Shown: positions 1 to 47,529 of the stretch, in pieces | Numbering within the stretch: the first letter of the stretch is position 1 | Layout of the letters: the number at the start of each line of letters is the position of its first letter | Assembly: GCA_028288965.1 (NCBI GenBank) | Contig: JAQGHD010000005.1 | Coordinates: forward strand, 1-47,529 | Reading direction: 5' to 3' | DNA from: Candidatus Saccharimonadota bacterium | GTDB taxonomy: Bacteria; Patescibacteriota; Saccharimonadia; Saccharimonadales; JAQGHD01 | DNA length: 47,529 nucleotides | The notes under the pieces: model-generated | What the model saw: the letters and a program-made list of their open reading frames with translations, nothing else | Told to the model about the DNA's origin: nothing | Database searches by the model: none | Made by a program: the position numbers and the translations under genes

Positions 1-398
1 AAAATAACAATGTTGCCGGGCTGCCCTGGCACAGCCGTGTTGGGGTAGTGCACAACAGCGTGCTGAAGGGCTTTTTGAAAAGCACCTTGATTGACCACCG
101 ATTGATCAAAATTAATTGGTGCCGTGACATTAATCTTATTGATGGTAATTTTTGGAGGTGCATTCTTATCAATATTTGAAGACGCCGTTTGGTTATCCAA
201 TGAAGAGACATGAGCGCGCCGGGAGTACACCCTATAGGCAATCTTGCCGCTGATTAATGAAGAGTTAAAGAAGCCAAATACTGCCAGGGCCACAAGCAGC
301 CCAGCCAACGGTGGTAGCAGGTGCTTAGTAAAGCTCATCCGCACGCGGCTGTTGGCTAGCTCTTTAGATTTTTTGGCAGACTTGGTTGATTTAGTCAT
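1..398 (-). CDS. Sortase (class D/E-like), N-terminal part, truncated at left window edge
   Basis: Manual translation from ATG at 398: MTKSTKSAKKSKELANSRVRMSFTKHLLPPLAGLLVALAVFGFFNSSLISGK...PPKITINKINVTAPINFDQSVVNQGAFQKALQHAVVHYPNTAVPGQPGNIVIF. N-terminal TM plus sortase-like 'HYPNTAVPGQPGNIVIF'. Catalytic H/C/R lie outside the window. Missed by the ORF track because it is open at the edge. Confidence 0.85.
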   Translation of the reverse strand, partial: MTKSTKSAKKSKELANSRVRMSFTKHLLPPLAGLLVALAVFGFFNSSLISGKIAYRVYSRRAHVSSLDNQTASSNIDKNAPPKITINKINVTAPINFDQSVVNQGAFQKALQHAVVHYPNTAVPGQPGNIVI

Positions 399-455
399 CG
401 TTATATATTATAGAACATTTCATGAATTATTGCAATACTCTTGCTTCCCTGGAGT

Positions 456-1625
456 CTAATCTGTCACCAGAGCTGGCTCAACAACGTAACGGCGAGTAGT
501 GTCGTTTTCCCATCGGCCATCGCTGTGTCTAAACTTCCGCAGCAATATTACTTCGACAAAAGCTCGCAAGAACACCAATAAGCTCACCCATCTAAACATA
601 TAGATCTGCGGAAAGGCACTCACCACATCCCAACGTTTGGTGCGACTGGCAGTCAAAAAGGTAATGATAAACGTCACAAAAACATCCACCACAAAGGCAC
701 CAGCCACTACTGTTGTACTGTGCCGAGTAATCGCTAAATAGGGTATCCAGACAAGGTAGCTGGCAAAAAATATCAAGTTTTGCAAAATCTGGTAGCTAAT
801 ATAGGCATCGATTGGCGACAAGCGTCGGCCAATTTTATAGCGGACAATGCTCTGTAAACCACCGCGATTCCAACGTGTAATTTGCTTGGTGTAGTCTTTT
901 AACGTCTTAGGGTCCTGGGTGTAAGCCACAGCATTTGGGATAAACTGTACGCTGCCCAGTTTTTTACGATGCAGCTGCATGGTCACATCAAAATCCTCGG
1001 TCAGTGATTTGTTATCAAAATCAACCGCGGCAAACACATCCGCTCTAAAGCAAGACGTTGGTCCGGGAATAACTGGTACTACATTAAGCAATACCTGCAA
1101 CCGTCTATGGATTTCCATACCAACGGTATACTCAAAAACTCGGTACTCGCTGACTCGTTTGCCCGGCAGGCTCCGAACATAGCCAGTTGCGGCAGCATTT
1201 TTAACCCGCAGTGCTTTTCTAAAAACCGAGAAATAATTGGGTGCGAAGGCTCCGTCGGCATCAGCAATATGAATCCAGCGATAGCACTCGGTGAGCTTAA
1301 ATCGTTTAGCGGCCTTGGTAATGGCCAGCCCTTTACCGCTGCGCTGCACCCGAATAACGTTGCCAGGAGGCAAAATAGACTTGGCGATAGCGCTGGTGAG
1401 GTCAGCAGAATTATCGTCTACTACATATATATGTTCACTTTTCATGCCGGCTGCAATGGCAGATCGCAGAGTGTTGCCGATTACTAGTTCTTCATTATGG
1501 GCAGAGATAAGCAAGCAAAGCATTGGCTTGCTGGTCCGCGGCGCCCGAACCTTGGAGGTCTTTTTGACCGCGCGGCGCAGCACATTAACGGATTGGGTTT
1601 TGGCCTTTCGGCGAAACAACTTCAT
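456..1625 (-). CDS. Membrane glycosyltransferase family 2 (processive poly-GlcNAc/hyaluronan-synthase-like)
   Basis: 389 aa; DADGAF, TEDFD and QITRWNRGG (QxxRW) motifs, C-terminal TM segments; ATG overlaps stop of upstream deacetylase (TAATG). Confidence 0.85.
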   Translation of the reverse strand: MKLFRRKAKTQSVNVLRRAVKKTSKVRAPRTSKPMLCLLISAHNEELVIGNTLRSAIAAGMKSEHIYVVDDNSADLTSAIAKSILPPGNVIRVQRSGKGLAITKAAKRFKLTECYRWIHIADADGAFAPNYFSVFRKALRVKNAAATGYVRSLPGKRVSEYRVFEYTVGMEIHRRLQVLLNVVPVIPGPTSCFRADVFAAVDFDNKSLTEDFDVTMQLHRKKLGSVQFIPNAVAYTQDPKTLKDYTKQITRWNRGGLQSIVRYKIGRRLSPIDAYISYQILQNLIFFASYLVWIPYLAITRHSTTVVAGAFVVDVFVTFIITFLTASRTKRWDVVSAFPQIYMFRWVSLLVFLRAFVEVILLRKFRHSDGRWENDTTRRYVVEPALVTD

Positions 1626-2521
1626 TAGTGCGCTCCCTGCTGAGCGGTATAGGCATTTATAACCTGGTTTACCGTGGCACTACGCAGCGGACTATTACCG
1701 ATCAGTTTCATTTGTTGCGCAAACTGATCTGGTGTGACGGCGAACTCCTCGTTACTACTATCAATCTGGTGGTAGGTCAGCACCAGCCAACCATTGTGCG
1801 TCCGAGCGGCATCAAGCAGTTTCTGAATATCTTGTAACTTTGTATTTTTACGAATTGAATACGACACAAAGTTCATGGGGTCAAAGTTGGCCTTAGTGTT
1901 AATGGCCTCCAGTTCACTGGAAGCTGGATCGCCCTCGGCATTTTTTTGTGACCGATAATACTTACTAATAAAGTTGAGTGTGTGGGCATTATAAGCGCCA
2001 TATGGCGAAGTAAAATCAGTAATCTTAACTCCGAATTCTTTGTCTAGCAGTTGCTGCGAATCATATAATTCGTGCTTTAGTTGTTGGTCGTCAAGCATCG
2101 TCAGATCAGCGTGACTTATAGTGTGGGCGGCAATATCGTGTCCGGCACTTTGCAAAGAGTGCAGTTGGGCCAGCGACATGTAACCATGGTTACTGAAGGT
2201 GTCGGTAATAATGTAGTGAGTAGTATGGAAGCCATTAGTCTGCAGGACCGGCAAAGCTTTGGTGTAGACCGATTCCCAGCCATCATCAAAGGTTATGGTC
2301 ACAACTGGTTCAGCAAAAGGGGCCAGTGGCTGAGCGGTTTGATCAATAGTGCGAGGCTGCAGAGCAGCCACTTGTGTAGTTTTTCGGGGATCTTTGTCTC
2401 CCGCCAGCCCTTTAACAAATTGAAACGAAGTGAATAACGGTAGCAAAACTACCGCCAAAACAAAAACTGACATTATGGTTTTGGCTATTTTCTGATGAGC
2501 TTGACGCTTTTTCTTACTCAT
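1625..2521 (-). CDS. Polysaccharide deacetylase (NodB/CE4), membrane-anchored
   Basis: 298 aa; N-terminal TM; TITFDDGW, AHTISHADLT, DFTSPYGAYN, LVLTYHQID CE4 motifs. Confidence 0.88.
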   Translation of the reverse strand: MSKKKRQAHQKIAKTIMSVFVLAVVLLPLFTSFQFVKGLAGDKDPRKTTQVAALQPRTIDQTAQPLAPFAEPVVTITFDDGWESVYTKALPVLQTNGFHTTHYIITDTFSNHGYMSLAQLHSLQSAGHDIAAHTISHADLTMLDDQQLKHELYDSQQLLDKEFGVKITDFTSPYGAYNAHTLNFISKYYRSQKNAEGDPASSELEAINTKANFDPMNFVSYSIRKNTKLQDIQKLLDAARTHNGWLVLTYHQIDSSNEEFAVTPDQFAQQMKLIGNSPLRSATVNQVINAYTAQQGAH

Positions 2522-2562
2522 AGCTTCTCCATAATGTCAGAGATTCACGCTTAGGTAGCGAC

Positions 2563-2724
2563 TTAACGATTAGCGTAGGCGTACAAAGCGCCCCACGTCA
2601 AAAGTCCAGCAACAACGGCAATTGCCACTGTTACAATCGTGTTACCACCGGTGTTAGGCAGTACTACTGCACCAGCTACTACGCTGGAGGTTGTAGCACC
2701 TAGAACTTGTCCTGTACCACTCAT
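2563..2724 (-). CDS. 53-aa LPxTG-type sorting-signal microprotein
   Basis: Manual translation: MSGTGQVLGATTSSVVAGAVVLPNTGGNTIVTVAIAVVAGLLTWGALYAYANR*. LPNTG followed by one TM and a C-terminal Arg; SD GAGGAAG just upstream of ATG; same strand as sortase/GT2/deacetylase. Confidence 0.8.
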   Translation of the reverse strand: MSGTGQVLGATTSSVVAGAVVLPNTGGNTIVTVAIAVVAGLLTWGALYAYANR

Positions 2725-2953
2725 AACTTCCTCACTTCTTATTGTTACTAAAATACCAGCAAATTATAAACTCTGTAGGCTTTTATGTCAAGCATTAAAT
2801 TATATTTTTGTTCTTTACGCAATTTCATGTGTTGTTAATGTTTTTGCTTATGCTTACCCCTGATGAGTATCTGTCTAAAATTTGACAAATCTAACGAATA
2901 AATGTAGAGTAACAATTAATTACATATAACTGGTGGGCAGTGGAGCGTGGTAC

Positions 2954-4942
2954 ATGATCAAGAAATTTGCCCTCTTTTTATCAACTATTTTCATAAGTTT
3001 AGCCTCTTTGTTACCGCTGGCGACGGCAACTGCTGCCGGCCCTAACTTAATCGTTAACCCATCTGTTGAAATTGCTAGTGGCACCCAGCCAACTGGCTGG
3101 AATCAGGACGTATGGGGCAAGAACACCACTACTTTCTCGCATAACACTGCCGAAGGCCACAGCGGCACTAAAAGCCTGTACATAAACATGACCAAGCGAA
3201 CGGGTGGTGATGCTAAATGGTATTTCACTAATGTACCGGTTAAACCAAACACCTCCTACACCTATAGCGAATTTTATGAATCAAACATTAAGACAGAGAT
3301 TGACGTAGCTTACACGACTGCGGCCAACACTGTTTCCTATAATAGCCTGGGAACTCCTGCAGCCGCCCCTACCTGGACTGCGGCCACCACCACCTTCACC
3401 ACCCCGGCTAATGTCCAAAGCTTGAGTGTTATGCACATCATCAACCGAGTTGGTTGGGTACAGACCGATGACTTTAGCCTGGTAGAAGGAACTGGTGTGG
3501 TCACACCACCAACCGCGCCGAGCGTCTCTATTACTGCACCTGTTGCCAACGCTACTGTAAGTGGCGCTGTAAACATTGATGCCAACGCCAGTGATGCCGT
3601 CGGCGTAGCCGGTGTCCAGTTCAAGCTTGATAACACCGCTTTAGGCGCCGAAGATACCACCGCCCCTTATGGCGTTAACTGGAACACCATTTCTGCCACC
3701 AACGGCACACACACCCTAACGGCTACCGCCCGAAACTCCAGTGGCCTCACGGCTACTGCCACCGAGACCGTCACCGTTCAAAACAATGTGGTTACTCCTC
3801 CGGGCAATAACCTTATCCTCAACTCATCACTCGAGACCACCAATGGTACCGCCCCAGCCAGCTGGTTATCCAGCAATTGGGGCAACAACACTTCTGCCTT
3901 TAGCTATCTAAACACCGGCCACACCGGTAGTCACAGCGTACGAGTTGACACGACCGCTTACACAGGTGGCGCTGCCAACTGGTACTACGCAGAGATTCCA
4001 GTGAGTAGCGGCAAAACGTACAAGTACGAGAACTGGTACCAAAGCAACGTTGATACCGAAGTTGATGCGGAAGTTACCATGACCGATGGCAGCGTCCAGT
4101 ACTTTTGGCTTGGCACCGTGCTCACCAATACTAATTGGACAAAATACAGCACCACCTTCACCCCACCTGCCGGCGCCAAAAGCATAGCCATTTACCAACT
4201 CCTAGCTAAGAAAGGCTACGTCGTTAGTGACGATTATTCCCTAAGCGAATACACACCCCTACCGCTAAACCGAGGCCTGGTAACTGTGACATTTGACGAT
4301 GGTTGGGCCAATCAGTACACCAACGCCTACCCGCTGCTACAGAAGTACGGACTGAATGCTGCGTTTTATATCATCTCGGGTGAGTTGGCTAACCAGCCAG
4401 ATTATATGAGCGGCAATCAAATATTGGCCCTAAGAAATAGCGGTAACGAAATTGGCTCGCACACCATTTCTCACCCCGACTTGACCACCAAGACCGTCGC
4501 CCAAATCACCAACGAAATGTCCCAGAGCCAGACCACATTACAGAATCTGCTGGGCCAACCAGTCACTGATTTTGCCTACCCATACGGTGCCTATAACGCC
4601 ACCACCATTGGCATCGGTAAGCAATATTACCAAAGCCAACGCAGCGTGAATGCCGGCTACAACACTAAAGAGAACTGGGACATCACTACGCTCAAGATCC
4701 ATGAAGTTGACAGCAACATCTCTCAGGCACAAGTCCAAGGCTGGATAGATGGCGCTATTGCCCAGAAGGCCTGGTTGATCTTGGTCTATCATGAGGTTGC
4801 TACCAAGCCCGTTGATCCAACTGACGCGCTATACACCACCCAGCCCTCAGACCTTGATGCCGAGCTGGCCTACCTTAAGAATTCTGGCGTAACGGTTAAA
4901 ACGGTTAACCAAGCGCTCAATGAAATTCTTCCGCAACTATAA
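2954..4942 (+). CDS. Secreted multidomain polysaccharide deacetylase: two CBM-like modules, Ig-like domain, NodB domain
   Basis: ORF opens at GTG 2933; ATG 2954 gives a clean signal peptide MIKKFALFLSTIFISLASLLPLATATAAG. Two NLI(V/L)N(P/S)S..E module copies, Ig-like 'APSVSITAPVANATVSG...', then VTFDDGW, SHTISHPDLT, DFAYPYGAYN, LILVYHE. Confidence 0.87.
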   Translation: MIKKFALFLSTIFISLASLLPLATATAAGPNLIVNPSVEIASGTQPTGWNQDVWGKNTTTFSHNTAEGHSGTKSLYINMTKRTGGDAKWYFTNVPVKPNTSYTYSEFYESNIKTEIDVAYTTAANTVSYNSLGTPAAAPTWTAATTTFTTPANVQSLSVMHIINRVGWVQTDDFSLVEGTGVVTPPTAPSVSITAPVANATVSGAVNIDANASDAVGVAGVQFKLDNTALGAEDTTAPYGVNWNTISATNGTHTLTATARNSSGLTATATETVTVQNNVVTPPGNNLILNSSLETTNGTAPASWLSSNWGNNTSAFSYLNTGHTGSHSVRVDTTAYTGGAANWYYAEIPVSSGKTYKYENWYQSNVDTEVDAEVTMTDGSVQYFWLGTVLTNTNWTKYSTTFTPPAGAKSIAIYQLLAKKGYVVSDDYSLSEYTPLPLNRGLVTVTFDDGWANQYTNAYPLLQKYGLNAAFYIISGELANQPDYMSGNQILALRNSGNEIGSHTISHPDLTTKTVAQITNEMSQSQTTLQNLLGQPVTDFAYPYGAYNATTIGIGKQYYQSQRSVNAGYNTKENWDITTLKIHEVDSNISQAQVQGWIDGAIAQKAWLILVYHEVATKPVDPTDALYTTQPSDLDAELAYLKNSGVTVKTVNQALNEILPQL

Positions 4943-5822
4943 ATACCAGTACGATCAAAAAGTTTCTTATCCCCGTCAGGTAGTCTTGAGCTTCTTGTTT
5001 GTTACTTTTCTACTGATCAGTTCAGCTAATTTCATATTGATTCAAGGACGATTAACTAACCCCTTGTTTGAGCTAGCCCTCCCTTGGGAGCATTCCACTA
5101 CCAGCAGCCAAGATGGCCAAGTCAAAGGCGTTAAGTCCAACCCTAATAAATCTACCAAAAGCAGCCCTGTCACTGGATCTGGCTCAAGTAAAACTTCAGG
5201 TACTGGCACCTCACCCAGCTCCAACGGTCCGGTGGATTTTAAGCACTTGGGTATCATCACTACCTATTTTTGGGCCGGCGAAGATGCCACAGGCGCTAAC
5301 GGTCATATCCCTAACGCCGCCAGTGCCTGGGACGAGCAATGGTCCACACACTACGGCGGTATTGATAATCCTGCCAGCCGAAATGGATACTTTCCGGCTA
5401 GTTTCACCCCTAAAGAAAATCCCTTCTACTTTGCCCTGCCATATAATGACTACGATGCTAAAGGCAAACGCAAAAGTACGGCTGGTTCTTGTCTAAATAG
5501 CGGCGACACCTCTGTTGCAGCTTATTCGTGGTGCAAAAATACCTGGATTGCCATTCGCCATAACGGCAAGGTTGCCTACGCTCAGTGGGAAGATGTTGGA
5601 CCCTTTCAAGAAGATGATTTTAACTATGTATTCGGCACCGCCCCGCCCAAAAATACTCGGGACGCCAAGGCCGGATTAGATGTTTCGCCCGCCTTGCGCA
5701 GTTACTTTGGCATGCAGGATGTTGATACGTGCGACTGGTCTTTTGTGCCGGCTAGCAGCGTGCCAACCGGCCCCTGGAAGCAAATCGTCACTACCAGTAA
5801 GGGTACGCCAGTAACTCAGTAG
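4920..5822 (+). CDS. Membrane-anchored secreted protein, possible double-psi beta-barrel (RlpA/expansin-like) domain
   Basis: 300 aa; N-terminal TM, Ser/Thr/Gly-rich linker, C-terminal domain with 'AYAQWEDVGPFQEDDFNYVFG' and 'GLDVSPALRSYFGM', reminiscent of DPBB proteins. Overlaps preceding gene by 23 nt. Confidence 0.6.
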   Translation: MKFFRNYKYQYDQKVSYPRQVVLSFLFVTFLLISSANFILIQGRLTNPLFELALPWEHSTTSSQDGQVKGVKSNPNKSTKSSPVTGSGSSKTSGTGTSPSSNGPVDFKHLGIITTYFWAGEDATGANGHIPNAASAWDEQWSTHYGGIDNPASRNGYFPASFTPKENPFYFALPYNDYDAKGKRKSTAGSCLNSGDTSVAAYSWCKNTWIAIRHNGKVAYAQWEDVGPFQEDDFNYVFGTAPPKNTRDAKAGLDVSPALRSYFGMQDVDTCDWSFVPASSVPTGPWKQIVTTSKGTPVTQ

Positions 5823-5848
5823 CTATTGGTAGCCCATAATGCTATAAT
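5820..5848 (+). promoter_or_regulatory. Putative promoter of tRNA-Gly: TAGCTA-N17-TATAAT
   Basis: TAGCTA 5820-5825, TATAAT 5843-5848, followed by CACCCCTGTTTAA; same architecture before tRNA-His and tRNA-Pro(UGG). Confidence 0.6.
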
Positions 5849-5862
5849 CACCCCTGTTTAAT

Positions 5863-5894
5863 CCCCAACGTAAATGCAAGCATTTCTGCCGGGG
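5863..5894. repeat. Hairpin repeat copy 1
   Basis: CCCCaacgtAAATGcaagCATTTctgccGGGG, followed by ACCCCAT. Confidence 0.7.
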
Positions 5895-5903
5895 ACCCCA
5901 TAT

Positions 5904-5978
5904 GCGGGATTCGTATAACGGCTAATATGTCAGTTTTCCAAACTGAAGACGGGGTTTCGACTACCCCATCCCGCACCA
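5904..5978 (+). tRNA. tRNA-Gly (UCC)
   Basis: GCGGGAT...ATCCCGC perfect acceptor; anticodon arm TCAGT-TTTCCAA-ACTGA; T arm GGGGT-TTCGACT-ACCCC; encoded CCA. Confidence 0.95.
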
Positions 5979-5983
5979 CGCTA

Positions 5984-6015
5984 CCCCATCGCAAATGCAG
6001 ACATTTGCAATGGGG
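5984..6015. repeat. Hairpin repeat copy 2
   Basis: CCCCATcGCAAATG-caga-CATTTGCaATGGGG; 13 paired positions with one mismatch. Confidence 0.8.
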
Positions 6016-6030
6016 GCCCCCAAGTTCTCC

Positions 6031-6058
6031 CCGCTGTAAATGCAGACATTTCCAGCGG
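6031..6058. repeat. Hairpin repeat copy 3
   Basis: CCGCTGtAAATG-caga-CATTTcCAGCGG, followed by TGACCCCAT. Confidence 0.8.
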
Positions 6059-6072
6059 TGACCCCATACCGT

Positions 6073-6149
6073 GCCCCGGTAGCTCAGCTGGATAGAGCAG
6101 GAGACTTCTAAGCTCAAGGTCGTAGGTTCGAGTCCTACCCGGGGTACCA
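6073..6149 (+). tRNA. tRNA-Arg (UCU), anticodon stem unusually weak
   Basis: Acceptor GCCCCGG/CCGGGGT, D arm GCTC/GAGC, T arm GTAGG-TTCGAGT-CCTAC, encoded CCA; anticodon loop CTTCTAA. Confidence 0.85.
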
Positions 6150-6162
6150 AGCATAAGCATTT

Positions 6163-6447
6163 TTATCCTATGAATATTGGCAATGCAGCAACAACCCACA
6201 CTAGTACAGCAGGAATTAAGTAGCCGTAATATGAAATCTTTTCTGAATTAAGTTTATTTCTTAACAAGAAACTCGTACTTACGCCCACAATCCCAATAAA
6301 TGGTATACCAAAAATAACTACTATTATGTAATGGATTCCCACTGCCATATTTCCCGCATTGGAACTTGTGTGGTCATAAATGTATCCGAATAAAATAACC
6401 GCAGGAAAAGGGCTAATAATGAGGAGGAATTTTTTAAGGTTATTCAT
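6163..6447 (-). CDS. Small multi-TM membrane protein
   Basis: 94 aa with three hydrophobic segments; AGGAGGA-like SD upstream not checked in detail. Confidence 0.5.
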   Translation of the reverse strand: MNNLKKFLLIISPFPAVILFGYIYDHTSSNAGNMAVGIHYIIVVIFGIPFIGIVGVSTSFLLRNKLNSEKISYYGYLIPAVLVWVVAALPIFIG

Positions 6448-6500
6448 CTTTATTAAATCTATTAACTAATGGCAATATCTTAGCATAAGTTGATTAAAAT

Positions 6501-6560
6501 GGTTCTAACTTCGTCTATGATGCTGTACCGCATGAGATTTAATTAATAGGCGTCAGAACC
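6501..6560 (+). repeat. Intergenic element E1 with terminal inverted repeat
   Basis: GGTTCTAAC (6501-6509) ... GTCAGAACC (6552-6560); internal ATGC-tgtacc-GCAT hairpin; 5' half shared with 7299. Confidence 0.6.
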
Positions 6561-6601
6561 GGCCTTTCTTTTACTTGCTTGTATAGTGCTATGATTACTT
6601 T

Positions 6602-7294
6602 ATGACCACTGGAAGCATCATCTGGCTGCTAATACTTCTTGGGTTATCAGGAGCGTACTACCGGTTTATCTCCCGTGGAAGAACATACGGCTACCAAGCT
6701 CTAGCATCACGAACCAACCAGCTTCTAGAGCAAGGGGTGAATCAAGTCTGGCTTCTATACGGTGACAAAGGAGTGGGCTTCAACATAAATCTCAGCCACA
6801 CCTCCGTTTGGACATTGCTTAATACAGGTTTCTTGGCGTACATATCCGATGGAAAATTTGTCATTGAATACCCCTGGTGGAATAAAATGAAGCCTATGTT
6901 CGACAATGGTAATGCACAGCTCAATCCAAGATCCGCGATAGTCTTATACAATAGAAAAGCATATCCGGCAGTGAAAATAGGCCATCAATCATATGTTGTC
7001 ACCGCCATGAATTTACAAAATGTATCTGACATTAAACAGCGGCTAAACTTTAAGGGCCATGCAGACGCCGAAACGCTGCTCAGGGATTTTATGAATTCCC
7101 TCACTACTTCCCAGATATCGATCAGTAGTGTTGCTTATGAACAACCTAGAGAGTCGCAACCTATTATCAATTCTAGGCTATCTCTACTAAAAATTATCCG
7201 CGGTACATTCCTCTACATCTTATTGCCCTGCTTGATACTAACGGCGGCTACGGTACTATGGGCAATCCTTACTAAGCAACCTGCATTTCGGTGA
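6602..7294 (+). CDS. Hypothetical membrane protein
   Basis: 230 aa; N- and C-terminal TM segments; no recognised family. Confidence 0.65.
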   Translation: MTTGSIIWLLILLGLSGAYYRFISRGRTYGYQALASRTNQLLEQGVNQVWLLYGDKGVGFNINLSHTSVWTLLNTGFLAYISDGKFVIEYPWWNKMKPMFDNGNAQLNPRSAIVLYNRKAYPAVKIGHQSYVVTAMNLQNVSDIKQRLNFKGHADAETLLRDFMNSLTTSQISISSVAYEQPRESQPIINSRLSLLKIIRGTFLYILLPCLILTAATVLWAILTKQPAFR

Positions 7295-7298
7295 ATTT

Positions 7299-7368
7299 GG
7301 TTCTAACTTCGTGCACTAAGCTGTACCAATTCGTTTATGCTTTTTATTTAGCGTATTTCTTAGATAAT
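7299..7368 (+). repeat. Intergenic element E2
   Basis: GGTTCTAACTTCGTGCACTAAGCTGTACC, sharing GGTTCTAACTTCGT and GCTGTACC with E1. Confidence 0.55.
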
Positions 7369-7375
7369 TACTATT

Positions 7376-8062
7376 ATGCCAAGAATAGGCGAAGTAACTC
7401 CAAGGCCGGTTGAAGCTCTAAATCCATATCTCACAGAAGGAATTACTGATGCGGTTGCAGAAGTTTGTGAATCGCTCAATAAATTTGATCCGTTGCCATT
7501 CGGCATAATTCCAGATTTTCTTAATGAAAGAGGTCTATCCCTTTTAGAACAATTGGATGTGCCTATGAATGGTAAATGTCCAGAGGAAGCATTACTTTCC
7601 CACCCGGTTGGCGGGCCTTTGGCCCAAACAATGGGCCGAATCTCTCTCGCAAACATGGATCTCCGACATGACTCCACCCGCACTACTTTTAGTTTGAAAA
7701 ATGAAACAGGGGAAAATGTGGGTCTAGAACCTCACCGCGATCTATTAGATGGTCATGCAATTTTATTTAATTATGCAGTTTCTGGTGATTTGTACTACGT
7801 ACTTGATGGAAAAAGACACAGAATTAAAAGTAACGAACTAGTCGTATTAAATGGAGCTGCTTTATGGGGTGATATAACAAACTTTCTACCTGGTGAAGAA
7901 AACAATGACCCCTTTTCCGGCTGGAGAACCCTTGGTGGCGTTACCATGGTGCATGCTGTGGAGAGTAAAGGATTTACCTCTAGGAATCGCCTGTTGGCAT
8001 ATGCAGAAGGTCCGGAAACGCTTGTGACACAAATCCTTCCTAAGTTACCATCTTGGTTCTAA
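7376..8062 (+). CDS. Hypothetical protein, possible 2OG-Fe(II) oxygenase-like fold
   Basis: 228 aa; 'EPHRDLLDGHAILFNYAVSGDLYYVLDG...GGVTMVHAVESKGFTSRNRLLAYA' gives an HxD...H...R arrangement. Confidence 0.6.
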   Translation: MPRIGEVTPRPVEALNPYLTEGITDAVAEVCESLNKFDPLPFGIIPDFLNERGLSLLEQLDVPMNGKCPEEALLSHPVGGPLAQTMGRISLANMDLRHDSTRTTFSLKNETGENVGLEPHRDLLDGHAILFNYAVSGDLYYVLDGKRHRIKSNELVVLNGAALWGDITNFLPGEENNDPFSGWRTLGGVTMVHAVESKGFTSRNRLLAYAEGPETLVTQILPKLPSWF

Positions 8063-8110
8063 TCTGCGCATAAGATGTCCGGCCAATTCGCTCGTGCTTG
8101 CATAGTATTG
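8055..8110 (+). repeat. Intergenic element E3
   Basis: GGTTCTAATCTGCGCATAAGATGTCCGGCC, overlapping the upstream stop codon (TGG TTC TAA). Confidence 0.45.
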
Positions 8111-8132
8111 AATACTGAAGAATAGTTTAAGC

Positions 8133-8795
8133 ATGAGTCCAGAAAATTCATGGCACATAGAGGCCATTCTTGATAAACCAACTCCAAGGAGTATGGGTAT
8201 GCACGGCTTGCTAGTTAGCAATGCTGAACGAACAACATATGAAATTACGGGTATTACAGGGTACGAATATCAGTCATTTGAAGAGCGTGACCTTGCCGCA
8301 TTAATCGGCAATGCGGCAGTTAGATCAAATGTCGTGCTGGAACTTCCAGGAATGTCTGCGCCAGATTACCTGCGATCCATTCCACGGAGTAGCTGGGCAG
8401 GATTATATATTGGCGAAGCTTTTGCTGAAGATACTGTAGAGTTCGGCCTCACAGAGCCTTTAAAAGCTGGTATTAAACCGGTTGCTGTGCCGGGTGGCGT
8501 ACTTTGGCTCGAAACAACTCAGGCGATTTACCATCATACAGATACATGGCTCACACAAGCCCTGAAAGTCGCTATTGAGACCCGAGATGCAGCTATTGTT
8601 GATTTAATGATTCGTTGTGACGCAAGCCGTCTGCAGACTCAGGCAGCAGAGTGGATTACGGCGTCTAATAAAGAACAGAAAGATAAAATACTTGATTGGC
8701 ACGTAAAACTTTCTCGCGACAGTGACTTGGGGCTGCCTCTCAACAGACAGGATTTAGCCCAGTTGTATAAAGATATAACTGCGAACTTGGAATAA
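8133..8795 (+). CDS. Hypothetical protein
   Basis: 220 aa intact ORF with balanced composition; no recognised family. Confidence 0.65.
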   Translation: MSPENSWHIEAILDKPTPRSMGMHGLLVSNAERTTYEITGITGYEYQSFEERDLAALIGNAAVRSNVVLELPGMSAPDYLRSIPRSSWAGLYIGEAFAEDTVEFGLTEPLKAGIKPVAVPGGVLWLETTQAIYHHTDTWLTQALKVAIETRDAAIVDLMIRCDASRLQTQAAEWITASNKEQKDKILDWHVKLSRDSDLGLPLNRQDLAQLYKDITANLE

Positions 8796-8853
8796 CCATA
8801 GCTCTAAGCCGCACGAGTTTCTAGGCATAAGCAATATATTAATATCAATGTAG

Positions 8854-8882
8854 TTGACTTTTCTGCAAGTTTAGCCTATTAT
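8854..8882 (+). promoter_or_regulatory. Promoter for deacetylase-dockerin/cohesin pair
   Basis: TTGACT (8854-8859) -N17- TATTAT (8877-8882). Confidence 0.75.
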
Positions 8883-8931
8883 TAGCGTAAACGAGCACGG
8901 GCGACCGTGTATAAAGGTGAAAAGGAAGATT

Positions 8932-10344
8932 ATGTTAAAGAAATTAGCTATTGGTCTACTCACTCTAGGTATTACTCTAATGCCACTGGCCCGGCTTAAG
9001 GTCGCCCATGCCGCTGCCCCAAACTTAATTGCCAATCCTTCTATGGAAACCGCTGCCAGTGCTACGGCTCCCGCCAACTGGACCGCTAGCAACTGGGGCA
9101 CCAACACCGCTGCTTTTAGTTATGAATCTACTGGCCACACCGGCAGTCACAGCCTTAAGGCCACAGTAAGCGCTTACACCACTGGTGACGCCAAATGGCT
9201 GCCAACCGATGTCGCTGTGACCCCTGGCATTACCTATGACTACAACAACTGGTACCAAAGTAATGTTGATACTGAGGTTGACGCCCAGGTCACCGCTACC
9301 GATGGCACTTTCTCATACTTCTTAGTCGCCAAGGCTTTGGCTAGCCCGAGTGCTTGGGCTAAAGCCGATGGCCAGTTTACTGCCCCAGCTAACGCCAAGT
9401 CAGTTACCTTTTTCCAAGTTATTAACAAAGTTGGTTACATGCAAATCGATGACGCTAGCATGAGCGTTTACACACCGACACCTTTTGCCGGTGGCTTAGT
9501 AAGCGTCACGTTGGATGATGGTTGGACCAACCAATACACCAATGCTAAGCCCGTCTTTGATAAGTATGGCATTAAGGCTACTTACTTTATTATCTCTGGT
9601 TCACTGACTGATCAGCCAGATTACATGAGCGCTGCTCAGGTACAAACGCTTCACAACGACGGTAACGAAATTGGCTCACACACCATTACGCACCCCGATC
9701 TGACAACCATGACACAAGCTCAAATTACAAACGAAATGTCACAAAGCCAGACCACCTTGCAAAGCACAGTTGGGGTACCAGTTACTGATTTTGCCTACCC
9801 ATTTGGGGCTTACAACGCCGCCACTTTAGCTACGGGCAAGCAGTACTACCACAGCCAACGCAGCGTCAACGCCGGCTATAACACAAAAGATAACTGGGAC
9901 ATCACACAGCTGAAAATTCACGAAGTTGACAGCAACATTTCTCAAGCCGAGGTAAAAGGCTGGATCGATGGTGCCATTGCCCAAAAGTCTTGGTTGATCT
10001 TGGTCTACCATGAGATTGCCACCACGCCTACCGACCCTACCGATGCCCTCTACACCACTCAGCCAGCCGATTTGGATGCTGAGATGGCCTACCTAAAGAA
10101 CTCTGGCGTACCAGTAGTTACCGTAGCTCAGGCTTTGGCTCAACTTGAACCACAGGTCAATGGCCAGCCAGTTGTTAAGCCAGGTGATGTCAACGGCGAT
10201 AACGCCATAGATGCCCTAGACCTCAGCTTAGTATTAAGTAATTGGAATAAAACAGGTGCTACCAAGGCCCAAGGTGATCTTAATGCCGACGGTGTGGTTG
10301 ATGCGCTTGATCTATCAACAGTATTAGCAAATTGGAGTAAATAA
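8932..10344 (+). CDS. Secreted polysaccharide deacetylase with N-terminal CBM-like module and C-terminal type I-like dockerin
   Basis: Start ATG 8932 after AAGGAAG SD; signal peptide MLKKLAIGLLTLGITLMPLARLKVAHA; VTLDDGW, SHTITHPDLT, DFAYPFGAYN, LILVYHE; C-terminus GDVNGDNAIDALDLSLVLSNWNK...GDLNADGVVDALDLSTVLANWSK. Confidence 0.9.
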   Translation: MLKKLAIGLLTLGITLMPLARLKVAHAAAPNLIANPSMETAASATAPANWTASNWGTNTAAFSYESTGHTGSHSLKATVSAYTTGDAKWLPTDVAVTPGITYDYNNWYQSNVDTEVDAQVTATDGTFSYFLVAKALASPSAWAKADGQFTAPANAKSVTFFQVINKVGYMQIDDASMSVYTPTPFAGGLVSVTLDDGWTNQYTNAKPVFDKYGIKATYFIISGSLTDQPDYMSAAQVQTLHNDGNEIGSHTITHPDLTTMTQAQITNEMSQSQTTLQSTVGVPVTDFAYPFGAYNAATLATGKQYYHSQRSVNAGYNTKDNWDITQLKIHEVDSNISQAEVKGWIDGAIAQKSWLILVYHEIATTPTDPTDALYTTQPADLDAEMAYLKNSGVPVVTVAQALAQLEPQVNGQPVVKPGDVNGDNAIDALDLSLVLSNWNKTGATKAQGDLNADGVVDALDLSTVLANWSK

Positions 10345-10346
10345 CT

Positions 10347-11228
10347 ATGAAGACTAAATTTTTACAAGCCCTGGCAACAGTATCGATCGTTGTTAGCGCA
10401 TTAACAGGCGTAGCTCACGCCGCTGGTTCCGCTCACTTTAGCTTGAACCCAAGCTCGGGCAGCTACACTCAGAATAGTAGCTTTAGCGTGCAGGTTCGTG
10501 AGAATGGTTCAGCCGTTAACGTTGTGACCGCTAAGCTAACCTACGACGCATCTAAATTAAGCTGTAATAGTGTCAACGGTAGCGCTGCGTTCCCTAGCAC
10601 CATTAGCACAACCTGTGGTGGTGGCAGCGTAACTATAAGTGAATACGTAGCTCCTGGCTCAGCCCCAGTAGATGGCGACCAATTGGTTGGCACCATAAAC
10701 TTTACAGCTCTGGCTAGCACTGGTTCTTCAAGCGTAACCTTCGCTGCTGGTTCACAAATTGCCAGCAACGGCACCAACACTTGGGATGGCCAAACTACCG
10801 GCGGCACCTACAGCTTTACCGCACCTGCCGGTGGCATGGGCGGCGGTGGTTCTACGGGCGGTTCTACTGGCTCAACCGGTGGAACATCTGCCGGTGGTTC
10901 AACTACCAAAACTACTGCTCCACAGGTTGCTAACCCTGGCGTCGTAGCTACCAACAACCAAAGTGCAACTACTCCAGCTACTGATTCAGCCCAAACAGCT
11001 GTTAAGGCCGAAAGTACTACAGCTCCTGTAGTATCAGCCGCAACCAGCCAAAAAACTCCGGTAAGCAAACCAGCCTCCCGCACTGCTACCTGGATTGTTA
11101 GTGGCATTGTGCTTGTAGCCTTAGCTATTGCCGGTGCCTTCATATGGATGAAGCGCTACAACAAGCAGCTGTTTGCATCTGTTACTAGTAAGCTGTCATT
11201 TGGCCGCTTTGCTAGCAAAAAAGCCTAA
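10347..11228 (+). CDS. Cohesin-like domain protein with C-terminal TM anchor
   Basis: 293 aa; signal peptide; cohesin-like 'FSVQVRENGSAVNVVTAKLTYDASKLSCNSVNGS...VDGDQLVGTINFTALASTGSSSVTFAAGSQIASNGTNTWDGQTTGGTYSF'; Gly/Ser/Thr linker; TM ATWIVSGIVLVALAIAGAFIWMKR. 2 nt after deacetylase stop. Confidence 0.8.
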   Translation: MKTKFLQALATVSIVVSALTGVAHAAGSAHFSLNPSSGSYTQNSSFSVQVRENGSAVNVVTAKLTYDASKLSCNSVNGSAAFPSTISTTCGGGSVTISEYVAPGSAPVDGDQLVGTINFTALASTGSSSVTFAAGSQIASNGTNTWDGQTTGGTYSFTAPAGGMGGGGSTGGSTGSTGGTSAGGSTTKTTAPQVANPGVVATNNQSATTPATDSAQTAVKAESTTAPVVSAATSQKTPVSKPASRTATWIVSGIVLVALAIAGAFIWMKRYNKQLFASVTSKLSFGRFASKKA

Positions 11229-11319
11229 TACTCCTATCAAACAAGTCTTAAAAAATGCTCGTGCTTGATTATATTTCTATTGCTGTAACAATAAGAATAT
11301 AAGGGGGCGAACATAAGCT

Positions 11320-11862
11320 ATGCAGACGATTAGTATCGTTACCGGTAACCCCGGCAAAGTAGCAGAAATTGAGGCTATGGCCAACGGGCAGCTCGATTTT
11401 GTTATGCATGATCTAGATCTCACAGAAATCCAAAGTATGGATTTACAGGAAATAGTTCGGGCCAAAGCCCGGAGTGCCTATGACAAGATCCGCGGTCCGG
11501 TCATCGTCGAAGATGTCTCGGCTGGACTGGAAAGTTGGCAGGGTTTGCCCGGTCCTTTTATAAAATTCTTTATCAAGAAGCTGGGTGCAGATGGGCTGTA
11601 TAAGCTCGGCAACGGCCAGCATCAGCGGGCTACCATTACCTGCCTGGCCGCCTATTATGATGGTGAACGTGAACTGTATGGTGAGGGTACCATTCATTGT
11701 GATGTGGTGGCCCCGCGCGGTTCAAACGGGTTTGGTTTTGACCCTATTATGGTGCCAGACGGCCAAACTAAGACCATGGCTGAGATGTCTCCAGAAGAAA
11801 AGCGGGCCATCAGTCACCGCGGTTTGGCTTTTCGGGCCCTGCTCAACCAACTTGCCCGTTGA
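11320..11862 (+). CDS. rdgB: Non-canonical purine NTP pyrophosphatase (RdgB/HAM1 family)
   Basis: 180 aa; IVTGNPGKVAEIEA, LPGPFIKFFIKKLG, GFGFDPIMVPDG, KRAISHRGLAFRAL. Confidence 0.9.
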   Translation: MQTISIVTGNPGKVAEIEAMANGQLDFVMHDLDLTEIQSMDLQEIVRAKARSAYDKIRGPVIVEDVSAGLESWQGLPGPFIKFFIKKLGADGLYKLGNGQHQRATITCLAAYYDGERELYGEGTIHCDVVAPRGSNGFGFDPIMVPDGQTKTMAEMSPEEKRAISHRGLAFRALLNQLAR

Positions 11863-11884
11863 ACCGTGGGTGTAAAATATAGGT

Positions 11885-12019
11885 ATGTCTGAGAAAAGTC
11901 GTGAAGTTGATAAAGAGAAGAAAGACTCGCTCGCTGATCGCACTCTTAAATTTGGGGCTGGAGTCCTAGCACTAGTGCTAGGTGTTCGGGTTGGTATTGA
12001 TATACTGCGCGACCTCTAG
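11885..12019 (+). CDS. 44-aa single-TM microprotein
   Basis: Manual translation: MSEKSREVDKEKKDSLADRTLKFGAGVLALVLGVRVGIDILRDL*; TAAAAT at 11873-11878 just upstream. Confidence 0.55.
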   Translation: MSEKSREVDKEKKDSLADRTLKFGAGVLALVLGVRVGIDILRDL

Positions 12020-12045
12020 CAAAATTGTGCAAAAACAGATATAAT
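12017..12045 (+). promoter_or_regulatory. Putative promoter of tRNA-His: TAGCAA-N17-TATAAT
   Basis: TAGCAA 12017-12022, TATAAT 12040-12045, then CGCCTCTGTTC. Confidence 0.6.
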
Positions 12046-12095
12046 CGCCTCTGTTCTTACCCGCTCCTACATGGAAAGGTATGTCCAACAAAAAT

Positions 12096-12170
12096 GGTGC
12101 CCGTAGTTCAATGGTAGAACGCCGCTTTGTGGAGGCGGTCACGAGGGTTCAATTCCCTTCGGGCACCCCA
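12096..12170 (+). tRNA. tRNA-His (GUG) with encoded G-1
   Basis: G-1 + GTGCCCG/CGGGCAC + C73 + CCA; anticodon arm CCGCT-TTGTGGA-GGCGG. Confidence 0.95.
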
Positions 12171-12178
12171 AGCACACA

Positions 12179-12208
12179 AGGTCAGCTCTACGGCTGGTCT
12201 TTTTTATT
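12179..12208 (+). terminator. Putative intrinsic terminator after tRNA-His
   Basis: GTCAGC-tctacg-GCTGGT stem (with wobbles) followed by TTTTTT. Confidence 0.5.
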
Positions 12209-12290
12209 GATGGCTATGCGGTTAAAAACGCTTCGGTGACCTTCTGTTACCCCTGTTTTTCTGCTATACTATGTAGAGAAACGGAGGAGT

Positions 12291-14150
12291 ATGTTACGGA
12301 AAATTTGGCGCTTTTTTAAAGAGTACCGTCAGTTAGGCTTTGTCATTTTAGCCAGTATTGCCGGCTTAATCTTAGACCTATCGCGTAGACACACAGCCGC
12401 TCACTGGGTACTGGGTGTTAGTGCTTTAATTGCCGCCGTTCCGCTTATATGGGGGATGTTTGAAGATTTGCGCAGTGGCAAGTATGGCATTGATATATTG
12501 GCAGCTACGGCGATTATCGCCTCAGTTGCCCTGCATGAATATTGGGCTGGTATGGTGGTTGTATTGATGCTAACTGGTGGAGAGGCCTTGGAAGATTATG
12601 CCGAAGGGCGAGCCAAAGTTGAACTCTCGGCCTTAATTGAGCGCAGTCCAAAATTAGCCCACGTGATCCGTAAGGGCAAAACCATAGATGTGCCGGTAGA
12701 TGCGGTGCACGCCAAAGACGTCTTGGTAATTAAACCAGGTGAGGTTGTGCCGGTAGACTGTGTTATTACTGATGGCTCGGCCAATATTGATGAGTCGAGC
12801 ATTACCGGGGAGAGCTTGCCAGTAGAGAAAAAACCGGGCGATGAGCTACTCAGTGGTTCAGTTAATACCGATGGGGCCCTGACCGTTCGCGCCTTGCGAA
12901 GCGCCCGTGAAAGTCAGTTTGAGCAAATCGTAAAGCTGGTGCGGGCTGCCACCTCTAGCCAGTCACCGTTTGTCCGTCTGGCCGATCGCTACAGCATTCC
13001 TTTTACTATTATCTCTTTTGCTATTGCTGGCGTAACCTGGGCGTTGACTGGTCAGGCTATTCGCTTCTTGGAAGTGATTGTGGTGGCCACGCCCTGTCCG
13101 CTGCTGCTGGGAGCACCTATTGCGCTGGTATCCGGCATCAGCCGCGCGGCGCGCCATGGGATAATCGTTAAAAACGGTACAGCCATTGAACGCTTGGGCG
13201 AAGTTAAAACCATTGGTTTTGATAAAACAGGCACCCTGACCAAAGGCCAGCCGGTGGTAGATGAGGTGATTCGCTACGGCCAAATGAGCCAGAAAGACAT
13301 TATTGCGCTGGCTGCGGCCGTAGAACAGCACACTAACCATATTTTGGCTCGAGCCATTATGGAAAAAGCTGCCCAACTTAAAATCAAACCGATTAAAACT
13401 AAACAGTTTAGGGAGTTGGCTGGCAATGGCCTGGAAGCTACCGTAAAGGGTCAGACCGTGTTGGTCGGCAAAGCTGCTCTCTTAGCAGAGCGTGGTATTG
13501 CCATGCCTGCAATCGCCAAGAAAGCTGCCAAGCAAACAACGGCCTATGTTGCGGTGGACGGTAAAGTCGTGGGAGCAATTAGCTTCAAAGACGAGCTGCG
13601 TCCGGAAAGCAAAAAGACGTTGGGACGCTTGCGGCGCCTGGGGATTAAGCATCTATTGATGGTAACTGGTGATAACAGGGCTACAGCTGAGACTATTGCC
13701 AAGCAGCTTGGCCTGACGGATGTCTATGCCGATGCCTTGCCCGGCGACAAATTAAGAATTGTGGAATCGGTACCAGACAAACCGGTGGCTTTTGTGGGTG
13801 ATGGCATAAACGATGCGCCCGTGTTGGCAGCCTCTGATGTTGGCATTGCCCTTGGTGCCCGTGGCTCGTCTGTCGCCAGCGAAACGGCAGATGTGGTGAT
13901 TATGCAAGATAATCTAAGCCGGGTGGCCGATAGCGTGGCTATTGCCAAGCGGACTTTCTTTATTGCTCGGCAAAGTATTTTGATAGGTATTTTTATTAGC
14001 ATTGGGCTGATGTTTATCTTTTCTACCGGGAAATTCAAGCCAGTTTATGGTGCGGCCATTCAAGAACTAGTAGATGTGACTGTCATCTTTAATGCCCTGC
14101 GAGCCCATGGCCCATTCCGTCGTGGGCAGCCAGACAAATTACTAGCGTAG
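12291..14150 (+). CDS. Heavy-metal P1B-type ATPase with TPC motif
   Basis: 619 aa; TGES, VVATPCPLLLGAPIAL, DKTGTLTKGQ, VTGDN, GDGINDAPVLAASDVGIALG; no N-terminal metal-binding domain seen. Confidence 0.92.
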   Translation: MLRKIWRFFKEYRQLGFVILASIAGLILDLSRRHTAAHWVLGVSALIAAVPLIWGMFEDLRSGKYGIDILAATAIIASVALHEYWAGMVVVLMLTGGEALEDYAEGRAKVELSALIERSPKLAHVIRKGKTIDVPVDAVHAKDVLVIKPGEVVPVDCVITDGSANIDESSITGESLPVEKKPGDELLSGSVNTDGALTVRALRSARESQFEQIVKLVRAATSSQSPFVRLADRYSIPFTIISFAIAGVTWALTGQAIRFLEVIVVATPCPLLLGAPIALVSGISRAARHGIIVKNGTAIERLGEVKTIGFDKTGTLTKGQPVVDEVIRYGQMSQKDIIALAAAVEQHTNHILARAIMEKAAQLKIKPIKTKQFRELAGNGLEATVKGQTVLVGKAALLAERGIAMPAIAKKAAKQTTAYVAVDGKVVGAISFKDELRPESKKTLGRLRRLGIKHLLMVTGDNRATAETIAKQLGLTDVYADALPGDKLRIVESVPDKPVAFVGDGINDAPVLAASDVGIALGARGSSVASETADVVIMQDNLSRVADSVAIAKRTFFIARQSILIGIFISIGLMFIFSTGKFKPVYGAAIQELVDVTVIFNALRAHGPFRRGQPDKLLA

Positions 14151-14795
14151 CAGCGGATTTAACACCGCTACAATCAGCAGCGGTACCGCCAGGTTATCAA
14201 GCCCAAAGGTAGACATATTTTCGATTAACGCAGTGATAGTGGGCAGCCATAAAATAATCGGCCAGGTGCCAGTAAAGCCGCTACCGCTGAGCACTGCAAT
14301 AGTGGTAATGATAATAAATGACACCACCCAAAAAGCCACCGTACCAACAATACTTTTATAGTGCCCAAAAATAATATTGCGCCGCTGCTTGCCAAAGCGC
14401 ACCCCAATGAGCGCGGCTAAGCCGTCGGCCAAACTTAAATGGAGTACAGCTGCAGCAAACACCCATTTGCTGTGCGTCATAACAGCTGCCAGTCCAATGG
14501 CTACCGCAAACAGTGGCTCGCCATACGAATAGCGACGTACCGCATAAATTGCTCGAAAGATGTGAAGTCTTCTAGTGATTAACACCACCACCAAAAACGC
14601 TACGCTAATAACCTGGATGGCTCGCCACGTCATAAAAAAAGGCCAAAAAGCCACAAAAGTACCAACCATCATGTGCACAAATTTGCGCGACATTTCACCA
14701 CGCAGTTCTCGGATGGTCCACAAAAATTCCGAAACAAGTAATATAACAAAAACAATTCCCACACTGAGCAAGGGATTAATAAATTGATTAAACAT
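14142..14795 (-). CDS. Dolichol/phytol kinase-like (CDP-alcohol/CTP-dependent kinase family) membrane protein
   Basis: 217 aa; multi-TM; RKFVHMM, LADGLAALIGVRFGK, KSIVGTVAFW. Confidence 0.65.
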   Translation of the reverse strand: MFNQFINPLLSVGIVFVILLVSEFLWTIRELRGEMSRKFVHMMVGTFVAFWPFFMTWRAIQVISVAFLVVVLITRRLHIFRAIYAVRRYSYGEPLFAVAIGLAAVMTHSKWVFAAAVLHLSLADGLAALIGVRFGKQRRNIIFGHYKSIVGTVAFWVVSFIIITTIAVLSGSGFTGTWPIILWLPTITALIENMSTFGLDNLAVPLLIVAVLNPLLR

Positions 14796-14843
14796 AAGGG
14801 GTATTGTAGCGCAGTTTTTTGCTAGAATACATGCAGCTTATAG

Positions 14844-14919
14844 CGGAGTGTGGCGCAGTTGGTAGCGCGCAGCGTTCGGGACGCTGAGGTCGGCGGTTCA
14901 AGTCCGCCCACTCCGACCA
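14844..14919 (+). tRNA. tRNA-Pro (CGG)
   Basis: CGGAGTG/CACTCCG; anticodon arm CAGCG-TTCGGGA-CGCTG; encoded CCA. Confidence 0.95.
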
Positions 14920-14926
14920 TATGAAA

Positions 14927-14952
14927 AGTTCAGCCACAGGTTGGACTTTTTA
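14927..14952 (+). terminator. Intrinsic terminator after tRNA-Pro(CGG)
   Basis: AGTTCAGCC-aca-GGTTGGACT followed by TTTT. Confidence 0.65.
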
Positions 14953-15043
14953 TGGTGTGGCCGATTTGAACCGCCGCGGCCGGTTAGCCAGGCGACTTTG
15001 TACCTGGCGCTGTCCGCTCACGCCTCTCATGTAACAATTAAAC

Positions 15044-15072
15044 TGGCAAAATCACGCCCTCAATGGTATAAT
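15044..15072 (+). promoter_or_regulatory. Putative promoter of tRNA-Pro(UGG): TGGCAA-N17-TATAAT
   Basis: TGGCAA 15044-15049, TATAAT 15067-15072, then TTACCCCTGTTTAA. Confidence 0.6.
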
Positions 15073-15110
15073 TTACCCCTGTTTAAGCCTTAGGATTAAT
15101 TATTCTATTT

Positions 15111-15187
15111 CGGGGTGTGGCGCAGTTGGCTAGCGCGCCGCGTTTGGGACGCGGAGGTCGGAGGTTCGAGTCCTCTCACCCCGACCA
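15111..15187 (+). tRNA. tRNA-Pro (UGG)
   Basis: CGGGGTG/CACCCCG; anticodon arm CCGCG-TTTGGGA-CGCGG; encoded CCA. Confidence 0.95.
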
Positions 15188-15290
15188 GTAGATATTTCAG
15201 CTAAATCCAACTAGCACGTAGGTTCGTAACCAATTCATTGCAAATGGCGTCTAAGTCATATTGTGCGACACAAAATCAATATAGGCAGTA

Positions 15291-15319
15291 TTGACATATC
15301 AATCTGTTTATGCTAGTAT
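15291..15319 (+). promoter_or_regulatory. Promoter, near-leaderless
   Basis: TTGACA (15291-15296) -N17- TAGTAT (15314-15319), ATG at 15330. Confidence 0.75.
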
Positions 15320-15329
15320 ATCAATATTT

Positions 15330-15839
15330 ATGAATCAGATAATTACAACGCCAGAAACTTTGTATCAAGATCACAAGAGTATCTCACACAAACTAGATGT
15401 AGCTCGTATGGATGTCGCTACTAAAAGCCAGAGCTTCGACTATGCAGAATATGTAGAAAATGAGGCAATTAGGCAGGCTAAAAAGTCTAGAATTGGCCAC
15501 TTCCTGGCAAAGGTTACCCCTAGCCTAGTCCCCGAACTCCCTATCGTCGGAGCCCCTGTTAAACTTTATAAACTTTTTCCATTTAGCGAATCACCTTACA
15601 CTGAAGTAGCGGGTAGAATTAAACAAACTGAAGCATCGCTTAGAGATGAGGCCGTGAAAAATCACGATGAGGTCTCGGAAGCATATGATACCAATATGGC
15701 AGCCGCTGTAGCCGATTACGAGACTGACCCAGACAAGTATCATCAACAGGCAGTAGAAGAAGCCCAGTCTAAAGGTATACCAATCCACTTTAGTGGTGAC
15801 GTAGCTGCAAATGTCCACACAATCCAACCTCGCCTCTAG
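15330..15839 (+). CDS. Hypothetical protein
   Basis: Listed ORF starts at 15291 (TTG of the -35 box); ATG 15330 gives 169 aa MNQIITTPETLYQDHK... Confidence 0.6.
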   Translation: MNQIITTPETLYQDHKSISHKLDVARMDVATKSQSFDYAEYVENEAIRQAKKSRIGHFLAKVTPSLVPELPIVGAPVKLYKLFPFSESPYTEVAGRIKQTEASLRDEAVKNHDEVSEAYDTNMAAAVADYETDPDKYHQQAVEEAQSKGIPIHFSGDVAANVHTIQPRL

Positions 15840-15896
15840 CATAATTGACAAACGAAATTTATGTTAGTATAGAAGAGTAAAACAGAAAAAATAAAA

Positions 15897-16781
15897 ATGT
15901 CAGACCAAGATCCTACATCTCAACTACCATCACAGTTATCACCAGAATTCAGTGAGATTGTTGGTAATATAGAGGTTTTTAGACGTCCTATAGCAGAGCT
16001 GCCTGAAGTCGGTGACGATGTTATTTTGGGACAAGAGTTCTGGTCTAGAGCTGCTTTGATACCGGGAGAAGAAGGACCCAACTATAACAACATGCCAGCT
16101 TTTGGCTTTGGTATTCACTACAAAGGAGAAGAAGCTGTTCTTACGGTACCAAGTCTTGATTATGTTAATCAATTTGTTGACACTCATAATCCTGGAGGAT
16201 TTCATTTTGAAGACTCAAGTAATGGCAATTTAGATGGCGAAGAGTTTTTGCGTATTACTGCTCAGAAGAAATTCTTAGTCTCTCAGGATAGAAGTAAACC
16301 TTTTAAGGTCTATGATGCTGCCACGCGATGCCTTAAGCATGGAAGCGATGTATACATAATTGTCACAGATTATTATGAACACGACAGGACTGATCATCTT
16401 GGTCTTTCTGCTATTGAAGGATCTGAGGCTCAAAAAGTAGTCTCATTAGTTGAGGCATTACTAGAGACGGACTATATTAAGACTAACGATACTAAGGCTC
16501 TTGATGCCTTGCTCTCAAGCCTATCTGATTATGCTTTGCTTCCAAGTCGGCCAGTGACAGAGTTTGATAAGGAGGCAAAGGTAACGGTGAGGGACATAAT
16601 ACAATCTCTCATTAGATCCTTTGCAGGAAATTTGGCTATCCTTAAGTTTGGGCCTTCTTTAGAACTCGATAGTCTCAAAGAGCACACTAATGAGATTGCT
16701 AAAGACTACCTTCTAGATTTTGATGTTATCGACCAAAAAATAGCCGAGCTACAAGCTTTACCTGCTCCACCATTCTCCTAG
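15897..16781 (+). CDS. Hypothetical protein
   Basis: 294 aa intact ORF; no recognised domain. Confidence 0.65.
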   Translation: MSDQDPTSQLPSQLSPEFSEIVGNIEVFRRPIAELPEVGDDVILGQEFWSRAALIPGEEGPNYNNMPAFGFGIHYKGEEAVLTVPSLDYVNQFVDTHNPGGFHFEDSSNGNLDGEEFLRITAQKKFLVSQDRSKPFKVYDAATRCLKHGSDVYIIVTDYYEHDRTDHLGLSAIEGSEAQKVVSLVEALLETDYIKTNDTKALDALLSSLSDYALLPSRPVTEFDKEAKVTVRDIIQSLIRSFAGNLAILKFGPSLELDSLKEHTNEIAKDYLLDFDVIDQKIAELQALPAPPFS

Positions 16782-16810
16782 CTCGAGGACACTCGGTTGC
16801 TCTCGACCAG

Positions 16811-17602
16811 TTACTCAATAATTTTATGGACTGACTCGATATTTTCGGACAGTCCTTTTCTATTTACCTTGATAAGTACAGCATTGAATTGCAATGGGCC
16901 TTCGGTTTCTAGGGCATTAGGTTCGGTGGTGTGGTCTCGCCAGCGACGAATAATAATATCGGTTTTAACACCCAGGCTGGAATGCAATGTACCGCACATA
17001 CCAACATCACTTATGTAACCCGTGTGTTGGGGCAAAATCATGGCGTCGGCGGTGGGGACGTGCCAATGATCACCAACTACAGCGCTCACGCGGCCATCCA
17101 GGTAATAACCAAACACGCGTTTTTCGCTGCTGAAGTCACCGTGGAAATTTACAACGGTGGCAGCTTTTTGTTCGTGAGCATTAGCTTTTAAAATTTGATC
17201 AATTTTTTCTAGAGGATTTAAGATAATGGGTGAGTTGTTGCCAACCGTATCACCTAATATAGAAATAACCAGGACTTTCCCCTGCGCTGCTTCAATATAT
17301 TTCCAGCCCGGCCCCGGACAACTGGGCATATTAGCCGGACCAATGACTGGTTGGGCCGGATCTTCTAGCTGGGCCTTAAGTTCTTCACGCTTTGGCGTGT
17401 GATTACCGCCAGTAAAAAAGTCCACGCCAATTTTCTGAAGACGGGCCATATCTTCTGGCAGCATGCCCTTGCCATCACTGACATTCTCACCCTGAGCAAT
17501 TACCAAATCCAACTGATGCTGCTTTTTTAGTTCTGGCAAAACTTTGGCCACCACATCCATGCCAGGGTTACCCATAATGTCACCAATGTAGAGAATGTTC
17601 AT
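16811..17602 (-). CDS. ymdB: YmdB-family metallophosphoesterase
   Basis: 263 aa; MNILYIGDIMGNPG, GENVSDGKGM, GGNHTPKRE, GDHWHVPTADAMIL, GYISDVGMCG; adjacent to rny. Confidence 0.9.
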   Translation of the reverse strand: MNILYIGDIMGNPGMDVVAKVLPELKKQHQLDLVIAQGENVSDGKGMLPEDMARLQKIGVDFFTGGNHTPKREELKAQLEDPAQPVIGPANMPSCPGPGWKYIEAAQGKVLVISILGDTVGNNSPIILNPLEKIDQILKANAHEQKAATVVNFHGDFSSEKRVFGYYLDGRVSAVVGDHWHVPTADAMILPQHTGYISDVGMCGTLHSSLGVKTDIIIRRWRDHTTEPNALETEGPLQFNAVLIKVNRKGLSENIESVHKIIE

Positions 17603-17611
17603 GTGGGGTAT

Positions 17612-19126
17612 TTACTTAGCGAATTCGATGGCCCGGGTTTCGCGAATGACATTTACTTTGATGGTACCGGGGTACTGCATGGTGGATTCAATTTTGGTGG
17701 CAATGTCACGGGCCAGCTTAATTGAACCAAGGTCGTCAAGATCGGTTGGTGTTACAAAAACGCGGACTTCGCGGCCAGCACTAATGGCATACGATTTTTC
17801 TACACCGCCAAAACCGTTGGCGACGTTTTCAAGTTCTCGCATGCGTTCGGCAAAGTTCTCGGCACTAATGTTACGGGCTCCAGGACGTGAAGCACTAATG
17901 GCATCAACTACCCGCACGATCAGAGCTTCTGGAGTTGTGGCTTCCATGTCATCGTGATGTGCCTCGGCAGCGTGAGCAACTTCCTCAGGTGCGCCATATT
18001 TACGCAAGATCTCGCCACTAATGTGGTGATGCTTGCCTTCCATTTTGTGAGTGAGGGCCTTGCCGATATCGTGCACCAGAGCTGCGTACTTGGCAATTTT
18101 AACGTTAACGCCCAACTCTTCGGCAATGATGCCAGCAATGTGTGCCATCTCGGTGCTATGTTTAAGCACATTTTGGCCATAACTGGTACGGAACTTGAGC
18201 TCACCTAAAATCTGCAAAATTTCTTTAGGAATACCGATGATGCCTACCTCGCGGGCGGCGTCTTCACCTGCACGAATAACTTCTTTTTGGACATTCTTTT
18301 GAGCTTTTTCTACGACTTCTTCAATGCGGCCGGGGTGCACACGGCCATCTTTGAGGAGCATCTCGAGTGCCTGGCGAGCCACCTCTCGGCGCACTGGGTC
18401 AAAGCTAGAAAGAATAATCATACCTGGCGTATCATCCACCATAATGTCTACACCAGTGGCCCGCTGCAGGGCTTGAATGTTACGTCCCTCTTTTCCAATA
18501 ATGCGGCCTTTCATTTCTTCGTCTTCTAATTTAACGGCCGTTACTGTTCGCTCAGCCGTGACTTCGCTGGCCATACGTTCCATGGCGGCCGTAATAACAT
18601 AGGCGGCTTTTTCCTCAGCGTTTTCCTCAGCTTCGGTTTGTAATTTGGCAATCAAGCCGGTTAAGTCATCCTTAATATCGCGCTCAGTCATCTGCATGAG
18701 TTTGCTAGCAGCATCATCCTTAGTCAGTTTGGCGATTTTCTCTAGTTTGTCTTGCTGCTTGGTGCGAATCTTGCGAATCTCATCCTTTAAGGTCTCGACT
18801 TCTGACTCGGCACCACGCAAAGATTCACTACGCTTATCTAGGGTATCGAGTTTTTTATCCAGCGTTTCTTCACGGTCAAGCAAACGCTGTTCAACTTCTT
18901 TATATTCCTTGCGGCGAGCTTGATCTTCTTTGCGGGCGGCGTCAGCAATTTCAATAGCCTCTTCTTTAGCTTTGGCTACTAGTTTTTCTGCCTCTTTTTT
19001 GGCTTCTTTTTTGGCTTTTTCGGCTTCAGCTTCGGCACTGCCAAGCTTCTTTTTGGTTACGACGGTACTGGCTCCAAAGCCAACACCAAGACCAGCCACT
19101 GCGAGCACAATGGTAATTGGGTCCAT
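17612..19126 (-). CDS. rny: Ribonuclease Y
   Basis: 504 aa; N-terminal TM, coiled coil, KH (GRIIGKEGRNIQALQRATGVDIMVDDTP), HD (HSTEMAHIAGIIAEELGVN...LVHDIGKALTH). Confidence 0.96.
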   Translation of the reverse strand: MDPITIVLAVAGLGVGFGASTVVTKKKLGSAEAEAEKAKKEAKKEAEKLVAKAKEEAIEIADAARKEDQARRKEYKEVEQRLLDREETLDKKLDTLDKRSESLRGAESEVETLKDEIRKIRTKQQDKLEKIAKLTKDDAASKLMQMTERDIKDDLTGLIAKLQTEAEENAEEKAAYVITAAMERMASEVTAERTVTAVKLEDEEMKGRIIGKEGRNIQALQRATGVDIMVDDTPGMIILSSFDPVRREVARQALEMLLKDGRVHPGRIEEVVEKAQKNVQKEVIRAGEDAAREVGIIGIPKEILQILGELKFRTSYGQNVLKHSTEMAHIAGIIAEELGVNVKIAKYAALVHDIGKALTHKMEGKHHHISGEILRKYGAPEEVAHAAEAHHDDMEATTPEALIVRVVDAISASRPGARNISAENFAERMRELENVANGFGGVEKSYAISAGREVRVFVTPTDLDDLGSIKLARDIATKIESTMQYPGTIKVNVIRETRAIEFAK

Positions 19127-19330
19127 GTTTATCTCCTTCAGATCACCCTTGTAGAGGGTACTAAAACTCGGGTACCAACAGTCACTATCACTTCATTAGT
19201 TGGAGATCGAATTTTAGATAATCAAAATTAATAGAATTAGTTCGGATTTCTCCCAAAACGTGAAAATCCTACCTAAATCATACGATATTTCCACGTAGGC
19301 CGCAACGATAAGCGATTTAGGCAAAATAAA

Positions 19331-19423
19331 TTATACGGCTTTTTTTACCAGACTTATCAATCTGTTTACTAACTGCGGGTCGAAGGCAGTGATATCAATA
19401 GGTTCTTCTTGGTCGCGTTCCAT
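19331..19423 (-). CDS. Possible 30-aa microprotein downstream of tsaB
   Basis: MERDQEEPIDITAFDPQLVNRLISLVKKAV*; AAGG 8 nt upstream of ATG; lies in the same frame as tsaB after its TGA. Confidence 0.35.
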   Translation of the reverse strand: MERDQEEPIDITAFDPQLVNRLISLVKKAV

Positions 19424-19453
19424 ATCAAATACCTTACCACCGCGCGGTCTTAA

Positions 19454-19846
19454 TCATTTTTTAGGTTTGGTGGTGAAGGCTTCGGCGCCGTAGTTTGGTA
19501 CTGCTGCTTTTTCATTATCACCTTTCAGCAGCCTCTGAATACCAATTTGGATCCAATCTTCACTTGCCGTGGCAACGATGGGCAAATTATTACTCATGGC
19601 CAAGGTGTTTCCAACGCTCAAGCCAATCCTCAGTCCGGTAAAGCTGCCAGGGCCCTTAAAACAGACAACCCCTTGAATATCTTTCCAGTCCTTTTTTTGG
19701 CTCTTTAGGAGGTCTAGGATTTTATTGTGAATAGTCAGGCCCAATTGGCGGTGGGCGCTCCAAGTTTGGTAGGCCAGCTGGCTGCTGTCTTGGAATAAGC
19801 CGATTTCTGCTTCTGGTTTGTCACTGCGGATGGTTAAAATAATCAC
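19454..19846 (-). CDS. tsaB: tRNA threonylcarbamoyladenosine biosynthesis protein TsaB (short form)
   Basis: 130 aa; GVVCFKGPGSFTGLRIGLSVGNTLA. Confidence 0.85.
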   Translation of the reverse strand: MIILTIRSDKPEAEIGLFQDSSQLAYQTWSAHRQLGLTIHNKILDLLKSQKKDWKDIQGVVCFKGPGSFTGLRIGLSVGNTLAMSNNLPIVATASEDWIQIGIQRLLKGDNEKAAVPNYGAEAFTTKPKK

Positions 19847-20313
19847 GTCTGAAGCCCTTCTAACAGATAAGCCAGGCTAGTCGGACAGCTGAGTTGAAAC
19901 TGACGGCCAGTATCAGATGTTTTATCAATCTGAATTTTTAGCCGATTAACTGGCAAGACTTTGCGTACTGAGTCTGCCCACTCTACCACCACGATATTGT
20001 TACTATCCTCTAAAACTTCTGCCAGTTCTGCGGCTACCACACCAGGATCATTCAGCCGGTAAAAATCAAAATGGTGAAGCTGAAGCTTACCGGCTTGGTA
20101 GACGCGTGAAATTGTAAAACTGGGGCTGGCTACGTTATCACGGCTACCCAAACCTTTGGCTAGCCCACGGACAAATGTGGTCTTGCCGCCACCGACATCG
20201 CTCAGTAACTCAATAACCTCACCGCCCTTTAGGTTATGACCCGTGCGCTCGCCGAGCTGCTCGGTTTGTTCGGAGCCGGTGGATAAAATTGATAACGTCT
20301 TGACGGTATTCAT
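19843..20313 (-). CDS. tsaE: tRNA t6A biosynthesis ATPase TsaE
   Basis: Start MNTVKTLSILSTGSEQTEQLGERTG; P-loop DVGGGKTTFVRGLAKGLG, SPSFTISRVYQ, HHFDFYRL, VVVEWAD; ATGA overlap with tsaB. Confidence 0.92.
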   Translation of the reverse strand: MNTVKTLSILSTGSEQTEQLGERTGHNLKGGEVIELLSDVGGGKTTFVRGLAKGLGSRDNVASPSFTISRVYQAGKLQLHHFDFYRLNDPGVVAAELAEVLEDSNNIVVVEWADSVRKVLPVNRLKIQIDKTSDTGRQFQLSCPTSLAYLLEGLQT

Positions 20314-21676
20314 ACGCCGCGTATAGTAGCGCGACTCCACCCACGCCGGCAAGCACAAGCGGATGAACCGAGGCAATTTGTCCGTCACCTCCGCTTCCAC
20401 TTTCGCTACTTTTGGCAGTGGACGCTACAGATTTGGGAGCTTTTTTGGCTGTCTTTTTGGCCGCGGTTTTCTTGGCGACTGTTTTAGTTTTGGCCGCTGA
20501 TTTTGCTGTGGACTTTTTGGCGGCAGCCACTTTTTTAAGCGCCGTTTGCTTACTTAATACCTGTGCAATATTTAGTATGTTTGCCGCCCCTGGGGTTGGC
20601 GTAATCGTCCACTGCCAAACGTCGTTGATTTTGGCCCAAGCCTGATCTTGTTTAGCCTCACCGTAGGCAATTGTTTCACTCACTACCGAGCCATCAGGGC
20701 CCAGCAAGCGTGCTTTGCTGCCGGCATTGGCCAGCACTAGTTTAGTTTGCGCGCTGGTCAGCACCAGGTAATTGTGGGCAGCAATGTGCTCATTTTTAAA
20801 GGTGTATGCATAGCTGTTGGTGTTACCTGTTTCTAGCTTGTAGCCAGCTAGTATTACTTCCGCATCAGTAGGATTATAGAGCTCCGTAAACTCATTATTA
20901 GCATCGGTGCCGGGTGCACCCGGATTGGGGAGCAGCTCGGTGATTTCTAACGGCGCCGTTGGTTCCACGCTTGGCTGGGGAACTTCTGGACTTTCCACCG
21001 GCGGATCAGTGGCAGGCACTGGCGAACCAGGATTATTTTCGGGAGCTGGTGTATCGCCACTTGGCTGCGGACTTTTTTCTGGAACCTTAAGGGTATTGAG
21101 GGCACCTGGCGTTGGCCCTGTGCTAAGCGCAAAATCGGTCTTATTGTTGTTGCTATCTGCCAACACCCCATCGGCACCCGCTAAACGCATAAGGCTACTG
21201 CCACCGCCGGGCGCGAGTGCGGCCGAGGTTTCTGGGCTAACAGCTGTGCCCCAGCCCACGGTGTCCCGGACGGTAGCAACTTTTGACTGATCAACACTGA
21301 CCAGCCGAACATGGCCACCGGCTTGAGCTAGGGTGGGACTAAAATGGTCCGTGGCTAAGTTATTAAGATAATTGGTACTGGTGGTGAGATGAAAGCCACC
21401 TGGTTCTATGGCACCATGGAGCACAATTGTTCTAAAAGGAGTGGTGAGCGGAGTAGTGCTGGCCGAAAAATATTCCAGATGCCAGCTACTTAGATCAATA
21501 GGCGCCTCTGAGACGTTGGTAAGTTCAATAAATTCTTCGCTGGCGCTGGTTTTGCTGCCAGTTTGTATTTCAGAAATCAGTAACGGAGAGAGGATTTTAG
21601 GCGCTGCCAAGACACTCAGTGGCGCAAACAAAAGTGTTAGCGTTAAGACACCATACCCTAGTTTTAGCCTTTTCAT
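20234..21676 (-). CDS. Secreted/membrane-anchored protein with two lamin-tail-like (LTD) domains and Lys/Ala-rich tail
   Basis: ATG 21676 gives MKRLKLGYGVLTLTLLFAPLSVLAAPKILSPLLISEIQTG...; repeats 'EEFIELTNVSEAPIDLSSWHLEY' and 'NEFTELYNPTDAEVILAGYKLET'; tail AAAKKSTAKSAAKTKTVAKKTAAKKTAKK; C-terminal TM. Confidence 0.8.
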   Translation of the reverse strand: MKRLKLGYGVLTLTLLFAPLSVLAAPKILSPLLISEIQTGSKTSASEEFIELTNVSEAPIDLSSWHLEYFSASTTPLTTPFRTIVLHGAIEPGGFHLTTSTNYLNNLATDHFSPTLAQAGGHVRLVSVDQSKVATVRDTVGWGTAVSPETSAALAPGGGSSLMRLAGADGVLADSNNNKTDFALSTGPTPGALNTLKVPEKSPQPSGDTPAPENNPGSPVPATDPPVESPEVPQPSVEPTAPLEITELLPNPGAPGTDANNEFTELYNPTDAEVILAGYKLETGNTNSYAYTFKNEHIAAHNYLVLTSAQTKLVLANAGSKARLLGPDGSVVSETIAYGEAKQDQAWAKINDVWQWTITPTPGAANILNIAQVLSKQTALKKVAAAKKSTAKSAAKTKTVAKKTAAKKTAKKAPKSVASTAKSSESGSGGDGQIASVHPLVLAGVGGVALLYAAYEYRQDVINFIHRLRTNRAARRAHGS

Positions 21677-21800
21677 AGCTTTCCCCTGAACCTGCTTGTA
21701 AACCAGATTGTAGGCCCCGTTGTAAATAATGCAACCATAAGCAAAATGGTTATCCACAGGAATCTTGCTACCCCACCTTGCGCTATACTTAAATAGAGTC

Positions 21801-22334
21801 ATGTTGCAATTAAGCCAAGCTATTACCAATCGTCCAATTTTAAGCCTGCGCACCGGCGGCCAGGTAGGCATAGCGCTGGAGCCAATTATTAACCCAAACA
21901 ACTTAAAGATAGAGGGTTGGTACTGCCAAGACAAATTCAGCAAGCATAAGTTGCTGCTGGTTAGCCGGGATGTTCGCGACATTATTCAGCAAGGCATCGT
22001 GGTAAATGATCATGAGGTCTTAACCGATCCGGATGAAGTTGTGCGGCTTAAAGACATTCTGAAACTTAAATTTGATCTCATTAATAAGCCAGTCGCAACC
22101 GAAAAGAAAAAGAAGATTGGCAAAGTGACCGATTTTGCCACCGAGATGCAAAGTTTGTACGTTATTAAGTTGTATGTCAGCCAGCCAATCCTCAAGAATC
22201 TGTCCGGTGGTATGTTGCTGGTGGATCGCACCCAAATACTAGAGATCACCACCAAGAAAGTGGTGATTCAAGATCCGCTGCAAGGCAAGCCGCTGGCCGA
22301 TACCGCACCTGCTTCAGCCCCCGCCATGCCTTAG
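21801..22334 (+). CDS. PRC-barrel-like domain protein
   Basis: MLQLSQAITNRPILSLRTGGQVGIALEPIINPNNLKIEGWYCQ; two PRC-like halves. Confidence 0.65.
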   Translation: MLQLSQAITNRPILSLRTGGQVGIALEPIINPNNLKIEGWYCQDKFSKHKLLLVSRDVRDIIQQGIVVNDHEVLTDPDEVVRLKDILKLKFDLINKPVATEKKKKIGKVTDFATEMQSLYVIKLYVSQPILKNLSGGMLLVDRTQILEITTKKVVIQDPLQGKPLADTAPASAPAMP

Positions 22335-22933
22335 TTCTCGCTGTGCATTGCACTCTTGATGTCAGCGTAGTTATAGCCCTGGCGGGACAAATACTGCATG
22401 AGTTTTAAGTCATCTTGATAGCGGGTTTGCTGGCGCTTTTTGGCAACCAGTTCTTTGAGCACATCTCGCTCATCGGTTTGGTCCTCTTCTAGCGCCTGGG
22501 CAATAACCTCATCGCTCAGCCGTTTTTGCCGTAGTTCTTGTTGCAGTCGCCGCTTGCTGGTGGCCTTAAGTAGCCGGCGATTATTGACCCAGGCCCGGGC
22601 AAAATCGGCGTCGTTGACAAAGCCGGCTTGGCGCAGCCGATTCAAGACCTGCTCTATTAGCGGTGGTTGATAATCTTTACGTTTTAGGTAATCCCGAATT
22701 TCCCACTCACTGCGCTTGCGCCTGGCGATAAGGTCCAGCACACGGCCATAGGCTTTATCAAATTCGGCATCGCCCAGCAGATTAGCCAGTTCTGTTTCAC
22801 TGTATTCCTGCCCCACCGCCAGGCGGCTGTTGATTAGCCCCAGCTCACTCAAAGCAAAGCTATACTTGTCATCAACAAAAATCGAATACCGATCGGTGCG
22901 CCGAACTTGCTGCTTAATCGCCGTGATTTTCAT
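22331..22933 (-). CDS. recX: Regulatory protein RecX
   Basis: MKITAIKQQVRRTDRYSIFVDDKYSFALSE; RSEWEIRDYLKRKDY, RLRQAGFVNDADFARAWVNNR. Confidence 0.88.
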   Translation of the reverse strand: MKITAIKQQVRRTDRYSIFVDDKYSFALSELGLINSRLAVGQEYSETELANLLGDAEFDKAYGRVLDLIARRKRSEWEIRDYLKRKDYQPPLIEQVLNRLRQAGFVNDADFARAWVNNRRLLKATSKRRLQQELRQKRLSDEVIAQALEEDQTDERDVLKELVAKKRQQTRYQDDLKLMQYLSRQGYNYADIKSAMHSEN

Positions 22934-23291
22934 CGAGCGAGTCCTGATCAAAAGCAGTTATCCGCGGCCACAGGCTATCACCGGCTCGGCCGAATAACGA
23001 TACTCGATCAGGATATATACTTATGAGGCCTGCAGAATTGTGCTCAATATCACCCTGCTCACGAATAACTCTTAGCATTTCGGAATGTCGCACGCCAAAA
23101 GCAACTACCAAGCCAGCTTCATCAAATACTAGGCTAGCTACCGCGACCTCAAACGGCTCCGTTTCTGCTGGTAAGGTTTCTGCCAAAATCGACCAGGCCG
23201 ATGGATTGAGCATGGCCCGTATACTATCTAGTTCGGCAAAATGCGTGTTATCTTGTTTGGGACTTAGATCTGAAGCTTTTTCGACACTCAT
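22914..23291 (-). CDS. Hypothetical protein between recA and recX
   Basis: 125 aa; overlaps recX start; located in recA-recX gene line. Confidence 0.65.
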   Translation of the reverse strand: MSVEKASDLSPKQDNTHFAELDSIRAMLNPSAWSILAETLPAETEPFEVAVASLVFDEAGLVVAFGVRHSEMLRVIREQGDIEHNSAGLISIYPDRVSLFGRAGDSLWPRITAFDQDSLDENHGD

Positions 23292-23326
23292 ATTTTACTC
23301 CTTATCTATTACCTATTTATTAGCAC

Positions 23327-24379
23327 CTACTCTTGCTTACTATCGGCGATGACTTTATCGATGATGTCATCCATGACTTTGGGATTGTCTTCTAGATATT
23401 GTTTGGCGGCTTCGCGACCTTGGCCAATCTTTTGACCCTGGTAAGCAAACCAGGCGCCAGACTTTTCGACAATGTTGCGGTTCACTGCCAAATCGATGAC
23501 GTCACCGCTGCGCGAAATGCCGCGATTAAACATAATGTCAAACTCGGCTTCACGGAATGGTGGAGCAACCTTGTTCTTGACCACCTTTACTCGCACATGG
23601 TTGCCAATGGCTTGCTCACCTTGCTTGATCTGACTGGTGCGGCGAATGTCCATGCGCACACTAGCGTAAAACTTGAGGGCGTTACCACCAGTAGTGGTTT
23701 CTGGGTTGCCAAACATCACGCCAATTTTCATGCGGATTTGGTTGATGAAAATAACCGTACCCTTGCTGCGGCTAATTACGCCGGTCAGCTTACGCAAGGC
23801 CTGGCTCATCAGCCGGGCTTGCAAGCCCATGTGACTATCGCCCATCTCGCCTTCTATTTCGGCTCGTGGCACTAAGGCGGCCACGGAATCAACCACAATT
23901 AAATCAACAGCATTGCTGCGCACCAGTGTCTCGGTAATTTCCAGCGCTTGCTCGCCGTTATCCGGCTGGCTAATCAATAAATTATCTACATCCACGCCCA
24001 GTCGCTTAGCATAGGCCGGGTCAAGTGCGTGTTCGGCGTCAATAAAGGCTGCTGTGCCACCGGCTTTTTGCACCTCGGCAATAGCGTGTAGCGTGAGCGT
24101 GGTCTTGCCCGAACTTTCCGGACCATAGACCTCCACCACACGGCCTTTTGGTATGCCGCCCCCAAGTGCCAGGTCAAGCGATAAGCTGCCGGTAGAAAAA
24201 GTCTCTACGTTGGTTTTATGCGCCTCGCCCAATTTCATAATGGCGCCTTTACCATAAGCTTTTTCGATGGTTTCCACCGCCAAGCCTAAGGCCTTACCGC
24301 GGGTACTGCCCTTGCTTTCGCCCTCTGTTACCGCACTTGTTTTCGTAGTTGGCTTTGATTGCTTTGCATTTGCCATGGC
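23327..24379 (-). CDS. recA: Recombinase RecA
   Basis: Start [103 protein letters not shown]. Confidence 0.98.
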
Positions 24380-24524
24380 CAACCTCCCTTCTTGTTGCTT
24401 CCACCCATTTAGTAGTGCCACAATTATAGCAAATAAATGCAAGCCCGAATGCTAAGAAGTCGTCAAACTGTTAATGGTTAACGGCAATTTTTCTGCAAAG
24501 TCATATATAATATATGAAACGCTT

Positions 24525-26339
24525 ATGCATATATCAGACACCGTAACCGAAAAACTTCTGCGGGAATCTAAAAAGTTCACTCCCGAAGAACTTACTAATC
24601 TAAAAGAGCAGGCTAAGAGCGAGAAGAAACCGCTGCAAGACCTGGTTCTTAAGAACAACCTACTGACCGAAAAGGATTTGCTGAAGCTCTATGCCGAAGA
24701 GAGCGACACGCCATTTATTGAGTTCAATCCCAAAGAGCTTAAGCGTGATATTTTGCGTTTGATTCCAGAGCGCATTGCTCGGCAATACCGGGCGGTGTTG
24801 ATTGGCGTAGAAGACAACGGCGCCAAGCTGCTAGCCATGGAAGATCCTGATGACATTCAAGCGATTAACTTTTTGCAGAAACAGCTGGGCAGCGACCTAA
24901 AGGTGCACATAGCCACCAGTACCAATGTACAGGGCGCACTGGATCAATACAGGGGCAATATTAGTAGCGAACTAACGAAAGTCATGGAACCCGAAGGCGA
25001 GTCTGCGGAGAATGAAGAGCAGGTCAACGAAGAAGATCTAGCCGAAGACTCACCAATTGCCAAAACCGTGAACCTAATTATTGAGTACGGAGTGAAGGCC
25101 GGCGCCAGCGATATTCATATAGAACCACGCGAGGAATCAGTGTTGATTCGCTATCGAGTAGATGGCATTTTACGCGAGGCTAACAAGCTGCCTAAGAAAA
25201 TGCTCGGCGCGCTGGTGTCGCGTATAAAGATTTTGGCTAACTTAAAAATTGATGAACGCCGGGCGCCGCAAGATGGCCGCTTTAAGGTAGAAGTGGCTGG
25301 CGAAGTCTTTGCTATGCGTGTCTCCACCTTACCGATTGTAGACGGTGAAAAAGTGGTCATGCGTATTTTAAACGAGAGTAGTAAAGCACTGACGCTCGAA
25401 GATTTGGGTTATTGGGACGGTGCGCTCGATGCCCTTAAAAAAGCCATCGTCCAGCCTCACGGCATGATCCTGATGACCGGGCCGACAGGTTCTGGCAAGT
25501 CAACCAGCTTATTCAGTATTTTGAGTATGCTCAATAACCCGACGATTAACATTTCTACCGTGGAAGATCCAGTGGAATATCGCGTGCCCGGCACCAACCA
25601 AACCCAAGTAAATCCGGTAGCCGGCATGACGTTTGCCAATGGCCTGCGGGCCTTGCTGCGCCAAGACCCCAACATCATTATGGTGGGTGAGATTCGGGAT
25701 AACGAAACAGCCAGTCTGGCAGTGCAAGCTGCTTTAACCGGGCACTTGGTGTTTAGTACTTTGCACACCAATAACGCCGCCACCTGTTTGCCGCGACTTC
25801 TGGATATGAGCATTGAACCGTTTTTGATTGCCAGTACTGTGCGCGCCGTGGTGGGCCAGCGCCTAGTCCGTCGGCTATGTATTGATTGCCGCCAGGAATA
25901 CAATCCCGATCCAGAAGTACTCAAAGAAATTAGCGATATCTTTCATTTAGAGAGCACCGGCGTAATGAAACGACTGCATGAGCTAGAAACCGCCGCGCTA
26001 GAAAGTGGCATCGGTAAAACTAATCCTAGTAAGACCAACAAAGTAGCAGTCGATCAACTCAGCACCAGTGAGACAAAAATCGTTCGGCTTTGGAAGGCCA
26101 ACGAGGAGGGTTGTGAAACCTGCGGGCACAGTGGCTATAAAGGCCGGATCGGCATCTACGAAGTGCTTTCCAACAGCGGTGAAGTTCAAAAGATGATTGT
26201 TAGCAACTCCACCAGCGAGGCTATCGAGCAACAAGCTATCAAAGACGGCATGATTACCATGCAAGTGGATGGTTTTATTAAAGCCTTGCGCGGCCAAACC
26301 ACCGTTGAGGAAATCCTAAGAGTAACATCAGAAAGCTAG
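24525..26339 (+). CDS. pilB: Type IV pilus assembly ATPase PilB (GspE family)
   Basis: MHISDTVTEKLLRESKKF...; GPTGSGKSTSLFSIL, DPNIIMVGEIRDNETASLAVQAALTGHLVFSTLHTN, C-x2-C zinc motifs. Confidence 0.95.
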   Translation: MHISDTVTEKLLRESKKFTPEELTNLKEQAKSEKKPLQDLVLKNNLLTEKDLLKLYAEESDTPFIEFNPKELKRDILRLIPERIARQYRAVLIGVEDNGAKLLAMEDPDDIQAINFLQKQLGSDLKVHIATSTNVQGALDQYRGNISSELTKVMEPEGESAENEEQVNEEDLAEDSPIAKTVNLIIEYGVKAGASDIHIEPREESVLIRYRVDGILREANKLPKKMLGALVSRIKILANLKIDERRAPQDGRFKVEVAGEVFAMRVSTLPIVDGEKVVMRILNESSKALTLEDLGYWDGALDALKKAIVQPHGMILMTGPTGSGKSTSLFSILSMLNNPTINISTVEDPVEYRVPGTNQTQVNPVAGMTFANGLRALLRQDPNIIMVGEIRDNETASLAVQAALTGHLVFSTLHTNNAATCLPRLLDMSIEPFLIASTVRAVVGQRLVRRLCIDCRQEYNPDPEVLKEISDIFHLESTGVMKRLHELETAALESGIGKTNPSKTNKVAVDQLSTSETKIVRLWKANEEGCETCGHSGYKGRIGIYEVLSNSGEVQKMIVSNSTSEAIEQQAIKDGMITMQVDGFIKALRGQTTVEEILRVTSES

Positions 26340-26340
26340 C

Positions 26341-27564
26341 ATGCAATTCAGCTACACCGCTACTAACAAAGAAGGCCGAACCATAGAAGGCACTGCCGAG
26401 GCCCCCAATAAAGAAGCGTTAATTACTAACCTCACTCGACAATCACTCAAGCCCGTCGTGATTAAGTTACAGTCCGAACATGGCTTGCTCAGCAAGTTTG
26501 GTGGCCGCAAGAAAGTTAAGCTACGCGACTTAGTGATCTTTACGCGGCAGCTCAGTACCATGGTTAGCGCGGGAGTCCCCCTGGCCCGCTCACTTAACAC
26601 GCTGCAAAACCAAGCCGAGAATGCCTACTTTAAAACCGTTATTAGCAACATTACTAAAGATGTCGAGGGTGGTACCGCCCTCGGCGAAGCCTTTGGCAAA
26701 TATCCTAAGGTTTTTAGTGAAGTCTATATAAATATGGTCAAAGCTGGTGAAGCCGGCGGAATTTTAGATGATATTTTAAAGCGCTTGGCGCTGCAAATTG
26801 AGCAAGATGCCTCCATCCGCAAAAAAGTCAAAAGTGCCATGATGTACCCCCTGGTGATTATGTCCATTACGGTTGTGGCGTTCTTTGGCATTATGATTTT
26901 TGTGATTCCAAAGATTGGCAAGATTATGAAAGACCTGGGCGGCGCCAATGCTCAACTGCCCATTTATACCCGGGTGATGTTAAGCGCTAGTGATTTTATG
27001 CGAGCCAACGCTATTGTGCTAACCGTACTGCTAGTTATTGTGATCTACGTGATAAAGCGCTACATCAGCACGCCAAAAGGCAAGTATCAGCTTCACTCGT
27101 TGCTGCTTAGAATTCCAGTACTTAAGACCATTGTTATTAAAGTAGCGATTGCCCGCTTTGCCCGCACTTTTGCTTCACTAATGACCGCCGGAGTCGGCGT
27201 GCTCGATGCCCTGGAAGTCACTGGTGGTGCTATGGGCAATAAGGTGATTGAAGAAGAATTGCGCAACGCCGCTAAACAAGTCAAAAATGGCAAGCAGTTA
27301 TCGGAGCCGCTCAGCCAAAGTAAGCACTTTCCGCCAATTGTCAGCCAAATGCTCGCTGTCGGCGAAGAAACCGGCAAGATTGACACCATTTTGGTCAAAG
27401 TAGCTGATTTTTATGAAGAAGAAGTCGAAACCCTTGTCGATGGACTAAGCTCAATTATTGAACCGCTGATGATCGTGGTGCTCGGTAGTATTGTGGGCCT
27501 AATTGCCGCTAGCGTCATGGGCCCCATTGCCAACCTTACCAAAAACATCGGCAACGGAAATTAG
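26341..27564 (+). CDS. pilC: Type IV pilus inner membrane platform protein PilC (GspF family)
   Basis: 407 aa; FTRQLSTMVSAGVPLARSL, GGTALGEAFGKYPKVFSEVYINMVKAGEAGG, MLAVGEETGKID. Confidence 0.95.
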   Translation: MQFSYTATNKEGRTIEGTAEAPNKEALITNLTRQSLKPVVIKLQSEHGLLSKFGGRKKVKLRDLVIFTRQLSTMVSAGVPLARSLNTLQNQAENAYFKTVISNITKDVEGGTALGEAFGKYPKVFSEVYINMVKAGEAGGILDDILKRLALQIEQDASIRKKVKSAMMYPLVIMSITVVAFFGIMIFVIPKIGKIMKDLGGANAQLPIYTRVMLSASDFMRANAIVLTVLLVIVIYVIKRYISTPKGKYQLHSLLLRIPVLKTIVIKVAIARFARTFASLMTAGVGVLDALEVTGGAMGNKVIEEELRNAAKQVKNGKQLSEPLSQSKHFPPIVSQMLAVGEETGKIDTILVKVADFYEEEVETLVDGLSSIIEPLMIVVLGSIVGLIAASVMGPIANLTKNIGNGN

Positions 27565-27709
27565 CTCGTTTTCTTGAATCGAGCTTCCGAATCTTCTGCC
27601 ACGAATACAATCATCTCTGATCCTTTTCTGTGCGTGATCAGATCACCAGCTCGCTCATACCAGGTTCGTCGTTCCTGGCGTGCCTGCTGCAAGCGGGGAT
27701 TGCGAGCTC
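27561..27709 (-). pseudogene. Possible gene remnant convergent with pilC
   Basis: Open frame ARNPRLQQARQERRTWYERAGDLITHRKGSEMIVFVAEDSEARFKKTS* with no good start codon. Confidence 0.3.
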
Positions 27710-27840
27710 AAATGACTTTAAGCCGGTCTATTGACTGGCGTACGCTTATGGTTATAATCATTACTGATACTTATCCTTAGGCTATTACTGCTTGGATAAG
27801 ATCTTGTATAAAAAACAATAAACAAGGAGGGTGGGTCCTC

Positions 27841-28311
27841 ATGATCTCACTGAAAAGCAAACAACAAGGTTTCACCATTGTGGAACTTTTGATTGTTATC
27901 GTAGTGATCGGTATTTTAGCCGGTCTAGTTCTAGTAACCTTTAATGGTATTCAACAAAAAGCTCGTAACACCGAAAGACAAACTGACCTTAAGGCAATCC
28001 AAAGTCACTTGGAAGCCTACAACGCCCAAAATGGTCGCTATCCATTACTAAGTGATATGAACACGCAACCGGGTACCGGTAACTGGTGGATTCAAACCAA
28101 CATGAAAGGTTTGGACAAAGAAGCCTTGCGTGACCCCAAGAACAGCACGCACAGTTTAGCAAACGCCGCAACGGTTAACCAATACGCTTACGCCCCAACC
28201 GCTGATGACGGTTCAGCCTGTGACAACACTGCCACCGATTGTGGTAAGTACACACTGACCTCCAAGCTCGAGGGTGGTGCTGCGGACTACGTTCTTAACA
28301 GTTTGAACTAA
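27841..28311 (+). CDS. Type IV pilin (major pilin candidate)
   Basis: 156 aa; QQGFTIVELLIVIVVIGILAGLVLVTFNG; strong SD AGGAGGG; own terminator downstream. Confidence 0.93.
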   Translation: MISLKSKQQGFTIVELLIVIVVIGILAGLVLVTFNGIQQKARNTERQTDLKAIQSHLEAYNAQNGRYPLLSDMNTQPGTGNWWIQTNMKGLDKEALRDPKNSTHSLANAATVNQYAYAPTADDGSACDNTATDCGKYTLTSKLEGGAADYVLNSLN

Positions 28312-28332
28312 AAATATCTTTCAAACTTGATC

Positions 28333-28365
28333 AAAACCCGGGACATAAGCACCCGGGTTTTCTTC
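28333..28365 (+). terminator. Rho-independent terminator after pilin
   Basis: AAAACCCGGG-acataagca-CCCGGGTTTTCTTC, perfect stem. Confidence 0.9.
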
Positions 28366-28486
28366 TTTCTGATTGAGAAGAAGCTTATGGTTACATATAA
28401 TGGAGAGTAGTTATGGCAGGCAATGACACACCTTCTACACTTGGGCTAGTTTTGGTGTGCTCCGGCGCGGCGCCAGTGAGCGGTAT

Positions 28487-30109
28487 ATGAAATACCGTGA
28501 ACGCGTACCGCAAAGGAGCAAGCTGAAACTAGGCGGCAGGCCAGCAGGTGCAGTAGGCGTGCAAGAGGGTTATACAATTGTCGAGTTAGTCATAGGTATG
28601 ACCGTATTTGTAGTGATTGCCCTTAGCGCCTTTACCCTATATTCATCACTCGTTTCTAGTGCTGTGCTAGCCAAGCAAAAAGCCGTGGCGCTGTCTTTAG
28701 GCACCAACCAAATGGAATATCTAAAATCCTTACCTTATAACAACTTAGCCGTGGCTGGGGGTAGTATTGTTACCGCTAATCCGATTCCAGCCACCAGTAA
28801 TATTACGGTGAACAATGTGTTGTATGTAGTTAAAACCGACATTAGCTATACCGACGACGCCTTTGATGGCTGTGGCTCATATCCGAATCTGGCGTTAAAA
28901 CAACAGTATTGCCGCAACTATCCAGCGCCCGCGGGCGCGCCAGCCACAGATACTAACCCGGCCGATTATAAAATTGCCCATGTAGCTGTTTACACCAAAA
29001 GCAATATTAAACTAGCTGAGGTTGATACGGAAATCTCGGCTCGGGTAGCCGAAACGGCTAGTACGACCGGTGCTTTGTTTGTGAGCGTACTGGATGATGA
29101 CGGCAACCCGGTAGTGGGTGCCTTGGTGCACGTTACCGATACCACACTGAACCCTAGCGTGAATGTATCCGATAATACCGACACCAGCGGCAATGCTATT
29201 TTTTATGGTTTGCCACCGGACACCACTGGCTACGATTACGTGGTGACGGCAAGCAACACTGGCTACTCCACGTTAACCACGATTGCACCAAGCGGGTCTT
29301 TGCAGCCAACCTACCCAAGCAAACAGATATTTACACAGTTATCTTCCTTTGTGACCCTTACACTCAAGCCGCAAGGCACCAACAGCTTAGTGCTGGAAAC
29401 CACCGATGCCAGCGGCAATCCGCTCGGCAGTATGAAAGTATACGTAAAGGGTGGCTACAAAAAATACACTAACACCGCCGATACCAGCTACTACTACGAC
29501 ACCCTGAGTCCTACTGACACCCGGCCCCAAACCGATGGCGGCGGTTTTACTTCCCTGAGCAACCTGGTACCCGGCAACTATATATTTTGTGGCGACACCG
29601 GCTCTAGCAGCTGTGGTATTGGCGGCACACCGTATTACTTAGCTGCGGCCGTGCCGTACGGTGGGCTGAACTCACTCGATCCAATTACTGTCCCTACATA
29701 TGATGCCGGCTCGCCACCTACCCAAACCTTCACATATAATGGTCAGCCCTTCTTGCAAAAAGTGCGCTTGATTATGACCAACAACATCAATTTCCCACGA
29801 ATATTTACCCTAAACCCTTCGGAACTCAGCCTGGCTAGTGCCACACTCAACCCTTATGCCTTTGTCATTACCGGCGCTAACCTGCCCTGCAATACATCAG
29901 GTGGCTGCTCTACGACAGTCCGCTTTACCCAAGGCAGCAACACCTACACGGCCACCTGTAACGGCAACGGCTTAAACACTCAGCTTAATTGCACCGCTAA
30001 TCTTACAGGTATTACTGCTGGCAATCTACAACTGACCATCATTGCTAATGGCTTTACCCTAAACTTGCCGGATACGCCGCTGTTAGGAGGATTAAATGCC
30101 GTCCCATAA
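28487..30109 (+). CDS. Large prepilin-like protein with extracellular repeat/Ig-like domains
   Basis: GYTIVELVIGMTVFVVIALSAFTLYSSL prepilin helix, then 'GALFVSVLDDDGNPVVGALVHVTDTTLNPSVNVSDNTDTSGNAIFYGLPP' carboxypeptidase-regulatory-like repeat and another related module. Listed ORF starts at 28457; ATG 28487 also possible. Confidence 0.8.
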   Translation: MKYRERVPQRSKLKLGGRPAGAVGVQEGYTIVELVIGMTVFVVIALSAFTLYSSLVSSAVLAKQKAVALSLGTNQMEYLKSLPYNNLAVAGGSIVTANPIPATSNITVNNVLYVVKTDISYTDDAFDGCGSYPNLALKQQYCRNYPAPAGAPATDTNPADYKIAHVAVYTKSNIKLAEVDTEISARVAETASTTGALFVSVLDDDGNPVVGALVHVTDTTLNPSVNVSDNTDTSGNAIFYGLPPDTTGYDYVVTASNTGYSTLTTIAPSGSLQPTYPSKQIFTQLSSFVTLTLKPQGTNSLVLETTDASGNPLGSMKVYVKGGYKKYTNTADTSYYYDTLSPTDTRPQTDGGGFTSLSNLVPGNYIFCGDTGSSSCGIGGTPYYLAAAVPYGGLNSLDPITVPTYDAGSPPTQTFTYNGQPFLQKVRLIMTNNINFPRIFTLNPSELSLASATLNPYAFVITGANLPCNTSGGCSTTVRFTQGSNTYTATCNGNGLNTQLNCTANLTGITAGNLQLTIIANGFTLNLPDTPLLGGLNAVP

Positions 30110-30716
30110 CCTGCACACCTCCATTTCCAAGTCGGCCAGTGGTTTTACCATTATCGAAGTATTGGTGGTAATAAGTCTGAGCGCCATCATTGGCCTAGCG
30201 ACCTTTAGCTTCTTTAATGATTCGTTTCGTAACTACCTGGCCCTTCAAGAAGACGGTACAGCTTTTAGCGATTTAAGCTTGCAATCTCAAAAATTGGCCA
30301 GTGTGCTACGTGGTGTGACCGATTTTGTTACCGTAAATAGCAACGACATCACCGTCTATGCCTATTTTTCGCCGCAAGATGCCTACGTTTCGCAGGTGCA
30401 CTATTACCACAACATTGATAATACCAAGCTCATGGCCGACATTACACCTATGACCGCTAACCCCCCTAACGGCACCCTTATCACGGCTAAAAAAAGAACC
30501 TACACCGTGGTAGGCCGCTTGTATACGCCACCGAGTTCCTCTATTTTTACCTATTTGGATTCATCTGGAAATCCACTGACCCTGCCCATAAGTGACCTGT
30601 TAACTATAAAAGGCATCAAAGTAAGCCTTTCGGTGCCGTCCAAAGGCACCGGGGTGGCTGGCTACAGCACTATGTCCTTACAGGTAAGCCTAAGAAACAG
30701 AAAGACCAACCTATGA
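30096..30716 (+). CDS. PilW-like minor pilin
   Basis: 206 aa; SGFTIIEVLVVISLSAIIGLATFSFF. Confidence 0.75.
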   Translation: MPSHNLHTSISKSASGFTIIEVLVVISLSAIIGLATFSFFNDSFRNYLALQEDGTAFSDLSLQSQKLASVLRGVTDFVTVNSNDITVYAYFSPQDAYVSQVHYYHNIDNTKLMADITPMTANPPNGTLITAKKRTYTVVGRLYTPPSSSIFTYLDSSGNPLTLPISDLLTIKGIKVSLSVPSKGTGVAGYSTMSLQVSLRNRKTNL

Positions 30717-32395
30717 AAACTATCCTCAGCAGGCTTTGGCATGTTCCTTCTCGGCACCGTCCTCGCTCGGATCATGATGAGTTATATCATGACCCGGCTG
30801 CTGAAAACGGGTTTATATTGCCGTTGGTACTTGGCATTATTATTGTCATGGTCATTGTCATGCTGGCCGCGGCCAGTATTATAGACACCAATTTTGGCAT
30901 TGTTGGGCAGAACAATGATAGCCAAAAAGCCTTTAACATTGCCGAGGCCGGCGCTAACTATTACCTGTGGCATCTTAGCCATAATCCTACTGATTACAAA
31001 GACGGCAAAACTACTCCTACCACACCCGACCCCGTCCTCGGATATGGGCCGTACGTCCACACTTACACCGATGCCAGCGCCACGAATGCCGGCACCTTTA
31101 CGTTGTGGATCAACCCTCAAGGCAGCGGCTCGACCATTGTAAAAGTTCGCTCCATTGGGCAGGCTAAAGGCGAAAAAACACTGCGTACCGTGGAGGCCCA
31201 GATTGGCGCACCGTCGTTTGCCAGTTATGGGGTGGTTAGTGATAGCGCGCTGTGGTTTGGCAATACCGAATCGGCCAGCGGCCCGGTACACTCCAATCAA
31301 GGTGTCCGCATGGATGGCGCCAACACTACTGATGTAACTAGCGCCAACAGTACTTATGTACCCTCCAACGCTATTGGTGGCAACGGCGCCAGTCATCCTG
31401 GCGTCTGGTGTGATACTGCCGTCACCAGCCCGGTAAATTGCAATACCCGCTCCAAAGTAGATTGGCGATTCCCAGTACCCTCGGTTGACTTTAACCAGGT
31501 TAGTGGCAGCTTATGCGCTATGAAAAAGACGGCCTTTTTGGCGAATGGGTCTACCTCAGCCCTGGCCTCTCAAGCCAATGCCTGCTCCCAAACTCCCACC
31601 ACGCGTACTAACGCCTATTTACCACAGCGCAGCGCCAGCGGTAGCTTCAGCGTCACGCAGGGCTATTTAGTCCAGCTCAATACAAACGGCACCTATGACC
31701 TATTTAATGTAAATGGCGAGAACGATACGCTGACTCCTTACACCAGTGCCCTCACTCTACAAAGTGTAGCCTCTGGTATTACCATGCCGACTTCTGGTGT
31801 GATCTTTGCTGAAGATAACGTATGGGTACGCAGCAACCCTACCTACCACGGCCGCGTAACCATTGGTGCTGGCCGCTTGGCTTCGGCTGCCAATAACGCT
31901 AACATTGTGATCGCCGATGATTTGGTGTACAGCACTAAAAATGGCCAAGACGCCATTGGCCTAGTAGCCGAGGATTCGGTCTATATCGCCCCGTATGCCC
32001 CCAATAGTTCTGGCGCCTTTACGTTTGAAGTAGATGGCGCTCTGTTGGCTGGCAGCGGCAATGTTATGTACGGCGAAAATGGCAACAATGCCCAACACCC
32101 GGCCGGTTACCGGGTTAGCCCCAACTCCTGTACTCGCGGCTGGGTAAACGCCAACCAACAATTTCTGTTCTACGGCTCAGTGGCTAACCGCCTAACCTGG
32201 ACTTGGACCTGGCTAGTTGGCAACAATGCCTGCGGCAATGCCGTTCGTGATCCGGTTAGCGGATCTTATATCTCCGGTATATTGAACAACACCACCCAGT
32301 ACGACACCAATCTGCTCTATGCCCCACCGCCCAGCTACCCCATTACCAGCAGTTACAACATCCTTTCCTGGCGTGAAGTACTGACGCACCCCTAA
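30713..32395 (+). CDS. PilX-like protein with long extracellular domain
   Basis: 560 aa; ENGFILPLVLGIIIVMVIVMLAAASIID...SQKAFNIAEAGANYYLW. Confidence 0.75.
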   Translation: MKTILSRLWHVPSRHRPRSDHDELYHDPAAENGFILPLVLGIIIVMVIVMLAAASIIDTNFGIVGQNNDSQKAFNIAEAGANYYLWHLSHNPTDYKDGKTTPTTPDPVLGYGPYVHTYTDASATNAGTFTLWINPQGSGSTIVKVRSIGQAKGEKTLRTVEAQIGAPSFASYGVVSDSALWFGNTESASGPVHSNQGVRMDGANTTDVTSANSTYVPSNAIGGNGASHPGVWCDTAVTSPVNCNTRSKVDWRFPVPSVDFNQVSGSLCAMKKTAFLANGSTSALASQANACSQTPTTRTNAYLPQRSASGSFSVTQGYLVQLNTNGTYDLFNVNGENDTLTPYTSALTLQSVASGITMPTSGVIFAEDNVWVRSNPTYHGRVTIGAGRLASAANNANIVIADDLVYSTKNGQDAIGLVAEDSVYIAPYAPNSSGAFTFEVDGALLAGSGNVMYGENGNNAQHPAGYRVSPNSCTRGWVNANQQFLFYGSVANRLTWTWTWLVGNNACGNAVRDPVSGSYISGILNNTTQYDTNLLYAPPPSYPITSSYNILSWREVLTHP

Positions 32396-32405
32396 ACCCT
32401 CTACT

Positions 32406-33188
32406 TTAGGCAAGCACTAGCCTGGCAAGGGTAAAAGTTGTTGAAATTGCTTGGTGATCTGTAGAAATATCGACAAGTTCAGTGTGATTGGGGTGAATGG
32501 CGCCTCGATACAGCATAGCGTCGAGTTGCCCGTTGGGATTTAGTCCAATTTGCGATAGCTTGCCCAGCCAAGCATAGTTATTTCTGGCCACATCAAAAGT
32601 AGGCACGGTACCTAGATTTACGGCTGCCAAATGAGCATTGCCACGCATTTTTCTATCTAATCTGCCCGGCCCGGGCCAATGATTCATATCACCAGCCAGC
32701 ACTAATGGGTCAGTTACGTCAGCAAGAGCATCAGCCGCTGCGTTAATCTGTTTACGGCGTGATAGAAATTTTATGGGTACCGTCGGGTGCGTTGTGGCTA
32801 CCGTTACATGAGATCCCTTAGCGGTTTTAAGAGCTACCACTAGCAAACCACGTCCCCGCAAACGAAACTTGGTATCATCCCAGCGTTCACTGCCGTGAAA
32901 ACCAATCGCCCTTCCTAGAGGCCCCTGCTTTTGTAAGGTTACTTTTTTACTATCCGTAACCTTGTGTTCGGGTTTGATAGCAATAGCCAATCCAAAATGG
33001 CCAGCTATTGAGACGGCCAAGAGCCCTAGTTCTTTCACATGCTCGGCCAATTCATTAGGGGGCATTTGAACCTCTTGAAGCAAAAGCACATCGCTATTGG
33101 CTACCGCCTGCAACCCGCCACTGCGAATAGCTTTTCCCATTTGGGTGTTAGCCGTAGTAACGGTGATTTGCTCAGAAGGGTTATACAT
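32406..33188 (-). CDS. Endonuclease/exonuclease/phosphatase family protein
   Basis: 260 aa; DVLLLQEVQ, VATTHPTVP, LAGDMNHWPG, STDHQAISTTF. Confidence 0.8.
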   Translation of the reverse strand: MYNPSEQITVTTANTQMGKAIRSGGLQAVANSDVLLLQEVQMPPNELAEHVKELGLLAVSIAGHFGLAIAIKPEHKVTDSKKVTLQKQGPLGRAIGFHGSERWDDTKFRLRGRGLLVVALKTAKGSHVTVATTHPTVPIKFLSRRKQINAAADALADVTDPLVLAGDMNHWPGPGRLDRKMRGNAHLAAVNLGTVPTFDVARNNYAWLGKLSQIGLNPNGQLDAMLYRGAIHPNHTELVDISTDHQAISTTFTLARLVLA

Positions 33189-33276
33189 GTGATCATAATA
33201 ACAAACCGCAACTAACCTGCTATTGCTTGAGTTTATAACTTAATACTATAAAATGCTGGATAAATAAGGAGTTCTA

Positions 33277-33669
33277 ATGGACAAACATAGTTTCGCGAAA
33301 ACTGTTTTTGTGACCGGTTTAACGCTAGGTATTGGAGTGGGTGTAGGCATAACGGCAGAAAATCACACAAACGAAGTCGCCAGGGGTAAAGCGCTAACTG
33401 CCGCAACTTGCCTAAATACTATTCCGCATGAATCGATTGTTACCAAATCTTTAGACGAATGCTTCGAACAGGGGGTTCCCGGTGGAAATAAAATTAGTAA
33501 GAATAAGTTTCGTCCTGGGGATCCTATTAAATTTGTTGGCGCTTACATGGAGGCTCAACGACAAGAAGCTGAAAAAATTGAAGCCGCAAGAGTGGTTGCT
33601 TGGTCAGTTGTGCCCGATGTCGTTGCCGCAGCCGGCATTGCTTACCTGCTATTTTTAGACTTCATATAG
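33277..33669 (+). CDS. Hypothetical membrane protein
   Basis: 130 aa; N- and C-terminal hydrophobic segments; AAGGAG SD. Confidence 0.6.
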   Translation: MDKHSFAKTVFVTGLTLGIGVGVGITAENHTNEVARGKALTAATCLNTIPHESIVTKSLDECFEQGVPGGNKISKNKFRPGDPIKFVGAYMEAQRQEAEKIEAARVVAWSVVPDVVAAAGIAYLLFLDFI

Positions 33670-33762
33670 CAGAGCCACGAATTTCAGCTAAGGATTAGCT
33701 TCCTCTGTTCTGTGATATAGTTATAGGGAAAATTGTTATGCTTTGATGGGCAGCATCAACAC

Positions 33763-34824
33763 ATGAATTCAGCATTATTTTACAAAGACAAACCACTATT
33801 CGGACTAGATATAGGCTTCAACACCATAAAGGTGATGCAGCTAAACCGCCACACTAATCAATATGTGGTTAGTGGCTATGGTGTGGGCAGCTTTGACGCC
33901 AAAGCTATTGAGAATGGCGTTGTGGTTGATTACGAATCGATGGCCAAAAGCGCCAATGAGTTATTTGATCATAAAATCATAGGTGAAATTAACACTAGAC
34001 GGGTGGCTGTCTCGGTACCGGCAGCCCGCACCTTTAACCGCCCCATGACCCTACCCGTACAGGCCGCCAAAGATCTGGACGAAGCCGTCAGGCTTGAGGC
34101 CGAGCAGTACATTCCCGTACCACTTGATGATTTATATATCGATTACGTTATAAATAATCGGAGCGAGAAAGAAATTGGTTTACTGGCCGTAGCCTCGCCG
34201 CGAAAAATGATTGATTCGTACCTGACGCTCATGAATGTCTTAGGGCTAGAGCCGGTCACCATGGAAACGACTATCGGTGCCACCGGTCGCCTATTCTTAC
34301 AAACTGATCAGAGCGATACGCCTACGGTACTGATTGATTTTGGTTCCATTTCGGCCGATATTACTATCTATGATAAAGGGCTGATTGTAACCGGCACCGT
34401 GCCCTGCGGTGGCGATAACTTTACCGATGCCATCTCAACTTTCCTGGGTGTTACTAAGGATGAGGCTCACATCATCAAAACCAAATATGGTTTAGGACCA
34501 AGCAAAAAACAGGCGGACATTAAGGCCGCGCTGGCCCCGCAGCTTGAGCAGTTAGTTAAAGAAATCCGTCGGATGATTCGCTATTACGAAGACCGCTCGG
34601 GCAAAAACGGCACCATTAACCAGATTGTAACCATGGGCGGTGGCGCCAACATGCCGGGCCTCAGTGAATATATGACTAACACCCTGCGGCTGCCGGTGCG
34701 AACCTGTGATCCGTGGGAACGCTTAACTTTTGGACGGCTGCAACCACCCAGCAGCGTAGAGCAATCGATGTACGTCACCGTAGCCGGACTAGCCTTAATT
34801 GACTCTAAGGAAATTTTTAAGTGA
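33763..34824 (+). CDS. pilM: Type IV pilus assembly protein PilM
   Basis: MNSALFYKDKPLFGLDIGFNTIKVMQL; actin-like ATPase fold, VLIDFGSISADITIYDKG, MGGGANMPGLSEYM. Confidence 0.93.
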   Translation: MNSALFYKDKPLFGLDIGFNTIKVMQLNRHTNQYVVSGYGVGSFDAKAIENGVVVDYESMAKSANELFDHKIIGEINTRRVAVSVPAARTFNRPMTLPVQAAKDLDEAVRLEAEQYIPVPLDDLYIDYVINNRSEKEIGLLAVASPRKMIDSYLTLMNVLGLEPVTMETTIGATGRLFLQTDQSDTPTVLIDFGSISADITIYDKGLIVTGTVPCGGDNFTDAISTFLGVTKDEAHIIKTKYGLGPSKKQADIKAALAPQLEQLVKEIRRMIRYYEDRSGKNGTINQIVTMGGGANMPGLSEYMTNTLRLPVRTCDPWERLTFGRLQPPSSVEQSMYVTVAGLALIDSKEIFK

Positions 34825-35414
34825 TCAATTTACTGCCACCAGTTGTTAAAGAAGATATTGCCTACGCTCGGCGCAATTCACGTTTATTACGCTACATTGG
34901 CTTTGGTTGTCTGGCCATCTTGGGTGTTGGCATAATTATTTTATTCGGCTACATTTTTATCAATAACTCGATTGTTGATTACCACAAGCAAGTGGCCGAG
35001 AGTCAAAGCAACCTAAAGGCTCAAAAACTGGATGAAACCCAGGCCAAAGTTGAGTCTATTTCGGGTGACTTAAAACTAATTGTCCAAGTACTCGGCAAAG
35101 AAGTATTGTTTTCAAAGCTTATCAAGCAGATCGGCTCGGTTATGCCAGCCAAATCGGTGCTGTCTAATATTGAAATTAGCAAGGTGCAAGGCGGCATTGA
35201 CCTGACGGCCAGCGCTAAGGATTACGAAACCGCTACCCAGGTACAAGTAAACCTCCAAGATCCGGCCAACAAGCTGTTTGATAAAGTTGATCTTATAGCT
35301 GTCACCTGTGGCTCCAATAATAACCCAGCCTACCCTTGTACTGTCACGCTGCGGGCTTTGTTCACCAAGAACAATCCATTCCTCTTTATTAACAATGGGA
35401 AGACCACAAAATGA
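34821..35414 (+). CDS. pilN: PilN-like pilus assembly protein
   Basis: MINLLPPVVKEDIAYARRNSRLLRYIGFG; ATGA overlap with pilM. Confidence 0.85.
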   Translation: MINLLPPVVKEDIAYARRNSRLLRYIGFGCLAILGVGIIILFGYIFINNSIVDYHKQVAESQSNLKAQKLDETQAKVESISGDLKLIVQVLGKEVLFSKLIKQIGSVMPAKSVLSNIEISKVQGGIDLTASAKDYETATQVQVNLQDPANKLFDKVDLIAVTCGSNNNPAYPCTVTLRALFTKNNPFLFINNGKTTK

Positions 35415-36040
35415 GTACTAAAAAAGTCTTTTACCTCATGATAGTGCTGCTGGTGCTGGTAGTTGGTGGTGGCATTGGTAGTATTGCAGTCGGTAATATT
35501 GTGCTCCAGAAAAAGGCCAATGAGCTGGTAAGCCTCAAGTTGGATAACAAAGTGCTTGATGCGCAGCAAGTCGCACTGGTCAAAGCCAATAAAGACATCC
35601 AAAAATATGCCGACTTAGAAAGCATCGCTAAAGCGGTGGTGCCCAAGGATAAAGACCAAGCCCGAGCGGTACGAGAGATTGTTCAAATTGCCAGCCAAAG
35701 CGGCATTACCCTGACCAGCGTTAGTTTCCCTGCCTCCAATCTTGGTGCCGGTGCCAGCTCTTCTGCCTCAGGCTCGGGCACCACTAGCAGTAAGGTGGCC
35801 ATTAGCCAGGCAACGCCTGTCAGTGGTTTACCGGGCGTCTATAGCCTGGAGATGATCATCACGCCAGAAACTACTACCCACAAGATTAGCTACACACAGT
35901 TCCTAGACTTCTTAAGCCGCTTGGAAAACAACCGTCGTACTGCCCAAGTTACTAGTATTAAGATTGACCCGGTTTCTTCTGATCAAAAAAGTCCGTATGT
36001 TACATTTAGCTTAACCATTAATATATTTATCAAGCCATGA
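35411..36040 (+). CDS. pilO: PilO-like pilus assembly protein
   Basis: 209 aa; N-terminal TM, coiled coil, follows pilN with ATGA overlap. Confidence 0.75.
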   Translation: MSTKKVFYLMIVLLVLVVGGGIGSIAVGNIVLQKKANELVSLKLDNKVLDAQQVALVKANKDIQKYADLESIAKAVVPKDKDQARAVREIVQIASQSGITLTSVSFPASNLGAGASSSASGSGTTSSKVAISQATPVSGLPGVYSLEMIITPETTTHKISYTQFLDFLSRLENNRRTAQVTSIKIDPVSSDQKSPYVTFSLTINIFIKP

Positions 36041-36330
36041 AACTCCAACAACTCCTTACCAAATTTAAGTCTACGGCCATTTTCTTCCGTAAGTACGCCA
36101 CCTTTATGGCCTTTGTCATAATAATTCTTGGCTACAGTTTTATGGTCTGGCGGATTAATGTTTTTACCTCTAAAGAGCCGGCAGACGCCGATGTGCAAAA
36201 CAAATTAGCCGGTACCAAACGCCCAGTGATCGATCAAAAAACCGTTGATAAAATTCAACAGCTCCAAGGCAACAACGTCCAAGTCCAAACTCTCTTCAAA
36301 CAAGCTCGCGACAACCCATTTCAAGAATAA
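36037..36330 (+). CDS. Small single-TM protein in PilP position of pilMNO operon
   Basis: 97 aa; TM near N-terminus; ATGA overlap with pilO; no clear PilP similarity by eye. Confidence 0.6.
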   Translation: MKLQQLLTKFKSTAIFFRKYATFMAFVIIILGYSFMVWRINVFTSKEPADADVQNKLAGTKRPVIDQKTVDKIQQLQGNNVQVQTLFKQARDNPFQE

Positions 36331-36404
36331 GCTTAGGGGAAGGGGTGCTCTGCTTTGGTTAGTTTGCGCTTGCATATAAGAAGCGAGCGCGACAGAATGG
36401 GTTC

Positions 36405-37412
36405 ATGTCCGAGCAACTCAGTGAACCGGCAGAAAAACCACACTATCCGCTTATATATGGCGAGTACTGGCCAGAAGTTCTTGAGGAGCCAGAGTATCAG
36501 GACTGGCTTCAAGAACAGGTAGTCCTTACCAAGACTGGCCTCAGCGCCCTGCCCGCCCCACCAGAATGGGCGGACAATGAAGCGCAAATTAGCGTGGCCT
36601 GGCAACGAGCTGCTGAAGTAGTCGCGGATGCCAGTTATTGGCCATACCAGGTAAAGGATGTTCCGCCCATCAATGTCTTAAAGAACAGTATTGGTATTCT
36701 GCAAGAAAGCATTAATCAAACTGGCTGGCAGATAGAAGGCGTGGCCTTTAGCGTGGCTGACGTACGCGAACCGCCAACTCGCCCCAAACTCATCGATATC
36801 CGTGGTTTAATTACGCCCACACCCATTATCGACATGGATTTTGACACTTTTTTGACACTCAGCAATGAAGAGATCGAGGCGCTCCAGAAACGCATAACTG
36901 CAGCATTCGCCACAAGAAGGGATCATGCCAGCAACAGCTGGTTCGATTCACCGGTGTTTAGCCAAGTTTTTCGAGATGCCGGGAACCTCCATGACTATAG
37001 AAAATGGAAGCGATACGGCAAGCCCGACAGAGACTTAGACTATGAGGAGCTGCAGATCCGCATGGAAGATTGTGTAGCTAATAGGCTGTTAGCTGATCCG
37101 AATTATGGTGCGTATCCCGAAGAAACTTGGCAACAATTAGCCGATGCCGACAAAAACCTAGTTTTCGGTATCCTCCAATACTTGTGGAGCATGCGAGCGT
37201 TGTACGATTACCCGGATATAGATACCTATAGTCTTGGCCAATTTGGCGACACTGCCATAGAGAGCGCCCAGAAATTGGCCAAGCGCGGCGTCTTGGTGAA
37301 ACTCGGTTCATACACTGATCTTGGCGGTTTTGAACGTGAAGATTTTAGCCTGAACGAGGAGCTCTACGCTTTTTGGCTCAAAGAATCTGTTAAATCGTCT
37401 CAGGAAGAGTAA
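36405..37412 (+). CDS. Hypothetical protein
   Basis: 335 aa intact ORF; no recognised family. Confidence 0.6.
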   Translation: MSEQLSEPAEKPHYPLIYGEYWPEVLEEPEYQDWLQEQVVLTKTGLSALPAPPEWADNEAQISVAWQRAAEVVADASYWPYQVKDVPPINVLKNSIGILQESINQTGWQIEGVAFSVADVREPPTRPKLIDIRGLITPTPIIDMDFDTFLTLSNEEIEALQKRITAAFATRRDHASNSWFDSPVFSQVFRDAGNLHDYRKWKRYGKPDRDLDYEELQIRMEDCVANRLLADPNYGAYPEETWQQLADADKNLVFGILQYLWSMRALYDYPDIDTYSLGQFGDTAIESAQKLAKRGVLVKLGSYTDLGGFEREDFSLNEELYAFWLKESVKSSQEE

Positions 37413-37418
37413 AACTAC

Positions 37419-38051
37419 CTAGTTTCCGTATTGTTTGATGGAATCTTCGTGACACTTGATGATCATCTGGCTGTTTTGACTAGGTTTAGGGATGTAAGGG
37501 AATTTTAGTAGTTCGGTTTCACCGGCTGTCTCTACGATTAAGGTGCCAAAATCAAACATGCGTGGCAGAATGCCTTTTTGCAACACGGTCACGTCCTCTA
37601 CTCTACCAATGCCAAGTTGAATAGTTTTACGATTAAACAGGCTGGTATAGAGTACCTCGGCAATTTTTTCATTGGTCAAAAAGACCACGCTACTGCGGTA
37701 AACAATGACCCCAATGGCGGAAACAATGGCGATAAAAATACTTAGTATGATGCCAAGGGCCAAAACCGCAACACGAACAGTTGTGGCACGGGCTACACCG
37801 GCTAGATCTATGCGGTGGATATTGGCAGCCAAGGCAAAGCTCATACTTAAAATGATGACTATGATCAATATGGCCGGCACAATAATAAATACGAGGCCGA
37901 TGGGATGTTTATGCATTTCGGCAACCATTTGCTCTTTGTCGTCAAACTCTATGTAGCGAAAACCACGTTGGCCGGATGGACTTAAGTTGGCGCAGACTTG
38001 GGTTTTATAGGGAGTCATGCCCCGCGCGTATTTAATGGTCTTAGGATTCAT
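37419..38051 (-). CDS. Membrane protein with bacterial PH-like domain
   Basis: 210 aa; two TMs then VFLTNEKIAEVLYTSLFNRKTIQLGIGRVEDVTVLQKGILPRMFDFGTLIVET. Confidence 0.75.
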   Translation of the reverse strand: MNPKTIKYARGMTPYKTQVCANLSPSGQRGFRYIEFDDKEQMVAEMHKHPIGLVFIIVPAILIIVIILSMSFALAANIHRIDLAGVARATTVRVAVLALGIILSIFIAIVSAIGVIVYRSSVVFLTNEKIAEVLYTSLFNRKTIQLGIGRVEDVTVLQKGILPRMFDFGTLIVETAGETELLKFPYIPKPSQNSQMIIKCHEDSIKQYGN

Positions 38052-38060
38052 GCTCTAGAA

Positions 38061-39080
38061 TTATATCAGCCTTTGTTGCTTTGTAGTTTTTGTTTTACCA
38101 AGATGAGCGTGCGCCTTGGGGGTAGTTTTTCGTCCTCTTGATGTGCGCTCAATGAGTCCAATCTGCATCAGATATGGCTCGTGAAAATCCTCAATCGTGG
38201 TGCGCTCCTCAGCCGTCAAGGCCGCCAGCGTTTCCACGCCTACCGGACCGCCTTTGTAATTTTCAATGATGGCAGCCAGCAGTAATCTATCAGTTGGATC
38301 AAGCCCCAGCTCATCTATCTCTAATAGTTCCATAGCCTGAAGACTTATGCTGGTATCAATAGTGCCATCACCGTTAATATCGGCAAAGTCACGGACGCGT
38401 TTGAGTAGACGATTGGCTAGGCGTGGCGTTAAGCGAGACCGCAGCGCCAGTTCGTGGGCCGCTTTGGCATCAATTTTTACATGTAAAATCTTGGCGGCTC
38501 GTTCGATAATGACTTGGATTTCCTTAGGGCTATAAAATTCCAGGCGATGAATCATGCCAAAACGATCCCGCAGAGGCGCCGCTAATTCACCGGTACGTGT
38601 GGTGGCGGCTATGAGGGTAAACTTAGGCAGATCCAGCCGCAAGCTCCGGGCACTTGGTCCCTTGCCGAGCATAATGTCGAGTTTAAAATCTTCCATGGCG
38701 CTATACAGCACTTCTTCCACGGTACGGTGCAAGCGGTGAATTTCATCAATGAATAATATATCGCCGTCTTGCAGGTTAGTCAGCAGGCTGGCCAGATCGC
38801 CGGCCCGCTCAATTGCCGGCCCACTGGTAATGCGTATGTTAGCCCCCATCTCATGAGCGATCACGCTGGCCAGGGTGGTTTTGCCGAGCCCTGGCGGACC
38901 ATACAACAGAACGTGTTCTAAGGCTTCACCGCGTTTTTTAGCCGCCGCAATCGCCAGCTGCAAATTTTGTTTGATCCGACGCTGGCCAATGTAGTTAGCA
39001 AAATCCTTAGGCCTGAGCGTAATTTCTAGAACTTGATCATCTTCGTCGGCTTGTGCCACGGTTATGCGTTCAATAGCCAT
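38061..39080 (-). CDS. ruvB: Holliday junction helicase RuvB
   Basis: 339 aa; [84 protein letters not shown]. Confidence 0.97.
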
Positions 39081-39664
39081 TAGACCGCTCCCCTCAAGGC
39101 TTCTTTGATGCGCTGCTCTGTTGATAGCTCGGCATCAACATGTTCGAGCGCTCGGGCAGCATCCTGGGTGGTGTAGCCTAAACTTACGAGGGCCTCCACC
39201 GCCTCATCCTTAAGCAGTAAACTCTTGGCCGTGAGTACACCGCTGCCCGTCAGATCCGCCCCCACTAAGCCAACTTTGTCTTTTAGATCCACTACCACCC
39301 GCTCGGCGACGCGCCGTCCTACACCAGCCGCCGATTGTAGGTACTTTATTTCGCCATTGGCAATCGCTTGACGAACTTCGTGCACCGTGCCAATGCTTAA
39401 CACACTGAGCGCCATGCGCGGGCCTACCCCGTTGACACTAAGCAATTGCTCAAATAAATGCTTGGTATCTAGCGCAATAAAGCCGTACAGCTCGTGCACG
39501 TTTTCGCGCAAGTATTCATAAATATAGATTTTTTGTCGTTGCCCCACAGTCAAATGTCCGTAATCTTCTGGCGTTACGTACAGACCATAGCCGACGCCCT
39601 GGACATCGAGTACCACTAACTCCTGAAGCTTTTCGGCAACCACGCCACTAAGTGTTGCAATCAT
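39080..39664 (-). CDS. ruvA: Holliday junction protein RuvA
   Basis: 194 aa; [50 protein letters not shown]. Confidence 0.95.
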
Positions 39665-39709
39665 CTTATTAGTATAGCAAGCTTAACCAGAACTTGAGAT
39701 TAAAGAGAC

Positions 39710-39934
39710 CTACGGTTTGGCGCGAAGCATTAAACGTAAGTTAGCCAGGTACTGTTGCGGGTCAAGTGCGGGATGCACTTTTAAATAGGCAAGATGGTAA
39801 TCCACGAACGACATTTTGTGCTCAGGCCATTGTTCTACGTTACCTTTGTATACTGATTTGGTTACCAAAAACGGATTCGTTTCCATTTTTTCCAATGTAG
39901 TTGTTACTTCTTCTTCCGTCATAAACATGGTCAC
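39710..39934 (-). CDS. Hypothetical small protein
   Basis: 74 aa within ruvC-ruvA interval. Confidence 0.55.
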   Translation of the reverse strand: MTMFMTEEEVTTTLEKMETNPFLVTKSVYKGNVEQWPEHKMSFVDYHLAYLKVHPALDPQQYLANLRLMLRAKP

Positions 39935-39987
39935 ACCTTTGCTCGCTTAGGTTTCTTCGTTTCTTTGCGCCCCTTATCTTTGGACAT
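39931..39987 (-). CDS. 18-aa Lys-rich microprotein
   Basis: MSKDKGRKETKKPKRAKV*; strong SD GGGAGGGG upstream; stop TGA overlaps the start of the 74-aa ORF. Confidence 0.5.
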   Translation of the reverse strand: MSKDKGRKETKKPKRAKV

Positions 39988-40045
39988 GAGTGCCCCTCCC
40001 TTTACCCTCTATTATGCTCTCTTATGGGGTATTTTCCTAATCTGA

Positions 40046-40519
40046 TTAGCCAATGATCGAACTTGAGTAACAGATTGCAGCAGCCAGGGCGTCAGCACAA
40101 TCATCCGGCTTGGGAATTTCTTTGAGTTTGAGCACTACGCGCACCATTTCCTGGATTTGTTTTTTCTCGGCTTTGCCATAACCGGTCAACGCCTGCTTAA
40201 TTTGCATTGGCGTGTACTCATGTAGCTCCATGCCATGCTGCTGTCCTAGCAAAAGCACAATGCCACGAGCCTGACTGACACTCATGGCCGTAGTCACATT
40301 GCGAGCAAAAAACAATTTCTCTACTGCCAAAACTTCTGGCTTAAATTCCTTAACAATTTCTGTTAACTCATTATAAATGGTAAACAATCTCTCGGCGTCT
40401 GGTTGTTTGACTGGGGTACGAATAACGCCAGCATCAACGAGCTCGAGCTTGGCGCCATGGGCATCTATTATGCCAAAGCCCAAAATGCCCGTACCCGGAT
40501 CAATCCCCAGAATTCTCAT
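40046..40519 (-). CDS. ruvC: Crossover junction endodeoxyribonuclease RuvC
   Basis: 157 aa; MRILGIDPGTGILGFGII, VLAVEKLFFARNVTTAMSVSQARG, DDCADALAAAICY. Confidence 0.96.
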   Translation of the reverse strand: MRILGIDPGTGILGFGIIDAHGAKLELVDAGVIRTPVKQPDAERLFTIYNELTEIVKEFKPEVLAVEKLFFARNVTTAMSVSQARGIVLLLGQQHGMELHEYTPMQIKQALTGYGKAEKKQIQEMVRVVLKLKEIPKPDDCADALAAAICYSSSIIG

Positions 40520-41244
40520 ACCATGAGTTCTTCGGGAATGTCGAAGTTGGTATGCGTGCTAGTGACGTCATCTAGGTCGTCTAAGGCGTCCATGAGGCGA
40601 ATGATTTTACCGGCCGTGTCTTTGTCTTTAACCTCAACGGCTACGTTGGGCACATAGGTCAGTTCGGCTTCCAGGATTTCCACACCGGCATCCTTCAGCG
40701 TGTCGCGAACTTTGGCCAGGTCTTTTGGATCGGTATAAATGACCGACTCGTCACCCTCCTCTTCCATGTCTTGCGCCCCAGCATCAAGCGCTGTGAGTAG
40801 CAAGTCGTCACCAGAACCCTTCACTCGAATCGAACCTTTGTGCGTAAACTGAAAAGCCACGGCGCCTTTTTCGGCCAAGTTACCGCCATGCTTGCTAAAA
40901 GCTAAGCGAACCTCCGGCAAGGTACGATTAACGTTATCGGTGGCGCACTCTACCAGAATGGCCACGCCGCCTGGACCATAGCCTTCGTACATGACTTCCT
41001 GGACCATGTCGCCGCCGAGTTTACCGCTGCCGCGATCAATACTACGCTGCACATTGGCCATTGGCATATTGGCGGCCTTGGCTTTATCAATTGCTAGTCG
41101 CAAACTAAAATTGGTCTCCGGGTCGGCACCAGCGCGAGCCGCGATGGCAATGGCGTGGCCCAGCTTGGTAAAGACAGCACCGCGAGCCGCGTCTTTAGCG
41201 CCCTTTTGCCGTTTGATGGTGCTCCACTTGCTATGACCTGACAT
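40516..41244 (-). CDS. yebC: YebC/PmpR family protein
   Basis: 242 aa; MSGHSKWSTIKRQKGAKDAARGAVFTKLG, YEGYGPGGVAILVECATDNVNRT. Confidence 0.96.
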   Translation of the reverse strand: MSGHSKWSTIKRQKGAKDAARGAVFTKLGHAIAIAARAGADPETNFSLRLAIDKAKAANMPMANVQRSIDRGSGKLGGDMVQEVMYEGYGPGGVAILVECATDNVNRTLPEVRLAFSKHGGNLAEKGAVAFQFTHKGSIRVKGSGDDLLLTALDAGAQDMEEEGDESVIYTDPKDLAKVRDTLKDAGVEILEAELTYVPNVAVEVKDKDTAGKIIRLMDALDDLDDVTSTHTNFDIPEELMV

Positions 41245-42716
41245 CAGCTCACCTCACCAAGATTACTACTTTTTATCTCTGTTATTATACCATGTTTAAG
41301 GCGGGTCTTGTGCCACATAACCAGCGAGAGTAAGACAATTATGGCGTAGGCTACCAGCAACTCCACAACCGTCATAGTTAATTTAGTAGCTGCATGCGGC
41401 AGACGGCTGAGTACGTGAACCACATCGAGCATGTACGTCAGCACCAATCGGGCTGGCCAGGCTAACCAACCAGCTAATGAAGGAGCTAGCAGTCCCCCTA
41501 GCCCGGCTATCATGCTCAAAAACATGGCAATAGGCACCATTGGTACAACTAAGACATTGGCCAGTAAGCTCGTAAGCGAAATTTGGCCAAAAATGAGCAT
41601 AGTAACCGGCAACGTCATGGCCTCGGCAGCTAAGCTCTCTATTAACATAAGTGCCAACGGGTGTGAACGATGCATATGATGAAACCGCGTGGTTAAAAGC
41701 GGCGCCACAATAAGAATGCCAAAAAACGCCAAAAACGATAAATGCCAACCCAGGTCCGACCACAAGTAAAGTGGATACCACCCGGCCGTTAAAGCCGCCG
41801 GCAAAAGCACCACCAGTAGTGGCCGCAAACGCCGGCCATAATACCAAGCACCTAAGCTCAGCATACTGACCAGGGCGGCCCGCACAATCGAAGCGCTAAA
41901 CCCGCTGAACAGCAAGAACACGCTAATGATCAGCAGTGACAGCATGGTGGTTTGATATTTGGAGCGCTTGCCGGTCAGTCGGCGTACCCCACGCATGAGA
42001 ATAGTTAAGTTATAGCCCGACACCGCGATCAGGTGCGTTAAGCCAACCACTGATAGCTGGAGGGTAATTATTTGTGGCAAGGTATTGCGTTGACCAATCA
42101 ATAGTCCTAACCCAAAGGAGGCTAATGGTTCTGGTAAAGCCGACTGCATGCCGGATAAAAAGCGCAGGCGAACAGTGTTAATGGCGGCGGTATCGCCGTG
42201 TATATAGCTGAGCTGAGCAAAACCAATTCTGGCTTGCCTGGCGCCCCGTGTTTGGAACAATTTACCGGTAACTTTCACCATGTCCCCACGGTGCACCATC
42301 GAGACACCATACCCAGTGACACCAATCTGCCCTAGCATGGCTCGTTTGGCTGGCGCTTGCAAGTGAATGTTGGCCACATCAAAACTCAATTGCGATGCCC
42401 GGTCATAAACAGCATCGGTAGTAGCAGTTGCCGTGATAGTTACCTTTTGATTATTCAAGCCAGTGTATGCCAGAAGCTGCTGAGTAAACACCTGCCCGCG
42501 CCACCATCCCAATACAACGCCCAACAACAACAGGCTACACGCCTTGCTCAGCTGGCCGGTTGTCAGCCAACTAGCTCCTAGCAGCAGCCCAGCAATTGGC
42601 AACCAGATCAAACTAAAATTAGCATTGAGCTTAGCTAGCACCAGCCCAAGCAAAAAGGCCATACACAAAACTACCAAAAGTGTCGTACGCCTGTAGTGCC
42701 AGCTCTTAACCCTCAT
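41244..42716 (-). CDS. comEC: ComEC/Rec2 family competence channel protein, without C-terminal beta-lactamase-like domain
   Basis: 490 aa; GLTHLIAVSGYNLTILMRGVRRL, RAALVSMLSLGAWYYGRRLRP, DLGWHLSFLAFFGILIVAPLL; protein ends shortly after last TM. Confidence 0.88.
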   Translation of the reverse strand: MRVKSWHYRRTTLLVVLCMAFLLGLVLAKLNANFSLIWLPIAGLLLGASWLTTGQLSKACSLLLLGVVLGWWRGQVFTQQLLAYTGLNNQKVTITATATTDAVYDRASQLSFDVANIHLQAPAKRAMLGQIGVTGYGVSMVHRGDMVKVTGKLFQTRGARQARIGFAQLSYIHGDTAAINTVRLRFLSGMQSALPEPLASFGLGLLIGQRNTLPQIITLQLSVVGLTHLIAVSGYNLTILMRGVRRLTGKRSKYQTTMLSLLIISVFLLFSGFSASIVRAALVSMLSLGAWYYGRRLRPLLVVLLPAALTAGWYPLYLWSDLGWHLSFLAFFGILIVAPLLTTRFHHMHRSHPLALMLIESLAAEAMTLPVTMLIFGQISLTSLLANVLVVPMVPIAMFLSMIAGLGGLLAPSLAGWLAWPARLVLTYMLDVVHVLSRLPHAATKLTMTVVELLVAYAIIVLLSLVMWHKTRLKHGIITEIKSSNLGEVS

Positions 42717-42765
42717 CCTCTGGCTATAGTAGCGAGTGACCGTCAGCTAAACAAAAGCGCCATGA

Positions 42766-43317
42766 CTACAACCACATGAGGCTATCTAGCAGTTTAGTAA
42801 ATTCCGCACCGCTAGGGCCGGCCTGGTTGCTTGGCCCCTGCGAAACAATGTGGAGCAGCACACCTTTATGCTGCCAGAATAAACTCTTTTCAAAATCGCC
42901 GCTCGCCTTAGTAAAGACTGCTGTGCTCCCAACTTTTACATCACGCGTTGAGGCAATATAGACGCTCGGCTGCGACTTGCGGACAACAAATTCTGGCTCA
43001 CCATTAAGATTGGCATTGGCGGCAGCCTTAATGCTCAGTGTCATGCTTTGCCCCCCGGATGCAGTCGCAAGGCTGTATCTTTCAATAAAGGCTGCATCGT
43101 CAACAAGCTTAAGCTGGTATTTTGGCTGGTAGCTAAAGCGAATTCGTTTGCCACTATATATGAGTGACTCCGACTGGTTCGGAGATTGACTGACCTCTGT
43201 TGGAACATTAAAAACACTGCCATTAAGCTTGTGCTTGAGCGCGGGAGCACTTAAAACTCCAGCACCAGCTAGGCTGCCAACAATGGCTAGAATAATAAGT
43301 GGTTTTTTTACTTTCAT
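42766..43317 (-). CDS. Secreted/membrane-anchored hypothetical protein
   Basis: 183 aa; N-terminal signal/TM MKVKKPLIILAIVGSLAGAGVLSA. Confidence 0.6.
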   Translation of the reverse strand: MKVKKPLIILAIVGSLAGAGVLSAPALKHKLNGSVFNVPTEVSQSPNQSESLIYSGKRIRFSYQPKYQLKLVDDAAFIERYSLATASGGQSMTLSIKAAANANLNGEPEFVVRKSQPSVYIASTRDVKVGSTAVFTKASGDFEKSLFWQHKGVLLHIVSQGPSNQAGPSGAEFTKLLDSLMWL

Positions 43318-43412
43318 TTGGATTTTTTAGCGATTTAGTTGCTGACTATATTATACATTTTTACTGGCAAAAACTTTACAGCCATGTAGGCATTGCTTTA
43401 AGCTTAAGGGAT

Positions 43413-43919
43413 ATGGATTTACGAGACAATCTTAGGAGGCAACCCGCCCCACGCGCGGCAGCGGCACCCCCATCCCAACAAACACCAGCTGCCCCGGCAC
43501 ACCACAAGAAGTCAAAGTCCCGCGGCAGTTGGGCGCTTATTACCATAATAGTGCTGGCCATATTGATAATTGCCGGCACCGGTTGCTTTATGATGATGCA
43601 GCAATCGCCCGCTAAAACCATAGAAAAAGGCAAGTACCAAGCGGTATTTTTGGCCGGTGGCCAGGTATACTTTGGCCACATAACCAAAGTTACTCACGAT
43701 TACTTTAAGCTAAACAACATTTACTACATTCAATCCCAAAATCAGAGCCTCCAAAACTCAACCCAACAATCGCAACAACAAGCTTCGCTAACCAAGCTTG
43801 GTAACGAAGTCCATGGGCCGGAAGATTCAATGTATATAGACAGGCATCAAATTCTGTTTTGGGAAAATCTCAAAGACGATGGCAAAGTTGTTCAGGCTAT
43901 CAACAGCAGCAAGAAATAG
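43413..43919 (+). CDS. Membrane-anchored hypothetical protein
   Basis: ATG 43413: MDLRDNLRRQPAPRAAAAPPSQQTPAAPAHHKKSKSRGSWALITIIVLAILIIAGTGCFMMM...; Pro/Ala-rich cytoplasmic tail, one TM, conserved-looking extracellular domain. Confidence 0.65.
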   Translation: MDLRDNLRRQPAPRAAAAPPSQQTPAAPAHHKKSKSRGSWALITIIVLAILIIAGTGCFMMMQQSPAKTIEKGKYQAVFLAGGQVYFGHITKVTHDYFKLNNIYYIQSQNQSLQNSTQQSQQQASLTKLGNEVHGPEDSMYIDRHQILFWENLKDDGKVVQAINSSKK

Positions 43920-43920
43920 T

Positions 43921-44907
43921 CTACATTCGCAGCCGGAGAGTACCTACTCGCCCCCGTCGTTGACCCAGCCAGAAACTCATAACAATTAGGCAGATTAAAC
44001 AGTAGCTAATGAGCACAATGAGGCTTAAGGAATAGTTCGAAAGATTGTGCCCGCCGATAACATTAGTGCTGCCCAGATTGGGTAGAGTACTGACAGCAGC
44101 GAGAGACATAACTGCCTCTCTTCGCTGGCTATCGGTAGCCTCGATCTTAATCTTGTAGGCACCTTCTTGGATGTAGGTGTGCCCAATGGTTACTTCTTGG
44201 GCGGTGCTAAATGTTAACAGCTCTTCCTGGCCATCATCCCAGTTAATATGCACGGCGTATGGTGGCTGCCCATTTAGTATAGTGAAGTTGGCGTCAAAGC
44301 TTTTGCCTTTAGTAAATAACAGGCTGGTGATGGCTGAAGTAAGATGAAACCTGGGTGGTGTATTTACGGGGATAGCTGGAGATTTGGTTTGAAGTTTACT
44401 CTTTGGTTGTGGCAAAGTTTGTTCGGTGTAATTTACGACCACCTGGTTACTAGCTGGCCCCTCTAAGCCCTGGAAGTTAAAGGTTCGCGCCAAAATACGG
44501 TTCTGACCATCAAAAATATCCATTAACATACTGAACTGGCCTTTTTCGTCACAGGTAGTTGAGCCAACAAACAAATCATTACTATAAACCCTAATAGTGT
44601 TGGTCGGCGTGGCCGTTTCACAGACTCCGACAGCTTGTATGGGGTTGCTGGTGTAGGTCGTGCCGACAGCCGGCAAACTAATCTGCGCTGCAAAATGCGG
44701 TTGTGGCGCTAACGCCTGAGTGGCTGCCGTGTCGGTAGCCGCCCGGGCCTTGGCCGATAAACTAAACGTCAAACTAAGAACAAGTCCAGCAGAAATAAGT
44801 ACCAAAGCCAAACCATGGTATGAGGTGTGCCCATGCTTCAGCCGCTTGCCCGTGTGCGAATGCGGTCTAAGATTTAGGACTGTATTTTTTGTTTTCTTGC
44901 GTGCCAT
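43921..44907 (-). CDS. Membrane protein with PKD-like extracellular domain
   Basis: 328 aa; N- and C-terminal TMs; 'GQPPYAVHINWDDGQEELLTFSTAQEVTIGHTYIQEGAYKIKIEATD'. Confidence 0.65.
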   Translation of the reverse strand: MARKKTKNTVLNLRPHSHTGKRLKHGHTSYHGLALVLISAGLVLSLTFSLSAKARAATDTAATQALAPQPHFAAQISLPAVGTTYTSNPIQAVGVCETATPTNTIRVYSNDLFVGSTTCDEKGQFSMLMDIFDGQNRILARTFNFQGLEGPASNQVVVNYTEQTLPQPKSKLQTKSPAIPVNTPPRFHLTSAITSLLFTKGKSFDANFTILNGQPPYAVHINWDDGQEELLTFSTAQEVTIGHTYIQEGAYKIKIEATDSQRREAVMSLAAVSTLPNLGSTNVIGGHNLSNYSLSLIVLISYCLICLIVMSFWLGQRRGRVGTLRLRM

Positions 44908-45047
44908 TGCTGTAACTTATACGTTTGTATTATAGCAATACGGCGATTAATGGCCTACTAGATACCCCAGCACAATCTTGGCACTGCTGCTCAGCCCCAA
45001 ATGTTGCCTCCAAACTTCATCGAGCATACCAGCTAAGTAGGCCTGCT

Positions 45048-45743
45048 TTAGATCGCTGCTTTTTCAAAGCGCAGGTTAAGCCGCTTGGGTATAGCTACGT
45101 CGGTCTCAGTGGCTTGATATTTTTGAGCTATGGCTTCAGAAATGCGTGGTTCTTGCAGGGCAGTCAGCACAAACCTATTGTCAACAAATGGCTGAGCATA
45201 ACTCTGTAAGCTACGATGAATCATTGTGACCTGAACGCCAAAAGTACCAATCTCGGTGTTATATGGTGCCTGTTGCCAATATTCACCATTTGCCTTACGC
45301 GTAGTGCTCATCGGGTGTGGCACAGAGAATATCAAGCTTCCACCCGGCTTTAAAATGCCATGAACGTTTGAGGCAAACGTCACTAAGTCCTCCACAAAAT
45401 GAAGTGCTAATTTGGAAAACACTACGTCGTAATAACTTTGCTTTTCACTCAAGGGAATTGTGCCGTCCCACATAAAAAAATCCATAGTAGGGGATTCTTG
45501 CTTAGCCATAGCCAGCATGGTCTCGGACAGATCAGCCCCTTCTACGCGTGGGTATTTTTGGGCCAACACACGCGTAACATCCCCTGCCCCACAGCCAAAG
45601 TCCAGTATGGTGGACGCCAAAGCAGGGATTAACTCCAGCTCCGCCGGTAGATTTACTTGATGTTCGTACCAGTTTACTTCTGAGCTAAGCGCACTTTCTG
45701 CGTAACTTTTTGCCAATTCAGGGCTAGTCCATTCACTCATATT
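45048..45743 (-). CDS. SAM-dependent methyltransferase
   Basis: MSEWTSPELAKSYAESAL; TILDFGCGAGDVTRVLAQKYPRVEGADLSETMLAMA. Confidence 0.88.
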   Translation of the reverse strand, partial: NMSEWTSPELAKSYAESALSSEVNWYEHQVNLPAELELIPALASTILDFGCGAGDVTRVLAQKYPRVEGADLSETMLAMAKQESPTMDFFMWDGTIPLSEKQSYYDVVFSKLALHFVEDLVTFASNVHGILKPGGSLIFSVPHPMSTTRKANGEYWQQAPYNTEIGTFGVQVTMIHRSLQSYAQPFVDNRFVLTALQEPRISEAIAQKYQATETDVAIPKRLNLRFEKAAI

Positions 45744-45780
45744 TGAATTAATTATAACCGAGTGAGCCAATAATCAACTA

Positions 45781-46056
45781 CTAAAGCTCAGGCCTGACAT
45801 AACGAAAACGCGGGACTGTTTGTCCGTTGTGTTCCACAGTCTCCATAAACATATCTAGCGGCCTCACTTGTAGTCGCAAACCCGAATGCTCGGGTATGAC
45901 ATACAGTGGTATATAAACCGCCAAAATTTCTTCCGTTTCGGTGTGGCGCGCAAATCCAAGTACCTGGTAATAGCGCCGGCCTTCTGGCGTACTTTTATAG
46001 TGCTCATACACACCGGTATTAGGATATTGCCGTTCGGGTTTTGCGCCATTTTCCAT
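45781..46056 (-). CDS. DUF1653-like protein
   Basis: 91 aa; GVYEHYKSTPEGRRYYQVLGFARHTETEEILAVYIPLY...VRPLDMFMETVEHNG. Confidence 0.75.
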   Translation of the reverse strand: MENGAKPERQYPNTGVYEHYKSTPEGRRYYQVLGFARHTETEEILAVYIPLYVIPEHSGLRLQVRPLDMFMETVEHNGQTVPRFRYVRPEL

Positions 46057-46123
46057 GAGAGTAGTATAGCAAGCGGCTAAGGACTTTGTTTAGGGGCCGC
46101 AAGGGGAACTGCTGCAACTAAAA

Positions 46124-46714
46124 TCACACAACAACGTCATCTGGCGGAGGAATTCTGCGTCGTTGGGCAATCCTTGCGAGATCGTTATAGAGTTGGGCAT
46201 TAGCCTGTGCCACTTCAGAATCTTTGGCCTGCTTAGCCGCTATCTCTTCATCGGTGAGCCTAAAGAGCATGGCCAATTTATCCTGATGAAGATGAGGGGC
46301 CCCGGCAAACAGCAGCAAAGCCTCAGCTTCTTCATCATTGAGTGGTCGGGTTGATGTGTGCAAATCTGGCAAACCATGCTGAGCAATAAGTGCACCTGTC
46401 TTGTATCGACGCATTATCACACGCGGATCATCACTACGTAGAGCAAAAAGATAACTGGATTCACGTCTTGATATATCCAGAGCATGAGTAGGTGTAAAAT
46501 CTATACCCCATAGTATTGGCTTGCCGACACCTTTGGGCTCAGGGCCATAAGCCGTATAAGCCACCTTATATCTATTGATCCCAACAGCAAAAGTACGATT
46601 ACCAATACGGTCCTCGGACATAATGCCATTACTTGCTAAAGTATCTTCTACAATGGCTCGAAATGCTTCAACTGGTGCAACTGATTCACCCGTGGTTTCC
46701 AGTCCCTTAGTCAT
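46124..46714 (-). CDS. Hypothetical protein
   Basis: 196 aa intact ORF; no recognised family. Confidence 0.6.
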   Translation of the reverse strand: MTKGLETTGESVAPVEAFRAIVEDTLASNGIMSEDRIGNRTFAVGINRYKVAYTAYGPEPKGVGKPILWGIDFTPTHALDISRRESSYLFALRSDDPRVIMRRYKTGALIAQHGLPDLHTSTRPLNDEEAEALLLFAGAPHLHQDKLAMLFRLTDEEIAAKQAKDSEVAQANAQLYNDLARIAQRRRIPPPDDVVV

Positions 46715-46783
46715 AGTTCAACTATAGTCCGGCACTGATATTCGGGCAAGCATAACCAAAACAAAAAACACTACGTAGAGTGT

Positions 46784-47143
46784 TTACGGTTTTGAATCCA
46801 TCAATAGTCGCTCTTTGAAGCCGCCACGTTTCTCTCTTTTTTGCTCTTGGACCTGGGCTATATCGTTTAGGGACAGTCTCTTAAGAATTAGGATGCTCTC
46901 AATCACTTCCATAACATCAGCTAACTCTTCAGCCTGGTTTTCTTCAGTTTCTGCTAATGCAAGTTCATTGGCTTCTTCAATAAGCTTAGATAGCAAAGCT
47001 TCCAAATACTCGTTATCATCAGTCAACACCTTGATCTTGGCTTTCTTGCCCTGACTTTCCACAATTTCTGGTATTTTATCTCTTACGAGTTTAGGGTACT
47101 GGTTATCAGCAGGTAGATTAGTGTCTGCATGCATGTATTTCAT
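46784..47143 (-). CDS. MazG/phosphoribosyl-ATP pyrophosphohydrolase-like protein
   Basis: MKYMHADTNLPADNQYPKLVRDKIPEIVESQGKKAKI...KLIEEANELALAETEENQAEELADVMEVIESIL. Confidence 0.8.
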   Translation of the reverse strand: MKYMHADTNLPADNQYPKLVRDKIPEIVESQGKKAKIKVLTDDNEYLEALLSKLIEEANELALAETEENQAEELADVMEVIESILILKRLSLNDIAQVQEQKREKRGGFKERLLMDSKP

Positions 47144-47178
47144 GTTTACATAATAGCAACAAATAAACGCAAACGAAT

Positions 47179-47255
47179 TGGAGGGCCCAGTGGGATTCGA
47201 ACCCACGACACGCGGCTTAAAAGGCCGCTGCTCTAACCAGCTGAGCTATGGGCCC
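47179..47255 (-). tRNA. tRNA-Lys (UUU)
   Basis: Reverse strand GGGCCCATAGCTCAGCTGGTTAGAGCAGCGGCCTTTTAAGCCGC...TGGGCCC-T-CCA; anticodon loop CTTTTAA. Confidence 0.93.
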
Positions 47256-47445
47256 ACGTCAGAATCGATATCGCCTTCCACAAAAAGCAACTCGTTACTT
47301 TTTGTTTCATGCTCTTATCGCTTCTTTCTCTCAGTTGTCCAAGCAGTCGAGTTGAATGAATCGACTCCTAGGTTTGGAAAACTGGAACAGGCATTAGAAC
47401 AGGGGTGATTATCTATGAAACAGAGGCAAAAGTCAATCTGGCCGC

Positions 47446-47529
47446 TTATTTGTGCTTTTTATAGTCTGTGCTGCGATTGAAGATCCTCATGGTAACGAAC
47501 TGCAACCCCACCATGGCACCAATGATGGT
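47446..47529 (-). CDS. C-terminal end of a CDS truncated by right window edge
   Basis: ...TIIGAMVGLQFVTMRIFNRSTDYKKHK*; hydrophobic then basic tail. Confidence 0.4.
   Translation of the reverse strand, partial: TIIGAMVGLQFVTMRIFNRSTDYKKHK

What the first reader, a model, noticed from the sequence alone, without database searches (positions are those of the whole stretch)
2563..2724. 53-aa protein that is almost only a sorting signal, with no signal peptide
MSGTGQVLGATTSSVVAGAVVLPNTGGNTIVTVAIAVVAGLLTWGALYAYANR is below the 60-aa ORF cutoff. It has LPNTG, a TM and a terminal Arg but no N-terminal export signal. Insertion would need an N-out/C-in single TM. If cleaved at T/G, only ~25 residues would be transferred, so it may be a peptide tag, a linker that anchors glycan, or a sortase regulator.
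Basis: partly seen in the sequence, partly recalled or inferred. Interest (0 to 1): 0.7.

Follow-up and report, generated by a model that had tools for sequence, protein, structure and literature searches.

The report
Micro sortase substrate in glycan-synthesis module
A 53-residue protein that is little more than a cell-wall anchoring signal is a real, conserved gene in Saccharibacteria, always found with a polysaccharide-making enzyme and nearly always next to the anchoring enzyme (sortase), which suggests that these tiny parasitic bacteria use a micro-protein to hold a sugar polymer on their surface.

Summary
The ORF is real. It starts with ATG after a Shine-Dalgarno sequence and a perfect 12/12 sigma-70 promoter, and close homologues differ mainly at synonymous sites (18:1 and 14:3 codons). 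It founds a family of 49-65-aa proteins in about 50 of 392 genomes of its order (17 families). The family has an N-terminal MY(G) or MS, an invariant LPxT, one transmembrane helix, a basic C-tail, no cysteine and no signal peptide.

The neighbourhood is the main result. Of 53 loci, 48 carry a sortase (42 directly downstream), 47 an intact hyaluronan-synthase/PgaC-like processive GT2, and 37 a CE4 deacetylase. All 51 genomes with the micro-protein have this GT2 clade, against 8 of 341 without it. In sister loci of the same sortase clade, the micro-protein's position is taken by ordinary secreted LPXTG proteins (30 of 35), and the GT2-like neighbour has then lost its catalytic residues (0/28 intact, against 38/38 in micro-protein loci).

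Best reading: a dedicated, signal-less sortase substrate tied to active polysaccharide synthesis. It most probably retains the polymer on the cell wall; that last step is inferred. The rival is a transmembrane accessory of the synthase. I found no published description, within an open-access library.

The parts
2563..2724 (-). micro-LPXTG protein, 53 aa (with stop codon); founding member of the family
2647..2661 (-). LPNTG sorting motif (residues 22-26); predicted sortase cleavage between T25 and G26
   Evidence: sequence; LPxT kept in 52 of 53 members
2575..2637 (-). predicted single transmembrane helix (about residues 30-50); carries the LLTWG motif of the window's subtype
   Evidence: hydropathy and alignment
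2729..2733 (-). Shine-Dalgarno sequence GAGGA
2763..2791 (-). sigma-70 promoter, TTGACA-17-TATAAT, 12 of 12 consensus bases
1625..2521 (-). polysaccharide deacetylase (CE4, Polysacc_deac_1) with an N-terminal membrane segment, 298 aa, 42 nt after the micro-protein gene
456..1625 (-). processive family-2 glycosyltransferase (hyaluronan synthase/PgaC-like, intact DxD, ED and QxxRW), 389 aa; overlaps the deacetylase gene end by one base
3..398 (-). N-terminal part of the sortase, cut by the contig edge; the C-terminal part with the catalytic Cys and Arg is on contig C15 (L084:1-351)

Best explanation
The ORF encodes a dedicated micro-substrate of the sortase in its own gene cluster. It is inserted without a signal peptide as an N-out/C-in single-span membrane protein (inferred; probably by YidC, as for other short, uncharged N-tails). 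The partner sortase cleaves LPNT|G and transfers the 25-residue N-terminal peptide to a surface amine (inferred from motif, partner and position). The cluster also makes and partly de-N-acetylates a processive polysaccharide (predicted from the GT2 and the CE4 deacetylase), so the micro-protein most likely serves to retain that polymer on the wall. Either the polymer is attached to the peptide (every member has Tyr in its first five residues or Ser/Thr at position 2), or the peptide is transferred to free amines that the deacetylase exposes on the polymer. Shown here: the gene and its conservation, the four-gene association, intact enzymes, and substitution by normal sortase substrates in sister loci. 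Inferred: topology, cleavage, acceptor, and the glycan link.
For: Real gene: perfect promoter, Shine-Dalgarno, synonymous bias in close pairs, 50 of 392 genomes in 17 families. Sortase substrate: 48 of 53 loci have a sortase (47 by profile plus the window's own split gene), in 42 the next gene on the same strand within 0-172 nt, against about 4% expected by chance. His, Cys and Arg are invariant in 40 partner sortases. In 30 of 35 loci of the same sortase clade with no micro-protein detected, the same slot holds a larger LPXTG protein, those read in full having an ordinary Sec signal. Subtype matching: the LLTWG-type micro-protein goes with the TLITCTPxGT-type sortase (4 of 4 v 1 of 43). Tied to polysaccharide synthesis: GT2 in 47 and deacetylase in 37 of 53 loci. 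All 51 micro-protein genomes have this GT2 clade v 8 of 341 others. GT2 catalytic residues are intact in 38 of 38 micro-protein loci v 0 of 28 where the substrate is a large protein. The window's GT2 folds like hyaluronan synthase (TM-score 0.72 over the chain). A member outside the order also sits 72 nt before a GT2.
Against: No experiment shows expression, insertion, cleavage or a glycan link. A 25-residue product is very small for a surface protein. One distant homologue near a GT2 and deacetylase reads LPAAG and has no sortase nearby (L189), and one member near a GT2 has no adjacent sortase (L126), so the GT2 link may be older than the sortase link. Some loci of the same GT2 clade have neither micro-protein nor sortase (L233, L229), so the polymer can be made without it. 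LCP glycopolymer transferases are common in the order (114 of 118 genomes), so another anchoring route exists in most relatives.
Confidence: 0.55

Rival explanations
1. Synthase accessory: the micro-protein is a transmembrane partner of the GT2, comparable in role to PgaD/IcaD or the BcsB membrane anchor. The sortase merely trims it, to switch, release or turn over the subunit.
For: Every genome with the micro-protein has this GT2 (51 of 51), while a sortase is missing nearby in a few. The LPAAG homologue beside a GT2 and deacetylase has no sortase. The helix carries a conserved Gly and subtype motifs.
Against: LPxT is the most conserved feature (52 of 53), more so than the helix. In sister loci the same slot holds secreted sortase substrates, not membrane subunits. 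Some loci of the same GT2 clade lack the micro-protein.
Confidence: 0.2
2. Peptide decoration of peptidoglycan: an ordinary if very small wall-anchored peptide. The sortase puts it on peptidoglycan and it changes surface properties by itself, with only regulatory co-expression with the polymer genes.
For: Standard sortase chemistry explains motif, helix, basic tail and neighbour.
Against: It does not explain why the GT2 is always present and always intact with the micro-protein but catalytically dead with larger substrates.
Confidence: 0.15
3. Signal peptide or sortase regulator: the cleaved N-terminal peptide is released as a signal, or the uncleaved protein occupies the sortase.
For: Small size, strong promoter and first-gene position in the window.
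Against: No conserved receptor or response regulator is linked to the family. The slot is equivalent to that of true substrates. N-terminal sequences vary between families.
Confidence: 0.07
4. Spurious ORF.
For: Only 53 aa, below usual annotation cut-offs, and no match in Pfam or NCBIfam.
Against: Conservation, synonymous bias, Shine-Dalgarno, perfect promoter and fixed gene context.
Confidence: 0.01

Closest known systems
LPXTG cell-wall sorting signal proteins (sortase substrates; LPXTG_anchor, TIGR01167)
   Same: LPxTG motif, hydrophobic helix and basic tail at the C-terminus; sortase gene next door
   Different: No N-terminal signal peptide and almost no protein before the motif (13-27 residues); the window protein scores 14.3 bits against a cut-off of 15.9
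GspA/LcpA/SrtA of Actinomyces oris (PMC6381275)
   Same: Shows that a sortase-anchored LPXTG protein can carry a glycopolymer on the wall
   Different: GspA is a normal secreted protein glycosylated by an LCP transferase; here there is a 53-aa protein, a processive GT2 and a deacetylase, and no LCP was found in this genome
PgaABCD / IcaADBC poly-N-acetylglucosamine systems
   Same: Processive GT2 (best NCBIfam match PgaC_IcaA) plus a CE4 deacetylase (weak PgaB, IcaB, NodB and HfsH matches)
   Different: All matches are far below the equivalog cut-offs; no PgaD/IcaD-like gene recognised; a sortase and a micro-LPXTG protein are added
Exosortase-linked polysaccharide loci (XrtA with TIGR03006 deacetylase; XrtG with TIGR03111 GT2)
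   Same: A sorting transpeptidase encoded with a GT2 and a deacetylase; weak matches to TIGR03111 and TIGR03006
   Different: Here the enzyme is a true sortase (PF04203) and the substrate bears LPxTG; the analogy otherwise rests on my own knowledge of those systems
Pf3 coat protein and other short N-out proteins inserted by YidC
   Same: Short uncharged N-tail of about 20 residues, one helix, basic C-tail
   Different: A mechanistic analogy from general knowledge only; insertion was not tested
Tail-anchored sortase substrates exported by Tat (PMC10924467)
   Same: C-tail-anchored sortase substrates outside the usual Sec route
   Different: Those have an N-terminal twin-arginine signal peptide; the micro-proteins have none

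Membership tests
Sortase substrates (LPXTG proteins) | LPxTG-type motif before a C-terminal helix and basic tail | tested here: met
   LPxT in 52 of 53; position 5 is G 39, S 6, A 5, H 2; C-tail mean net charge +2.7
Sortase substrates (LPXTG proteins) | N-terminal Sec (or Tat) signal peptide | tested here: not met
   No signal in any member read; upstream frame closed within 10 codons in 34 of 53 and within 20 in 38 of 53
Sortase substrates (LPXTG proteins) | Cleaved at T|G and covalently transferred by a sortase | not testable with these tools
   Only genetic linkage (48 of 53) and positional equivalence to normal substrates (30 of 35) were shown
Sortase (PF04203), partner enzyme | Catalytic His, Cys and Arg | tested here: met
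   Invariant H119, C178 and R186 in 40 relatives; fold matches sortases C and E. In the window's own gene Cys and Arg are on contig C15 and the His lies in the assembly gap
Processive GT2 synthases (hyaluronan, cellulose, PgaC type) | D, DxD, ED and QxxRW residues with a membrane part | tested here: met
   DDDD[ED]DQRW in 38 of 38; full-length match to hyaluronan synthase by profile and fold
PgaC/IcaA equivalog (TIGR03937) | Score above the curated cut-off | tested here: not met
   72.6 bits (window) and 157.6 bits (L044) against 422.3
PgaD/IcaD accessory subunits | Two-helix subunit recognisable by sequence | tested here: not met
   One helix only and no Pfam or NCBIfam match; similarity of role was not tested
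LCP (LytR-CpsA-Psr) glycopolymer anchoring | PF03816 protein in the genome | tested here: not met
   None in the window's genome, though 114 of 118 genomes in the order have one, so absence is not part of the module

The most novel reading that the evidence does not exclude
A sortase-based route for fixing a polysaccharide to the bacterial surface. The micro-protein is the handle: the glycan is primed on or attached to its N-terminal Tyr/Ser, or the sortase transfers the LPNT peptide onto amines that the deacetylase exposes on the polymer, and the sortase thereby joins polymer and wall without LCP enzymes or lipid-linked intermediates.
Probability: 0.33. Interest if true: 0.88.

Novelty: new variant of a known kind. 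Interest (0 to 1): 0.68.

Why it matters
Sortases are known for attaching proteins. A conserved cluster in which the only visible substrate is about 25 residues long, and in which the other constant partner is an active polysaccharide synthase, implies that the anchored object is not the protein. If so, Saccharibacteria, which live on the surface of other bacteria, have a new way of holding a surface polymer, and a four-gene set makes it testable. It also shows that short LPXTG proteins without signal peptides, which annotation discards, can be real.

Tried and rejected
(1) Profile families: no Pfam or NCBIfam match for the micro-protein. (2) Pattern scan of named genomes with the 53-aa query found no relative; the profile search did. 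(3) LCP absence as support for a sortase-only anchor: absent in this genome but present in 114 of 118 relatives, so dropped. (4) Pilin-like polymerisation: no conserved Lys before the motif (16 of 53 have one). (5) Hidden upstream signal peptide: excluded by closed frames. (6) 'The GT2 always needs the micro-protein': rejected, since 8 genomes with the GT2 lack it; 2 of these end at contig edges beside the module, but others (L229, L233) show intact GT2-deacetylase loci without it. (7) Phage origin: no match in phage records. (9) Literature searches for sortase or LPXTG with Saccharibacteria/Patescibacteria, exosortase XrtG, sortase with exopolysaccharide, and sortase with amino sugars gave no description of this module; only an open-access library was searched.

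Full report
WHAT WAS CHECKED. The ORF at 2563-2724 (minus) is exactly as described. It has an ATG start, a GAGGA Shine-Dalgarno, and the only 12-of-12 sigma-70 promoter of the region, TTGACA-17-TATAAT at 2791-2763. The frame is closed 13 codons upstream, so there is no in-frame signal peptide.

FAMILY. A search of 99 relatives gave short homologues. A profile of 15 (A1) against 392 genomes of the order gave 50 genomes in 17 families with full-length short ORFs at E<4e-7. Below that the matches are C-termini of large LPXTG proteins. The 53 members collected (one truncated by a contig end) are 49-65 aa when complete. LPxT is kept in 52, none has Cys, all have Tyr in the first five residues or Ser/Thr at position 2, net charge before the motif is about 0 and after the helix about +2.7. 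Shine-Dalgarno sequences are present in nearly all. Close pairs change mostly at synonymous sites: 14 v 3 codons and 18 v 1 codons. In a phylum-wide sample one clear member lies outside the order, 72 nt before a GT2 (L188), and one LPAAG variant lies near a GT2 and a deacetylase (L189).

MODULE. In the window the order is micro-protein, deacetylase, GT2, sortase, all on the minus strand. The sortase is cut by the contig edge. Its second half starts contig C15, followed by MurA, GlyA and MurB genes, as downstream of the module in relatives. Across 53 loci the order varies but the set recurs: sortase in 48 (47 by profile plus the window's split gene), GT2 in 47, deacetylase in 37. In 42 the sortase is the next gene on the same strand within 0-172 nt. 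Chance would give a sortase within 6 kb in about 4% of loci if a genome has three.

PARTNERS. Sortases: His, Cys and Arg are invariant in 40, and the AlphaFold model (mean pLDDT 91) matches sortases C and E. GT2: DDDD[ED]DQRW in 38 of 38, profile match over nearly the full length to hyaluronan synthase, window model mean pLDDT 89.7 with top fold hits to hyaluronan synthase at TM 0.72, best NCBIfam match PgaC_IcaA but below its cut-off. The product is therefore predicted to be a processive polysaccharide of unknown sugar. Deacetylase: CE4, PF01522.

COMPARATIVE TEST. The partner sortases form a sharply bounded clade (E<1e-32, next hits >1e-22). I read 35 of its loci in which no micro-protein had been found. 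In 30 a larger LPXTG protein (about 170-450 aa; those read in full have a Sec signal) sits in the micro-protein's slot. The gene after the sortase in 28 of these never has the GT2 catalytic set, although 22 still match the GT2 profile at E<1e-4; micro-protein loci have it in 38 of 38 (Fisher about 7e-19 when counted as 38/38 v 0/27, ignoring relatedness). One locus without a detected substrate (L144) proved on inspection to hold a divergent micro-protein (MNYTKALPATGGG...) between a GT2 with QxxRW and a deacetylase. At genome level all 51 micro-protein genomes have the GT2 clade v 8 of 341 others; the GT2 profile was itself built from micro-protein loci.

INTERPRETATION. The slot equivalence argues that the micro-protein is a sortase substrate. 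The link to an active polymerase argues that it serves the polymer. The simplest joint reading is retention of the polymer on the wall through a minimal sortase handle. Steps shown: gene, family, association, intact catalytic sites, slot substitution. Steps inferred: N-out insertion, cleavage, acceptor, and the glycan link. The strongest rival is an accessory subunit of the synthase, favoured by the LPAAG homologue without a sortase.

KNOWN SYSTEMS. Glycopolymer on a sortase-anchored protein has a precedent in GspA of Actinomyces oris, made by an LCP enzyme (PMC6381275). Sorting enzymes beside GT2 and deacetylase genes are known for exosortases (weak matches to TIGR03111 and TIGR03006; the rest from general knowledge). 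No description of a signal-less micro-LPXTG protein with a processive GT2 was found.

LIMITS. No expression or biochemical data. Genomes are draft and contig edges hide some neighbours. Counts are not corrected for phylogeny. The sugar made by the GT2 and the sortase acceptor are unknown.

Noticed in passing
window 8917-10344 (+) and 10347-11228 (+): A CE4 deacetylase ending in a type I dockerin (PF00404, E=1.5e-9) is followed by a protein of a cluster (c7) whose member L108:6348-7316 matches Cohesin (PF00963, E=1.2e-7): a possible cohesin-dockerin pair. The module deacetylase of L044 also ends in a dockerin.
   Followed up: partly
window 1625-2521, 2933-4942, 8917-10344: Three CE4 polysaccharide deacetylases within 9 kb; the second carries a Big_7 domain and the third a carbohydrate-binding CBM_4_9 match.
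   Followed up: no
L142-L175, gene downstream of the sortase: GT2-derived membrane proteins that have lost the catalytic residues are kept beside sortases whose partner is a large Asn/Ser/Thr-rich LPXTG protein: apparent pseudo-enzymes.
   Followed up: partly
L084:354-1991: MurA (UDP-GlcNAc enolpyruvyl transferase) with an N-terminal Cro/C1-type helix-turn-helix domain; a relative next to a module (L038) has the same layout.
   Followed up: no
window 3-398 and L084:1-351: The sortase gene is split between the left ends of contigs C9 and C15; synteny with relatives says the two contigs adjoin.
   Followed up: yes
L189, about 4650-4838 (-): Micro-protein-like ORF with LPAAG instead of LPxTG near a GT2 and deacetylase, with no sortase nearby, in another order of the phylum.
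   Followed up: partly
G337:C2:565097-566200 (L134, L234): The GT2 frame beside this micro-protein contains an in-frame TAG: a decayed or misassembled copy.
   Followed up: no
G000 whole genome: No LytR-CpsA-Psr protein was found, while 114 of 118 genomes of the order have one; this may be a real loss or a gap in the assembly.
   Followed up: partly

Follow-up and report, generated by a model that had tools for sequence, protein, structure and literature searches.

A pair of adjacent genes in a 47,529-nt stretch of Candidatus Saccharimonadota DNA (hereafter the window, taken at its full length) encodes a secreted polysaccharide deacetylase that ends in a dockerin (P0001), followed by a membrane-anchored protein with one cohesin (P0002). 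We consider it likely that the best explanation is a two-gene membrane tether for a deacetylase whose most probable target is the cell's own exopolysaccharide. To judge from the sequences, the dockerin of P0001 very probably binds the cohesin of P0002. Domains, gene order, the putative transmembrane (TM) segment, conservation and neighbourhood can be read from the DNA (Table 1), and the gene pair is one case of a recurrent module rather than a lineage oddity.

Table 1 Features of the window around the dockerin-cohesin gene pair (positions in the window).
Feature	Position	Strand	Basis or remark
P0001, secreted polysaccharide deacetylase with C-terminal dockerin, 470 aa	8932..10344	+	Pfam
NodB/CE4-type deacetylase domain of P0001	9496..9843	+	Pfam and metal-binding motifs
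Type I dockerin of P0001, two 12-residue calcium loops	10180..10341 (loops 10186-10221, 10276-10311)	+	
P0002, membrane-anchored cohesin protein, 293 aa	10347..11228	+	2 nt downstream of P0001
Cohesin domain of P0002	10422..10832	+	PF00963, leave-one-out profile, AF2 and Foldseek
Predicted C-terminal TM helix (11094-11150) and basic tail (11151-11225) of P0002	11094..11225	+	Hydropathy, charge
GT2 glycosyltransferase, processive type, PgaC/NodC-like	456..1625	-	TEDFD and QITRW motifs
PDA1, second deacetylase, overlaps GT2 gene	1625..2521	-	Polysacc_deac_1 91.6 bits
Tiny LPNTG-TM protein, likely sortase substrate	2563..2724	-	
Sortase, N-terminal part, cut by contig start	3..398	-	21.5 bits, below cut-off
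PDA2, third deacetylase, without dockerin, has Big_7	2954..4942	+	
Secreted 300-aa protein, without Pfam family, overlaps PDA2	4920..5822	+	

P0001 has a signal peptide, and a Pfam scan placed in it a CBM_4_9-like domain, a NodB-type deacetylase and a C-terminal Dockerin_1. Polysacc_deac_1 scored 98.8 bits, and CBM_4_9 scored 25.9 bits, exactly on its Pfam cut-off. Together with the profile score, the retained metal-binding Asp and His motifs, TLDDG (D195, D196) and HTITH (H250, H254; H-x3-H), place the enzyme in the NodB/CE4 family (PF01522). Dockerin_1 (PF00404) reached 38.4 bits against a cut-off of 22.9. The calcium loops, DVNGDNAIDALD (residues 419-430) and DLNADGVVDALD (residues 449-460), carry Asp or Asn at calcium positions 1, 3, 5, 9 and 12, and Ala-Leu stands at contact positions 10/11 in both repeats, so that the dockerin is symmetric. 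Its AF2 model, built on an alignment of two sequences, had a pLDDT of 87.6; the top 28 PDB matches of this model were all dockerin-bearing entries, with a best E of 6e-3 that is weak because the domain is small. An earlier note on this DNA had described a type I dockerin tail of two calcium-loop repeats, as well as open reading frames at 8932-10344 and 10347-11228 separated by 2 nt, and both descriptions hold.

P0002 consists of a signal peptide, a cohesin, a Gly/Ser/Thr linker, a C-terminal TM helix and a basic tail, with the anchor and signal peptide called from hydropathy and charge, without a dedicated topology predictor. The helix (residues 250-268) has a hydropathy of 2.5 over 19 residues, and the tail, KRYNKQLFASVTSKLSFGRFASKKA, contains seven K/R and no D/E (+7); because of this helix and tail, the cohesin is predicted to lie outside and the tail in the cytoplasm. 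In scans of the whole of P0002, NCBIfam gave no cohesin and Pfam no match at all, which taken alone would look like a refutation of its cohesin. The domain-only scan resolved this: the cohesin domain scored 28.0 bits against Cohesin (PF00963; cut-off 24.1), and a six-frame genome search also recovered it above the cut-off, at 27.1 bits. The decisive test used a profile of 46 further Saccharimonadia cohesins that did not include P0002: the domain scored 130 bits (E 1.6e-39 in a search of 480 window frames), whereas 2,000 shuffled versions of it reached at most 9.8 bits against the same profile.

Structural comparisons pointed the same way. Searching the PDB with the P0002 sequence by itself returned matches to its Gly/Ser linker and nothing else; the 47-sequence cohesin profile returned 19 matches, nearly all of them named scaffoldins, cohesins or cohesin-bearing NagJ, led by one from C. 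cellulolyticum (E 1.7e-9), with C. perfringens NagJ lower down. The AF2 model of the domain (two-sequence alignment), of moderate confidence at a pLDDT of 69, is a nine-strand sandwich with the cohesin fold, and its first 21 Foldseek matches in the PDB were all cohesins (best E 8.9e-7). These results confirm that P0002 carries a true cohesin domain. It is scarcely credible that the pair is a chance resemblance, an EF-hand-like tail next to an unrelated secretory beta-sandwich: the whole-protein hmmscan without a cohesin match would suit that reading, but the domain-only score, leave-one-out profile, fold and synteny all agree against it, and the leave-one-out E value set beside shuffles of at most 9.8 bits refutes it. 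What the earlier note had proposed here, a dockerin-tailed enzyme adjoining a membrane-anchored single cohesin with a beta-sandwich, signal peptide, linker, TM segment and basic tail, is thus borne out, as are the HMM searches it named as a check, with both families above cut-off (the cohesin in the domain-only scan). A promoter and terminator scan gave nothing above chance.

In the source genome (916 kb) we found one dockerin and one cohesin, those of P0001 and P0002; because the genome is 94% complete, further copies could be missing. Among 393 Saccharimonadia genomes, many of them fragmented assemblies, dockerins occur in 87 and Pfam cohesins in 41, with both domains in 35 (hypergeometric P 3.5e-20); the lineage profile raises the cohesin genomes to 65 and those with both domains to 44 (P 1e-18), both P values counting related genomes as independent. 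The stronger point is the spread over 11 families, in which 29 genomes have a dockerin gene and directly after it a cohesin gene, with <300 nt between the domains. The pair is thus kept together in relatives in the same head-to-tail order, which answers the synteny check suggested by the earlier note, but the note's description of the module as unusual did not survive: the module recurs in the lineage with varying cargo, and some relatives have multi-cohesin scaffoldin-like proteins. Cohesins are also widespread in the phylum, with matches in 74 of 323 genomes. A contig scan returned four loci, one of which has the pair (G209, the complete genome CP025011.1 of Candidatus Saccharibacteria bacterium YM_S32_TM7_50_20); the deacetylases at the other three align only up to about residue 409-412, with no cohesin nearby.

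Unpaired use of either domain exists in the class as well. With the lineage profile, 43 of the 87 dockerin genomes have no detectable cohesin, none being visible by eye in two of their loci either, and 21 cohesin genomes have no detectable dockerin. Such genomes lend some weight to the idea that cohesin and dockerin are real but have other partners, with the dockerin entering a cohesin that belongs to a neighbour or host, or with the cohesin serving as an adhesin. We hold this to be improbable for P0001 and P0002, whose domains are each the sole copy found in the genome and whose genes nearly touch; moreover, 42 of the 44 genomes with both domains have them within 5 kb of each other.

Docking of the two proteins on each other is also suggested by patterns within the dockerins. 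Positions 10, 11, 17, 18 and 22 are the specificity determinants of dockerin repeats, and mesophilic clostridia have Ala/Leu(Ile) at 10/11 (PMC5748583); positions 10/11 are given as specificity positions in PMC8063739 too. In a set of 42 Saccharimonadia dockerins, the first repeat matches the second at 10/11 in 74%, against 22% after random exchange of repeats among the proteins (0 of 5,000), whereas agreement at non-contact loop positions barely differs (37% versus 29% shuffled). It is thus chiefly the contact face, together with its helix, that is symmetric between repeats, the expected mark of dual-mode (two-way) docking. Across 38 neighbouring pairs, the more alike the dockerin contacts, the more alike the cohesins, between families too (Spearman 0.295, 0 of 1,000 permutations), against 0.142 (19 of 1,000) for the non-contact loop control, a correlation that could arise from joint inheritance of both genes without coevolution.

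The cargo carried by the dockerin varies among relatives. Among the head-to-tail pairs, five genomes from four families (the source genome, G000, together with G209, G117, G059 and G256) have a deacetylase in this role, and G144 has a subtilase; the remaining head-to-tail dockerin proteins are mostly surface proteins of Big_7, Fn3, CARDB or cadherin-like, or Ig/Fn3, type. The downstream partner typically has a signal peptide, a cohesin, a linker and a C-terminal TM segment. G089 and G267 have three genes in a row, for a dockerin protein, a protein with both a cohesin and a dockerin, and a TM-anchored cohesin, possibly a three-part chain; in genus g36 the series starts with a protein that joins three cohesins to one dockerin and continues with a one-cohesin and then a two-cohesin TM protein. 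On a small scale, both arrangements appear to follow the logic of primary and anchoring scaffoldins. Possible linear chains in family f10 lie at L080:3992-7680, L090:3738-7569 and L098:106-2414 (the last covering the first two members), and scaffoldin-like clusters of g36 at L094:5819-12436, L095:5670-12395 and L096:3-6400 (3-4 cohesins in the L096 protein). Cellulosome membership was rejected for the pair itself: the source genome yielded one cohesin and no multi-cohesin scaffoldin, such proteins being confined to relatives, and its one dockerin sits on a deacetylase, compared with the several plant-wall enzymes that a cellulosome requires.

The genes near the pair bear on its substrate. Three of the four deacetylases of the source genome lie within 8 kb in the window, and over their common part PDA2 and P0001 are 66% identical. 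The GT2-sortase-LPNTG cluster occurs in all five genomes with a deacetylase-dockerin pair; it adjoins the pair in G059, G117 and G256 and lies about 6 kb from it in the source genome. The G209 cluster, made up of an LPNTG protein, a sortase and a GT2 that has 60% identity to that of the window, lies some 31 kb away from the pair, with a deacetylase and a relative of the 300-aa protein close by. The GT2 of the window falls below every equivalog cut-off (72.6 of 422.3 bits for the PgaC_IcaA model) and IcaB model scores are 27.7-35.1 of 248.35, values that do not assign PNAG synthesis (PgaC/IcaA plus PgaB/IcaB) to the locus.

Several further features of this neighbourhood were recorded. The sortase appears to be split between two contig starts: its first half is at window 3-149 (G000:C9) and a second half scores 56.3 bits on G000:C15:10-225, so the C-terminal half is probably on contig C15, suggesting that C9 and C15 are neighbours. 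The LPNTG-TM/sortase/GT2 clusters lie at window 3-2763 (minus strand), L138:5009-7119, L088:844-3022, L141:5121-7258 and L165:4004-6484, in five genomes of four families, and in this recurrent cluster a likely sortase substrate of 50-80 aa travels with a polysaccharide synthase. The 300-aa protein (window 4920-5822, L165:8186-9091) is kept beside a CBM-deacetylase in two families. Farther along, window 24474-30109 holds type IV pilus-type genes, a PilB-like ATPase with an MshEN domain and the genes following it.

Because a processive-type GT2, a sortase, an LPNTG protein and two further deacetylases lie nearby, the docked deacetylase may act on the cell's own exopolysaccharide, a call that we regard as evenly balanced. 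The exopolysaccharide link would be limited to a sub-type of the module, since the G209 cluster is 31 kb from its pair and the cargo in the 29 genomes is mostly not a deacetylase. The earlier note had allowed for action on the cell's own or a host's envelope; the neighbourhood favours a self-made exopolysaccharide and makes the host envelope the less favoured of these. Still, the same tether could hold an enzyme that acts on peptidoglycan, its own or a host's, or on a host glycan, altering attachment or lysozyme sensitivity during epibiosis. Many NodB-family enzymes do act on peptidoglycan, and weak matches to PgdA-type models were seen, although all of these fall below the PgdA equivalog cut-offs. 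Cultivated Saccharibacteria grow on host Actinobacteria, and host glycans have been named, as a speculation, as the target of the Southlakia dockerin protein (PMC10633639). Against this, the GT2-sortase-LPNTG cluster and the grouped deacetylases favour a self-made polymer, and we rate action on peptidoglycan or a host glycan as unlikely.

Under the preferred reading, a tether for a deacetylase acting on self-made exopolysaccharide, the upstream gene would supply an exported deacetylase with its C-terminal dockerin, and the downstream gene would place a single cohesin outside the cytoplasmic membrane through the C-terminal TM helix, the basic tail being on the cytoplasmic side. Once exported, the dockerin would fold with calcium and plug into the cohesin through one of two near-identical faces, so that a flexible Gly/Ser/Thr arm would hold the enzyme at the membrane. 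The nearby GT2 synthase would make an N-acetylated exopolysaccharide that is partly de-N-acetylated on emergence, as IcaB/PgaB do for PNAG. Within this scheme we infer the calcium dependence of docking, the membrane topology and the biological role of the tether.

Known systems share parts of this design. The IcaA/IcaB and PgaC/PgaB poly-GlcNAc systems likewise have a processive-type GT2 near NodB deacetylases, and their deacetylases rely on a lipid anchor or surface retention; here a cohesin-dockerin tether is proposed instead, and scores stay below all equivalog cut-offs. C. perfringens NagJ/NagH (2ozn, 2jh2, 2w1n), whose enzymes are deposited as O-GlcNAcase and hyaluronoglucosaminidase, provide a non-cellulosomal cohesin-dockerin with profile and fold matches, but their cohesin is part of another secreted enzyme, whereas P0002 would be a dedicated membrane socket near an EPS-type locus. 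The clostridial type I system (C. cellulolyticum 2vn5/2vn6, C. acetobutylicum 6kgc-6kgf) shares the cohesin fold and profile and the duplicated calcium loops, and in mesophilic species also the Ala-Leu at 10/11 seen in P0001 (PMC5748583). It differs from the pair described here, which has one cohesin, a TM anchor, one dockerin enzyme and no cellulase context; unlike in the clostridial system, no cellulose-binding module was found here.

Within the candidate phyla radiation (CPR), both modules have been reported in Ca. Shapirobacterales, where cohesins and a dockerin were interpreted as a cellulosome for carbon metabolism (PMC9123182). The epibiotic Saccharibacterium Southlakia epibionticum also combines a dockerin protein with EPS genes: SEML1_0315, the dockerin protein, is essential, and SEML1_0081-0083 are essential or important for growth; the text of that paper mentions no cohesin and does not describe the cargo as a deacetylase (PMC10633639). 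Dockerin proteins in L013, L003 and other f2/g6 loci, from genomes without a detectable cohesin, are relevant to this essential protein. Our literature search, with subscription papers mostly outside it, found no description of a paired cohesin-dockerin tether in Saccharibacteria.

Cohesin-dockerin binding is the textbook assembly device of cellulosomes, and the few cultivated Saccharibacteria (TM7) are host-attached, as the source bacterium probably is. In genomes of about 1 Mb, across many families of this group, the same device seems to serve as a one-to-one membrane tether. More broadly, and tentatively, cohesin-dockerin in Saccharibacteria may be a general surface plug-in, with interchangeable cargo (deacetylase, protease, adhesins) in membrane sockets, chains or multi-cohesin scaffolds in some genera, and, in the deacetylase sub-type, a link to a locus for self-made exopolysaccharide that life on a host requires. 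The pair offers a partner hypothesis for dockerin proteins in a group whose genetically tractable species has an essential one, makes it testable how Saccharibacteria build their surface, and supplies engineering with natural single-pair tethers of small size.
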